From positions 1 through 46,701 of the forward strand of contig JAFDGZ010000015.1 in the NCBI GenBank assembly GCA_019309045.1: DNA of 46,701 nucleotides, written 5' to 3'. This stretch comes from Deltaproteobacteria bacterium (GTDB lineage: Bacteria > Desulfobacterota > Syntrophobacteria > BM002). Positions 1-46,701 of the stretch are shown piece after piece (position 1 is the stretch's first letter; the number at the start of each line of letters is the position of its first letter). A model generated the notes under the pieces. That model did not search any database, was not told where the DNA came from, and worked only from the letters and a program-made list of their open reading frames with translations. The translations under genes were made by a program, and so were the position numbers.

Positions 1-498
1 TTGGATTTAGTAACCCCATCAATTATCGAGTTTGGTCCTCCTTCATACCCTTCCTCGGTTTACCAATATTATTTCTTGCTGATTTCAGTAGAGGTATGAT
101 ATCTTACAAGAGATTTATTATGGTTAGTATATCTCACGTTATTGTTCACACATCATGAAGGTGGCACCGGAGATATCATCTTCGCCGCCAGTCAGAAAAG
201 GTATGACTCCTTTCCACCTCAATTAGAGTAGAAGCGGCAGCGGCTGGCCGCCAGAACAATCGCAGTTCATCCGCGAAGAGAACTCGGCAATATTACCTGG
301 AAAAAACCTGTACAGTCTATTTTGGGGCGAGGACTGCCAGCATAACTGTACCCTAAAGGCAAAGCAGCCCAACGCTGAGCGAAGATAAGAAGTTGCAGGA
401 GATGGAGCAACAGATCAAAAATGCTTAATTTCACTATGTGGAGCCGATTGCAGGCAATGGAGTTTGCATAAATTCCACAACCTACCAGGGAGTCAGTC
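1..498. other. Upstream region without a supported gene
   Basis: I see no gene with a convincing start, ribosome binding site and protein-like composition here. The first ~200 bases are AT-rich. Around 361-428 there is a short open stretch on the + strand ending in TAA that encodes a charged, helix-like tail, but it has no start and does not connect to a longer frame, so a decayed transposase or other gene remnant is possible and unproven. Confidence 0.4.
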
Positions 499-2154
499 GT
501 GCAGTTGTCAGCTCTGAGTGTTGCAGCATGGATTTTTTTGCCCGTCTTCATATTTGTCTCGGCGTCCGCGGTGCAGGCTGCGCCGCCACCAGACATCTTC
601 CATGTCTCACCCACAGGCGTGAACGACGCTTCGAGAGCTGGCTCCGAGTCAGAACCCTGGCGTACCATCAATTACGCACTCTCGAGGGCCGAGGTTGGCA
701 GCGGCGATGTCATTGTGGTGAATAGCGCCGGAATCGATGGCAACGGCGATTACGTGGAGGTAGTAACGGTGGATAAGAGTGTCAAGATTCGCGCCAATTC
801 CTCGGACCCATCACAACCGGTGGTCAGACCATCTAACGCATCATTCAGTGTGTTCATTGTAACTGCTGACGGAGTTGAAATAAGTGGTCTTCGTATTTAC
901 GGCAGTGAAGCTAGAGCAGCCATCCGTTTGAACAACGTGAGCGGTTGCCTGATCGAAGGAAATTCCCTGGGCGGACCGGATGAGAGCAAAAGGAACTATT
1001 TTGGTGTTTGGGTTGACCACAGCTCACAAAATGTGGTCAGAAACAATACTTGCCAATACAACAAGATTGGCATCGACCTCTATTACAGTTCGGCAAACAT
1101 TATTTACAACAATAGCTTGCAAATGAACTCAGAAAGCAACATCAACTTCCTATACTCCCATGCCAACCTCATACTCGGCAACACACTCCTCGATAGCAGC
1201 GGTGGAGGCAGCGGTCTTCACCTCGAGGTGGGCTGGCAGCAAAATATCATCTCTGGGAATTCTGTTGAAGGCAATGGAACAGGCGTCGAGTTGGGAAGCT
1301 CCACATCGACCAGGCTAGGCGGCATCATCACTGCCAACCGCTTCCTCGATAACACGGTCGGGCTTTATTTACCAGCGAATGCCCTGAACCACTTCTTCTT
1401 TCTCAATCATTTCGAAAATGATACCAATGTTGACTCTGCCGCAAGTGAGTATCCTCTCAGTGCCTGGGGCCCTCTTTTTTACCAGTTTTCCGGTCGATAT
1501 TTTAGGGTGCCGCTGGGCAACTATTATTCAGATTATGCAGGCAGCGACAGCAACGGTGACGGTATTGGCGAAACATCTTACGGTGGAGCAGGCTATCTGG
1601 ACCATTATCCCCTTGTAGAGCAAATAGTGTCATACAAGCTTTTCGGGTGGAACCTGGGGCCAACAGGTTTGTCCACTACACTTAACGATGAAGACATCGG
1701 AGGTCCTGGAAAAGTGTTGACTCTGGCCGCACACGCCAAGGCGATTTTTTCAACCGCCAAGCCCTTCGGCGAATTTTCAGCTGTATTTCCAGGAAGCAGC
1801 AGTGGAACCCAGCCAGCCATCTGGAACGGCTGGCTCACCTTCGCTTCGCCCCCGGCGGCGGACCATTCCGTGTCGATTACTTTTGGGTCAAGTAAGGGGT
1901 ATCCCAGCAGCTTTGAGCCCAGCAGTGCCTCAGCTGATATCTCAGGAGATGGGACCAACTACATCTTTTTTTTCACAGCCACGCCAGGGGCATTCAGGGT
2001 ACAACGGGGCAGGCACCTGGCAGTGTGCCTCGAAAACATGGCTGACACCGATCTGCAAATAATGGTGGGTGGTGCAGCCTGCATGTTCTATGCACCGGCA
2101 GGCAGTCATCCTTACAGCCCTTTGTCACCGCTGCTCCTTTTGCTTGGTGGTTGA
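499..2154 (+). CDS. Exported right-handed parallel beta-helix (NosD/PbH1-like) protein, paralogue 1
   Basis: GTG start at 499 with an AGGGAG ribosome site 6 bases upstream; 551 residues. Residues 1-27 are a Sec signal peptide (hydrophobic core, cleavage near AVQA). Residues ~50-340 are repeated short strands rich in N-x-I/V and G-N turns typical of right-handed parallel beta-helices (PbH1, NosD/CASH-like), followed by a D-x-N-G-D-G-I-G calcium-loop-like segment near 350 and a C-terminal beta domain. Likely extracytoplasmic carbohydrate binding, lyase or adhesion; no catalytic residues can be assigned. It is a clear paralogue of the protein at 3994-5631 (same PPPD-F-VSP start, NYYSDY motif and GGAA-M-APAGS end). 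The last Gly codon and TGA stop lie inside the left terminal repeat of the element at 2149-2391, so the original C-terminus may have been cut off by insertion. Confidence 0.85.
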   Translation: MQLSALSVAAWIFLPVFIFVSASAVQAAPPPDIFHVSPTGVNDASRAGSESEPWRTINYALSRAEVGSGDVIVVNSAGIDGNGDYVEVVTVDKSVKIRANSSDPSQPVVRPSNASFSVFIVTADGVEISGLRIYGSEARAAIRLNNVSGCLIEGNSLGGPDESKRNYFGVWVDHSSQNVVRNNTCQYNKIGIDLYYSSANIIYNNSLQMNSESNINFLYSHANLILGNTLLDSSGGGSGLHLEVGWQQNIISGNSVEGNGTGVELGSSTSTRLGGIITANRFLDNTVGLYLPANALNHFFFLNHFENDTNVDSAASEYPLSAWGPLFYQFSGRYFRVPLGNYYSDYAGSDSNGDGIGETSYGGAGYLDHYPLVEQIVSYKLFGWNLGPTGLSTTLNDEDIGGPGKVLTLAAHAKAIFSTAKPFGEFSAVFPGSSSGTQPAIWNGWLTFASPPAADHSVSITFGSSKGYPSSFEPSSASADISGDGTNYIFFFTATPGAFRVQRGRHLAVCLENMADTDLQIMVGGAACMFYAPAGSHPYSPLSPLLLLLGG

Positions 2155-2391
2155 TTGGCAAAATGAAAGTGCACCCCTATCACTGCCCGAATGCTGCTGC
2201 CTAACCTGGAGGCTGAGGTAGTGGCCAGCATTACAATTGCGCCACGGCGTAATTGCTTGCCGAAATAGATAGCAACACAGGACAACGAAGGCTAAAGCTG
2301 CGGCTGCCAACTGGTTGCCGTATCTTCAATCGCCTGTCATGCCTGGTTGCCGATACTGGTTATCAGGTGCACTTTCATTTTGCCATCAACC
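2149..2391. mobile_element. MITE-like element with terminal inverted repeats (copy A)
   Basis: A ~243 bp segment bounded by inverted repeats. The left end 2156-2175 (TGGCAAAATGAAAGTGCACC) is the exact reverse complement of 2366-2385. Outside that, GGTTGA (2149-2154) faces TCAACC (2386-2391), offset by one base, so the repeats extend to about 26 bp. There is no internal open frame of transposase size, which fits a non-autonomous miniature element mobilised in trans. No clear target-site duplication is visible. The internal block 2235-2321 recurs at 6572-6659. The left repeat supplies the stop codon of the beta-helix gene before it. Confidence 0.7.
2235..2321 (+). repeat. Dispersed repeat core, copy A
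   Basis: About 87 bp inside the inverted-repeat element. It aligns by eye with 6572-6659 at roughly three quarters identity, sharing blocks such as CAACACAGG, TGCGGCT and GTTGCCGT in the same order and spacing. It appears to be non-coding. Confidence 0.65.
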
Positions 2392-2414
2392 GATACGACC
2401 TAAACTAGCTGAGT

Positions 2415-3443
2415 TTAATCAAGACCCAGCAGAAGCTCCATAATCATAGGCGAATTGCCATAAACAAGCAAAAATTTTTGGTCGACTTTATGGATGACTC
2501 GCAGCATTCGCTCAATTAATGTAACTCTAAGTCCGTAAATACGTGGCGGCAATCGCTTGAAGTTGAACTGAAACATCTTCTCAAATGTCTGCTTAGCAGG
2601 TACATTTATATCTTTTTCTTGTCCAATAGATAGGGCAAAATCATACTCGTACTTAACAAATTCAACCCTAAGCGCTAGCTTCTCAACCGAATAGGGAGCG
2701 AGATTTTTGACTTTCACCTTCAACTTTATGGTTTCGCCCGAGCGCACTACGGGAATTGTAGCGTTGTTTGGATTTGGTTGGAACTCGACAGTTAGCTCAA
2801 CACAGGGAGTGGCGAAATAGAGGTTGTCAACTTCACCTACCTGGTACAAAAAATTCTCATCTTCGTTCTCGTCATCAGGATCTTCTTCAATGCCGTCGAT
2901 AACAATACTCCAAACACAGTCGCCTGGTTCGTCTGCATCGCCGATATAGCCGATAAATTCATTATTCTTCTTGTTCCTGTATTCAAGGTCCCCTGCAGGA
3001 ATGATGAAACGGGTAAGCGCATAGGTGTTCCAGTTGCGCTCGAGCGCCACTCTTTTCTGACATTTTTCGAAGTCAATCACATATTGAGATTGGCCATCCG
3101 GAATATTTCCTGCCCGCACCCCCATCAGTCGATGATTGGCGGGAGAGGTGACGAAGTCGTAGGGCAAAATGACCACTGGTGTGTCCTCCGGGGCATTTTC
3201 AACAGGCAGAGGCCAGCGAAATTTTGTGGTGTGCAAGGTAACGCCGAGACCGGCGAGTTCAGTATAGAGGCCCGGTTCATAGCTTTCGAAATCGACAAAC
3301 ATATCGAGCGAGTATTTGCGATAATCCTCGAACCGGTCTCGAGCATCTTCTCCGGTAACAAGTTCTCCAGCATAAGCCTTCCCACAACAAACGAATATAA
3401 GTGCAGCAAGAATGATTAAATTTGAATGCACTTTTTTATTCAT
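2415..3443 (-). CDS. Exported protein of unknown function with Ig/CARDB-like C-terminal domain
   Basis: I choose the ATG at 3443 because an AGGGGGTC ribosome site lies ~5 bases upstream and the frame then opens directly with a signal peptide (MNKK..., hydrophobic 9-20, cleavage after AYA near 25). That gives 342 residues. Residues ~30-215 form a beta-rich domain with no family I can name; a very acidic patch (DPDDENEDEN) lies near 190. Residues ~230-330 resemble an Ig-fold/CARDB-type module (spaced 'ETIKLKVKVKN' pattern). It sits between two inverted paralogous beta-helix genes and reads on the same strand as the downstream one, so it may be a cell-surface partner; this is inference from position only. 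Confidence 0.7.
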   Translation of the reverse strand: MNKKVHSNLIILAALIFVCCGKAYAGELVTGEDARDRFEDYRKYSLDMFVDFESYEPGLYTELAGLGVTLHTTKFRWPLPVENAPEDTPVVILPYDFVTSPANHRLMGVRAGNIPDGQSQYVIDFEKCQKRVALERNWNTYALTRFIIPAGDLEYRNKKNNEFIGYIGDADEPGDCVWSIVIDGIEEDPDDENEDENFLYQVGEVDNLYFATPCVELTVEFQPNPNNATIPVVRSGETIKLKVKVKNLAPYSVEKLALRVEFVKYEYDFALSIGQEKDINVPAKQTFEKMFQFNFKRLPPRIYGLRVTLIERMLRVIHKVDQKFLLVYGNSPMIMELLLGLD

Positions 3444-3830
3444 TATGACCCCCTGTCTCGGCCTGTCCTGCAGATATTGAATTGACAGGAACTCGTTCTC
3501 ACACGGAAGCAATATGGATTGACAAAAACAAGCTTTTGTTGTTTGAGGTAAAACTTATATTAAAATTGATTGGAATTCAGTTTGGATGGCTGGTATTATA
3601 CGACAGAAAACCGTTCCATGTCAAATTTCATGGGCAACATTTGACAACGGTTCAGTGTTCTTTAAATCTCAACAGTGTGAATTGGCAGGGACAAAATAAC
3701 TACATCAAATTTATCTCAAAATAATATGCGATTCATATTTAGTCATTTCTTTGCTATCTAGCCGATTATATTTAACATAATACACATAACCGGCAAGCAT
3801 TCTCGAGCTCTTTCTTGCATTATTATCGAA
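3444..3830. other. AT-rich intergenic region
   Basis: Nearly 390 AT-rich bases between the exported protein of unknown function and the 3' end of the second beta-helix gene. It probably holds the promoter of the leftward gene at 2415-3443. A short + strand frame from 3482 to 3724 has no ribosome site and no recognisable protein character, so I do not call it. Confidence 0.4.
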
Positions 3831-4007
3831 CTATTCATCCAACAACAGCAACTCCACGCCAGGTGAATTGGCTCCCGATGTGATGTATTTTTTGACTTTG
3901 AGTGTATTGTCTTCTACGAAGGCAACAACAGGCTGCCCTTTGTAAGCCGCAATATCAACAGTCGAAATTGTGCTCGAGGTCGACTCGGAAGGATCAGGAA
4001 GAGTGGT
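3831..4007 (-). pseudogene. Possible frameshifted C-terminal tail of the beta-helix protein
   Basis: Immediately after the frame-0 stop of the beta-helix gene (TGA at 3996-3994), the +1 frame stays open from about 4007 down to a TAG at 3831. It encodes about 58 residues of convincing protein character (Ser/Thr/Pro linker, then a strand-like GQPVVAFVEDNTLKVKK stretch, ending ELLLLDE). Removing one base near 4006-4010 (GTTGTTGGACC) would join it to the upstream gene. Either the annotated stop results from a frameshift mutation or sequencing error, or this is the relic of a separate gene. Confidence 0.4.
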
Positions 4008-5631
4008 CCAACAACAGAAACATATGCTGCAAGGGCACCACCGGGCGGCTACCTGCCGGGGCGAAGAGCATAGCGGCGGCGCCGCCTGTCATCATTTCCA
4101 GATCCGTGGCGCCCGTGTTGGTCAAACGGACGGCCAAGGCTTTGCCCTCGGGCAGAACGAAGACATTTTTTTCAGCAGTGAAATGAAGGATGTGATCCGC
4201 ATCGTTGCCCACGACGTCGGCAACAGGCCCAACTGCTTGAAAATTGGCCCCTCCGGGATCACTTGTGCCAAAAGTAACTTCTACAGTATGCCCGACTGGC
4301 GGGGGAGATGCAAAAGTCAACCAGCCCGTCCAGGTAGTTTGGGAACTCGGGTTGCCGCCTCTGAATATCCAGCGTGCCACGGCAGGAGTGCTAAATGAAA
4401 AAATTGTGCTGTGAACTGCATGCAAGGTAACAACCTCGCCTTGCAAAGAGTAGCTATTTATGTAGAGTCTACCGATTCCACCAACTCTAGCCAGGAAGAA
4501 GCCGTGAAGGATGTATGAATCTGCCGACTTGACAAGGGGTTGGTTGTCCCGGTAACTGGCCGTGGAGTAAGGCGTATCGCCAAGGCCGTCGCCATTTGCA
4601 TCCGTACCGCTGTAATCCGAATAATAGTTGCCTAGAATACTTTTATAATAATTCCGGTAAACATAGAAGAGAGGCGACCAGGAGCCGAGGTAATATCCGC
4701 TAGCTGTCGAGTTGATATTGGTGGTGTTGTCGAACTGGTTTCGGAAGATGCTGTTGCTCGCGGCAGACGCTGGCACGTACATTCCCTCGATATTGTTAAC
4801 AATGGTATTGCCTGCAATGATCCCGTCTACCATGCCGTCCAGGTCGATGCCGGTACCACCGAGTTCAATAACATTCCCCGTGGCCACATTCTGATTGGTG
4901 GAGGCCCCGAACTTGAGTCCTGCATCGTTGCTATGCTGGATTCTGTTAAAGGTGAGGACGTTTGCGGATCCAGCCTGTATGAGAACGATACCAATCTTGT
5001 TCCAAGTGAGATTATTGTCTTCGACCACATTGCCCGACGTCTGCCACAAGGTGATGCCGCTATTGGTATTATGATCCACGAAGTTGCCTTTGATAACGTT
5101 CTGATAGCCAAGGCTCACCATGATGCCATGAGCGTTCTTCGCGGATGAATTGAGACCACAGTAGTTTCCCTCGATCAGGCATTTGCTCACTCCGTTCAAC
5201 TCGATAGCGGCTGCGGTGTCGGCGCCGTAAATGAGGAGATTTTTTATCTCTACGCCATTCATCCTCACGTTGAAGACGTCGGCGGTTGACAGTGCAGCTT
5301 TGACTGTAGGCAGAAATGTACTGGAAAGGTCACCATAAATCTTCACACTCTTGTCGACGATGACGTTATCCAGGTAGTCGTCGTTGTCCTCCACCCCGTC
5401 ACCCACAACCATGATGATATCACCGCCGCCCACCTCGCCTCTGGAGAGAGCGTAGCTGATACTGCGCCACGGCTCCCCTTCAGAGCCGTTTCTCCCGGCC
5501 ACATCAATTCCCGAAGGGGACACGTAAAAGGTGTCCGGCGGTGGAGCGGACAGAGCGACGGACGCCAATGTCAGGGAAAAAATCAAATAGAACAAACCAC
5601 CAACGGTAATGATGAGACCGCCGCTGCGCAT
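3994..5631 (-). CDS. Exported right-handed parallel beta-helix protein, paralogue 2
   Basis: ATG at 5631 with an AGGGAGG ribosome site 5 bases upstream; 545 residues. Signal peptide at residues 1-28 (cleavage near ALSA). The body is a PbH1/NosD-like parallel beta-helix (many N-x-I and G-N turns, residues ~95-320), then the NYYSDYSGTDANGDGLGDT calcium-loop-like motif and a C-terminal beta domain. It matches the protein at 499-2154 almost end to end but is encoded on the opposite strand. The last residues (FLLLDHSS) are followed by a protein-like continuation in another frame down to 3831, so the true C-terminus is uncertain. Function is probably extracytoplasmic polysaccharide or surface binding; substrate unknown. 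Confidence 0.85.
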   Translation of the reverse strand: MRSGGLIITVGGLFYLIFSLTLASVALSAPPPDTFYVSPSGIDVAGRNGSEGEPWRSISYALSRGEVGGGDIIMVVGDGVEDNDDYLDNVIVDKSVKIYGDLSSTFLPTVKAALSTADVFNVRMNGVEIKNLLIYGADTAAAIELNGVSKCLIEGNYCGLNSSAKNAHGIMVSLGYQNVIKGNFVDHNTNSGITLWQTSGNVVEDNNLTWNKIGIVLIQAGSANVLTFNRIQHSNDAGLKFGASTNQNVATGNVIELGGTGIDLDGMVDGIIAGNTIVNNIEGMYVPASAASNSIFRNQFDNTTNINSTASGYYLGSWSPLFYVYRNYYKSILGNYYSDYSGTDANGDGLGDTPYSTASYRDNQPLVKSADSYILHGFFLARVGGIGRLYINSYSLQGEVVTLHAVHSTIFSFSTPAVARWIFRGGNPSSQTTWTGWLTFASPPPVGHTVEVTFGTSDPGGANFQAVGPVADVVGNDADHILHFTAEKNVFVLPEGKALAVRLTNTGATDLEMMTGGAAAMLFAPAGSRPVVPLQHMFLLLDHSS

Positions 5632-5887
5632 CAGAGCCTCCCTTCTATTTCTGGGGATCGCTGAAAAGGGTATTAATCTGGCACAAACTGACAGAGCTCA
5701 GCCGCCCTTCGAGTCCTGTTCGGACAAGTGAGACATACCTTTCCATCTTCGTAAACCCTGGAATAGGCAAAAATCAACCTGAGCCGGTCATGTAAGGCCC
5801 CTATTAGTAGCACTTTAGTGCCACCCATCTTAGTGGTGGTTGTTGCCTTCACTTAGTTTTTAAGATGTGACCCCTATTCACACAATT

Positions 5888-6217
5888 TCATAGGAGTGTA
5901 GCTAGCTTTTTCAGAGTCTCTTCCACAACCTCTACGGGCAGATTACATATCAATTCTGCTTTCCGCGCTCGCCAATCCAGGCTCTTCACCTGATCACTTA
6001 ATATCACCCCGGTCACATCAAGTCCCTTTGGAATGAGGACCTCAAACGGGTATCCTTTCACCGACTTGGTGACAGGACAGAAAAGGGCGAGTCCCACTTT
6101 TCGGTTATATGCTCTGGGGGAGAGGGCTAGAGCTGGTCGTCTTTCCGCCTGCTCATGTCCCGCTTGAGGACTCAACGTGATCCAAACCACATCACCACGA
6201 TCAGGAACGTACACCAT
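5888..6217 (-). CDS. mazF: MazF/PemK-type mRNA-interferase toxin
   Basis: 109 residues, the usual size for MazF. It has the family N-terminus (RGDVVWI at 7-13), the H-x-x-x-x-RPAL loop (21-31) with Arg26/Arg27, the 'CPVT' strand with Thr50 that completes the usual active site, and SDQVKSLD (74-81). MazF toxins cleave single-stranded RNA at short motifs. The gene starts 6 bases after the antitoxin stop, so the two are one operon and probably translationally coupled. All the catalytic features I can recognise are present, so the toxin looks intact. Confidence 0.9.
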   Translation of the reverse strand: MVYVPDRGDVVWITLSPQAGHEQAERRPALALSPRAYNRKVGLALFCPVTKSVKGYPFEVLIPKGLDVTGVILSDQVKSLDWRARKAELICNLPVEVVEETLKKLATLL

Positions 6218-6223
6218 CGGATC

Positions 6224-6466
6224 TTACCAGATCTCCTTGCCTACAGGAGGACCGAAATCAATTTCACTGTGCCGGTTCTCCTCTGTCACTCCAACCAGAA
6301 GGTCCTCAAGGCTATAAGCGGTTTCTGAGGCTCGGGACACCACTATTTTCCCTTCAACCAGAGAAATCTCTACCAGCGAGTTTTGCTTCAGGTTGGTTTC
6401 AGCCGCAAATGCCTTTGGAATGCGCAATGCCAAGCTGTTACCCCATTTTTGAATGCGAACCTTCAT
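6224..6466 (-). CDS. mazE: MazE-type antitoxin (AbrB/SpoVT fold)
   Basis: ATG at 6466 chosen because GGAGGT lies 6 bases upstream and the protein then begins with the family signature MKVRIQKWGNSLALRIPK. 80 residues: N-terminal AbrB-like swapped-hairpin DNA-binding domain (1-48) and an acidic C-terminal tail (~52-80) expected to wrap around and block MazF. Antitoxins of this class usually repress their own operon together with the toxin; the AT-rich stretch 6478-6510 is the likely promoter/operator region, but I could not define a site. It is transcribed away from the zinc-uptake operon. Confidence 0.9.
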   Translation of the reverse strand: MKVRIQKWGNSLALRIPKAFAAETNLKQNSLVEISLVEGKIVVSRASETAYSLEDLLVGVTEENRHSEIDFGPPVGKEIW

Positions 6467-6515
6467 CCAAATACCTCCAGTAAGTATATACAAAGAAGAT
6501 ACATAACGGTTTGCT

Positions 6516-6659
6516 GGTTGTCAACCTGAAAGTGAGCAACCCTTACCCAGAAATCATTCTAACGATTATCAAAATGGTGCCATGGCGCAGTTGCTGTTGG
6601 GAATCAATACAACACAGGCCAACGCAGTCTGAAGCCTGCGGCTACCAACTCGTTGCCGT
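6516..6659 (+). repeat. Decayed copy B of the inverted-repeat element
   Basis: 6572-6659 matches the core of copy A (2235-2321), with shared blocks CAACACAGG, TGCGGCT and GTTGCCGT in order. The segment 6516-6545 resembles the left terminal repeat of copy A (GGTTG...TGAAAGTG..CA.CCCTTA). The distance from left end to core is about 30 bp shorter than in copy A, and no matching right end was found, so this looks like an old, truncated copy between mazE and the znu promoter. Confidence 0.5.
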
Positions 6660-6681
6660 GCATCACCAAGAATCGTTTTAC

Positions 6682-6710
6682 TTGACCGTTATGCAAAAAC
6701 ATTGCATGAT
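6682..6710 (+). promoter_or_regulatory. znu operon promoter with overlapping inverted-repeat operator
   Basis: TTGACC (6682-6687) and CATGAT (6705-6710) are separated by 17 bases, a good sigma-70-type arrangement. The spacer holds a perfect inverted repeat, ATGCAA (6691-6696) - AAACA - TTGCAT (6702-6707). A repeat in this position would let a repressor block polymerase. Given the genes controlled, a Fur/Zur-family metal repressor is the natural candidate; that is inference. Confidence 0.55.
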
Positions 6711-6763
6711 CTCAGCGAGCTTTTTGCTGGTTTGCCGATTGTACCCGAGAAGGATCCTGTTCT

Positions 6764-7687
6764 ATGGCCAGTGTCTTGCAGCGTTGCAGCTTTTTTCGCC
6801 GGTTGTTCTTGCAGAGCGCCCTGTGCGTCATGCTTTTGCTTGCTTCACCTCTCAATGCAGCGGACTCGCTGAACGTATTCGTCAGCATCGCCCCACAACA
6901 GTATTTCGTCAAGAGAATCTGCGGCAATCTTGCCAGAATATCGGTCATGGTGCAACCAGGAGCCAATCCTGCCATCTATGAACCAAAACCGAAACAGATG
7001 GCCGCCCTTGCCAAGACAGATGTATACTTCGCTACCGGGGTGCCCTTTGAAGATATGTGGCTGCGGAAAATCTCCACCATCAATCCCAGGATGGTCGTGG
7101 TCCATTGTGAAGAGGGCGTTGCCAGGATCGCCATGGCGAGACGGCTCCCCGGGGCAGGTCTGGACCATGGTCAGCAGCAGACAACAGCCAGTGAGCACAG
7201 CCGGATAATGGACCCCCATATCTGGCTCTCCCCTTCTCTGGTTATGCTGCAGGCTCGCAATATCTTCCATGCACTTCTGGCGGTAGACCCTGACCATCGC
7301 CTCGAGTATTGCAATAACTACAGGAAGTTTATCCGGGACCTCGTTGAGCTTGATATTGAAATTGACCAGATTCTCCAGGGCAGGGGCAAGAAATTTCTGG
7401 TGTTCCATCCTGCCTGGGGCTACTTTGCCCGGTCTTACGGCCTGGTACAGATACCCATAGAGCTGGAGGGCAAAGAGCCGGGGCCAGTGCAGCTGAGCGC
7501 TGTCACCCGCTATGCCAGAGAACACCAGCTCGAGGTAATTTTTGTGCAGCCGCAATTCTCCTGGCAAATCGCTGCCGCCATAGCAAAATCCATCGGCGGA
7601 CGCATCGTTTTTCTGGATCCACTGGCCGCTGACTGGTATAACAATCTTAAAAAGGCAGCATTGGAGATCAGCGCCGCCCTGAGGTGA
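6764..7687 (+). CDS. znuA: Periplasmic metal-binding protein of a zinc/manganese ABC importer
   Basis: 307 residues with a signal peptide (1-32, ending SPLNAA). It belongs to the ZnuA/TroA cluster 9 family: VSIAPQQYFVKRI opening, PGANPAIYEPKPKQM, DPHIWLSP, and LDPLA near the C-terminus. Of the four usual metal ligands, His152, His215 and Asp285 are visible; the first His, normally in P-H-x-Y-E-P, is Ala70 here. The His-rich loop typical of zinc-specific members is short and poor (residues 133-147). It is followed by the ATPase and permease genes, so it is the capture component of the same importer. Zinc is the most likely substrate; manganese or another metal remains possible. An AAGGA ribosome site lies ~9-10 bases before the ATG. 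Confidence 0.88.
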   Translation: MASVLQRCSFFRRLFLQSALCVMLLLASPLNAADSLNVFVSIAPQQYFVKRICGNLARISVMVQPGANPAIYEPKPKQMAALAKTDVYFATGVPFEDMWLRKISTINPRMVVVHCEEGVARIAMARRLPGAGLDHGQQQTTASEHSRIMDPHIWLSPSLVMLQARNIFHALLAVDPDHRLEYCNNYRKFIRDLVELDIEIDQILQGRGKKFLVFHPAWGYFARSYGLVQIPIELEGKEPGPVQLSAVTRYAREHQLEVIFVQPQFSWQIAAAIAKSIGGRIVFLDPLAADWYNNLKKAALEISAALR

Positions 7688-7693
7688 AATAGC

Positions 7694-8461
7694 ATGAATG
7701 AACCAATCATAGAAATAGAGGATCTATGGTTCGCCTATGACACGATTCCGGTGCTCAAAGAGGTGAACCTTACCGTGTACAGTGGCGATTTTCTCGTCCT
7801 TCTGGGGCCCAATGGAGGAGGAAAGACCACTCTGCTCAAGATCATGCTGGGCCTCCTCAAGCCGCAAAAGGGAACTGTGCGCATTTTTGGTGAATCTCCC
7901 CGCCAGGCCTCGCAGCGCATCGGCTACATGCCGCAGCACATCCACCTGAAACAGAGCTTCCCCATCTCGGTTTTCGATGTGGTGTTGATGGGCAGACTGC
8001 GGCACAGAGCACCGGGTTGGTCGCGCTATACTGCAGAAGACAAAGAGGCGGCCAGAAAGGCGCTCGAGCGAGTAGAGATGTGGGACTACCAGGCGAGACG
8101 AATTGGTGAGCTCTCAGGGGGGCAGCAGCAGAGGGTCTTTATAGCCAGGGCCCTGGTTGATGAGCCGGAGGCCTTATTTCTGGACGAACCAACAGCCAGT
8201 GTGGACACCAAACATCAAACAGATCTCTTTGAAATCCTCAGGCAGCTCAATGAAAAGGTTACCATCGTGGTAGTCAGCCACGATGTGGGTATTATTTCCA
8301 GCCACGTCAAGTCCGTTGCCTGTGTAAACCAGCAGGTCTATTATCACGACAGCGGTGAATTGAGCACCGAGCTGCTTGAAAAGGCCTACCAGTGCTGCCC
8401 TGTAGAGCTCGTTGCCCACGGTCTTCCTCACCGCGTTCTTAAAACACACGAGGAGGAATGA
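7694..8461 (+). CDS. znuC: ATP-binding subunit of zinc/manganese ABC importer
   Basis: 255 residues, a complete ABC ATPase: Walker A GPNGGGKTT (38-46), Q-loop Gln81, signature LSGGQQQR (140-147), Walker B LFLDEP (161-166) and H-loop His196. The sequence around MGRLRHRAPGWSRY is typical of the ZnuC/MntB-type cluster. It powers uptake of the metal delivered by the substrate-binding protein whose stop codon is only 6 bases before this start. The C-terminal tail (residues ~215-255) contains the extra region of ZnuC-type proteins, with a CC pair and His residues that might sense metal. Confidence 0.92.
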   Translation: MNEPIIEIEDLWFAYDTIPVLKEVNLTVYSGDFLVLLGPNGGGKTTLLKIMLGLLKPQKGTVRIFGESPRQASQRIGYMPQHIHLKQSFPISVFDVVLMGRLRHRAPGWSRYTAEDKEAARKALERVEMWDYQARRIGELSGGQQQRVFIARALVDEPEALFLDEPTASVDTKHQTDLFEILRQLNEKVTIVVVSHDVGIISSHVKSVACVNQQVYYHDSGELSTELLEKAYQCCPVELVAHGLPHRVLKTHEEE

Positions 8462-8462
8462 C

Positions 8463-9275
8463 ATGTGGGAAGCCCTGCACTTCGAGTTCATGAGGAATGC
8501 CCTTATGGCCGGTCTGCTCGCCAGCATAGCCTGCGGGGTCATTGGCACTTTTGTGGTGGTGAACCGCATAGTCTTTCTCTCGGGCGGCATTGCTCATGCA
8601 GCTTATGGCGGCATTGGCCTCGCCTTTTTCTTTGGCATACCCTACGTTGTGGGCACGCTCGGCTTTGCCCTTGCCGTTGCCATAATCATGGCCCTGATCA
8701 CCTTGAAGGCGAGACATCGCACTGACACTGTCATTGGAGTACTCTGGGCAGTGGGCATGGCTCTCGGGGTGGTTCTGCTCGACCTTGCTCCAGGGTACAA
8801 TGTGGATCTCATGAGTTTTCTTTTCGGCAGCATCCTCACTGTACCTGCGTCAGATCTCTGGCTGATGTTCAGCCTCGATGTGGTGATTCTCTTGACCATT
8901 GCTTTTCTTTACAACGATTTTCTGGCCCTCTCTTTTGATGAGGATTTTGCCCAGATCAGAGGAGTGCGGGTCACCCTCCTCTACTTCGTCCTCCTTGCTC
9001 TGGTTGCCCTATCCGTGGTGCTGATCATGCGAGTCGTCGGACTCATCCTGGTGATCGCCCTTCTGACAATTCCACCGTACATTGCCGAAAATCAGGCTGG
9101 CTCTCTGTGGACGATGATGCTTCTCTCCTTTGCATTGAGTTGTTTTTTTACTACAGCCGGTCTCTGGCTGTCCTACACCTTCAATCTGACCTCAGGAGCC
9201 ACTATAATTCTGGTGGCTGGCACATGCTTTTTTATGTCCACTGTCATCGAAGGTGTGCAAAAAAAATCGGCCTGA
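8463..9275 (+). CDS. znuB: Membrane permease of zinc/manganese ABC importer (ABC-3 family)
   Basis: ATG at 8463, one base after the ATPase stop, with GAGGAGG upstream; 270 residues. It is a polytopic inner-membrane protein with about eight hydrophobic segments and the ABC-3 family marks: FMRNALMAGLLASIACGVIG near the N-terminus, SGGIAHAAYGGIGL (the conserved S-H-x-x-x-G), and the ATPase-contacting DEDFAQIRGV loop near residues 158-167. Together with the two preceding genes it makes a complete importer. Confidence 0.92.
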   Translation: MWEALHFEFMRNALMAGLLASIACGVIGTFVVVNRIVFLSGGIAHAAYGGIGLAFFFGIPYVVGTLGFALAVAIIMALITLKARHRTDTVIGVLWAVGMALGVVLLDLAPGYNVDLMSFLFGSILTVPASDLWLMFSLDVVILLTIAFLYNDFLALSFDEDFAQIRGVRVTLLYFVLLALVALSVVLIMRVVGLILVIALLTIPPYIAENQAGSLWTMMLLSFALSCFFTTAGLWLSYTFNLTSGATIILVAGTCFFMSTVIEGVQKKSA

Positions 9276-9352
9276 ACATCCATCCGGAGCAACCAGGCAA
9301 ATTTCCCGGACATCACAGTGAAGCACTTTTGTCTGTGGAGGGCTTGCTCAGC

Positions 9353-10102
9353 GTGCGTGAACGAATAAAAGTACCCTATGTTGAAAAGAAAGTCCGTCGA
9401 CTGCTCGGCAGGGCCGTACAGCGCTACGACCTGATACAGGCCAATGACCGCATTCTGGTGGCACTCAGTGGCGGCACAGACAGTACGGCGATGCTCTGGC
9501 TCCTCCAGGATCGTCTCAGACACATTCCCATTCCCTATGAAGTGCAGGCAGCCCACATAGCCCTGGGTTTCGACGGCGAAGATTTTTCTCCTGTGCGCTC
9601 CTGGGTGGAATCCCTGGGGATCCCATGCCGTGTGCTCGACACCAACTTCGGCCTGCAAGCCCACAGACCTGAAAACAGGGAGAACCCCTGCTTCCTCTGT
9701 GCCCGTTTGCGGCGGGCAGCCCTGTTCAAGACAGCCCGCAGACTTGGCTGCAACAAAATTGCTTTTGGCCACCACATGGACGATTTGATTGAAACCTTTT
9801 TCTTGAACGTCATTTACGGCTCGCAGATCGCCACCATGCTCCCCCGCCAGTCTTTTTTCAACGGTGAAATCACTGTCATCCGGCCGCTGGCAATCCTGCC
9901 GCCGGAAGTGATTCGCCGCTTCCATGCCAGCCGCGGCTTTCCTGCCGCTCCAAATCCATGTCCATCGAAAAACAGCGGCAAGAGACAGGAAATACGAGAA
10001 ATATTGAAAAGGCTCTATCGGCAGAATAGGAAGATCAGGGGAAACATATTCCACGCTCTGCACAATGTAACGTTGGAGTATCTGCCCTCGTATCGAGGGT
10101 GA
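9353..10102 (+). CDS. TtcA-like PP-loop ATPase (tRNA thiolation family)
   Basis: The frame is open from 9107, but its first part overlaps znuB. I place the start at GTG 9353, with GGAGGG 10 bases upstream; 249 residues. PP-loop SGGTDS (39-44), CFLCARLRR (Cys113, Cys116) and GHHMDDLIET (139-148) are hallmarks of TtcA, which binds an iron-sulfur cluster with three Cys and makes 2-thiocytidine in tRNA. Cys203 (PCPS) is the probable third ligand. The usual Lys of SGGKDS is Thr here, and the N-terminal part is shorter than in E. coli TtcA. Its position after a metal importer may only reflect shared transcription. The exact tRNA target is uncertain. Confidence 0.8.
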   Translation: MRERIKVPYVEKKVRRLLGRAVQRYDLIQANDRILVALSGGTDSTAMLWLLQDRLRHIPIPYEVQAAHIALGFDGEDFSPVRSWVESLGIPCRVLDTNFGLQAHRPENRENPCFLCARLRRAALFKTARRLGCNKIAFGHHMDDLIETFFLNVIYGSQIATMLPRQSFFNGEITVIRPLAILPPEVIRRFHASRGFPAAPNPCPSKNSGKRQEIREILKRLYRQNRKIRGNIFHALHNVTLEYLPSYRG

Positions 10103-10277
10103 ATGGTTGGCATGCCAATGCCTCCTGCAAACTGACAACCGTGGTTCTTCCTGGCCCTGCCGAACTGGCCGACTGTGAATTGAGGGAGGCGGCCAGTGGC
10201 AGTCGCCCCGCAAGCAAGACAAGCTGCCCTGAAGAGAGCAAGAAAGAATGATCCATGGTGTACTGCCATTCATGCAC

Positions 10278-10307
10278 TTGACAAGAAAAGGGATTTCAGT
10301 CTATAGG
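10278..10307 (+). promoter_or_regulatory. Promoter candidate for the lpdD-ubiX-ubiD operon
   Basis: TTGACA (10278-10283), an 18-base spacer and TATAGG (10302-10307) give a good vegetative promoter match. It lies about 255 bases before the first gene of the operon, implying a long transcribed leader. Confidence 0.5.
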
Positions 10308-10561
10308 TGCCGTTATTGGAAAAGAAGCCCATTAGCTTCCTTGCTGCCAGACAAAAGGAACGACTTCCCTGCCTGTGGATTATTTGGCGCCGGCAGCCGC
10401 TCATCCCAGTGGCAGATCTTGACAAGAGACAAGCTCACCCCTCTAGCCACTGGGATTGCCGTTTCAGCCATGTTGCCAAGGAAAAGAATACCGGCCTGGC
10501 TGAGCCAATTTGAAGCTGCCAAGGGGAAAACAATCTTTTTTGGAAAATGGAGGTTTCCTCC
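10308..10561 (+). promoter_or_regulatory. Long 5' leader with an 11 bp stem-loop before lpdD-like gene
   Basis: No gene is supported in this stretch. It contains a perfect inverted repeat, ATCCCAGTGGC (10403-10413) with GCCACTGGGAT (10446-10456), enclosing a 32-base loop that holds a smaller CTTG/CAAG pair. There is no U-run after the stem, so it is not a simple terminator. A cis-acting RNA or protein-binding leader for the decarboxylase operon is possible. I do not recognise a known riboswitch class. Confidence 0.35.
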
Positions 10562-10957
10562 ATGGATAGACAGCCTCGCCACTTCCAGTTCGAAGAAGGA
10601 GGTTTTCGAGTGGAGGCCCTGTGGCAGTCGTTGGGCGAAGATTATCTCCTGTCCATCTGGGGCGGTGTTGCCCACATTGGCGCTGTAGGCATGGCCCAGC
10701 CTCGTCCCAGTCTGCAGGACCCGAGCCGGGTGTCTGCCACCGCCTCGGTGTTCTGTTATGTGGGACACAAGGAAGACGAAGTGGTAAAGGAGGTTTCAGA
10801 GCGGCTGGCCTCTGCCCTGGCGGCAAAAGTCGTGGTGGTGGCGGGGCTGCATTGGGATAATCTCAGTGGGGAAGAAATCAGCCAGGTAGTCAGCAATGTC
10901 CGGGCTCTTGCGGAGATCATCTTGAGAGAGGAAGGAACGGCAAAAGAGCATGGTTGA
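10562..10957 (+). CDS. LpdD-like prenylated-flavin chaperone domain protein
   Basis: 131 residues from the ATG at 10562, which has GGAGGT 7 bases upstream (a nearer-upstream ATG at 10547 lacks one). The protein shows the pattern I associate with the LpdD family: a strand pair ending 'SIWGGVAHIGAVGMAQPRPS', then 'DPSRVSATASVFCYVGHKEDEV', then 'VVVVAGLHWDNLSGEEI'. LpdD-type proteins are linked to UbiD/UbiX decarboxylases (gallate decarboxylase in lactobacilli) and are thought to help maturation with prenylated FMN. Here the stop overlaps the start of the UbiX gene by 8 bases, and a UbiD follows, which strongly supports the assignment. Confidence 0.75.
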   Translation: MDRQPRHFQFEEGGFRVEALWQSLGEDYLLSIWGGVAHIGAVGMAQPRPSLQDPSRVSATASVFCYVGHKEDEVVKEVSERLASALAAKVVVVAGLHWDNLSGEEISQVVSNVRALAEIILREEGTAKEHG

Positions 10958-11522
10958 TGCATCAAGACGTCTACTGGTGGGCATATCGGGAGCCAGCGGA
11001 GTAATTTACGGCCTGGAAATGCTCAAAGTTTTGCAGGAGCTGGGCTATGAGAGTCATGTGATCCTGAGCAAGACAGCCCGAATGAATTTTCTCCTGGAAA
11101 CAGAACACTCCATCGAAGAAGTGGAGGCAGCAGCCGGCAAAATATATGACGATGAAGACCTGGCCGCGCCAATCTCGAGCGGCTCTTTCCTTAGCAGAGG
11201 CATGGTGGTGATTCCCTGCACCATAAAGAGCCTGTCAGCCATAACTCACTCATACAATGACAACCTTCTGGTACGGGCTGCTGATGTCACCATCAAGGAG
11301 CGCCGCACTCTGGTTCTGGTGGTGCGGGAGACGCCGCTCCACGAGGGACACCTGCAGCTAATGCTTGCTGCTGCCTCCCGGGGAGCAGTGATTTTGCCGC
11401 CAGTTCCAGCCTTCTATCATCGCCCGAAAACAATTCTTGATTTGATCCATCAGACCATAGGAAAAGTCCTCGACTGCTTTCAGATATCTCATCAACTGTT
11501 TCGCCGTTGGCAGGGGGCATGA
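10950..11522 (+). CDS. ubiX: UbiX-family flavin prenyltransferase
   Basis: 190 residues, standard length. Flavin-binding GISGASG (11-17), PISSGSF (74-80), the PCTIKSLSAI segment (89-98), VRETPLHEGHL (125-135) and PPVPAFYHRPK (150-160) are all conserved. The enzyme prenylates FMN with dimethylallyl (pyro)phosphate to make prFMN, the cofactor of UbiD-type decarboxylases. It overlaps the LpdD-like gene by 8 bases and precedes a UbiD gene by 66 bases, so cofactor synthesis, chaperone and enzyme are co-transcribed. It has no signal peptide, so prFMN is made in the cytoplasm. Confidence 0.95.
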   Translation: MVDASRRLLVGISGASGVIYGLEMLKVLQELGYESHVILSKTARMNFLLETEHSIEEVEAAAGKIYDDEDLAAPISSGSFLSRGMVVIPCTIKSLSAITHSYNDNLLVRAADVTIKERRTLVLVVRETPLHEGHLQLMLAAASRGAVILPPVPAFYHRPKTILDLIHQTIGKVLDCFQISHQLFRRWQGA

Positions 11523-11588
11523 CAGCGGCTGCTGTCAGTTCTCTGCGTTCAATACCGTAAATACATTTGCTTGAGGGGGAGGTTGGCC

Positions 11589-13067
11589 ATGAAAAGATTT
11601 GCCGCGTTGTTGATTATTGCCGCAGCCGCAGTTGTTCTCCTTGCTGGTTGCGGTCGCAGAGCAGTTAAGACGTCAGAAGCCAGCACGCCCGACGAGGTGG
11701 CCAGGCGGCTGGTGGACCTTACAGCCTGCATTGAATATCTGGAGGATACTGGCAATCTTGTTAGGGTCAAGTCGGAAGTTGATCCAGAATACGAGTTAGC
11801 CGGCATTGCCAAAAAATATGAGGGCAAGAAATGCGTCCTGTTCGAAAAGGTAAAGGGCAGCGACTATCCAGTGTTTATCGGCCTGCTATGGAACAGAGAC
11901 ATTGTTGCCAGCATCTTTGGTGTTCCCAGGGAAAAGGTGCCTTTTGTAATTGGCGGCGCCATTGGCCAGTGGAAAAGGAACAAGGAGGCCATGGAATCTC
12001 CCATCCTGGACAAAGGGCCTGCCAATGAAGTCATCGAGAAGGATGTGGATCTTTACAAACTGCCGGTGCCGATACACGCCCTCAAGGATGGCGGCAGGTA
12101 TTTCGACTCCTCGGTGGTAATTGCCAGGAATCCCGAGACCGGCAAACTCAACATTTCCATCCACCGCTTGATGATCACGGGCAAGGACCGCCTCACCTTT
12201 CTGATAGATCCTGGTCGTCATCTTGGTGCTTACCTGGAAGTCATGGAAAAAAGAAACATGCCACTGCAGGTAACCATAAACAATGGCATCAGTCTGGCGC
12301 CCTGGCTCAACTCGGCTATCCCGAGGCAGGGAGACGGCAAGTACAAGATAGCCCATCACATTATCGGCCGCCCCATCAATCTTCTCAAGGCACAGACCGT
12401 GGATGTACCTGCCTATGCCGATGCTCAATTTGTCATCGAGGCTGAAATTCTTCCCAACCTGCGGGAGGACGAAGGTCCTTTTGCCGAAGTAACAGGCTAT
12501 TATGCCAAAAGAGACAAGCGGTGGGTCATGAGAGTAAAGGCAATCACTCACCGCAGGAATCCAGTGTTTCATACTCTGTTGTCTGGACAGGAGGTCTGGA
12601 ACGCCGTGGGCTTCACCGCTGAAGCGAAAATATTTGTGACAGTCAAGAAAAAAGTGCCCCAGTTGAGGGCCGTGTACCTGACGCCTGGAGGTTGCGGCTT
12701 TTATGGAGCTGTGGTCCAGGTGGAGAAGGACGGGGCAATGGTTGGCCGCCAGGCCATCATGGAGACGTTCAAGGCCTTCAAGCCTTTGCAGAGAGTGGTG
12801 GCAGTGGATACCGACGTCAACCTCTATGATCCTATAGATGTAAACTGGGCCCTCACCACCAGATTCAATCCAGACACAGATCTCATCATACTGCCAAATC
12901 AGTGGGGGCATATTCTCAATCCAATGGTGAAAGTAAATGCCGACGGCAAAGGCGGCACTGTAACCAAGATCGGCATGGATGCCACCTGTCCCTTTCCGAG
13001 GACGGAAAGATTCGAACGAGTTGATTTCAAGAAGGTGGACCTGAACAATTACCAGATAAGCCAGTAG
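11589..13067 (+). CDS. UbiD-family prFMN decarboxylase carrying a lipoprotein signal peptide
   Basis: ATG at 11589 with GGGGGAGG 6 bases upstream; 492 residues. Residues 1-21 form a textbook lipoprotein signal (MKR, hydrophobic 5-18, LLAGC with Cys21), followed by a linker to ~42 and then a full UbiD fold. Active-site residues are present: Asn188-x4-Arg193, His211, and EGPFAE with Glu295 and Glu300, matching the Arg/Glu/Glu catalytic set. The cofactor/metal-site Glu found in the family motif S/D-E-Y-x-x-A-G appears as Lys251 here (GKYKIAHH). UbiD enzymes are cytosolic and reversibly (de)carboxylate aromatic or unsaturated acids, so an exported form is unusual. GTG codons near residues 38-42 could start a cytosolic form. 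Substrate unknown; phenolic or aromatic acids are likely given LpdD and UbiX next door. Confidence 0.88.
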   Translation: MKRFAALLIIAAAAVVLLAGCGRRAVKTSEASTPDEVARRLVDLTACIEYLEDTGNLVRVKSEVDPEYELAGIAKKYEGKKCVLFEKVKGSDYPVFIGLLWNRDIVASIFGVPREKVPFVIGGAIGQWKRNKEAMESPILDKGPANEVIEKDVDLYKLPVPIHALKDGGRYFDSSVVIARNPETGKLNISIHRLMITGKDRLTFLIDPGRHLGAYLEVMEKRNMPLQVTINNGISLAPWLNSAIPRQGDGKYKIAHHIIGRPINLLKAQTVDVPAYADAQFVIEAEILPNLREDEGPFAEVTGYYAKRDKRWVMRVKAITHRRNPVFHTLLSGQEVWNAVGFTAEAKIFVTVKKKVPQLRAVYLTPGGCGFYGAVVQVEKDGAMVGRQAIMETFKAFKPLQRVVAVDTDVNLYDPIDVNWALTTRFNPDTDLIILPNQWGHILNPMVKVNADGKGGTVTKIGMDATCPFPRTERFERVDFKKVDLNNYQISQ

Positions 13068-13241
13068 TGTAGTTTTGCCACCACTCTGGCGAGGGTTTGC
13101 TTGATTGCCAGTTTAACCCTCAGCCCTCGGCACGATGTTTTTCAGCAGACTGGGCCTGCCCGAGCCGCCGCCAGCCAGGATGGTGCGGAGCGCCAGCCTG
13201 CTGGAGTGGATGGTTCAAGGCTGAAAGTTTTGGCGCCCGCA

Positions 13242-14201
13242 ATGAATCAATTTGCAATTGAAATTCGGGGCATCGAGAAAATCTATCCCGCAGCAGGGGG
13301 AAATCCAGCCGTTCATGCCCTGAAAGGCATCGACCTCAGCATCGAGAGCTCCAAGATATTTTGCATCCTGGGACCGAATGGGGCAGGGAAAACCACCCTG
13401 ATAACTATCATGTCAGGCCTGCTCTATCCGGATGCAGGCATGGGCCGAGTGTGGGGACTGGATCTTCTCAGAGAACGGAGGAAGATCAGATCAATTGTAA
13501 ACTTTGCAAGCGGACATGCCAACCTGCCTGACAATTTCACTGTGGATGAAACCCTCACCTACTTTGGCATGTTGTACGGACTGGGCAGAGCTGAACGCCT
13601 GAAAAAGAGGGACGAGCTTGCCAGCTTTTTCGAGCTCGACAGTTATCGGAAAATTCCCTTCAATCAATTGTCCACCGGCCTGAAACAACGCCTCGCTCTG
13701 GCAAAGTCACTGATCAACGAGCCCAGAATCCTTTTTCTCGACGAACCCACAGTAGGGCTGGACCCGCAAGTCGCTGCCCTGATTCGCTCCAGACTGCTCC
13801 AGTGGCACCGAGAAAAGGGCATCACCATAATCCTGACTACCCATCAAATGGACGAAGCAGAGCAGATGAGCGACTGCCTCGGCTTTCTGAATGATGGCCG
13901 CTTCGTCAGAATCGGCAACGCCGCAGAACTGAAAAGAGGCATCCAGTTCCAGGAGACCATTACAATCTTCGGCAAGAAGCTCTCTGCGGCATCCGCGGTA
14001 TTGACCGGAATTGCCGGGGTTTCTCTCATAAGTGGTGAGCAAAATCAATTGAGTTGCCGGGTGGACTCCAGGGAAAAGCGAATCAATGCACTCATCGAGG
14101 CTGTTCTTTGTTCAGGCGGCATTATAGAAAATCTTTCTATCAGCGAACCCTCTCTAGGAGATGTGTTTGTTGCCCTTGCAGAGAGACCTGATTCAGATTA
14201 A
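13242..14201 (+). CDS. ABC-2 type exporter, ATP-binding subunit
   Basis: The open frame begins at 13101, but homology-like sequence starts at the ATG at 13242 (MNQFAIEIRG); no strong ribosome site is visible, so the start is provisional. About 319 residues. Walker A GPNGAGKTT (44-52), signature LSTGLKQR (143-150, Thr in place of the usual second Gly position), Walker B LFLDEP (164-169), His201 in the H-loop. The Q-loop Gln is not obvious (GHANLPD region). DrrA/CcmA-like architecture with a C-terminal domain (~230-319) typical of ABC-2 exporters. The gene overlaps the following permease by ~40 bases. Substrate unknown: drug, lipid or polysaccharide export are all possible. Confidence 0.85.
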   Translation: MNQFAIEIRGIEKIYPAAGGNPAVHALKGIDLSIESSKIFCILGPNGAGKTTLITIMSGLLYPDAGMGRVWGLDLLRERRKIRSIVNFASGHANLPDNFTVDETLTYFGMLYGLGRAERLKKRDELASFFELDSYRKIPFNQLSTGLKQRLALAKSLINEPRILFLDEPTVGLDPQVAALIRSRLLQWHREKGITIILTTHQMDEAEQMSDCLGFLNDGRFVRIGNAAELKRGIQFQETITIFGKKLSAASAVLTGIAGVSLISGEQNQLSCRVDSREKRINALIEAVLCSGGIIENLSISEPSLGDVFVALAERPDSD

Positions 14202-14964
14202 TGCCTTCTTTTTCAAGATCTGGTTGATTACCAGGAAAAGAGTATTTCATATCTTTGAAATTCTTTTCTGGCCAGCCATTGGACTGGTGTCTGTGGGGCT
14301 GCTCACCAGATTCTTGCAGTTAGAACCAAACATGGTCGCCTTTATCCTCATCGGGGTAATCGCCCTGAGTGTGGTGCAGGTTGGCCAGCTGGACATCTCT
14401 TATGTAATTCTCTACAGCGTCTGGAACAAGAGCTTGAAACAGGAAATGGCCGCCCCTACACAGCCCTTTCATTTAATTGCCGGCACCTGGGCCATGGGAG
14501 TAATCCATTCCCTGCTGATCTTCTCACTGCTCTCAATATTCAGCCGTTATGCCTTTGATTTTCGCTTTCTGAAACCAGGGCTGCTGCCCCTGGCCCTTTT
14601 CTACCTTGGCCTGGCCCTGACTTCAGCAGTTGTAGGTATCGTGGTCTGTGCTCTGGCATTCCGATTTGGCGGTCGTTCTCATGTTGGCGCCACATCTATA
14701 GTATCTGTTCTCATCTTGTTGAGCGGCATCTACTACCCGGTAGAGGTCCTACCTGCCCCTTTGAAGGCGCTGTCTGCCTTGATCCCTCTCACCTACTTCC
14801 TGGAGTACTTCAGATCTTTCTATGGCTTCCCCCCCAGCAGCCCCAGTCCATTGGCACTGGGCTACGTGCTGGTTTTCGGTTATGTCATTCTTGCTTCTCT
14901 GGCCATGCACTACGCCCTCAATCATTCCAGGAAGACGGGTATTCTTTTGAAGATGTCCGAATAG
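14161..14964 (+). CDS. ABC-2 type exporter, permease subunit
   Basis: About 267 residues with six hydrophobic segments and the ABC-2 motif GIYYPVEVLPAPLKALSALIPLTYFLEYFR near residues 190-220. It overlaps the 3' end of the ATPase gene. An AGGAG site at 14156-14160 abuts the ATG but is 6 bases from an in-frame TTG at 14167, so translation may begin at either codon. It forms the membrane channel for the preceding ATPase. A methyltransferase gene starts 5 bases after its stop, so modification and export may be coupled, although the cargo cannot be named. Confidence 0.85.
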   Translation: MCLLPLQRDLIQINAFFFKIWLITRKRVFHIFEILFWPAIGLVSVGLLTRFLQLEPNMVAFILIGVIALSVVQVGQLDISYVILYSVWNKSLKQEMAAPTQPFHLIAGTWAMGVIHSLLIFSLLSIFSRYAFDFRFLKPGLLPLALFYLGLALTSAVVGIVVCALAFRFGGRSHVGATSIVSVLILLSGIYYPVEVLPAPLKALSALIPLTYFLEYFRSFYGFPPSSPSPLALGYVLVFGYVILASLAMHYALNHSRKTGILLKMSE

Positions 14965-14969
14965 CAGCC

Positions 14970-16028
14970 ATGAAAGTTTCGAAGCGGTTCAAAAGAAGTG
15001 CGGTTGAACTGGTGGCAGTAGCTGCTCTCTTGCTTGATCTGTTCTACTGGCAGCACCGGGTAGTTTTCTGGATTTCATTCATTTATCTGCTGATGAACTA
15101 TCTCCACTACCGGCGGGAGGCCGCATTGAACTTCCGCCACTCACAGGCCATTCGCCGGACAATGAACCTCGGTGCGATAAAGGCCATTGAGAGAAAATAC
15201 ACCATGCGGGACGATTTCAACACCCCCGATAAACGAGCTCTCTTGCGGGGCCCCCTGGACAGATATTTCTACTATGCCAGATACGAGCACGCCCGGCAGC
15301 TGCTGGCTGAATATGCCAGCAGCGCCAGAAGAATACTGGACATGGGCTGCGGCTTCGGCAAGAACGCTCTGTATATTTGCCAGGAACTGCACTGTACTGC
15401 CATTGGCCTGGAGCTCGACGATTTAAAACTGCAATGGGCTCGGCGACATCTGCTGGGGGCAGCTGGGCCAGAAAATATAGCATTTGTCTGCGCTGATGCA
15501 GCCCAGCCGCCTTTCCAGTCAGCCAGCTTCGATTGCATTTTGCTGGCCGAGGTACTGGAGCATCTGCTCGACCCGCCTCGAGGTCTCAGCGCCTGTAACG
15601 ATTTGCTCCGCAAAGAGGGAGTACTGCTTGTCACCACTCCCAGCAGGCACAACCTGAACTACAGCAACAATCCTCTGTTTGTCCTGGAAAAGGTGCTCAG
15701 CCTGGCTTGCGAGCGTGTACTGCCTCCCTACCACAATTTACACGCCCAGTTTGAATTCAACTGGCGAAAGCCTGAGCCTGAATACGGCATACACTACCAC
15801 TTCTCTCGGCAGAAACTGGAATCCCTTCTAGAGGGGGCAGGATTTCGCCTCGTCTGGCGAGGCAGTTTTGAAACGGAGATTTTCCCATATCTGCTGATCG
15901 AACTCTGCACTCGGGGTGATGCCGGTTCAATGAGCAGATACCTTGACACCCTGGAATCCACAATTGCCAGGGTGCCCGTGCTGAAGCACCTGGGCCAGCA
16001 CCTTATGTATGTGGCTCAGAAAAGGTAG
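14970..16028 (+). CDS. Membrane-anchored class I SAM methyltransferase
   Basis: 352 residues. The N-terminus has two hydrophobic segments (about 11-27 and 31-44), so the enzyme is probably anchored to the inner membrane with the catalytic domain in the cytoplasm. The Rossmann methyltransferase core follows: motif I LDMGCGFGKN (123-132), acidic Glu148 at the end of strand 2, CADAAQPPF (174-182), and the FDCILLAEVLEHLLDPP post-motif (187-203). This is a UbiE/COQ5/Methyltransf_11-like arrangement. It is the third gene of a tight operon with an ABC-2 exporter (5-base gap), suggesting action on a membrane-associated or exported molecule. The substrate is unknown. Confidence 0.82.
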   Translation: MKVSKRFKRSAVELVAVAALLLDLFYWQHRVVFWISFIYLLMNYLHYRREAALNFRHSQAIRRTMNLGAIKAIERKYTMRDDFNTPDKRALLRGPLDRYFYYARYEHARQLLAEYASSARRILDMGCGFGKNALYICQELHCTAIGLELDDLKLQWARRHLLGAAGPENIAFVCADAAQPPFQSASFDCILLAEVLEHLLDPPRGLSACNDLLRKEGVLLVTTPSRHNLNYSNNPLFVLEKVLSLACERVLPPYHNLHAQFEFNWRKPEPEYGIHYHFSRQKLESLLEGAGFRLVWRGSFETEIFPYLLIELCTRGDAGSMSRYLDTLESTIARVPVLKHLGQHLMYVAQKR

Positions 16029-16102
16029 TGAAATTCTGGATCAATACCGAGCAGTTGTAACCATTGCCTGCAGGATTGAGCTGTGTTGCAGCCCTCATTG
16101 AA

Positions 16103-18709
16103 TCAGTTGCCGTCCAGGATTTCTCTCACACCGGCCAGCAACTCGGTCACCTTGTAGGGCTTGGCGAAGAAGCCCTTGGCACCGGCAGCGAGCAGCTCGG
16201 TTTTGGGACCGTTGGGCGAGTGCCCACTGGCTATCAGGACCTTGGCAGCTGGATTGACTTCCAGAATTTTCTCCAAACACTTCCTGCCGCCCATACCTGG
16301 CATTATGAGGTCGAGAATGATCAGGTCGATTCTGCCCCTTTCCCGGTCGTACAGTGTGAGCGCTGTCTCGCCGTCTCCAGCTACGAGCACTGTATAGCCA
16401 AAACTCCTGAGGATGCGCTCACCCAGGTCTCTGATGGCCGGCTCATCATCCACCAGCAGCACGCACTCATTGCCGCCGCGGAGAAGTTGTTGCCCTTCAA
16501 CAACCTCAGCATCATGCATTTCGTGCCTGATTGCCGGCAGGTAAATCTCAAAGCTCGTTCCCTTACCGAGCTCACTGGAGCAGGTGATATAGCCGTCGTG
16601 TCCCTTGACAATGCCATACACCATGGCCAGGCCTAGTCCGGTGCCCTGCCCTGGAACCTTGGTGCTGAAGAAGGGCTCAAAAATGTGTTCCAGAGTATAC
16701 GAGTCCATGCCATGGCCAGTGTCAGATATGCTCAGTTTGACATACTCGCCCGGCCGTGCTCCCATGTGGCTCTTGCAATAGGCTTGGTCCAACACGGTGT
16801 TTCTTGTCTCGATCAGGAGCTTGCCCCCCTCGGGCATGGCGTCCTTGGCGTTTACAGCCAGATTCATAATTATCTGTTCCATTTGCACCGGATCAGCATT
16901 GACCAGCTGCACCTCTTTTTCAAGATGCAGTTCAATATCAATCATTTTTTCAATGGCATGCTCGAGCAGCTTCTTGGTCTTTTCCACCTCATGATTCAGA
17001 TTGACAGGCCTCCTCTTGCTCTCCATTTTGCGACTGAAGGTAAGCATCTGTCTGGTAAGCTCACTGCCCCTTTTGGCAGCACTGACGATCTGCTGCAGTT
17101 CTCGATAGCCGGGATCTCCTTCTTTCTTTTCTATGAGGAGCAGTTCTGCATATCCCAGGACAGCCTGCAGCAGGTTATTGAAATCGTGGGAAATACCACC
17201 TGCCAGAGTTCCGATGGCTTCCATTTTCTGGGCGTGCTGGAGCTGCTTTTCAAGTTTGTACTTTTCCTGCTGCGCCCGTTTCTTCTCGGTAACATCGCTT
17301 CCCAGTGACTGGTATTCTATCAACTCACCCGCCTCATCGAAGATGGCACGATAGGTCCACTGCTGCCAGCGTAGAGAGCCGTCCGCAAAGAAAGCCTGAT
17401 GCTCATAGGTCACAATAGGATTCTCAGACCGCAGAGAGCGCAGGCAGTGACGCACAGCTTGTCGTTCTTTTTCCGGTATGGATTGAAAGAGGTTCTTGCC
17501 CAACAGGTCTTCTTTCCCCAGTCCCAAATAGGAACAGTAGGCGCTGTTTACAAAAGTCAGAGTACCATCCGGCAGAAAACGGCAGATCATATCAGGCATG
17601 TCCTCAACTACCAGTCGATAGCGCTCTTCGCTCTTCTTGAGCTCTTCTTCTGCTTTCTGACGCTCGACTATCTCACTTTGCAGTTGTCGATTTTTCTCTT
17701 CTACCTCCCTTTCTCTCCTCGCCGCTTCCTCTAGTCTAGCACTCAAGACCAGGCGGTGGGTATTGAGTCGCAGGCCAAAGGCCAGGCCGCCCAAAATAAG
17801 AATCGACAGCACCACCATGGCAAGCAGCAGATGCCAGGGATCAGCCCTGCCAAAGACCTCGGAGGCTGGCAGAACACTTACCAGAGAGAAAGGGGTGTTG
17901 CCAACTGCTACTTTGATGGCAAACATCTCTTTATTGCCCCAGTGGCTGCCAGGCAGTCTAAATTTTCTCATCTGGCCGTTCTCCAGGGATCGCAGCTCAG
18001 TGAGACCGGAAAAAAGGACATTCAACGGCATGTCTTCAGGGGCGTAAAGCGTGTCTTTTCCAGAGGATATGCCCACAAACTGACTGTCAGTACGGCTGAC
18101 TTTCACCAGATGGTCGTATACGCTTTGCGGTACAACCCTGGCGATAATCTGGCCCTCATATCTGCCCTGGAAGTAGTATGGCAGGGAGACCATTATCTTG
18201 CTTGCCTCTGGGATGAGAGCAGCCTCGGTTCTGTCTGGAGTCAGGTAGTTCCGCCAGTTCCGTCTGCTATACCCTTCTTTCCTGTCGCTCTGGCTCGCTG
18301 CAAGCACCTCGCCTGCTGAGTTTACCAAGACAATCAGACTGTATATTCTCTGCCCACCGATTTTTCTGGCATCTAGCAGCTGATCTAACTCCCGACCAAT
18401 GGCGGCCAGCCTGTCATCCATGCCGCTCGGAGTAGGCTCGAGTGCTTTGTAACGGAAAAAATTGGCAACGACCCGGCTCCTGGCAAGGCTTTCTAGATCC
18501 TGGCGGCGTTCATCGAAGAAGTACAACACCGCTTCTGCACGTTTTTCTGTATCCTGTTCGAGCTGGGAGAGAGCACTCTGTCGCAAGCTAACCTGGGAAC
18601 GGTAATTCGCCATGAGCAGGTAGGCAATGAAACAGACCAGAACTATACCAAGGGTCATGGTGGCAAGATTCTGGGTCTCTAGATGCAGTCTACCTCTCGG
18701 GCGTCGCAT
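16103..18709 (-). CDS. Hybrid sensor histidine kinase (Cache-like sensor, PAS, HisKA, HATPase, REC)
   Basis: 868 residues. A membrane segment at ~17-35, an extracytoplasmic Cache-like sensor (~40-288), a second membrane segment (~291-312), a coiled coil (~320-368), a PAS domain (~365-480), HisKA with the phosphoacceptor His508 (GGISHDFNN), HATPase_c with N-box Asn620, DTGHGM (663-668) and GTGLGLA (689-695), and a C-terminal receiver with acidic pair Asp754-Asp755, phosphoacceptor Asp800 and Lys850. Phosphate is expected to pass from His508 to Asp800 and then to an unlinked phosphotransfer protein or regulator. No response regulator is adjacent. The ligand is unknown. Confidence 0.9.
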   Translation of the reverse strand: MRRPRGRLHLETQNLATMTLGIVLVCFIAYLLMANYRSQVSLRQSALSQLEQDTEKRAEAVLYFFDERRQDLESLARSRVVANFFRYKALEPTPSGMDDRLAAIGRELDQLLDARKIGGQRIYSLIVLVNSAGEVLAASQSDRKEGYSRRNWRNYLTPDRTEAALIPEASKIMVSLPYYFQGRYEGQIIARVVPQSVYDHLVKVSRTDSQFVGISSGKDTLYAPEDMPLNVLFSGLTELRSLENGQMRKFRLPGSHWGNKEMFAIKVAVGNTPFSLVSVLPASEVFGRADPWHLLLAMVVLSILILGGLAFGLRLNTHRLVLSARLEEAARREREVEEKNRQLQSEIVERQKAEEELKKSEERYRLVVEDMPDMICRFLPDGTLTFVNSAYCSYLGLGKEDLLGKNLFQSIPEKERQAVRHCLRSLRSENPIVTYEHQAFFADGSLRWQQWTYRAIFDEAGELIEYQSLGSDVTEKKRAQQEKYKLEKQLQHAQKMEAIGTLAGGISHDFNNLLQAVLGYAELLLIEKKEGDPGYRELQQIVSAAKRGSELTRQMLTFSRKMESKRRPVNLNHEVEKTKKLLEHAIEKMIDIELHLEKEVQLVNADPVQMEQIIMNLAVNAKDAMPEGGKLLIETRNTVLDQAYCKSHMGARPGEYVKLSISDTGHGMDSYTLEHIFEPFFSTKVPGQGTGLGLAMVYGIVKGHDGYITCSSELGKGTSFEIYLPAIRHEMHDAEVVEGQQLLRGGNECVLLVDDEPAIRDLGERILRSFGYTVLVAGDGETALTLYDRERGRIDLIILDLIMPGMGGRKCLEKILEVNPAAKVLIASGHSPNGPKTELLAAGAKGFFAKPYKVTELLAGVREILDGN

Positions 18710-19185
18710 AAGCCTCCCACAACTGGTGAACTGTGAGCACCAAAGCCGAACACATTGTAGCTCTCAAACTTTTCAGGCATTCCTGCAGGACTAACCAGGA
18801 GATTTCCCGAGACTTCCATTGGCGCACTGCAAGGGGGCTGCACTGCATCAGGTCTAGATGTCTGCCGAACCGCAATGTCCACGCACTTGCAGTGCAGGTC
18901 TCTGTATCAGGAGCGCCTGATCGCAGTCTTTGCTCTCGTTCCTGATCTATGTCCGCCTCCAGAAAACAATTGCTATAGATCAGCAAACAAGCCTGATTCT
19001 CAATGTTCCCGGACACGGATTCAGATACTTCACGAGTTGCGGCATTTTGCCGAGCAATAAATGCGCACTAGAAAACGGGCAGCCGGTTTCTCGGCCGAGC
19101 ATATCTGCAAGCCTTATGCCAGCAAAAGAGAAGAACGGCTTACTCTCGAGCTGAGGCAGTCTGCGGCTCCTGGCGTCAAGGAATG
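18710..19185. other. Intergenic region with no supported gene
   Basis: About 475 bases between two leftward genes. Short frames exist on both strands but none has a ribosome site plus protein-like sequence. It should contain the promoter of the hybrid kinase gene; I could not define it. Confidence 0.4.
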
Positions 19186-20457
19186 CTAAGCAGGGCTCAG
19201 GCAAGGATTGAAGTAGCCAAACTTCACCTGGGGGTGATGCTTCTTGATGTGCGCCATCATACCAAGGATGCCGTGTTTGTTTGCCCTTGGCTGATAATTG
19301 ATGCCGGATAGATACCATTCAGGATCAATATTCAAATTTCGCATCTGAATGAGATCTAGATTGGTGTCGTCGATCAGTCTAATGAGTGCCTCAACCTCTT
19401 CATCCTCATCAGTAAGTCCAGGCAAGGTCAACAGGTTGATTGAAACAAAGCCTTTACTCATTTTCATGACCTGCATCGATTCTTTTACTTCTTTCAGGTC
19501 AAATCCTCGAGGTCGGTAGTAGCGACAATAATAATATTGCCTGGCACTATTCAAGCTCACTCGAATGCTGTCCAGGCCATATTGGCGCAGCTGGGCAACA
19601 ACCTGGGGCAAGCTGCCATTGGTGTTAAGATTTATGGTGCCACGACCGCTCTGCTGCCGAACTTTCTTTACAGCTGCGGCAAGTGTCTTCCCTTGCAGCA
19701 ATGGCTCTCCCTCGCATCCCTGGCCAAAGCTTACCACAGGTGCGGCAGCTCTTTGCAAATGGCCAAGGGCAACTTCTGCAAGCTCCTCCGCTCGTGGTAC
19801 AAAGGAAATACGATCCTGTGAGGCACAGATGGGAGTTCCTTGCTGTAGACTGATGCAACCCAGACAAGCAGCATTGCACACAGGAGAGGAAGGAAGAGGC
19901 GCCTCCCAGCGCTCCAGAAAAAAATTCTTGGCAGCAGGGCAGCCATAGGTGAGGGCACACTTCCCAAGGTGCTGAACCAGCCGATTATGCGGCAGCCTTT
20001 CGAGATAGTCTCTGGCTTGCCGCCGCAGTCTGTCCTCGTTGAACTGGTCACTGTCCTGCCGTCGGTCCTCATCCACGCGAATACCGGCAACCCAGAATTG
20101 CCCCTCTTTCCAGCCCACCGCTGTGTAACTGAAAAGCGGCAAAACTGGCGCATTTCTACGGCGATAATAGGCCGCCGTAAGAATCTGGGTGTGTGCCGGT
20201 GCCATGAAGGCAGCCACCGCCTGCACCTTTTTGCCGGCAGCATAGGGATCATCAGTGACCACTTGAAAGCTGCCGCTCCTGCGATCATAACCAACCGGCA
20301 GTCTTCCAGGCAGTACAAAGAGCTCAGAGCCGGCAGGCAGGGGAATCAAAGTTCTTTCATCGACTCTCTGCCAGGAAGCTGCACTACTGCCAGTCATCTC
20401 CAGGGACGGATGGTCGAATATGCGGCCGTTTTCATCTGCATACACTAGATTGACCAC
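19186..20457 (-). CDS. Conserved radical SAM protein of unknown function
   Basis: 423 residues. The radical SAM cluster motif is Cys194-x3-Cys198-x2-Cys201 (PVCNAACLGC). Following it are a glycine-rich SAM-binding strand (SFGQGCEGEP), an NLNTNGS strand and an R-V-S-L-N-S segment, as in a radical SAM TIM barrel. The N-terminal ~190 residues form a separate, conserved domain containing GKCALTYGCPAAKN (Cys167, Cys173). Extra Cys at 211 and near the C-terminus might bind a second cluster or disulfide. I recall this two-part architecture as widespread in Desulfobacterota with no assigned reaction. It stands alone, upstream of nothing obviously related, next to a metal exporter gene on the same strand. 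Confidence 0.85.
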   Translation of the reverse strand: MVNLVYADENGRIFDHPSLEMTGSSAASWQRVDERTLIPLPAGSELFVLPGRLPVGYDRRSGSFQVVTDDPYAAGKKVQAVAAFMAPAHTQILTAAYYRRRNAPVLPLFSYTAVGWKEGQFWVAGIRVDEDRRQDSDQFNEDRLRRQARDYLERLPHNRLVQHLGKCALTYGCPAAKNFFLERWEAPLPSSPVCNAACLGCISLQQGTPICASQDRISFVPRAEELAEVALGHLQRAAAPVVSFGQGCEGEPLLQGKTLAAAVKKVRQQSGRGTINLNTNGSLPQVVAQLRQYGLDSIRVSLNSARQYYYCRYYRPRGFDLKEVKESMQVMKMSKGFVSINLLTLPGLTDEDEEVEALIRLIDDTNLDLIQMRNLNIDPEWYLSGINYQPRANKHGILGMMAHIKKHHPQVKFGYFNPCLSPA

Positions 20458-20498
20458 AGGATCTCACTCCCAGGCTGCTCCGGACAGTATGACACTTT

Positions 20499-21497
20499 TC
20501 AGTCATGATGAAGCTTTTCGGCAACCACATCCTCAACACGCCAGGGTGCGTGCAGTCCCAGCGACTCCGTTGTTCTGTCAGCACAGGAATGGCGTTGACA
20601 TTTAGGGCAAAATGGATCATCACAGGGATCCAGATGGACAATCACCTCACCGATCTCACCCAGGGCGTTGACCAGAACTCTCTCAATCTCTTTGGCCTGG
20701 CTGTGGGCTTCCACCAGACTGAAGCTTCGCGGCAGGATCAGATGAAAATCAATGCTTACTTGCCTGCCGTAGCGGCGAGCTCTCAGGTGGTGAATATCAA
20801 TCCACTCTGGCTGCCGATGCCGGTTCAAAATCGCCACAATGCGAGAAAGCAGGTCAGGATCTGCCTGATCCATCAAGCGGCCAAAAGATGTGCTGAGCAG
20901 ACGCCAGCCAGTGTAGAGGATATTCACCGCCACCAGACAGGCAATGGCTGGATCCCACCACTGCGCCCCTGTAGTGCGCACCAGTACCAACCCCACCAGT
21001 ACCCCCCCACTGGTATAGACATCTGTGAGCAGGTGCTTGCCGTCAGCTATCAACACATCCGAGTTATTCTTTCTACCGGTCCGTATCAAGAACCATCCCA
21101 GAAAAAAATTGACTGCCGAGGCAGCAACAATCAGAAAAATTCCCTGCTCCAGATTGGTTAGCTGACGCTCATGGAAGAATTCCGGAATTGATCTTGCGAG
21201 AATGGCCATAGAGGCCAGGGCGATAAGCGCTCCTTCAAATCCTACAGAAAAATACTCAATTTTCCCATGGCCATATGGGTGCTTCCTGTCAGCAGGGATA
21301 CTGCTGAGGTGAGTGCTGAACAGAGCAAAACCACCGGCAACCACGTTGATAATCGATTCAAAGGCATCGGAGAGCACCGCGGTAGAGCCGGTCACTGCAT
21401 AAGCCACAAACTTCACGCTGGTCAGCAAACAGCTCACCACAAAGGCAAGAGCCATTGCCTTCACAGGGGTGGCAGACTGCAAAGTGCGGTTCGTCAT
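20499..21497 (-). CDS. Cation diffusion facilitator (CDF) metal exporter
   Basis: About 332 residues from the ATG at 21497; an in-frame GTG at 21524 is an alternative and neither has a well-spaced ribosome site. CDF marks: SDAFES with Asp44 (TM2), HPYGHGKIEY (His73, His77), KHLLTDVYTS with His155-x3-Asp159 (TM5), six hydrophobic segments and a C-terminal cytoplasmic domain (~205-290). CDF proteins export Zn, Fe, Co or Mn in exchange for protons. After the standard domain there is an additional Cys cluster, DPCDDPFCPKCQRHSC, likely a small metal-binding tail. The TM2/TM5 His/Asp set suggests zinc or iron; the exact ion is not certain. Confidence 0.88.
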   Translation of the reverse strand: MTNRTLQSATPVKAMALAFVVSCLLTSVKFVAYAVTGSTAVLSDAFESIINVVAGGFALFSTHLSSIPADRKHPYGHGKIEYFSVGFEGALIALASMAILARSIPEFFHERQLTNLEQGIFLIVAASAVNFFLGWFLIRTGRKNNSDVLIADGKHLLTDVYTSGGVLVGLVLVRTTGAQWWDPAIACLVAVNILYTGWRLLSTSFGRLMDQADPDLLSRIVAILNRHRQPEWIDIHHLRARRYGRQVSIDFHLILPRSFSLVEAHSQAKEIERVLVNALGEIGEVIVHLDPCDDPFCPKCQRHSCADRTTESLGLHAPWRVEDVVAEKLHHD

Positions 21498-21524
21498 GTA
21501 TCTAGGTTTGCCAGTTTTGACCAC

Positions 21525-21865
21525 GTCCCCTATTAACTAACGGTTCATAATAAATGAAGAGCCTCTTGATGACAAATAGAGAATCAGTCGTCGGAGGGGT
21601 CTCTAGCCGCGACGAAGAAAACATCCCCGTTACGTTTGCTCTGCCATGTGTGCTATAGTGGTTTTTCTCGAGCACATCAGCAGCTCGCTGGCAGGTGCAA
21701 CGCTGTTTGCCGTACCTCTTGCTGGCCGGGAGCATTGTTGTCATGGTTTGCCAGCTGAGGGCCACAGGACTGGCCGACAGGCTGCCTGCTGCACTTGCTT
21801 CGCTTATTATCCTGGTTGGAGGCCACTGATTCGTTAATAATCCAGGCGAAGGAGTATATTTCAGG
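21525..21865. other. Divergent intergenic region
   Basis: About 340 bases between the divergent CDF exporter gene and the ACT-domain pair. On the + strand, TGCTATAGT (21651-21659) resembles an extended -10 element that could drive the ACT genes. Aside from a possible 44-residue membrane peptide gene (21695-21829), I see nothing coding. Confidence 0.4.
21695..21829 (+). CDS. Possible small hydrophobic membrane protein
   Basis: GTG at 21695, 44 residues, too short to be obvious. The frame encodes two hydrophobic stretches (about residues 5-18 and 31-42) separated by a charged turn (QLRATGLADR). It lies just downstream of an extended -10-like sequence (21651-21659) and before the ACT genes. There is no clear ribosome site, so it may be a chance frame. 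Confidence 0.25.
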   Translation: MQRCLPYLLLAGSIVVMVCQLRATGLADRLPAALASLIILVGGH

Positions 21866-22387
21866 GTGAGCAAGAGAAGCAAAACAGTCCGGATCATGCG
21901 GCGCATTGGCGCCCCTGAGCCTAAGAAGATTCGCATCACCGGCATCTTGCAGAGTCCTGATCTGGCATCCATATCCTTCATGCTGGCGGCAGGTCGGCAG
22001 GAGTCTCTGGCAGAGTGTCTCTCTCTCCTTGGCTCCCGGGGAATCAACATCCGTTTCATCAGTATATATCAAGGTTCTAATGATGAAACCAGCCTCTGTA
22101 TTTGCATAGATGTAAACGCTCTGGAGAGGGCGCTCGAATTGCTCGAATCGCAAAGCGAGAAACTGGGCATTCTTGAAATGATCTATCGCCCTGAGGTTAG
22201 AGTCATTTCCATCTATCCCTACAAAGAACGACCGCGAGTTGCGGAAAGACTCTTTACTACCCTCCGTCTGAACGGTATAGAACCTCTGGCGGCAAACAAT
22301 GCCAGTTCGGTCATATCCTGTGTGCTCGGCAAAGAATATGTTGACAAAGCTCTGGCCTTTCTCGAGCAAGCCTTCGACCTTCCTTGA
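21866..22387 (+). CDS. ACT-domain protein (aspartokinase-type regulatory fold)
   Basis: 173 residues from GTG 21866; AGGAG lies ~12 bases upstream, so the start is provisional (an ATG at 21896 is in frame). Two ACT-like halves are visible: ~20-95 (SPDLASISFML..., then GINIRFISIYQGSNDETSLCICID) and ~100-170 (VRVISIYPYKERPRVAERLFTTLRLNGIEPLAANNASSVISCVL). The layout recalls the regulatory region of aspartate kinases without a kinase domain, which suggests amino-acid sensing or a stand-alone regulator. It is followed directly by a similar protein, with stop and next frame touching at 22384-22387. Ligand unknown. Confidence 0.7.
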   Translation: MSKRSKTVRIMRRIGAPEPKKIRITGILQSPDLASISFMLAAGRQESLAECLSLLGSRGINIRFISIYQGSNDETSLCICIDVNALERALELLESQSEKLGILEMIYRPEVRVISIYPYKERPRVAERLFTTLRLNGIEPLAANNASSVISCVLGKEYVDKALAFLEQAFDLP

Positions 22388-22458
22388 GCAAACAGTTCAT
22401 TCACAGGCGCACGACTCGAGAAAGGACGCTCACAACAGCTGCGAGGAGGAATAACCTT

Positions 22459-22956
22459 GTGCTACAGCATGATAGAGTCCTGGAAATCTTTCCCCTGAAA
22501 ATTCTTCGCAGTCTGAGCCAGATGAGCTTTCTAGGGATTCCCAGCCGACCAGGGGCAACGAGGCCGCTTTTTGATCTGTTGGAGCGCCACACAGTGCCTT
22601 TAAAGTTCCTTCTCGAAGGGTGTGCTGGTCTTGCGGGTAGAGATCTGGTTATCTGTATCCCCAGCAAATATTTCTCTGACTTGGAAGCAGAATTGGCTGA
22701 GGTGAAACTCAGAATGCAGCCCAAGAAAGTGACGTTGCGGCAGCCGGTCGCCATAGTGCGCATGCTGGGTCCACACTTCGACATCCAGGTTGGGACCTCC
22801 GGTGTGCTTTTCTCAGCACTTATGAAGGCGGGGGTCCAGGTCTATAGCAACGCCACCACCATCACTTCATCACTGTGTGTAATTCCTGAAGACCAGGTGG
22901 GTAAGGCTGAACGGGCAATCGCCAGAGCCTTTGCCTTGCCAAAATCAAAAAAATAG
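22459..22956 (+). CDS. Second ACT-domain protein
   Basis: The frame is open from a TTG at 22384, but GTG 22459 has GAGGAGG 9 bases upstream and is preferred; 165 residues. The protein aligns in layout with its upstream neighbour: a first region with MSFLGIPSRPGATRPLFDLLERHTVPLKFLLEG (an ACT-type strand/helix with a long turn), and a second, PVAIVRMLGPHFDIQVGTSGVLFSALMKAGVQVYSNATTITSSLCVIPEDQVGKAERAI, which closely follows aspartokinase ACT repeats including the ligand-binding 'T..SS..C.I' end. The pair probably forms a hetero-oligomer or senses two ligands. No enzyme is attached. Confidence 0.7.
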   Translation: MLQHDRVLEIFPLKILRSLSQMSFLGIPSRPGATRPLFDLLERHTVPLKFLLEGCAGLAGRDLVICIPSKYFSDLEAELAEVKLRMQPKKVTLRQPVAIVRMLGPHFDIQVGTSGVLFSALMKAGVQVYSNATTITSSLCVIPEDQVGKAERAIARAFALPKSKK

Positions 22957-23126
22957 AAGATTCCTCTGCGATCCTTATGCTGCAGGACAGGGTGCGGCCG
23001 GCTCCTGCGGAAGACGTTTGGCATCGGTATCTAGCTGGTTGCCTGTTTCTAGATGCTTGCCGCCATAATCGGAACAGGCAGCATCTTATGGCTTCGCGGC
23101 AAATAGAGAATCTCTGCAGCGCCCCA

Positions 23127-25049
23127 TCACAGTTCCTCTGGCCGCTGAGATCGTCTGGCAGGGTGCCGCAGCGGCAGCGTTACTGTGAAGCAGGAACCCT
23201 CACCTGGAGCCGACTCTACGGTGATACTGCCGCCGTGTTCGTGGACAATCTTCTGGGTTATGGCCAGGCCGAGACCTGTACCGCGCGCCCCTTTTGTACT
23301 GAAAAGGTTCTGGAAAATCTCCTTTTGCAGCTGCGGAGACATACCCCTGCCCGTGTCCTTCACCTGCAGGCTCACTTTATCATCGCCTTCTGTGCGGCTT
23401 ATCACCGTCACCACTCCACCGCTGCCAGTCTCTGGAAAGGCCTCTATGGCATTGGTAACCAGATTCAACAGACAGGTGTGCATCCCTTCGGCATCTGCCT
23501 CTACCAGAGGCAAAGAAGGGTCCAGTTCCCGAAGCAGGTTCACCTGCCGGGCTGCTGCTTGCCCGGCCACCAATTCGCACACTTCCTCAATGATGGCATT
23601 GAGCGAGCATGGTTCGTAGTCTGGGACATTGCTCCTGACGTAGCTTAACATATCCAGGGTGAGGCGTGAAATCCGTTCGATGTTCTTGCCAACCAGAGAC
23701 CACCCTTTGCGCAGGAGGCTCTCCTTGCCCTCGGCAAGCCCCCTGTCGACCATGAAACCGCCCAGCTTCATGCCGTGCAGGATGTTTTTTACTCCGTGGG
23801 CCACCCCGGCCATGGCCTGTCCCATGGCAGCCATGCGTTCTCTGTCTATGAGCTCCTTTTCCAACCGCTTGATGTCTCGCATGTCCTTGAAATAGCCTAC
23901 TGTGGCTACCTCTTTGCCCTCTTCGTGCAGCACAGTGGCAGAAAGAAGGATGGGGATGCACTCGCCACTCTTGCTGAGGACGTATACCTCATAGTTGATC
24001 AGGCGACCAGCGCCACCGTGCTCCGGTCCATAAATCTTCTTCTTTATCTTTCTTGCCACACCGGGCGGATACAGCTGCCGGACGTGAAGCTGCTGCAAGG
24101 CCTCCTGGCGGCTGTAGCCCGTAATACGCTCGGCACCTTCGTTGAATATGATGAGGCGGCCCTGAGGGTCATTGGCAATGATGCCGTCCATTGAGGTCTG
24201 AATGAGATTGTGTTCGAATTCGTAGCGCTGCATCAGTTCCTTTTGCAGCCGCTTGATCTCACGCATGTCTTTAAAGAAACCTACAGTGGCAACCTCCCTG
24301 CCCTCTTCATAGAGAAGGACTGCAGAAAGCAGAATGGGCACGCGCTCGCCACTTTTGGTGATGATGTCCGCTTCATGGTCGATCAGACGGCCGGGGCCAC
24401 CGAAATTGCTGCTGTAAATCTTTTTTTTGATCTTTCTGGCCTCACCCTCAGCATAGAGTTGGCTGACATGCAACCTGGAAATGGCCTCCTCCCGGGTGTA
24501 GCCGGTGATCCGTTCAGCTCCCTCGTTGAATATGATGATATCGCCGTCCCGGTCGTTGGCGATAATGCCATCCATTGAGACCTGAATGAGATTGTGCTCA
24601 AACTCGTTGATCCTCTGGAGCTCCTCGGTGGTCTCTTTGACCATGCACTCCAGATTTTCAGTGTACTCGCGGAGTTTATTGCGCATCCAGATCCGCTCTT
24701 TTGCCCTCCGCAGAGCCACGTTCAATGCTGCGTCGCTGATAGGTTTATTGATAAAATCGGAGGCTTCCAATTGCAGGGCTTTGATGGCCAGGTTCATCTC
24801 GCCATGACCGGTAATAACGATAACTTCCGCGTCACTATTGATCTCTTTCACCCGACGCAGCACTTCGATGCCGTCCATTCCGGGCATCTTGATGTCTGTG
24901 AGTACAATTGGCGGCATACGTTCAGAAAAGATGCGCAGGCCGCTTGGTCCATCCTCAGCGGTATACACCTCGTAGCCGTCGCTCTCCAGGGAGATCTTCA
25001 ACAGCTCCCGCGTACTCTCTTCATCGTCGATAACAAGAAGCGTGTTCAT
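23127..25049 (-). CDS. Cytoplasmic sensor kinase: receiver, two PAS domains, histidine kinase
   Basis: 640 residues without membrane segments. Receiver domain 1-120 (Asp8/Asp9, phosphoacceptor Asp52 in TDIKMPG, Lys102), a coiled coil (~120-148), PAS1 (~149-268) and PAS2 (~277-397), a HisKA-like segment with an unusual H-box, AHGVKN (His418), and HATPase_c (N-box Asn533, DTGRGM 565-570, GTGLGLA 590-596). The two PAS domains are near copies with a 128-residue period. The start overlaps the stop of the upstream membrane kinase gene (ATGA at 25046-25049), so they are translationally coupled. The receiver is a likely phosphate acceptor from that partner or from the kinase itself. Confidence 0.9.
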   Translation of the reverse strand: MNTLLVIDDEESTRELLKISLESDGYEVYTAEDGPSGLRIFSERMPPIVLTDIKMPGMDGIEVLRRVKEINSDAEVIVITGHGEMNLAIKALQLEASDFINKPISDAALNVALRRAKERIWMRNKLREYTENLECMVKETTEELQRINEFEHNLIQVSMDGIIANDRDGDIIIFNEGAERITGYTREEAISRLHVSQLYAEGEARKIKKKIYSSNFGGPGRLIDHEADIITKSGERVPILLSAVLLYEEGREVATVGFFKDMREIKRLQKELMQRYEFEHNLIQTSMDGIIANDPQGRLIIFNEGAERITGYSRQEALQQLHVRQLYPPGVARKIKKKIYGPEHGGAGRLINYEVYVLSKSGECIPILLSATVLHEEGKEVATVGYFKDMRDIKRLEKELIDRERMAAMGQAMAGVAHGVKNILHGMKLGGFMVDRGLAEGKESLLRKGWSLVGKNIERISRLTLDMLSYVRSNVPDYEPCSLNAIIEEVCELVAGQAAARQVNLLRELDPSLPLVEADAEGMHTCLLNLVTNAIEAFPETGSGGVVTVISRTEGDDKVSLQVKDTGRGMSPQLQKEIFQNLFSTKGARGTGLGLAITQKIVHEHGGSITVESAPGEGSCFTVTLPLRHPARRSQRPEEL

Positions 25050-27025
25050 GCCGATACATCTTTCTGGACCGAGTCCTGTCGTCTAATTGCCGGAAAGGTG
25101 AGGGTAAAAACTGTTCCCCGATTGACCTCGCTTTCCACCTCTATTGTGCCACCATAATCTTTTATGATGCCGTAGCTGATAGACAAGCCCAAGCCAGTGC
25201 CCTTGCCTACTTCCTTGGTAGTGAAAAAAGGTTCGAATATTCTTTCTCGAATATTCTCTGGCATGCCGCAGCCAGTATCGGCCACAATAACCACTACCTT
25301 GCCGTTCTTGTGATATGACTTGATAGCCAGTACATTCTGGAGTTCGTCCTGATCCGCCCCAACCTGTTTCTCCTCCATAGCGTCCCTGGCATTCATCACC
25401 AGATTGATAAACACCTGCTCCAGGCGATTACTCACGCCGAGCACAGGAGGGAGATTTTCCGCCAGATCAAGCTCCACTTTGATCTGTCTCAGCTTCAACT
25501 GCTGACCGAGAACAGTAAATACATCACGTATTGGTTTGTTGATATCGAGGCTTTCCAGCTCATCCAGATCAGTCTTGCGACCAAATTCTCGCAGGTGGTT
25601 GATGATGTTGGCTGCACGTTCTACCTGTGCTGATATTTCCGCTGTGACCCTGGCCTCAATCTCTGGCTTTACTGGCTCTCCCCGGTCAATCATCTTCTTG
25701 AGAAAATCACTGCCGATTCGAATGGCATTGAGAGGCTGGTTGAGCTCGTGGGCGACTCCAGCGGCCATTTCACCCAGGGTTGCCATTTTGCCCGCTTGAA
25801 TCAGCTGGGCTTCGGCCTGGATGCGATCGCTGATGTCGGCAATGTTGGCAATGATCACTTCTTTGCCCAGATGCTGCCGGGGGCAGGAGTGTATGTTCAC
25901 GTACATGCTGCTGCCGTCTTTGCGCCGATGTCGGATCTTTGGCAGAAAAATACAGGCTTCCACCACCAGAGAGCGAATCTTTTCTGCTTCGTGCTGGTCA
26001 CCCAGATCAAGGAACGACATTTGCAACAGCTCCTCCCTGGAATAACCATAGGTCTCGGTAGTGCGGATATTGGCATCAATGATCTTGAAGGTGGTGCGAT
26101 CAAAGACAAAAATGGGATTTGGGTCATTGTTGAACAATGAGCGATACTTCTCTTCAGAAGCCTTGAGCTCCAGCTCTGAAGTGCGCAGTTGCTGCGTCAT
26201 CTGGTTGAAAGAGCGCGCCAGGATGCCGATCTCGTCGTTGGAAGACACTGCAATAGAGGTGGCAAGGTCGCCTGCCATTACCCTCTCGGTGCCCTCCAGG
26301 AGCTGCTTCACTGGATGGCTCACAAATCTCTGGATAAACACGGCAATGATCACTGAAATACTCAAGATGGCAACCGTAGCAAACAGGATCATTTTCTTTT
26401 TATAACTGGCGATTACCGCATCTACTTCTCTGAGAGACACATCTATGTCCAGGACGCCCAGGACCTTTTGCTCTTGTGGATGGACATGGCAGGAAGCATT
26501 GTAACAATCGGGTTCGTTGTAAATCGGATTGATCATGCCCAGCAGGCGGTAATTGGCAGTGCTCTTGAAAATCCTAGAACGTGCTGAGGTGGTGAGACGT
26601 TCGAAAGGTTTTTCTTTGGCGTGACAGGCATAACATTGCTCGGACGATTTGTCGAGCATCTTCCCCATCTCGGCCTTGTCGGAGGAGTAGATGATCTCAC
26701 CCAGGTAGTTGAATATACGGACTTTATCCATACCTTCCTGGGCACCTATAGTGTCGATGGCCCGGTGCAGCCGTTCCGGTTGATACTGGAGCATATCATA
26801 GCGCATGCTCCTTTTTATGGTCTCGCTCACAAGGTTGGTACTGCGTATCACCTCCTGGATTAATTGCTTCCTTTGAGCATTGATATTCACGGTGGCGTAC
26901 ACACCAATAACCAGAACGGTGATAGCCCCCACACAGCAGATCAGTTTAAAACCAAGACTTCGATACCACATGAGCGGCTCGGCTGCCTCATCTTCACATC
27001 CAAGAAACGAATTGCGGCATCTCAT
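25046..27025 (-). CDS. Membrane sensor histidine kinase with c-type haem motifs in the sensor domain
   Basis: 659 residues from ATG 27025; an ATG at 26971 (MWYRSLG) begins right before the first membrane helix and is an alternative start. Membrane segments ~25-45 and ~211-231 enclose a periplasmic domain with CYACH (131-135), a c-type haem-binding motif, and Cys174-x4-Cys179-His180 followed by His182, a likely second haem or ligand site. Then HAMP (~232-285), PAS (~290-405), HisKA with His426 (VAHELNQP) and HATPase_c ([21 protein letters not shown]). This suggests sensing of redox state or a small gas/electron carrier outside the cytoplasm. Middle gene of a three-gene signalling operon. Confidence 0.9.
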
Positions 27026-27145
27026 GCATGCGCCACAGCGTTACCTGTCGCGTTTAATGCCGGCACATTGAACGGCGCCTCTTCGCCATCAGCAAAGCTA
27101 ATAACTCCAGCTCAGGAATACCTGGCAGGCAGGGTGGCTTTATTA

Positions 27146-27547
27146 TCATTTCTTTTCTTTGAGAAGGAGCCTTACGTTGTGCAAAAGTTCCTCCGGGTCA
27201 ACAGGCTTTTCCATAAAGATATCCGCCTGGATCCAGTCCAAATCTTCCTCCAGGGTACGGCCATAGCCCTTTTCAACAGGAGGTCTGGCGGAAACTATCA
27301 GAATAGGGACACCATAGATACCCTCCTTTTTGCGAATCTCCACAGCGAAATCCAACCCTTCGTGCATAGTAGCCATCATAATGTCGAGAACCAGGAGATC
27401 AGGTTTCATTTCTTGAAACATCTCATAGCCGGATGGTGCATCCAAAGCGGTGAACACTTCATAACCGGCATCAGTGAGAATTTCGCTCAGTGCATCACAA
27501 ATTTCCGGGTCGTCATCGATAACAAGTATCTTCTTTTTTTCTGTCAT
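27146..27547 (-). CDS. Stand-alone receiver-domain response regulator
   Basis: 133 residues, a single receiver domain: acidic pair Asp11/Asp12, phosphoacceptor Asp55 in LLVLDIMM, a conserved Ser in 'ILIVSARPP', and Lys in MEKPVDPEEL. There is an insertion after the phosphorylation site (MMATMHEGLDFAVEIRK), a variant I have seen in Desulfobacterota single-domain regulators. No output domain, so it acts by protein contact or as a phosphate relay. It is the first gene of the leftward run with the haem-type kinase (about 120-base gap) and the PAS kinase. Confidence 0.9.
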   Translation of the reverse strand: MTEKKKILVIDDDPEICDALSEILTDAGYEVFTALDAPSGYEMFQEMKPDLLVLDIMMATMHEGLDFAVEIRKKEGIYGVPILIVSARPPVEKGYGRTLEEDLDWIQADIFMEKPVDPEELLHNVRLLLKEKK

Positions 27548-27843
27548 GGATACACTCCTCCTTCTCTAGGTTGCCAGTGCTGCCCATGCTCGTCTTCCTG
27601 GATCGAGCGAATCAATCATTCAGGATCTCAGACCAATGTCTGGCAGCCAGCTGCGAGAACGACTCTCCAGCCGCAATCCCAGGTGCGGCAACAGCTACCC
27701 ATGGCATAGCCTCTAGATGGCCTTCCCTCAGGAATTATACGTCTCTCCTGCCTCCTTCCCCAAAAATGATCATCATGAGTTCATCTGCCTTCTCTAGCGT
27801 ATCCGCTACCTCGAGCCTGCCCTTCCTGTTCTGCAGAATCCTC
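27548..27843. other. Intergenic region before the signalling operon
   Basis: About 295 bases between the phosphofructokinase stop and the start of the receiver-protein gene, both leftward. A ribosome site (AGGAGGAG-like) immediately precedes the regulator's ATG. I see no further gene, hairpin terminator or clear promoter. Confidence 0.4.
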
Positions 27844-29010
27844 CTAGTAAAGAAACATGGGCTTCCCCATTACATGACGGACTTTAGGTCTGTACTGTTC
27901 CACATCATAAAGCTCAGGCACATCGACTCTTTTCTGGCCGCTAGTGATGGTGCTCATCGGTACATCGGTGTAAGTACCCTGGCGCAGGGCAATCATCCGA
28001 CCGCTCACCCTTTTGAGAATGAGATCAATAGCCATGTTGGCATAATTGACCGCCACCATGAGATCAAGAGAATCCGGAGCCCCGCTGCGCATCAGATATG
28101 ACAGTTGTTGGTAAATAATGCCCTGACCTGTGAGCTGCTTCAATATTTCACCGGTCTGCAAGCCAATGCCGCCGAGCTTCTTGTGTCCATAGGCGTCGGG
28201 TTCACCATACTGGACCATCTCGCCTTCGACAATCCTGGCTCCTTCGCTGATGGTAAGCATGGCATAATTGCTCGGATTGGCTCTCTTGTCCTGCATGATC
28301 AGTCGCGCCAGTTTTTCCGGCTCGAAAGGCACTTCGGAAATAATGGCTCGATCAACACTGGCCAGATAGGCAGCAATAAGCGACGTCTCGCCGCAATAGC
28401 GGCCGAAGAGTTCAATAACTGCAATGCGCTCGTGTGAACCTGTTGAAGTACGCAGGGCATTGATGAAATTGACGCTTCTCGTGACCGCAGTTGAGAAACC
28501 GATGCAATAGTCAGTACCGTGAACATCGTTGTCCATGGTCTTGGGAATGGCAACCACAGAAAAGCCTTCTTCGTGGAGCCTTTCACCATAGCTCAAAGTG
28601 TCATCACCGCCAATTGGGATCAAGACATCGATCTCCAGCTCTTGCAGAACCCGGAGGACATGGTCGGTAAAGTCATTCAGCTCGCCCTGGCGAGCCCTGT
28701 TTTTGAGGAATTCAGGCGTGCTCTCATAGGTCACTTTGCCAGGGTTGGTTCTCGAGGTATGCAGGTATGTCCCTCCCGAACGATCGATGGTGCGCACCTT
28801 CGACTTGTCGAGTTCCATAATATTTTGTGCCATGCTCTGCGGATCATCAGGATTATATTCGAGAAGTCCTGCCCAGCCGCGTCGAATGCCGATGACTCTG
28901 AAGCCCTCTTCAATGCCGCGATACACCAGTGCCTTTATGCAAGGATTAAGACCAGGAACATCACCACCGCCAGTGAGGATGCCGATAGTGCGAATATTTT
29001 GCGAGGTCAT
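27844..29010 (-). CDS. 6-phosphofructokinase, pyrophosphate-dependent type
   Basis: ATG at 29010 with a GGGGGG ribosome site ~6 bases upstream; 388 residues. PFK family throughout: [13 protein letters not shown] (10-22), [11 protein letters not shown] (132-142), [13 protein letters not shown] (155-167), an [11 protein letters not shown] segment (200-210) and SEGAR. The phosphoryl-donor determinants read GGDD (134-137) and PKTMDND (156-162): Asp replaces the Gly found in ATP enzymes and Lys replaces the Gly of PGTIDND. Both changes are the established signature of PPi-dependent PFK. The enzyme therefore probably interconverts fructose 6-phosphate and fructose 1,6-bisphosphate with PPi, reversibly, as in many anaerobes that save ATP. 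Confidence 0.93.
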
Positions 29011-29318
29011 GACTATCCCCCCAACACTTGCTGTCAAAACATACGCTTTCGTCTCCAGGACAGATCTGCAGTCTGGTCAACTCAACCATCTTCAGGCAAG
29101 CCGACAGTTCGCCCAGAACCGAAATCCCCTGTAACTATCTTTGATTTAAACTAATCTATTTTGATAGGAAGAGTCAATTGAAATGGGCGGCGTGCCTACC
29201 ACCGCCCGGAAAAGGGAGGAAAAGCCTTGCCCGGCTGATCTAAAAACCACACTCGAGAGCACCGCGGCATGTGTCCGGCTCTGCTTCTCGGCGAACAGTG
29301 CCGTTGCTCAACAGCGCC
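29011..29318. other. Intergenic region upstream of phosphofructokinase
   Basis: About 300 bases containing the ribosome site of the phosphofructokinase gene and presumably its promoter. The AT-rich stretch 29135-29165 is the likely promoter area. No gene or defined regulatory repeat was recognised. Confidence 0.35.
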
Positions 29319-29546
29319 CTAAAAAGAAGTGCGGCCGTGCGGCTTGTGAAGAATGCCTTCGATTTTCTTGTTATAGTACTTCCTGCACTTTTTTATAAAC
29401 TGGCGGTATTTCCTCGGATCAGAAAGACCCGAGGCCTCCACAGGGGCATCCCAGCACCCCATTCTGAGCAATTGTTCGTCAATGTTGGGGGTATCAAGCA
29501 GCTTGATCTTGCTCTCGTAGTAGGAAAGCATCCCGTGAAGTCTCAT
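29319..29546 (-). CDS. Small basic protein of unknown function
   Basis: 75 residues, ATG at 29546 with a GGAGAG ribosome site 5 bases upstream. The sequence has ordinary protein composition: an N-terminal helix-like part (MLSYYESKIKLL), a middle segment with GCWDAP, and a very basic C-terminus (KKCRKYYNKKIEG...KPHGRTSF) that might bind nucleic acid. I do not recognise the family. It stands alone between the phosphofructokinase gene and the OsmC gene, all on the same strand. Confidence 0.5.
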   Translation of the reverse strand: MRLHGMLSYYESKIKLLDTPNIDEQLLRMGCWDAPVEASGLSDPRKYRQFIKKCRKYYNKKIEGILHKPHGRTSF

Positions 29547-30015
29547 GGTTCTCTCCGTTCATGAAATTTTTTCTCTAGCAGGCTCTTCAGAGTGTGGCCG
29601 AGACGATCCTTCTGAAACCGGCAACCCGCTTCACGCAAACACTTGCTTTGCCAAGATTCCAAGCAATTAGGATGCCAGCCGCGGCATCATCGCCATTGTT
29701 AGAGAGCGAACGCTCCTTTCCTGAGCCATAGACCTGCTAACCCTGCTGGCGCAACTGCTCATTCTCAGGGCAAAATGGCAGCAAAATACCATGAAGCAAC
29801 CAGGGATCCTTTCTCTGGGCTGGCCTGCGCCTCGATTCAACACTTTCTTTTTTCGAGCTGCTGCCCAGCCTGTCATGAAGTGGAGGCAGGGCAAAATGTA
29901 ACCTTTTTTATATCATTGACTCATTTTCTAGTAGCCGCAAGTATACTTGAGTAAAATAGATTGCCGTTCCTCGTGGCCTTCCACATGCTATTTGCAGGGT
30001 CTCCCCAGGCATGGC
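29547..30015. other. Intergenic region with no supported gene
   Basis: About 470 bases between the OsmC-like gene and the small basic protein gene. Frames present on either strand lack ribosome sites and are of low complexity or Cys/Met/Ser-rich in the way of chance frames. No tRNA fold or array was recognised. Confidence 0.4.
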
Positions 30016-30480
30016 TTACAGCTCTTCCAGTTGAAGCTGGTGTTGGATCTCTATACATCCTAAAACGCTCTGTGCTGCTGGACAGAGAGAGAGGTACGCT
30101 TCCAGTGCCTCCTGGGCCTGGTTGAATTTTTCCGCGGGCAGCTTCAGGGAATAATGGACCTGAATACGGGTGATTTTCAACACACCATTCACATCTTGGA
30201 TGTACCCCTTCACCCTGGCATTGAAAACGCCCTGGTGAGTGCGAATACCATCTTTGGCCAGCACTGTGGCCAAGGTACCCATCATTCAACCGCCAACAGC
30301 GCCGACGATGTGATCCAGGGTTGCTGCATGCTCTTCTTTAGGCTCCAACTTGTAAAAGTCTTTTATTCCTCCGTGAATGCCGTAATACACGGGCTCAGCA
30401 AAACCCTCTATTACAGCCTTTCTCGTTGGGCCCTTTTCTCTAGTAATAGTAATCTTGGATTCATGGACGATTTCTGCCAT
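30016..30480 (-). CDS. OsmC-family protein with in-frame TGA: probable selenoprotein
   Basis: ATG at 30480 with AGGAGG 7 bases upstream. Reading on the - strand, the frame runs to a TGA at 30288-30286 and continues, in the same frame, to the stop at 30016; read through, it gives 154 residues. The residues before and after the TGA join as one OsmC/Ohr-type domain: ...TLDHIVGAVGG-(TGA)-MMGTLATVLAKDGI..., where the TGA sits at residue 65, the position of the first catalytic Cys. The second redox Cys is present in YLSLCPAAQSV (about residue 133). OsmC proteins reduce organic and lipid hydroperoxides. A hairpin 12 bases downstream of the TGA (30254-30273) matches a bacterial SECIS. The likely reading is selenocysteine; a nonsense mutation with downstream re-initiation at ATGATG is the alternative. 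Confidence 0.8.
30254..30273 (-). promoter_or_regulatory. Candidate bacterial SECIS hairpin
   Basis: On the - strand, TTGGCCA (30273-30267) pairs perfectly with TGGCCAA (30260-30254) around the six-base loop CAGTGC, which includes the G-U dinucleotide expected in the apical loop. The loop begins 20 bases after the in-frame TGA at 30288-30286, within the usual bacterial SECIS spacing. It lies wholly inside the coding sequence, as bacterial SECIS elements do. Confidence 0.65.
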
Positions 30481-30486
30481 ACTCAA

Positions 30487-30769
30487 TCCTCCTCAGTCGC
30501 AATGAAAGGCCAATACCTACTTTTATAGTAGTTTTTTATAACACACTGGAGCTAGACGTCCAAGGCCCTGCCTCCAGAGCAAATGATATGATCATTGTCT
30601 TGAATTACCGCGGTTGTCTATGCTGTCAGCATCTTTTGACTCAAAGAAATGAAAAAGAAAAGAGGAGAGTTGAGCAACTCGGGGTTCATCAGACTTGTCA
30701 AAGAGAGCCTCCTCGTGTTAAGAGTGTCTGCACCATCACAACTTTCGCGGACGAGGATTGGAGTTAAGG
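30487..30769. promoter_or_regulatory. Divergent promoter region of the OsmC gene and the 30770 gene
   Basis: About 280 AT-rich bases between divergent genes. On the - strand TATAAA near 30520-30526 could be a -10 element for the OsmC gene; it overlaps the inverted repeat CTACT-TTTAT-AGTAG (30517-30531), a possible operator. Towards the right-hand gene, GAGTTG-AG-CAACTC (near 30668-30681) is a second small inverted repeat. No gene is supported here. Confidence 0.35.
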
Positions 30770-31123
30770 ATGTCGGAGTTATTTGCAGACCAGCAGGAAG
30801 GTAGCGAAATTGTTATTGCTACTATCGCCAACCAGAAAAATCCTTCGCAGGTAGTGGAGATTATTCACTTGCCTGCTACCCATATTTTCCTGACCAGAGG
30901 CATTGCCAATCATTTTCACTTGAAAGAGATTGCCGTTCCTCAGGACATCATGCTGGCTGAAATCCATGAAATGACCTCAGTATTGTCATATCTTCTCGAA
31001 CACATTGCCACTGCAGCCGACCTTAACCTGCCATTCAGGTATGATCCGCAATTTCAGGTGGGGGAGCACGAGTACCATCTCGAGGACAGTGGACAGTATA
31101 TGCTGTTGAGTCGGAAAAGATGA
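30770..31123 (+). CDS. Conserved-looking protein of unknown function
   Basis: ATG at 30770 with GGAG 6 bases upstream; 117 residues. Mixed alpha/beta, soluble, no signal peptide or membrane segment, no Cys at all. The N-terminal half has strand-like EIVIATIAN and EIIHLPATHIFLTRG; a helical middle (LAEIHEMTSVLSYLLEHIATAADL) and a C-terminal strand (GQYMLLSRKR) follow. I do not recognise the family. It precedes an FHA-domain gene by 47 bases and a CBS-ACT gene on the same strand, so a joint regulatory role is possible. Confidence 0.6.
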   Translation: MSELFADQQEGSEIVIATIANQKNPSQVVEIIHLPATHIFLTRGIANHFHLKEIAVPQDIMLAEIHEMTSVLSYLLEHIATAADLNLPFRYDPQFQVGEHEYHLEDSGQYMLLSRKR

Positions 31124-31170
31124 ATATTTTTTTGCAGCAGACCAGGGTCTAGACTTTTAAAACAGGTAAC

Positions 31171-31749
31171 ATGTCGACAAAATTGTACCGGCCACTTTTA
31201 TACTACCTTAGAGAGTGGGCTCCGCTGGAACACCCTCAATTCCTCGAACGCTGTCGTTTCCCCCTACTCTTGTGGCCCCAGCGGGAAGGACTGCTGCAAG
31301 AGACATCCATCCAGTTCGAGACCTACTCGGGAGAGCTCTCAGGTGAGGATCCTTTCTGCCACTCAGAGGACACAGAGTCGTCGGAAAAAGAGATCCTGGT
31401 CATCGAGGTAAAAAAAAGGTCGCCAAATGCCCCTGAACACATGGTCTGCGTAGGTCGTGCCGGCAATAATGACATCGTCTTTGCCAATGATACGGTCTCA
31501 AAACTTCATGCCTATTTTCTCACAGAGGGCTCAGAGTCCGCTTACGAAATCGTGGACGCAAATTCCACCAATGGCACCAGAGTGGGCAACAAAAGGTTGG
31601 AGCCGTACCAGGGAGAGGTCCTCGACAATGGAGATCAAATCCACTTTGGCCCACTCATCAAGGTCACCTATCTGACGCCCGCAGGGTTCTATCAGTTCCT
31701 TCAGGAGCTGCTGCACAAGAATGCTCAACAGCGTCCATCCAGCGGCTAA
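31171..31749 (+). CDS. FHA-domain protein
   Basis: 192 residues; ATG at 31171 with a weak CAGGTAA upstream. Residues ~75-170 form a forkhead-associated domain with the conserved phosphothreonine-binding elements: VGRAGNNDIVFAND, SKLHAYF, and DANSTNGTRVGNKRL. The N-terminal ~70 residues (start LYYLREWAPLEHPQFLERC) and the C-terminal helix are of unknown nature. FHA domains bind phosphothreonine peptides, usually made by Ser/Thr kinases; no such kinase is in the window. The gene lies between an unknown protein and a CBS-CBS-ACT protein. Confidence 0.85.
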   Translation: MSTKLYRPLLYYLREWAPLEHPQFLERCRFPLLLWPQREGLLQETSIQFETYSGELSGEDPFCHSEDTESSEKEILVIEVKKRSPNAPEHMVCVGRAGNNDIVFANDTVSKLHAYFLTEGSESAYEIVDANSTNGTRVGNKRLEPYQGEVLDNGDQIHFGPLIKVTYLTPAGFYQFLQELLHKNAQQRPSSG

Positions 31750-31760
31750 GGGCCGCCAAG

Positions 31761-31781
31761 AGAGAAGCCAATAGCTTCTCT
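31761..31781 (+). terminator. Intergenic hairpin after the FHA gene
   Basis: AGAGAAGC (31761-31768), loop CAATA, GCTTCTCT (31774-31781): a perfect 8 bp stem 12 bases after the FHA stop and 34 bases before the CBS-ACT start. There is no T-run, so it may be a weak terminator or an mRNA stability element. Confidence 0.4.
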
Positions 31782-31814
31782 GATCTATGGTTATGACTGA
31801 AAAGGAGTAGAAAA

Positions 31815-32489
31815 ATGTACGTCGGACGAAAAATGACTACTGAACTGATCACTGTCACCCCTGATACCCCCATAGTAAAAGCACGCGATCTGCTGAGAGA
31901 CCACAACATCAAGCAGGTCCCAGTGGTGGACGACAAAGGAAATCTGGTGGGAATTCTTACGGACCGTGACATAAAGATGGCCTGGGCCTCCCCGGCCACT
32001 ACTCTCAGCATATATGAACTTACATATGTTCTGCAAAAACTCACCGTAGAAAGCATCATGGTCAAAGAGGTCATCACCATCACTCCGGATGCCACTATTG
32101 AAAGAGCAGCAAAGATACTGCACGACAAGAAAATTGGCAGCCTGCCAGTTATGGAAGATAATAAACTGGTGGGCATCATCACCAGCACGGATCTGATGGA
32201 GGTACTGCTGGATGCTTTGGGAATAGAGGAAGAGAGTGGCCGTCTGGTGGTGCTGGTAAGAGACCGCGTTGGTGTTCTTGCTGACGTCTGCGGTTTGCTC
32301 AAGGAGCACAATATCAGCATCTGCAGTATGGTAACCGTACCCCTGCGGCAACACCCTGGTATTTATCAGCTGGTCATTCGGGTTTCATCTGCTGCGCGAG
32401 ACCGCACTGTGCAGCATCTTGTGGCAGCTGGCTACAAGGTGCTCACTGAATACAAAAAAGACCTCACTCCTTATCTCCCCAACAGCTGA
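31815..32489 (+). CDS. CBS-CBS-ACT regulatory protein (AcuB-like)
   Basis: 224 residues, AGGAG 7 bases before the ATG. Two CBS repeats (~1-60 and ~75-133), each with the T-x-x-x-x-T/S-x-D adenosyl-binding pattern (ILTDRDIK; ITSTDLME), followed by an ACT domain (~142-215; VLVRDRVGVLADVCGLLKEHNISICSM). This CBS-CBS-ACT arrangement is that of AcuB-like proteins and some IMPDH-like sensors; it should bind adenine nucleotides (CBS) and a small effector such as an amino acid (ACT). No catalytic domain, so it presumably regulates another protein. Target unknown. Confidence 0.88.
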   Translation: MYVGRKMTTELITVTPDTPIVKARDLLRDHNIKQVPVVDDKGNLVGILTDRDIKMAWASPATTLSIYELTYVLQKLTVESIMVKEVITITPDATIERAAKILHDKKIGSLPVMEDNKLVGIITSTDLMEVLLDALGIEEESGRLVVLVRDRVGVLADVCGLLKEHNISICSMVTVPLRQHPGIYQLVIRVSSAARDRTVQHLVAAGYKVLTEYKKDLTPYLPNS

Positions 32490-32572
32490 AGCGTGTCAAT
32501 CTGGCCAGCAAATTGGCAGAAACCTCGACTCCTGCCGCCTGCACGCTGTTCTTTCTGGGTGCAGTGGTCTCC

Positions 32573-33388
32573 TCAGGTGTAGTTGATGGTGAGGTAGAGA
32601 TCTCCGCCGCCTGGATCGACGCCAGGACCCTTGCCCCTGAGGCGCAGCCGCGTGCCAGGACGCGTTCCCGGGGGAATGCGCACTCTCAAGACTTCCCGCC
32701 CTGCCCCCCGGTCTATCGCCACCTTTACCCAGCCGCCTCGGAGGGCGTCCTCTGCCGGTACGCGCAATTCAAAAAAGGAGTCCTTTGCCGCTGCCTTGTT
32801 GATTTGCTGGAGACGAGGAGCTCTCTTCTGACCGCCCAGGAAATATTGCCCTACTTTGCGTCCCAGTCTCCTCAAAAAACCAGGGCTCGCCACCTCTGGT
32901 CGCCCATGCCTTCGCAGATGCCTTTTCCGCAGACTGTGGCCGGACCCTCTGCGGCCAACACCATGCGGCCCCCATACAAAGACTCCACCGAGAAGAATGC
33001 CCCGCCCCCCGAAGAAAACCTGGTCGAGAAAGTTCCTGTCAAATCGCACTCCGGCTCTGTCGAACTCACGAAATAGCTCTCTAAAGGCTGCATTGATACG
33101 GGGGTCTCGGCAGAGGTCTTGAAACACCTGTTCGCGCGTAAAGGGAAACCCTTCAGCACGGTATGTCTGACCGGCCCCCGACCTCAGCCAACGGTCATAG
33201 TGATGGCGTTTGTCAGGATCGATCAAGACCCCGTAGGCTTCGCTCACCTCCTTGAAGCGCTCTTCGGCAGCAGCATCTCCTGGATTACGGTCAGGGTGAT
33301 ACTTGAGGGCGAGTTTCCTGTAGGCCTTGCGGATCTCCTCTTCGGAACACTCCTGAGAAAGGCCGAGTATGTTGTAGTAGTTTTTCAT
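32573..33388 (-). CDS. DnaJ-like co-chaperone (J domain plus C-terminal substrate domain, no zinc finger)
   Basis: ATG at 33388 chosen over an in-frame TTG at 33394; 271 residues. J domain at 1-68 with the HPD motif at 31-33. A basic, Gly/Arg-rich middle (~120-170) lacks the four CxxCxGxG repeats of DnaJ, so it is type II (CbpA/DnaJB-like). The C-terminal ~75 residues ([20 protein letters not shown]..., ending GDLYLTINY) form one DnaJ_C-type substrate-binding beta domain. It would stimulate a DnaK-type ATPase. It is convergent with the CBS-ACT gene and precedes no partner chaperone. Confidence 0.85.
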
Positions 33389-33425
33389 CAGCAAAACTCG
33401 CCGCCTGTTGCTGCTCTCCTGGTCA

Positions 33426-33653
33426 TCAGGACGATGGTGTGGCGCTGTCAGTGGGCCGAGGTCTGCCTATCACTAGGTAAATGAGCGCTCCTATCACAGG
33501 CAGAAAGGTAACCACTATGAACCAGACAACCTTGCTCTTCAGGGAGGGAAACGACCGGTAAGCCACATCCCGTATCGCCCAGATGGTTGGGACCATGGGC
33601 AGCAGCAGCACCAGGACCACTATAATTATGCGCAATATAACCTGGCCATCCAT
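33426..33653 (-). CDS. Small PLDc_N-domain membrane protein
   Basis: 75 residues with two hydrophobic segments (~5-26 and ~42-63). The pattern 'IWAIRDV' then '[26 protein letters not shown]' is that of the PLDc_N domain found at the N-terminus of cardiolipin synthases, but here it stands alone with no catalytic domain. Such free-standing copies are common in bacteria and have no established function; a membrane-tethering or assembly role is only a guess. It is upstream of the DnaJ-like gene on the same strand (37-base gap). Confidence 0.75.
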
Positions 33654-33949
33654 AATTCACCGGGTCTAATCTCTGAGTTCCGCCTGTTGACCTCAGCCAA
33701 AATTGCAGAGGAATCCTACCACAAAGAAACTGCCAAGAGCAACCTCAGCAATACTGCTTGCAGCCTGGATCATCGAGCGGCAACGGCAACGAAGCCCGTA
33801 TCGAATGACGGCTCACGGCTGCCTGTCAATACTCAGAGAAAGTCAAGACGAATGACGTGGCCCAATGACGAAACGGGTATGGCAACCCTGGCCGCGGCCG
33901 AGTTTCCAGAGTGAAGGCGGTTGGCAGCGTATACTCACGCCGCCTGTCT
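33654..33949. other. Intergenic region with no supported gene
   Basis: About 296 bases between the small membrane protein gene and the end of the double-UvrA gene. The + strand frame 33687-33914 has a TTG start and no ribosome site and is not called. No repeat or terminator was recognised. Confidence 0.4.
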
Positions 33950-36900
33950 CTAATCGCCCTCGAGATAACGCTGCAGATGGCGGGCCGTGTGTGAGTAGGC
34001 CGTACACTGCAGCAGCTCCTCGGGAGAACCGCTGGCCACCAGGCGGCCGCCCTCGTCGCCGCCTCCTGGCCCCAGATCTATAACGTAGTCGGCGGCCTTG
34101 ATCACCTCCAGGTTGTGTTCAATTACCACAACAGTGTGTCCCGCGTCCACCAGTGTCTGCAGGGCCGCCACCAGCCTCTCGACGTCAGCAATGTGCAACC
34201 CGGTGGTGGGTTCATCCAGAAAGTAGATTGTCCGCGCTCTCCGATTGCCTGCCAGTTCCTGCACCAGCTTGATTCGTTGCGCTTCTCCACCAGAAAGCGT
34301 TGGACTCGGCTGGCCGAGACTGAGGTAGCCCAGGCCCAATTTAAGCATGAAATCCAGAGGACGACTTATTTTCAATATTGGTGCAAAGAAGGCTGCCGCC
34401 TCTTCTACGGTCATGGCTAGAACCTGGGCAATGTTCTTGCCTTTGTATCTTACTGCCAGAGTCTCACTGTTGTACCGACTGCTGTTACACTGCAGGCAGC
34501 GCACGTAGATATCCGGCAGAAAGGCCATTTCCACCCGGTTCAGCCCCTGGCCTTTGCATTCCGGACAGCGACCCGCAGCCACGTTGAAAGAGAAGCGTCC
34601 GGCAGTATATCCTCGTGCTCTCGCCTCTGCCGTGGCTGCAAAAAGGCGACGAATTTCTGCAAAAATCCCTACATAGGTAGCTGGCACTGACCTGGGCGTC
34701 CTGCCGATTGGGCTGTGGTCCACCCGCACCACTCTATGCAGGTTCTGCCAGCCCAGAAGCTCATCGTACTCGCCAGCATGGTGCTGTGTTTTGTGCAGTT
34801 CATTCGACAAAGCCTTGAACAGAGTTTCTTCCACCAAGGTGCTCTTGCCCGACCCCGAGACACCTGTAACACAGGTAAGCGTGCCCAGGGGTATCGCCAC
34901 CTCGAGATTTCTCAAATTGCGGGCTCTAGCACCCCGCACAATGAGCCACTGTCCATGCCGCGGTCCTCTCCGCCGGGAGGTCAGCCGTCGCCTCCCTCTG
35001 CCGTTGAGGTAAGCGCCGGTGACTGATTCTGGCGTACCTCTGAGGTCCGCCAGGCTTCCCTGCGCTACCAATCTGCCGCCGAAGCGACCCGCTCCTGGTC
35101 CAAGATCTATCAGATAGTCTGCTTTCCTGATGGTCTCCTCGTCATGCTCAACCACTACGATGGTGTTTCCCTTGTTTTTCAGACCAACAAGAGTCTCCAG
35201 CAAGCGCTCGTTGTCGCAAGGGTGCAGCCCTATGGTGGGTTCATCGAGAATGTAGCACACACCCCTCAGGTTTGACCCCAGCTGAGCAGCCAATCTGATT
35301 CTCTGAGCCTCTCCTCCGGAAAGGCTGTCAGCAGCTCTGTGAAGTTGCAGGTAGCCGAGGCCCACCCGCTGGAGAAACTGCAAGCGCTGAACAATTTCTT
35401 CCATGGCTGGGCCTACTATGGCCGCCTCTCTGCCGTGAAAACGCCAGCTTTTCAGCAGGTGTGTCGCCGATTTCACCGATTGGCGACACACGTCCCAAAT
35501 GGTGCTGCCATGAATACGCACATTCAAGCCGAACTTGTTGAGTCGTGCGCCTCTGCACTGCGGACACGGCACCTCTCTGCCATCTTCCTGCAGACGACCG
35601 AGCCCTTCGCACCGTTGACAGGCCCCGTGCCTGCTGTTGAAAGAAAAGAGCCTGGGATCGAGAGTAGGAAAACCCAAATGGCAGCGAGCACAGGTCAACC
35701 TCTTGCTGTAGTAACGCTCGAATCCTTTACCGTCCCAGGCAATGACGGTTCCATCACTGAGCAGCAGGGCCTCGCGGACCGCTGTTTTCAGTCGATCTTC
35801 CTCAGCTTCAGACAACTCGGGCCACTGCTGCACTACCACCTCGATATCGTGTTCATGGAATCTCCTGATGATCGGCATAGGGTCCAGGGGCTGCAACCGG
35901 CCGTCGACACGCACCAGGTCATATCCCTGTCTCTTTGCCTGCTTCAGCACCTCCCGGTGATAGCCCTTCCGCGCTGTTACTTTTGGCGCCAGCAGGACGA
36001 GCGGTTTGCCCAGGAAAATTCGGTAGAGGTCGGCGGCGATAACTTCCGGGGTGGCCACGCTAATAGGATCACCGCACTGTGGACAGTAAGGCTCGCCTAC
36101 CTTGCTGTAAAGCAGCCGCAGATAGTGATAGATTTCGGTTATGGTAGCAACTGTGGAGCGAGGCCCCATCAAGCTGCTTCGTTGATCTATAGCCACCGTT
36201 GGCGGCACACCGGAAATCTCGTCTGCCTCTGGTCGATCCCGATTTGGCAGGTACTGGCGGGCATAAGTCGACAGGCTGTCCAGGTAGCGCCGCTGACCCT
36301 CGGCAAAGAGAATGTCAAAGGCAAGAGTCGTCTTGCCGGAGCCTGAAACACCTGTAATTACCACCAGTTGATCCCGCGGCAGGTCCAGAGAAAGTCCCTG
36401 GAGGTTGTGCTCTCGCGCCCCTCTGATCTTGATGACCCTGCCGTTGCTGCTGGGGCGGGGCATCTGAATCGGCATGGAGCGGGAGCTTCTTCCTTGCCGA
36501 AAAAGCCTGAGAAAACGTCCCGTATGGGAAACCTCCGACTCAGCCACCTGCTCTGGAGTGCCTGCTGCCACGATTTCTCCGCCCCGGTCTCCACCTTCCG
36601 GTCCTAGATCTATCACATAGTCGGCAGAGTCGATCACCTCCAGGTTGTGTTCCACCACCACCACGCTCTGTCCCTGCTGCACGAGACGGTGCAGTGCTTC
36701 TAGCAGCACGCCCACATCATCACCGTGCAGACCTGTGGTGGGCTCATCAAGCAGCAGAAGTGCTCCCTTTTTGCTCGCTTCTTTTAGGGAGCGGGCCAAC
36801 TTCAATCGTTGACTCTCCCCGCCGGAAAGTGTGTTCAAAGGCTGGCCCAGGCGCAGGTAATTCAGCCCAACTTCCTGGAGCGGTTGCAAGGCAGCCGCTA

Positions 36901-39247
36901 CCTTTTCCTGATCCGCAAACAGATTTACTGCCTCCTGCAGGGTGAGGTCGAGCAGGTCGCCAATTGAGCGGCCTCGATAGAGAATGTCCAGAACCTCCTG
37001 ACGGTAGCGCTTCCCCTGGCAGGCTGGACACCTGAGGTAGAGATCGGCCAGGAACTGCATCTCCACCCGTTCGTAGCCTTCTCCCCTGCAGGCCTCGCAT
37101 CTGCCAGCCGCCGTGTTGAAGGAGAAATGCGCTGGTCCATATCCTCGCAGTTTGGCTTCCGCTGTATTGGCATAAAGCCTCCTGATAAAAGAGAGAGCCC
37201 CGCTGTAGGTGAGCAGGTTTGCCCGTGGCGTCCGGCCGATCGGCTGCTGATCCACCAGCACCACATCACTGAGCAGGTCAAAACCTCTTATGTCAGCGCA
37301 ATAACCAGGCTTGTCCGTGGAAACGCCGCGGTACCTCAACCAGTTGCGGTACAGGACGTCCTCAACCAGAGTGCTCTTGCCTGACCCAGAAACCCCGGTT
37401 ACTGCCACCAGCAATCCCAGAGGAATGTCTACCTGAATGTTGCGCAGATTGTGCACCCGTATACCCTTCAAATGGAGCCAGCGGCCTGCCCGGGGCCTCC
37501 GGCGGAGCCGTCTGGCAGTCTGCCTGCCGCTCGTCAGGTAACAGGCAGTCCGCGATTCAGTTGCCTGGCAAATTCCCGAGGTAGGCCCAGCATAGACCAC
37601 CTTGCCGCCGCACTCTCCAGCATCCGGCCCCAGGTCTACCAGGTAGTCGGTCTGTTGAATTATAGTTGGCTCGTGTTCCACCACCACTACGGTATTTCCC
37701 TGGGCGGTGAGGGCTTTGAGAATTCTTGTAAGTCTGTGATTGTCCCGGGGATGCAAGCCCACACTGGGTTCATCCAGCACGTACAAGGTGTTCACCAGGG
37801 GTGAACCCAGGGCCCTGGTGAGGTGAACTCTCTGCACCTCACCACCAGCCAGAGTTCTTGACTGACGATCCAGAGTCAGGTAGCCAAGGCCAACTTCCAC
37901 GAGATAAGACAACCGTCTGACCACCTCGCTGCAGACCAGACTGGCAGCAGGATCCTCGGAATACCTTGCGGTCAGCTCCTTCAAAAAAGCAAGAGACCTG
38001 TCTATAGACCAGCTGTTCAATTGTCCAATATGGACACCATTGCAGCGGTAGAGCAGCGCCAGCGGTTTAAGGCGGCTGCCCCCGCAGGCGGGACACCTGA
38101 GATAGGCCCTGTAGCGGGACAGAAAAACCCGAACATGCATCTTGTAGGTCTTGCCCTCCAACCAGCGGAAGAAGCCGCGCACACCATAGAATTCGTCACC
38201 CTCATCGATCACAGCCTGCTGCTGCTCAGGAGAAAGCTGTTTGAAAGGTACATCTGTGGGAATGCCCCTGGATCGACAGAAATCCATGAGGTCATAGTAT
38301 TCGCCGCGCCTGGTGCCCCAGGGCCGAATTGCTCCTGCAGCCAGTGATATATTTCTATCAGGAATTACCAGATCCAGGTCCACGTCAATTATACGCCCGA
38401 AGCCCCGACAGGTTTCACAGGCTCCCAGAGGGCTGTTAAAGGAAAACAGGTGGGGAGATACAGGCGGATAAGCGATGTTGCAGTTGGGACAATTTCTTGC
38501 TGTAGAGAAGTTTCTTCTTTCTCCGGCAGCAGTAATAACCGTTGCCCTGCCATTGCCGTAGTGCAGCGCCAGCTCCAGACTGTCGAGGATTCGTTTTTTC
38601 CTGCCCGCGGTCCACGTTACCCTGTCTACTACAATATCCAGCGGTCTGTCCGCAGGCAGTTCATCTTCTTCAAGGGTCTTCAATAAGCCTTGGTGCAGGA
38701 ATCTACGAAAGCCATGCCTGTGCAGATAGCGCCGAGCTGTTTCGTCATCCTCCTGGTACAGAGGAAAGACAATGAAGGCAGGACCATCACCAGCCATCTG
38801 GGCAACAGCCTGCCAGATGCTTTCCGGTGAGTCCTCCTGCACAGGTTGGCCGCACTTCTCGCAGTGAAGTGTTGCTTTCCTGGCATAGAGCAGTTTCAGG
38901 TAGTCGCTGATTTCAGTCATGGTGCCCACTGTTGACCGACTGCTCTTGACTGGATTGCCCTGTGGTATGGCGATGGCTGGTGGTATGCCAATGATTTCCC
39001 GAACCCTGGGTCGGTCCAACCGCTCTAGAAACTGCCGGGCATAAGGAGAAAATGTCTCCACGTAGCGACGCTGGCCTTCCGCATAGAGAACCTCCATGGC
39101 CAAGCTGGACTTGCCGGAGCCGCTCACACCGGTAATGGCGATGAGCTGTTCTCTCGGCAGGTGCAGGCTTATGCTTTGCAAATTGTTCTGGCTGGCCTCG
39201 ATGATGTGTATGTATCTCTCATTGGCTATCTGTCGCGGAACCATCAT
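33950..39247 (-). CDS. uvrA: Tandem-fused UvrA excinuclease subunit (two UvrA proteins in one chain)
   Basis: 1765 residues with no internal stop: about twice a normal UvrA (~940). The first UvrA-like unit spans ~1-930, the second ~940-1765. Four Walker A motifs GVSGSGK(S/T) are at 40-48, 618-626, 966-974 and 1462-1470, each with its own signature: LAGGEVQRV, then LSGGESQRL, LSGGEAQRI and LSGGEAQRI. Walker B pattern LDEP appears four times. Zinc modules of UvrA type are present in both units (CPNC...CETC and CEAC...CPAC in the first; CARC...CQRC, CPQC and CPEC...CLQC in the second). UvrA dimers detect bulky DNA damage and load UvrB. A fused pair could work as a built-in dimer or pair two specialised copies. 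No fusion linker domain of another type was seen. Confidence 0.92.
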   Translation of the reverse strand: MMVPRQIANERYIHIIEASQNNLQSISLHLPREQLIAITGVSGSGKSSLAMEVLYAEGQRRYVETFSPYARQFLERLDRPRVREIIGIPPAIAIPQGNPVKSSRSTVGTMTEISDYLKLLYARKATLHCEKCGQPVQEDSPESIWQAVAQMAGDGPAFIVFPLYQEDDETARRYLHRHGFRRFLHQGLLKTLEEDELPADRPLDIVVDRVTWTAGRKKRILDSLELALHYGNGRATVITAAGERRNFSTARNCPNCNIAYPPVSPHLFSFNSPLGACETCRGFGRIIDVDLDLVIPDRNISLAAGAIRPWGTRRGEYYDLMDFCRSRGIPTDVPFKQLSPEQQQAVIDEGDEFYGVRGFFRWLEGKTYKMHVRVFLSRYRAYLRCPACGGSRLKPLALLYRCNGVHIGQLNSWSIDRSLAFLKELTARYSEDPAASLVCSEVVRRLSYLVEVGLGYLTLDRQSRTLAGGEVQRVHLTRALGSPLVNTLYVLDEPSVGLHPRDNHRLTRILKALTAQGNTVVVVEHEPTIIQQTDYLVDLGPDAGECGGKVVYAGPTSGICQATESRTACYLTSGRQTARRLRRRPRAGRWLHLKGIRVHNLRNIQVDIPLGLLVAVTGVSGSGKSTLVEDVLYRNWLRYRGVSTDKPGYCADIRGFDLLSDVVLVDQQPIGRTPRANLLTYSGALSFIRRLYANTAEAKLRGYGPAHFSFNTAAGRCEACRGEGYERVEMQFLADLYLRCPACQGKRYRQEVLDILYRGRSIGDLLDLTLQEAVNLFADQEKVAAALQPLQEVGLNYLRLGQPLNTLSGGESQRLKLARSLKEASKKGALLLLDEPTTGLHGDDVGVLLEALHRLVQQGQSVVVVEHNLEVIDSADYVIDLGPEGGDRGGEIVAAGTPEQVAESEVSHTGRFLRLFRQGRSSRSMPIQMPRPSSNGRVIKIRGAREHNLQGLSLDLPRDQLVVITGVSGSGKTTLAFDILFAEGQRRYLDSLSTYARQYLPNRDRPEADEISGVPPTVAIDQRSSLMGPRSTVATITEIYHYLRLLYSKVGEPYCPQCGDPISVATPEVIAADLYRIFLGKPLVLLAPKVTARKGYHREVLKQAKRQGYDLVRVDGRLQPLDPMPIIRRFHEHDIEVVVQQWPELSEAEEDRLKTAVREALLLSDGTVIAWDGKGFERYYSKRLTCARCHLGFPTLDPRLFSFNSRHGACQRCEGLGRLQEDGREVPCPQCRGARLNKFGLNVRIHGSTIWDVCRQSVKSATHLLKSWRFHGREAAIVGPAMEEIVQRLQFLQRVGLGYLQLHRAADSLSGGEAQRIRLAAQLGSNLRGVCYILDEPTIGLHPCDNERLLETLVGLKNKGNTIVVVEHDEETIRKADYLIDLGPGAGRFGGRLVAQGSLADLRGTPESVTGAYLNGRGRRRLTSRRRGPRHGQWLIVRGARARNLRNLEVAIPLGTLTCVTGVSGSGKSTLVEETLFKALSNELHKTQHHAGEYDELLGWQNLHRVVRVDHSPIGRTPRSVPATYVGIFAEIRRLFAATAEARARGYTAGRFSFNVAAGRCPECKGQGLNRVEMAFLPDIYVRCLQCNSSRYNSETLAVRYKGKNIAQVLAMTVEEAAAFFAPILKISRPLDFMLKLGLGYLSLGQPSPTLSGGEAQRIKLVQELAGNRRARTIYFLDEPTTGLHIADVERLVAALQTLVDAGHTVVVIEHNLEVIKAADYVIDLGPGGGDEGGRLVASGSPEELLQCTAYSHTARHLQRYLEGD

Positions 39248-39482
39248 CTGCTGCTACGCCCTCCATGGGATGCTCTGGAATCCATCTGGAATGATAAATG
39301 TGACAGGAAATTTGGGCAATGAGAAATAAAGGAGAGGTTTTTGCCAAAAGTGGTGCTGTATACCCTTCCAGACAGTAACTCTAAGGTGTGATGCGAGCTG
39401 ATTCGCCTGAGGAAATGTCCTGTTTATTGTCTTTATGCATCTCCAATGGCAGGGACAAGATGCCGAAAATCATCGAAATAGA

Positions 39483-40271
39483 TCAAGATGCCCAGGAGAT
39501 TGGGGAAAATTGCATAACATTGGTGGCAAATGCTACCAGGCCAGGAGAAAGCAGTTCGTCCAGATTCAAACCCAGTCGGCAGTCAACAGCCTCCACTGCC
39601 TGGTACACACGGGCATGTGGATGGAAATTGAGGCGCACTGCCTGGCCGAACTTGGGATGGGCAGGATCACACCAGGCCGCAGGAGTAAAAGCAAAATGCA
39701 TGCGGCAGGCAAGGGGTCTCACCGGGTAGATTATGCATTCACCACTGATAGTAAGAAAGCCGCAGCGCCGTCTCTGCTTCCTGTATGCCCCGAGCAAGAG
39801 TTCCACCTCGCTGTCTGAGTCTGCCTCTACCCCCTTCCTGACAGCTTGCTGCAGCTCCCGCTGCAACTCACTGAGCACTTCACAGTTTTCCAGATGTCTC
39901 TTGAACAAACGGCTGCTTTGTCCCACCAGCTTCATCTGGTCATATATGAGGAGCAATTCCCACTGGCTTACACCCGCAACCATTTCAAAGCAGCAGGACG
40001 AGCAGCTGCGGCCGCAGGACAACAGCCAGCCTTTTTTTCTCATGCCGGTTACTGCGTGCAATATGTATTGATCATAGAGTCGCAGAATTCTAATGCTAAG
40101 ACTCCTTGCCCTCAAAGGAAGAGCCAGCCTGCGACTGAACAGGCCAAGCTCTTCCAGGCCAGCAAGCTCATTGAGAGCTGCGGCCATTCTCTTCATAATA
40201 TTCCGGGAGTTTTCGTCCTCCAGATGAGTAAAGCGAAGGATGCTGTTTGTTTTCCTGGGCGGTCTGTTCAT
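39483..40271 (-). CDS. YkgJ-family cysteine cluster protein
   Basis: ATG at 40271 (the frame is open further upstream to 40319 but no better start is visible); 262 residues. Two Cys groups characterise the family: Cys86-x3-Cys90-x2-CysCys94 (SCGRSCSSCC) and Cys170...Cys179...Cys189 in CGFLTISGECIIYPVRPLACR, where the I-Y-x-x-RP-x-x-C-R end is the YkgJ signature. The Cys probably bind zinc or an iron-sulfur cluster. No reaction is established for the family. The N-terminal ~80 residues are helical and family-specific. It is divergent from the zinc-ribbon membrane protein gene. Confidence 0.8.
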   Translation of the reverse strand: MNRPPRKTNSILRFTHLEDENSRNIMKRMAAALNELAGLEELGLFSRRLALPLRARSLSIRILRLYDQYILHAVTGMRKKGWLLSCGRSCSSCCFEMVAGVSQWELLLIYDQMKLVGQSSRLFKRHLENCEVLSELQRELQQAVRKGVEADSDSEVELLLGAYRKQRRRCGFLTISGECIIYPVRPLACRMHFAFTPAAWCDPAHPKFGQAVRLNFHPHARVYQAVEAVDCRLGLNLDELLSPGLVAFATNVMQFSPISWAS

Positions 40272-40478
40272 CACTGCACCGGTCAATCTCCTGTCGGGTT
40301 CAGGCCAGGCTTCCCGCATCTGTTATCACAAGCGCGAGCAGCTGTCAAAAACAGCACTCGAGCGAAAATGGCCTTTTCTTCAAACCGTCTTCCGGGTATG
40401 ATGAGACCATCAAGGAAGTGGGCTAGCTGCTCATCTGGCCCCAGGCTGATTTTGACGAGCACCAGGGTATGATTCTCC

Positions 40479-41279
40479 ATGGTAATTTCCTGCCCAAATT
40501 GCAACTTCAGGGCGGTCCTCACCAACAGCGCCCTGGCGCATTCACAGCCACAAGTTGTCTGCCCCAGGTGCAGATGCACCCTGCACATCCCGGCAGCCCA
40601 GGAGGCTGTCAGCTCAGGAGGCGCCCAGAAAACTATATCTGCTGTGCCAACCGGCACCCCCTGGGAACAGAGATCCACATGGCTTGATATCTCAGCCTGG
40701 CTGCGCATGGCTACCCGACTGCTCTTTCATCCGGGCTCCACTTTCGCTGCCATCGATTATTCCTCGGGGACAGGTGCTTCGCTGATTTTTGCCCTCATCT
40801 ATGGCTCTCTGGGCCAGATCATTGGTCGCTACTGGTTTACACTTCTGGAAATTCAGCACGGCACTCTGGTTGCAGATGCCCTGACAAATACCCTGCATTT
40901 TGCTCTCTGGACAGTTGCCACGCCAGTACTGCTTCTTGTATCACTGCTCATTGGCACGTGCACTATTCACTGCAGCCTGGCCATCTTGCGAGGAACACAC
41001 CGCCCCTTGCGGGCAACATTGCAGGTGCTGGCCTACACTTCCGGGGCAACTGCCCTGCTCAATGTCATCCCGCTTGCTGGCAGCATTATAGCTCCTCTGT
41101 GGGGTTTCGTCCTTGCATACCACGGACTGGCAGCCTGTCACCAGACCTCAAAACTGAGGGCTGTGCTGGCCCTTTTGCTGCCGGTAATTTTCTCTGTGCT
41201 GGTGCTGCTGATCATCTTCATGGGGGTTGCTGCTACAGGCCTCCTCCAGATAATGGAAAAAGTGGCCAGTTCCCTGTAA
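40479..41279 (+). CDS. Zinc-ribbon plus Yip1-domain membrane protein
   Basis: 266 residues. An N-terminal zinc ribbon (Cys5-x2-Cys8 ... Cys28-x2-Cys31), a short linker, then a five- to six-helix membrane domain (~75-260) with the Yip1 pattern (LLFHPGSTFAAID near the start, then repeated hydrophobic helices with polar turns). Proteins of this kind, a Zn-ribbon leading a YIP1 domain, are common in Desulfobacterota and other bacteria; function is unknown, membrane organisation being the usual suggestion. Its start is close to the divergent YkgJ-type gene. Confidence 0.78.
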   Translation: MVISCPNCNFRAVLTNSALAHSQPQVVCPRCRCTLHIPAAQEAVSSGGAQKTISAVPTGTPWEQRSTWLDISAWLRMATRLLFHPGSTFAAIDYSSGTGASLIFALIYGSLGQIIGRYWFTLLEIQHGTLVADALTNTLHFALWTVATPVLLLVSLLIGTCTIHCSLAILRGTHRPLRATLQVLAYTSGATALLNVIPLAGSIIAPLWGFVLAYHGLAACHQTSKLRAVLALLLPVIFSVLVLLIIFMGVAATGLLQIMEKVASSL

Positions 41280-41590
41280 ACATAGTCCATTGAAAGCCAT
41301 TCACTGCTGCCGTTTGTTGCCGACCCGGTCTAGCCCACCTGCTGCACCTTCTATGGTAAGTTTATCTCGTTAGCGGAAGCGGAGTAATTTCCACTGAAAA
41401 AGCTCTTGACTCAGAGATTACAACCCGCATATAGTCACTTGAGAACAGGCTGCTTTGTTTACTGCCCGACTTTTTTACATCTGGCTGCGACTCTGACAAC
41501 CACAACGTAGACACGGTGGGCGGTTTTCGCCTCGTGCTGATCATGTATACTCACGCGTTGGATCATCTTATGACTCGGAGGTGAGGGGCG
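41280..41590. other. Intergenic region before khpA
   Basis: About 310 bases. It contains one good promoter candidate, TTGACT (41406-41411) with an 18-base spacer and TATAGT (41430-41435), and the ribosome site of khpA. No tRNA, sRNA or other gene could be recognised. Confidence 0.4.
41406..41435 (+). promoter_or_regulatory. Promoter candidate for khpA
   Basis: TTGACT (41406-41411), 18-base spacer, TATAGT (41430-41435): five of six matches to each consensus hexamer. It lies ~155 bases before the khpA start, so a leader of moderate length would be transcribed. Confidence 0.55.
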
Positions 41591-41821
41591 GTGAAGGAAC
41601 TGATAGAGGTAATGGCGAAAGCTCTGGTGGAATACCCTGAACAGGTGAGGGTTACTGAAATCGTTGGACAGCAGACCACAGTTATCGAGTTGAAGACTGC
41701 CAAGGAAGATCTCGGCAAAATTATCGGCAAACAGGGAAGAAACGCCCAGGCAATGAGGACTATCTTGAATGCAGCTTCAACGAAGCTCAGAAAACGAGTA
41801 GTGCTGGAGATCATTGAATAA
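41591..41821 (+). CDS. khpA: KhpA-type KH-domain RNA-binding protein
   Basis: GTG at 41591; GGAGGTGAGGGG immediately upstream acts as ribosome site. 76 residues, a single KH domain with the nucleic-acid-gripping loop [18 protein letters not shown] (42-59). The length and start ([23 protein letters not shown]) are standard for the KhpA/YlqC family, which binds RNA and partners with KhpB/EloR in some bacteria. It usually lies beside rpsP or rimM; here it is in a different neighbourhood with its own promoter. Confidence 0.92.
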
Positions 41822-41873
41822 CGCTTGCAGGAAAGCGGCCCCAGGTCTGCATCAGCCACATCGAGTATCATAG

Positions 41874-42143
41874 ATGTCTCGAGAAAATCCGTCCTGTTTT
41901 GGCATCCCAGAAGAGTGTATTCCCCGGGATGACAATGGTATTATTCAGCCGCAGGAAAAGTGCCGCTCCTGCGAGCTTTTGCGGGAATGCCTCAAGGAAG
42001 CCATTGCTGCCAGCGGCGGGGTGCATAAAGTAAGAGCTGCTGCCGCTGGCGAAAGCACTCCTGCTGAGGCTGGGGGCATTGTAGGCGCCATACTGCGGTG
42101 GTCTGCAAGAAAAAGTGCAGCTCGCCGGGGCAAACCCAGCTAG
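41874..42143 (+). CDS. Small cysteine-motif protein of unknown function
   Basis: 89 residues from the ATG at 41874. The N-terminal 40 residues carry five Cys, Cys8-x6-Cys15-x14-Cys30-x2-Cys33-x5-Cys39, within CFGIPEEC...KCRSCELLRECL, a pattern I have seen in small Desulfobacterota proteins and that would fit metal or iron-sulfur binding. The second half is Ala/Gly-rich and basic at the end (RWSARKSAARRGKPS). No ribosome site is obvious. It lies between khpA and a glycosyltransferase gene on the same strand. I do not know the function. Confidence 0.6.
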   Translation: MSRENPSCFGIPEECIPRDDNGIIQPQEKCRSCELLRECLKEAIAASGGVHKVRAAAAGESTPAEAGGIVGAILRWSARKSAARRGKPS

Positions 42144-42196
42144 AAGCCCGCCGCTCACTTCTGCCAGCTACTGTTTCCTCTTTTGTTGATCAAGAA

Positions 42197-43192
42197 ATGA
42201 CGTCCCTGCTCATTGTTCACCAAGGCGCTATCGGAGATCTCATTCTCAGCCTGCCGGCTGTCGAGGCACTTCATCGCTCCTTTCCTGGAGCGCTCTTGAA
42301 CTTCCTGGCGCACCCTCATATCCTTGAAATTCTCAGAGGCCGTCCATACATGGGAGAGGTCTGGGACTGCCAGGCGAGCCTGTGGAGCGGCCTCTATGTA
42401 TCGTCCGGCAAGGTGCCTGCCAGTGCGGCATCCCGGTTGCACGGCGTGGAAGAGGTCTTTGTCTTTGGCCTTGCTGCCAGTGAAGTCTTGCGAGAAAACC
42501 TCGGCCGAATTCTGGGAAAGGCAGCCCACCGCATCCAGACGGTGCCGCCAGCTGCTGAAAAAATCCCGGCAACTGACTATCAGTGCCGGCAGCTGCAGGC
42601 CATTGGCATAGAAGCCATGCCGCCACCGCCGGCGGTCATTGCGCCTGCAGCTGAGGAAGTAAGCCGGGTAGCGGAATATATCAAGACCACTCTGGCAGCG
42701 CGCCAACGGTTGGTGCTCATTCATCCTGGAAGCGGCGGTCTGCAGAAACTCTGGCATCCTTCAGGGTGGCAAGCAGTTATTCGGGAGCTTTCCTCATATG
42801 CACACCTGCGCCTTGGTCTCTTGTGGGGCCCGGCCGACCGCAAGATTATAGGGCTGCTGCAACCCATGCTGCAGCAAATCCACCTGCTTACCATGGAAAA
42901 CTGGCCACTGGGCAGAGTGGCTGCCCTGCTCAAAAAGGCAACTCTCTACCTGGGAAACGACTCCGGCATCACCCATCTGGCAGCGGCCTGCGGCGTGCCC
43001 ACTATTGCCATCTTTGGACCGACCGATCCGCGAATCTGGGGCCCCAGGGGACCCCGGGTGAAAATAATTACCAGGAAGGAAGTCAGCCCGGCATACGAGT
43101 CAGCAACTCATATCAGTTTGCCATCCACTGAGCCACCTGCTGAAACTGAACAGGTACTGCAACAGGCTGAAAAGTGGTTGGGTTTTCATTAG
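42197..43192 (+). CDS. Family 9 (heptosyltransferase-like) glycosyltransferase
   Basis: ATG at 42197 is the start that matches the family N-terminus (SLLIVHQGAIGDLILSLPAVEAL); 331 residues. GT-B fold: GDLILSLPAV in the N-terminal lobe, then HPGSGGLQKLWHPSGW (~207-222) and GNDSGITHLAAACGVPTIAIFGPTDPRIWGPRG (~286-318) in the nucleotide-sugar lobe, as in ADP-heptose:LPS heptosyltransferases (WaaC/WaaF/WaaQ-type). It likely transfers a heptose or related sugar in the core of lipopolysaccharide. No other LPS gene is nearby, so acceptor and sugar are not certain. Confidence 0.85.
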   Translation: MTSLLIVHQGAIGDLILSLPAVEALHRSFPGALLNFLAHPHILEILRGRPYMGEVWDCQASLWSGLYVSSGKVPASAASRLHGVEEVFVFGLAASEVLRENLGRILGKAAHRIQTVPPAAEKIPATDYQCRQLQAIGIEAMPPPPAVIAPAAEEVSRVAEYIKTTLAARQRLVLIHPGSGGLQKLWHPSGWQAVIRELSSYAHLRLGLLWGPADRKIIGLLQPMLQQIHLLTMENWPLGRVAALLKKATLYLGNDSGITHLAAACGVPTIAIFGPTDPRIWGPRGPRVKIITRKEVSPAYESATHISLPSTEPPAETEQVLQQAEKWLGFH

Positions 43193-43310
43193 AAAACATG
43201 TATGCTTCTCGACGAACTGGGCGGTTACAGGGGGCTGCCTTGCCTTTCTGGAGATCATTGAGAAAAGCCAACGAGTCAATTGCTAAGCTGCATTACCAGA
43301 GGAGGAAAGC

Positions 43311-44246
43311 GTGGCCGACTTGCAAAAGATGGTGGTAGTACCACTCGATGGATCTGAAAACTCCATGAAATCATTAGACTATCTCCATGTGATCTACGGG
43401 GGAGATCATAATATCGAAGTAATACTCAAGCACGTGCTGCCCAGCTTGCCGCCCGTCTTTCTCCAGGACGGCGTGGTGCCCAAGCAAGCGGCCTTGAAGC
43501 TGAAGGCCTTGAAAAACAAGTCTATTCGCCTGGCAGAACGTCTCCTGGCGGAGGGCAAAGATTTTCTGGTGAGCAAAGGCTTCCCTGAAGATCAGGTGAA
43601 AACAGTGTACCGGGAGAAAGAAGCAGGAATAGCCAGAGATATTTCAGCCTGGGCTGAGAGCAAGCGGGCAGACGCTGTGCTCATCAGCACTCGCGGCCGC
43701 AGCCGCCTGGAGACCTTTTTCACGGGCGAAGTTGCCGGAAAGGTTCTTGATTACTGCAGGCTTTGCCCCATATGGATTGTCGACGGTACAGTGGCTTCTA
43801 ACAAGGTGCTCCTTACCGTGGACAGCTCTGAATACTCCCTGCGGGCAGTCGATCACGCCGGCTTCATGCTCTCCGGCACCAATTGCCAGGTGACCCTTTT
43901 TCACAGCATCCGCAACCTCAGAGGCTTTATTCCTCAGGAAGTGCTCGAAGAGGCTCCTGAGCTGGAAGAACTCTGGCAAAGCAAAATTGGCCAGGAAATC
44001 GCTCCGTATATGAAAGAAGCGGTGGCAAAACTCCTGGAAGCCGGCCTCCTCGAGTCCCAGATTACCACTCGAGTTATCAACGGCAGCCGCAATGTCGCCA
44101 ACGATATTCTCAAGGAAGCCAGGAGCGGCGGCTATGGCACCATAGTGATGGGGCGCAGAGGCCTGACCGGTGTCAGGGAGCTCTTTATGGGAAGCGTCAG
44201 CAGGAAGGTGCTGCAAGATTGCCGAGGCCCATCCGGCCGGCAATGA
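43311..44246 (+). CDS. Tandem universal stress protein (two UspA domains)
   Basis: GTG at 43311 with AGGAGG 6 bases upstream; 311 residues. Two USP domains, ~5-160 and ~163-305. Both have the VVVPLDGSENS / VLLTVDSSEYS opening strand. The second carries the ATP-binding end G-R-R-G-x8-G-S (GRRGLTGVRELFMGSVSRKV); the first has TRGRSRLETFFTGEVA, in which the G-S is changed, so it may not bind nucleotide. Such proteins help cells survive stress or energy limitation, the exact action often unknown. It stands alone with a strong hairpin at its end. Confidence 0.88.
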   Translation: MADLQKMVVVPLDGSENSMKSLDYLHVIYGGDHNIEVILKHVLPSLPPVFLQDGVVPKQAALKLKALKNKSIRLAERLLAEGKDFLVSKGFPEDQVKTVYREKEAGIARDISAWAESKRADAVLISTRGRSRLETFFTGEVAGKVLDYCRLCPIWIVDGTVASNKVLLTVDSSEYSLRAVDHAGFMLSGTNCQVTLFHSIRNLRGFIPQEVLEEAPELEELWQSKIGQEIAPYMKEAVAKLLEAGLLESQITTRVINGSRNVANDILKEARSGGYGTIVMGRRGLTGVRELFMGSVSRKVLQDCRGPSGRQ

Positions 44247-44261
44247 CCGCCGGCCGGATGG
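44229..44261. terminator. Bidirectional terminator-like hairpin between convergent genes
   Basis: CCATCCGGCCGGC (44229-44241) and GCCGGCCGGATGG (44249-44261) form a perfect 13 bp, very GC-rich stem with a 7-base loop. The universal stress gene's TGA stop (44244-44246) lies in the loop. The converging DUF2914 gene ends 11 bases beyond. There is no long T-run on either side, so it may also act in mRNA protection. Confidence 0.6.
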
Positions 44262-44271
44262 CGCCAACTTC

Positions 44272-44685
44272 TTACGGCGTTACTTCGAATTGCAGAGTCT
44301 GCAACAAGGTACCGTTGGCGTCCAGTACCTCGACTTTCCAGGCTCCCAGTTCATGGGGCTGAATAATCTTTGAGCTGTAGGTCCGCCAAGTCGATGATCT
44401 TACCTCTAGAACCACCCTCGCTCTTTCTGTGCCGTCAAAATACCACACATGGGTTACCTGGGTGGGTTCCTGTGCACCAGTAATCTTGGTGAAGCAGTAT
44501 AGCTTCCCGGTGGACACAGGGAAGCTGGTGCCGGAATCAACAGGTTCCAGATTGACCACATCCCTGCAGATGGCTGCCACTGCCACCTCCAACTGGGACG
44601 GGCTCTGAGCAGCAACAGTGTCTATCGGCAGCAAACAGATGCTGAAGATCATGATGAGCGTAACTGGAACGACAAATGTCTTCAT
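44272..44685 (-). CDS. Exported DUF2914-domain protein
   Basis: ATG at 44685 with AGGAG 9 bases upstream; 137 residues. Signal peptide 1-25 (MKTFVVPVTLIMIFSICLLP..., cleavage near TVAA). The mature part matches DUF2914: 'AAICRDVVNLEPVDSGTSF', 'YCFTKITGAQEPTQVTHVWYFDG', then 'RTYSSKIIQPHELGAWKVEVLDANG', a beta-sandwich of unknown function found in envelope proteins of Proteobacteria. Here it is the whole protein. Its 3' end is 11 bases from the hairpin shared with the convergent universal stress gene. Confidence 0.8.
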   Translation of the reverse strand: MKTFVVPVTLIMIFSICLLPIDTVAAQSPSQLEVAVAAICRDVVNLEPVDSGTSFPVSTGKLYCFTKITGAQEPTQVTHVWYFDGTERARVVLEVRSSTWRTYSSKIIQPHELGAWKVEVLDANGTLLQTLQFEVTP

Positions 44686-44825
44686 GGCAATACTCTCCTT
44701 GCTCGCGGGTTTACAAGACATTATGGCTTGTGCCTTGATGCAATATGAATGCCAGGCCACCTGGTGTGACCCAGGCAAATCTATCGCCCCAGGAGCCATC
44801 TATAAACTCTTTGACTGGCCGCCAG

Positions 44826-45479
44826 TCATATGCCCACATCCTCGTTTATCAAGACAACCTTGATTCTTCCCCTGGGGAAAGACTTTTCAGTTATGACCCA
44901 GCTGTTGCAGATTCGCTCCGGGCTCTTGCATTCCTCGCACCAGGAAGTCTTGACGCAGGGCGTTTTCTTGTCAAGCCTCATTGCATTAGCTGGAGCAGCG
45001 TAATTCTTGATCCTGAACATCGCCTCATCCACATCCGAGACGATTTTGTTGCGGCCCACGAGAATAACTACCTGTTTGGGACCAAAGGTGATAGCCCCTA
45101 CCCGATTGCCGATCATGTCCAGGTTTACAAGCTTGCCATTCTCAGTCACCGCATTTGTCCCTGTGATGAAGAGATCCACGAGAAGCGCCCGCCGCCGCAG
45201 CTCCAGCATTGCCTCTGGAGAAAGATCCCTGGCAAAGGTGTCCAACACCTCCCAGTCAGCTTTCTCTTTCAGTGCCTGGTAGAGACCACAGTTGATGAAA
45301 GTCATTGATCCGCCCCAGGATACTGTGGCGACCTCCAACCTGGGGATAATTTCCTCGAGGACAATCTCTCTGGCCTGGCCACTGTCCTGCACCAGATATA
45401 CTTCGAAATTGTTTGCTTCCAATGCCGCCTTCACCTCTGCCAGCCGAATCTGCCAGTAGTGTTCTATAGGCTTATCCAT
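44826..45479 (-). CDS. LUD-domain protein (lactate utilisation/LutC-like)
   Basis: ATG at 45479 with AAGGGA 7 bases upstream; 217 residues. LUD domain (formerly DUF162): an N-terminal helix pair (MDKPIEHYWQIRLAEVKAALEANN), VSWGGSMTFINCGLYQAL, then DLFITGTNAVTENGKLVNLDMIGNRVGAITFGPKQVVILVGRNKIV. In three-gene lactate oxidation systems (LutABC/LldEFG) LUD proteins accompany iron-sulfur subunits, but no partner is in the window. The C-terminus carries CVKTSWCEECKSPERICNS, Cys-rich enough for metal or cluster binding, as in stand-alone LUD proteins of anaerobes. Function of the stand-alone type is not established. Confidence 0.82.
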   Translation of the reverse strand: MDKPIEHYWQIRLAEVKAALEANNFEVYLVQDSGQAREIVLEEIIPRLEVATVSWGGSMTFINCGLYQALKEKADWEVLDTFARDLSPEAMLELRRRALLVDLFITGTNAVTENGKLVNLDMIGNRVGAITFGPKQVVILVGRNKIVSDVDEAMFRIKNYAAPANAMRLDKKTPCVKTSWCEECKSPERICNSWVITEKSFPRGRIKVVLINEDVGI

Positions 45480-45607
45480 AAGGCAATCCCTTCCCTTGCT
45501 GTCATCATGTTGCAGGCGCCTCAGCTGGACCGTCGCCCAGCAGCAAAACGCTGCCGACTGGATTTGCAGCAACAAGCCAGCAATGACAGCGCTGCGGCCG
45601 CCCTTTC

Positions 45608-46117
45608 TCACGAGCGGCCAATATAATAGCGGCTGCCGGCCACATTTAAATAAAACTTTCCCTGCTGCGAGTCTTCCTCCACAAATCTCGCCAGCTGGTA
45701 ATATGCCGGCCGCAGGAATCTAGCTGGCAGTCTCTGGGGGAAAACTTTGCAGTATAGTACATTGTCCTTGCCCTGCCAGAGCGTCGTCGGATCCAGAACC
45801 TGCGGTTCTTCGAGATGTTTGACAAACAAGAGAATCTCCTCGAGCCCCTTGCCGTCTTTTTTCGTTTCACCTTCCACTCTAGTTATCACCACCGGAGTAT
45901 CCTCCACCTCCAGATAACACTCCTGGCCACCCAGTCGGATGATAAAAAGTCCACTGGCCTCATCCCGTCGCAGGTGTTCACACAGCAAACTTACAATGTC
46001 CTGGCGGAACATGAGATTGCCCTTGTGATACCAGTCTCCCTGCTGATCAATGAATATCTGACAGGGAGCAAGCCCTCCTGCAAAAGATGGCCCGCCTTTT
46101 TCTCCTGGCCCGTTCAT
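45608..46117 (-). CDS. DUF1285-family protein
   Basis: ATG at 46117 with GAGGT 4-5 bases upstream; 169 residues. The pattern IFIDQQGDWYHKGNLMFRQDIVSLLCEHLRRDEASGLFIIRLGGQECYLEVEDTPVVI is that of DUF1285, whose conserved D-x-x-G-x-W-x-x-x-G and VEDTP elements are present. Known structures of the family are beta-rich, with no assigned reaction. Soluble, no signal peptide. It lies between dtd and the LUD gene on the same strand. Confidence 0.8.
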   Translation of the reverse strand: MNGPGEKGGPSFAGGLAPCQIFIDQQGDWYHKGNLMFRQDIVSLLCEHLRRDEASGLFIIRLGGQECYLEVEDTPVVITRVEGETKKDGKGLEEILLFVKHLEEPQVLDPTTLWQGKDNVLYCKVFPQRLPARFLRPAYYQLARFVEEDSQQGKFYLNVAGSRYYIGRS

Positions 46118-46150
46118 TTTTACCTCAGTCGTCAACTTTACCGCCTGCTT

Positions 46151-46600
46151 TCAGAAGGTCTTTTTGCTGTCCAATAAGATTGTAACCGGACCATTGTTGA
46201 CCAGGGAGACCATCATCTGTTCTTGAAAGCGTCCGCAGGCCACCTGCACGCCGCGGTCCCGCAAGCGTCGAACGAAGTCTTGGTATAATCTCGCGGCCTT
46301 CCGAGGCTCACAGGCCGCCGCAAAAGACGGTCTCCTGCCCTTGCGGCAGTCGGCCAGCAGAGTAAACTGGGAAACTGCCAGCAAATCGCCCTTTACATCT
46401 AGCAGAGAGAGATTCATCTTGTCCTGCTCGTCAGCAAAGATTCTCAAGTGGATGATTTTTTCAGCCAGGTAAGAGACGTCTTCTGGACCATCATCGTGGG
46501 CCACTCCCAGAAAGACAAGCAGACCATTGCCAATGGAGGCCACTTCCCGCTGGTGCACCCTGACGCTCGCCTCACTGACACGCTGGATCACTGCCCTCAC
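46151..46600 (-). CDS. dtd: D-aminoacyl-tRNA deacylase
   Basis: 149 residues, standard length, start GTG at 46600 with GAGGTGAG just upstream. Family motifs: [13 protein letters not shown] at the N-terminus, [17 protein letters not shown] (77-93) with the catalytic-pocket SQxT and the cross-subunit GRRPSF, and [12 protein letters not shown] near 134-145 with the cis Gly-Pro that excludes L-amino acids. The enzyme removes D-amino acids (and glycine) mischarged onto tRNA, keeping translation accurate. It begins 8 bases after the preceding gene's stop, so it is co-transcribed with the gene at the window edge. Confidence 0.95.
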
Positions 46601-46608
46601 ACCTCACC

Positions 46609-46701
46609 TCATCCTTCCATCATGGCCTGCAGCCGCTGCCAGAGCACATCACGTCCCTCCCCGGAAACAGCAGAAAATTGGACAATGGTCTGACGAGCAA
46701 G
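46609..46701 (-). CDS. engB: 3' end of a GTP-binding protein, probably EngB (partial)
   Basis: Only the last 30 codons are in the window, and the gene continues beyond 46701. The translation, LARQTIVQFSAVSGEGRDVLWQRLQAMMEG then TGA (46611-46609), contains the G5-type motif F-S-A-V-S-G-E-G with R-D-x-L-W after it, typical of the C-terminus of EngB (YihA/YsxC) ribosome-assembly GTPases. Another small GTPase cannot be excluded from so short a stretch. It stops 8 bases before dtd. Confidence 0.55.
   Translation of the reverse strand, partial: LARQTIVQFSAVSGEGRDVLWQRLQAMMEG

Follow-up and report, generated by a model that had tools for sequence, protein, structure and literature searches.

A predicted OsmC-family selenoprotein with selenocysteine at the first redox-cysteine position

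An OsmC-family reading frame with one internal TGA

The window, by which we mean the whole stretch of 46,701 nucleotides analysed here (contig JAFDGZ010000015.1 of an uncultured anaerobe, a Deltaproteobacteria bacterium of the Desulfobacterota), carries an OsmC-family gene on its minus strand, at positions 30480–30016. The gene is a single frame of 154 codons plus TAA with one internal TGA. From an ATG at 30480–30478, preceded by a Shine–Dalgarno-like AGGAGG 7 nt upstream (30488–30493), the frame runs through 64 sense codons to the TGA at codon 65 (30286–30288) and then through 89 codons to the terminal TAA (30018–30016), all on the minus strand. An earlier note on this DNA had placed the gene at the right coordinates but gave no strand; a plus-strand reading of 30016–30480 yielded no sensible protein and was dropped. 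As that note anticipated, standard annotation would split the gene: the list of open reading frames contains only an 89-amino-acid piece, which begins with the ATG immediately following the TGA.

Read through, the 154-amino-acid product scores 39.6 bits against PF02566 (curated cut-off, 27.5), which places it in the OsmC superfamily, and it is the sole PF02566 protein found in its 3.9-Mb genome. The domain extends over both flanks of codon 65, bearing out the proposal of one domain in one frame with a single TGA. In a phmmer alignment with Thermus OsmC (1ukk), residue 65 lies opposite the Cys of the ‘GC’ motif, whereas residue 133, encoded by TGT at 30082–30084 on the minus strand, lies opposite the ‘CP’ Cys; the second redox Cys is therefore retained, in a CP motif. 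Across five OsmC sequences from divergent subfamilies, the only identical columns were M1, P47, C/U65 and C133. The predicted model of the window protein (mean pLDDT 83) has E. coli OsmC and Ohr as its best matches in the PDB, with a TM score of about 0.5 for a monomer modelled without its partner chain. Alignments and monomer model together support both redox positions and an OsmC/Ohr fold.

The neighbours of the gene encode a phosphofructokinase and a sensor kinase, and no redox genes were seen beside it in the window. Rfam gave no match within the window, and no intrinsic terminator was found near the gene. Elsewhere in the window, a minus-strand frame of 1,765 amino acids (33950–39247) contains UvrA interaction and DNA-binding domains and several ABC stretches, and looks like a double-length UvrA.

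Conservation of the TGA, its hairpin and the selenocysteine machinery

Among relatives about 58–73% identical to the window protein, nearly all of which carry the motif UMMGT, codon 65 is TGA in 130 of 130 subfamily loci (99 of 99 distinct genes) and never TAA, TAG, TGC or TGT. The terminal stops of the same 99 genes are mixed (40 TAA, 39 TGA and 20 TAG) while codon 65 is always TGA, so a stop that merely ended translation would not be expected to stay TGA. The naive probability of an all-TGA column is 8 × 10^−28 over 67 clusters below 85% identity, a value from which phylogeny is not fully removed. Each full-length subfamily match in the 60 relatives searched has one TGA, and so has each of the 37 matches from the 395 phylum genomes searched. 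Across 84,980 species genomes, a scan made with the alignment located 161 encoding loci, the best 80 of which were analysed; a scan of genome contigs with the single protein had found no relative. No Cys orthologue within the subfamily appeared in the 395 Desulfobacterota genomes or in the best 80 of the 161 loci. Cultured carriers of the TGA-containing gene include Desulfacinum infernum DSM 9756, D. hydrothermale DSM 13146, Desulfopila and Desulfosarcina. A ‘Myxococcota’ group in the tree output apparently came from records titled ‘Deltaproteobacteria’ and was disregarded.

Both sides of the TGA are under purifying selection (median dN/dS of 0.12 before it and 0.28 after it), and such coding constraint on both flanks is what a UGA-encoded selenoprotein calls for. 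A pseudogene or sequencing error, for which a Cys codon (TGT or TGC) would need to change by only one base, is exceedingly improbable, and is refuted at the sequence level by the conserved TGA and the conserved downstream frame: the same TGA recurs in 99 distinct genes drawn from numerous assemblies as well as from cultured strains (Desulfacinum, Desulfopila and Desulfosarcina), dN/dS remains well below 1 after it, and no further stops or frameshifts follow. None of the observations that the earlier note had said would count against a selenoprotein occurred: a genome lacking selA, selB or tRNA-Sec, close relatives with a random nonsense codon and further decay at this site, or a TGA turning into TGC or TGT on resequencing.

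Downstream of the TGA, at 30254–30273 on the minus strand, lies a SECIS-type hairpin with precisely the geometry described before: a 12-nt spacer, a 7-bp stem (TTGGCCA/TGGCCAA) and a six-base loop containing GU (CAGUGC). The surrounding 48-nt stretch folds at z = −3.3 relative to shuffles. Spacer, stem length and loop size are the same in relatives, in which the commonest loop is CGGUGC; position 2 of the loop is G in 88 of 99 and positions 3–4 are GU in 79 of 99. The window loop has A instead of G at position 2 and retains the GU, and the element has the expected form of a hairpin directly 3′ of the UGA with a G in a small apical loop. Over 82 distinct sequences the stem pairs at 97.4%, whereas shuffles reach 92.9 ± 0.4% and slid controls no more than 52%, and 29 double-changed cells were counted against 8.6 in shuffles. 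Exchanges include the outer pair (C–G in 52, U–A in 22) and the third pair (G–C in 70, C–G in 6), and in a Leu codon of the 5′ arm the synonymous choice between TTG and CTG tracks the 3′ arm (P = 1 × 10^−7, uncorrected for phylogeny). The SECIS check proposed for this gene thus returned a hairpin that also covaries.

These data bear on a second alternative, in which translation would stop at the TGA and resume at the following ATG, giving two coupled cistrons that encode half-OsmC chains. ATG ATG directly follows the TGA in 97 of 99 genes, and the 89-amino-acid frame of the window begins at just such an ATG. Restart would, however, tolerate TAA or TAG, and yet neither occurs in any of the 99 genes, whose terminal stops use all three codons. 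The break would also fall inside the central helix (residues 55–75 of the model), exactly at the redox Cys, the hairpin covaries, and sister proteins are unbroken with Cys at that position. We consider coupled cistrons very unlikely.

The machinery for reading UGA as selenocysteine is present in the source genome, where all four components that the earlier note had listed for a search were found: a tRNA-Sec with anticodon UCA, SelA (3.6 × 10^−159), SelB (above its cut-off) and SelD. These genes lie on contigs other than that of the window, in a 211-contig assembly with an estimated contamination of 3.5%. SelD, which is commonly a selenoprotein, has an in-frame TGA of its own here (G000:C39:27299-28225). 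Of 60 relatives, 59 have SelA, as do 11 of the 13 other carriers checked, non-Desulfobacterota bins among them. SelA was not found in the remaining 2 of 13, Desulfosarcina cetonica JCM 12296 (a 7.1-Mb draft) and an Opitutaceae metagenome-assembled genome. The Opitutaceae contig may be mis-binned, because its OsmC is almost the same as one from Acidobacteriota. In the D. cetonica draft, which contains a TGA-bearing osmC, either an assembly gap or a loss could explain the missing SelA.

Taken together, the sequence evidence strongly supports the recoding of UGA-65 as selenocysteine, which we regard as almost certain, and the window gene very probably encodes an OsmC-family selenoprotein with selenocysteine at its active site.

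Active site and possible function

A Cys counterpart for residue 65 is available outside the window subfamily. In a sister subfamily, two proteins from different genomes that are 56% identical differ at this site: L046 (G055:C155) has Cys (GGCLTGTF) and L161 (G080:C19) has Sec (AGULTGTF), providing a clean, naturally occurring Sec/Cys pair that could be compared biochemically. The alignment with 1ukk, the five-sequence alignment and this pair all place the TGA on the Cys column, as had been claimed. By alignment to the family, Sec65 and Cys133 probably act as a redox pair.

In the mechanism that we propose, SelB carrying Sec-tRNA(Sec) would bind the mRNA hairpin just downstream of UGA-65, and selenocysteine would be inserted there instead of termination. 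Sec65 would then serve as the peroxidatic residue, reducing a hydroperoxide and becoming a selenenic acid that Cys133 would resolve to a selenenyl-sulfide, to be re-reduced by a thiol or a flavin-linked reductase.

The earlier note had described the product as a peroxidase with Sec replacing the catalytic Cys. The placement of Sec at the Cys column holds. Family membership and neighbouring genes make peroxidase function plausible; measured against the NCBI subfamily cut-offs, the protein does not qualify as a canonical OsmC or Ohr. It misses TIGR03562, the OsmC peroxiredoxin subfamily proper (15.8 versus 85.8 bits), and TIGR03563 (SACOL1771; 18.4 versus 166 bits). NCBIfam has no model for the window subfamily, and annotation pipelines are therefore likely to truncate the gene. 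In Ohr/OsmC hydroperoxide reductases, we take an active-site Arg and Glu to have roles beside the reactive Cys, as in the Ohr literature. R14, R20, E50 and D56 are each at least 98% conserved among subfamily relatives. Where Ohr and OsmC proteins have a Glu ahead of the reactive Cys, the window protein has Leu55/Asp56, and this Glu is not clearly conserved.

The protein could instead be a selenoprotein without peroxidase activity: a thiol/selenol oxidoreductase, or an OsmC-like protein that handles persulfides or scavenges electrophiles. The wide margins by which it misses the OsmC and peroxiredoxin cut-offs and the lack of an evident canonical Glu suit this alternative. Most neighbourhoods of subfamily genes are not conserved, and the hosts, for the most part related to sulfate reducers, presumably have a rich sulfur chemistry. 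Against it stand the retention of both redox positions and the genes found nearby in several clades. In one Desulfobacterales clade, rubrerythrin lies within about 20 nt downstream and an AhpF-like flavoprotein upstream; most members of another clade have an Rrf2-family regulator that ends 13–25 nt before the osmC start. These neighbours, present in some relatives, fit a role in oxygen and peroxide defence in anaerobes. We therefore hold a non-peroxidase to be a real but lesser possibility, and somewhat favour peroxidase activity, suggested by family and neighbours, as the physiological role.

Relation to known OsmC proteins

OsmC selenoproteins as such are already known. The Sargasso Sea data yielded 3 predicted sequences with the motif UxxT (Zhang et al. 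2005, PMC1088965), and the GOS data yielded 5 (2008, PMC2398784). A 2026 inventory of 119 families enters OsmC once, as UxxT, and counts proteins as separate subfamilies when they differ in Sec motif or in the position of Sec (PMC13188914). The UMMGT subfamily is not in that inventory and, set apart by motif from the published sequences, is possibly a new subfamily by the inventory’s own rule.

Inspection of the remaining PF02566 matches with a TGA in the phylum revealed a separate OsmC clade (for example, G173:C62:105789-106226; 50 bits) that retains the first Cys (for example, GCATHM) and has the TGA at the second, resolving-Cys position of the CP motif (KRHUPLYGS). This holds for 14 of 14 genes found, from 14 genomes in 8 genera and down to 52% identity. 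In these genes the TGA is followed, at a distance of 13 nt, by the start of a hairpin such as CGGTCGC-GGTC-GCGACCG; all 9 of their genomes checked have SelA. A clade with Sec at the resolving-Cys position is likewise not in the 2026 inventory (PMC13188914). Separately, one Desulfobacterota genome (G090) has two further OsmC genes whose TGA stands in place of the first Cys, with the motifs UMFS (L158) and ULLT (L159). The latter agrees with the published UxxT, so Desulfobacterota too contain a protein of the UxxT type; judging by the motif, we infer that the published sequences would belong to the group of L159.

Whether the UMMGT proteins form a Sec-obligate subfamily with no Cys orthologue, unlisted in the current inventory, spread Desulfobacterota-wide and in scattered bins labelled Acidobacteriota, Actinomycetota, Methylomirabilota and Nitrospirota, and acting as a selenium-dependent hydroperoxide reductase alongside rubrerythrin, is to us an evenly balanced proposition. 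What had been an observation of three to five metagenome sequences now becomes a subfamily with well over 100 loci, for which genomic context, cultured carriers and a SECIS that covaries are available, and this makes the use of Sec in OsmC testable at the bench. If the subfamily indeed never reverts to Cys, as it seems, its chemistry would appear to require selenium.

Compared with known systems, the window protein shares its fold and both redox positions with E. coli OsmC and Ohr (1qwi, 1n2f) and Thermus 1ukk, but these are Cys-based and about 14–22% identical to it, and their active-site Glu is not clearly common to both. The sister subfamily of L046 and L161 is closer (32–34% identical) and has in common the motifs HA(A/T)T(L/I)D...C/U-x-x-GT and CP, but it has Cys members, whereas the window subfamily showed none. 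The published marine-metagenome UxxT selenoprotein (PF02566) is alike in its OsmC domain, in Sec for the redox Cys and in a bacterial SECIS after the UGA; the window motif, UMMGT, is however UxxG rather than UxxT, and the UxxT-motif protein L159 shares just 16% identity with the window protein in alignment.
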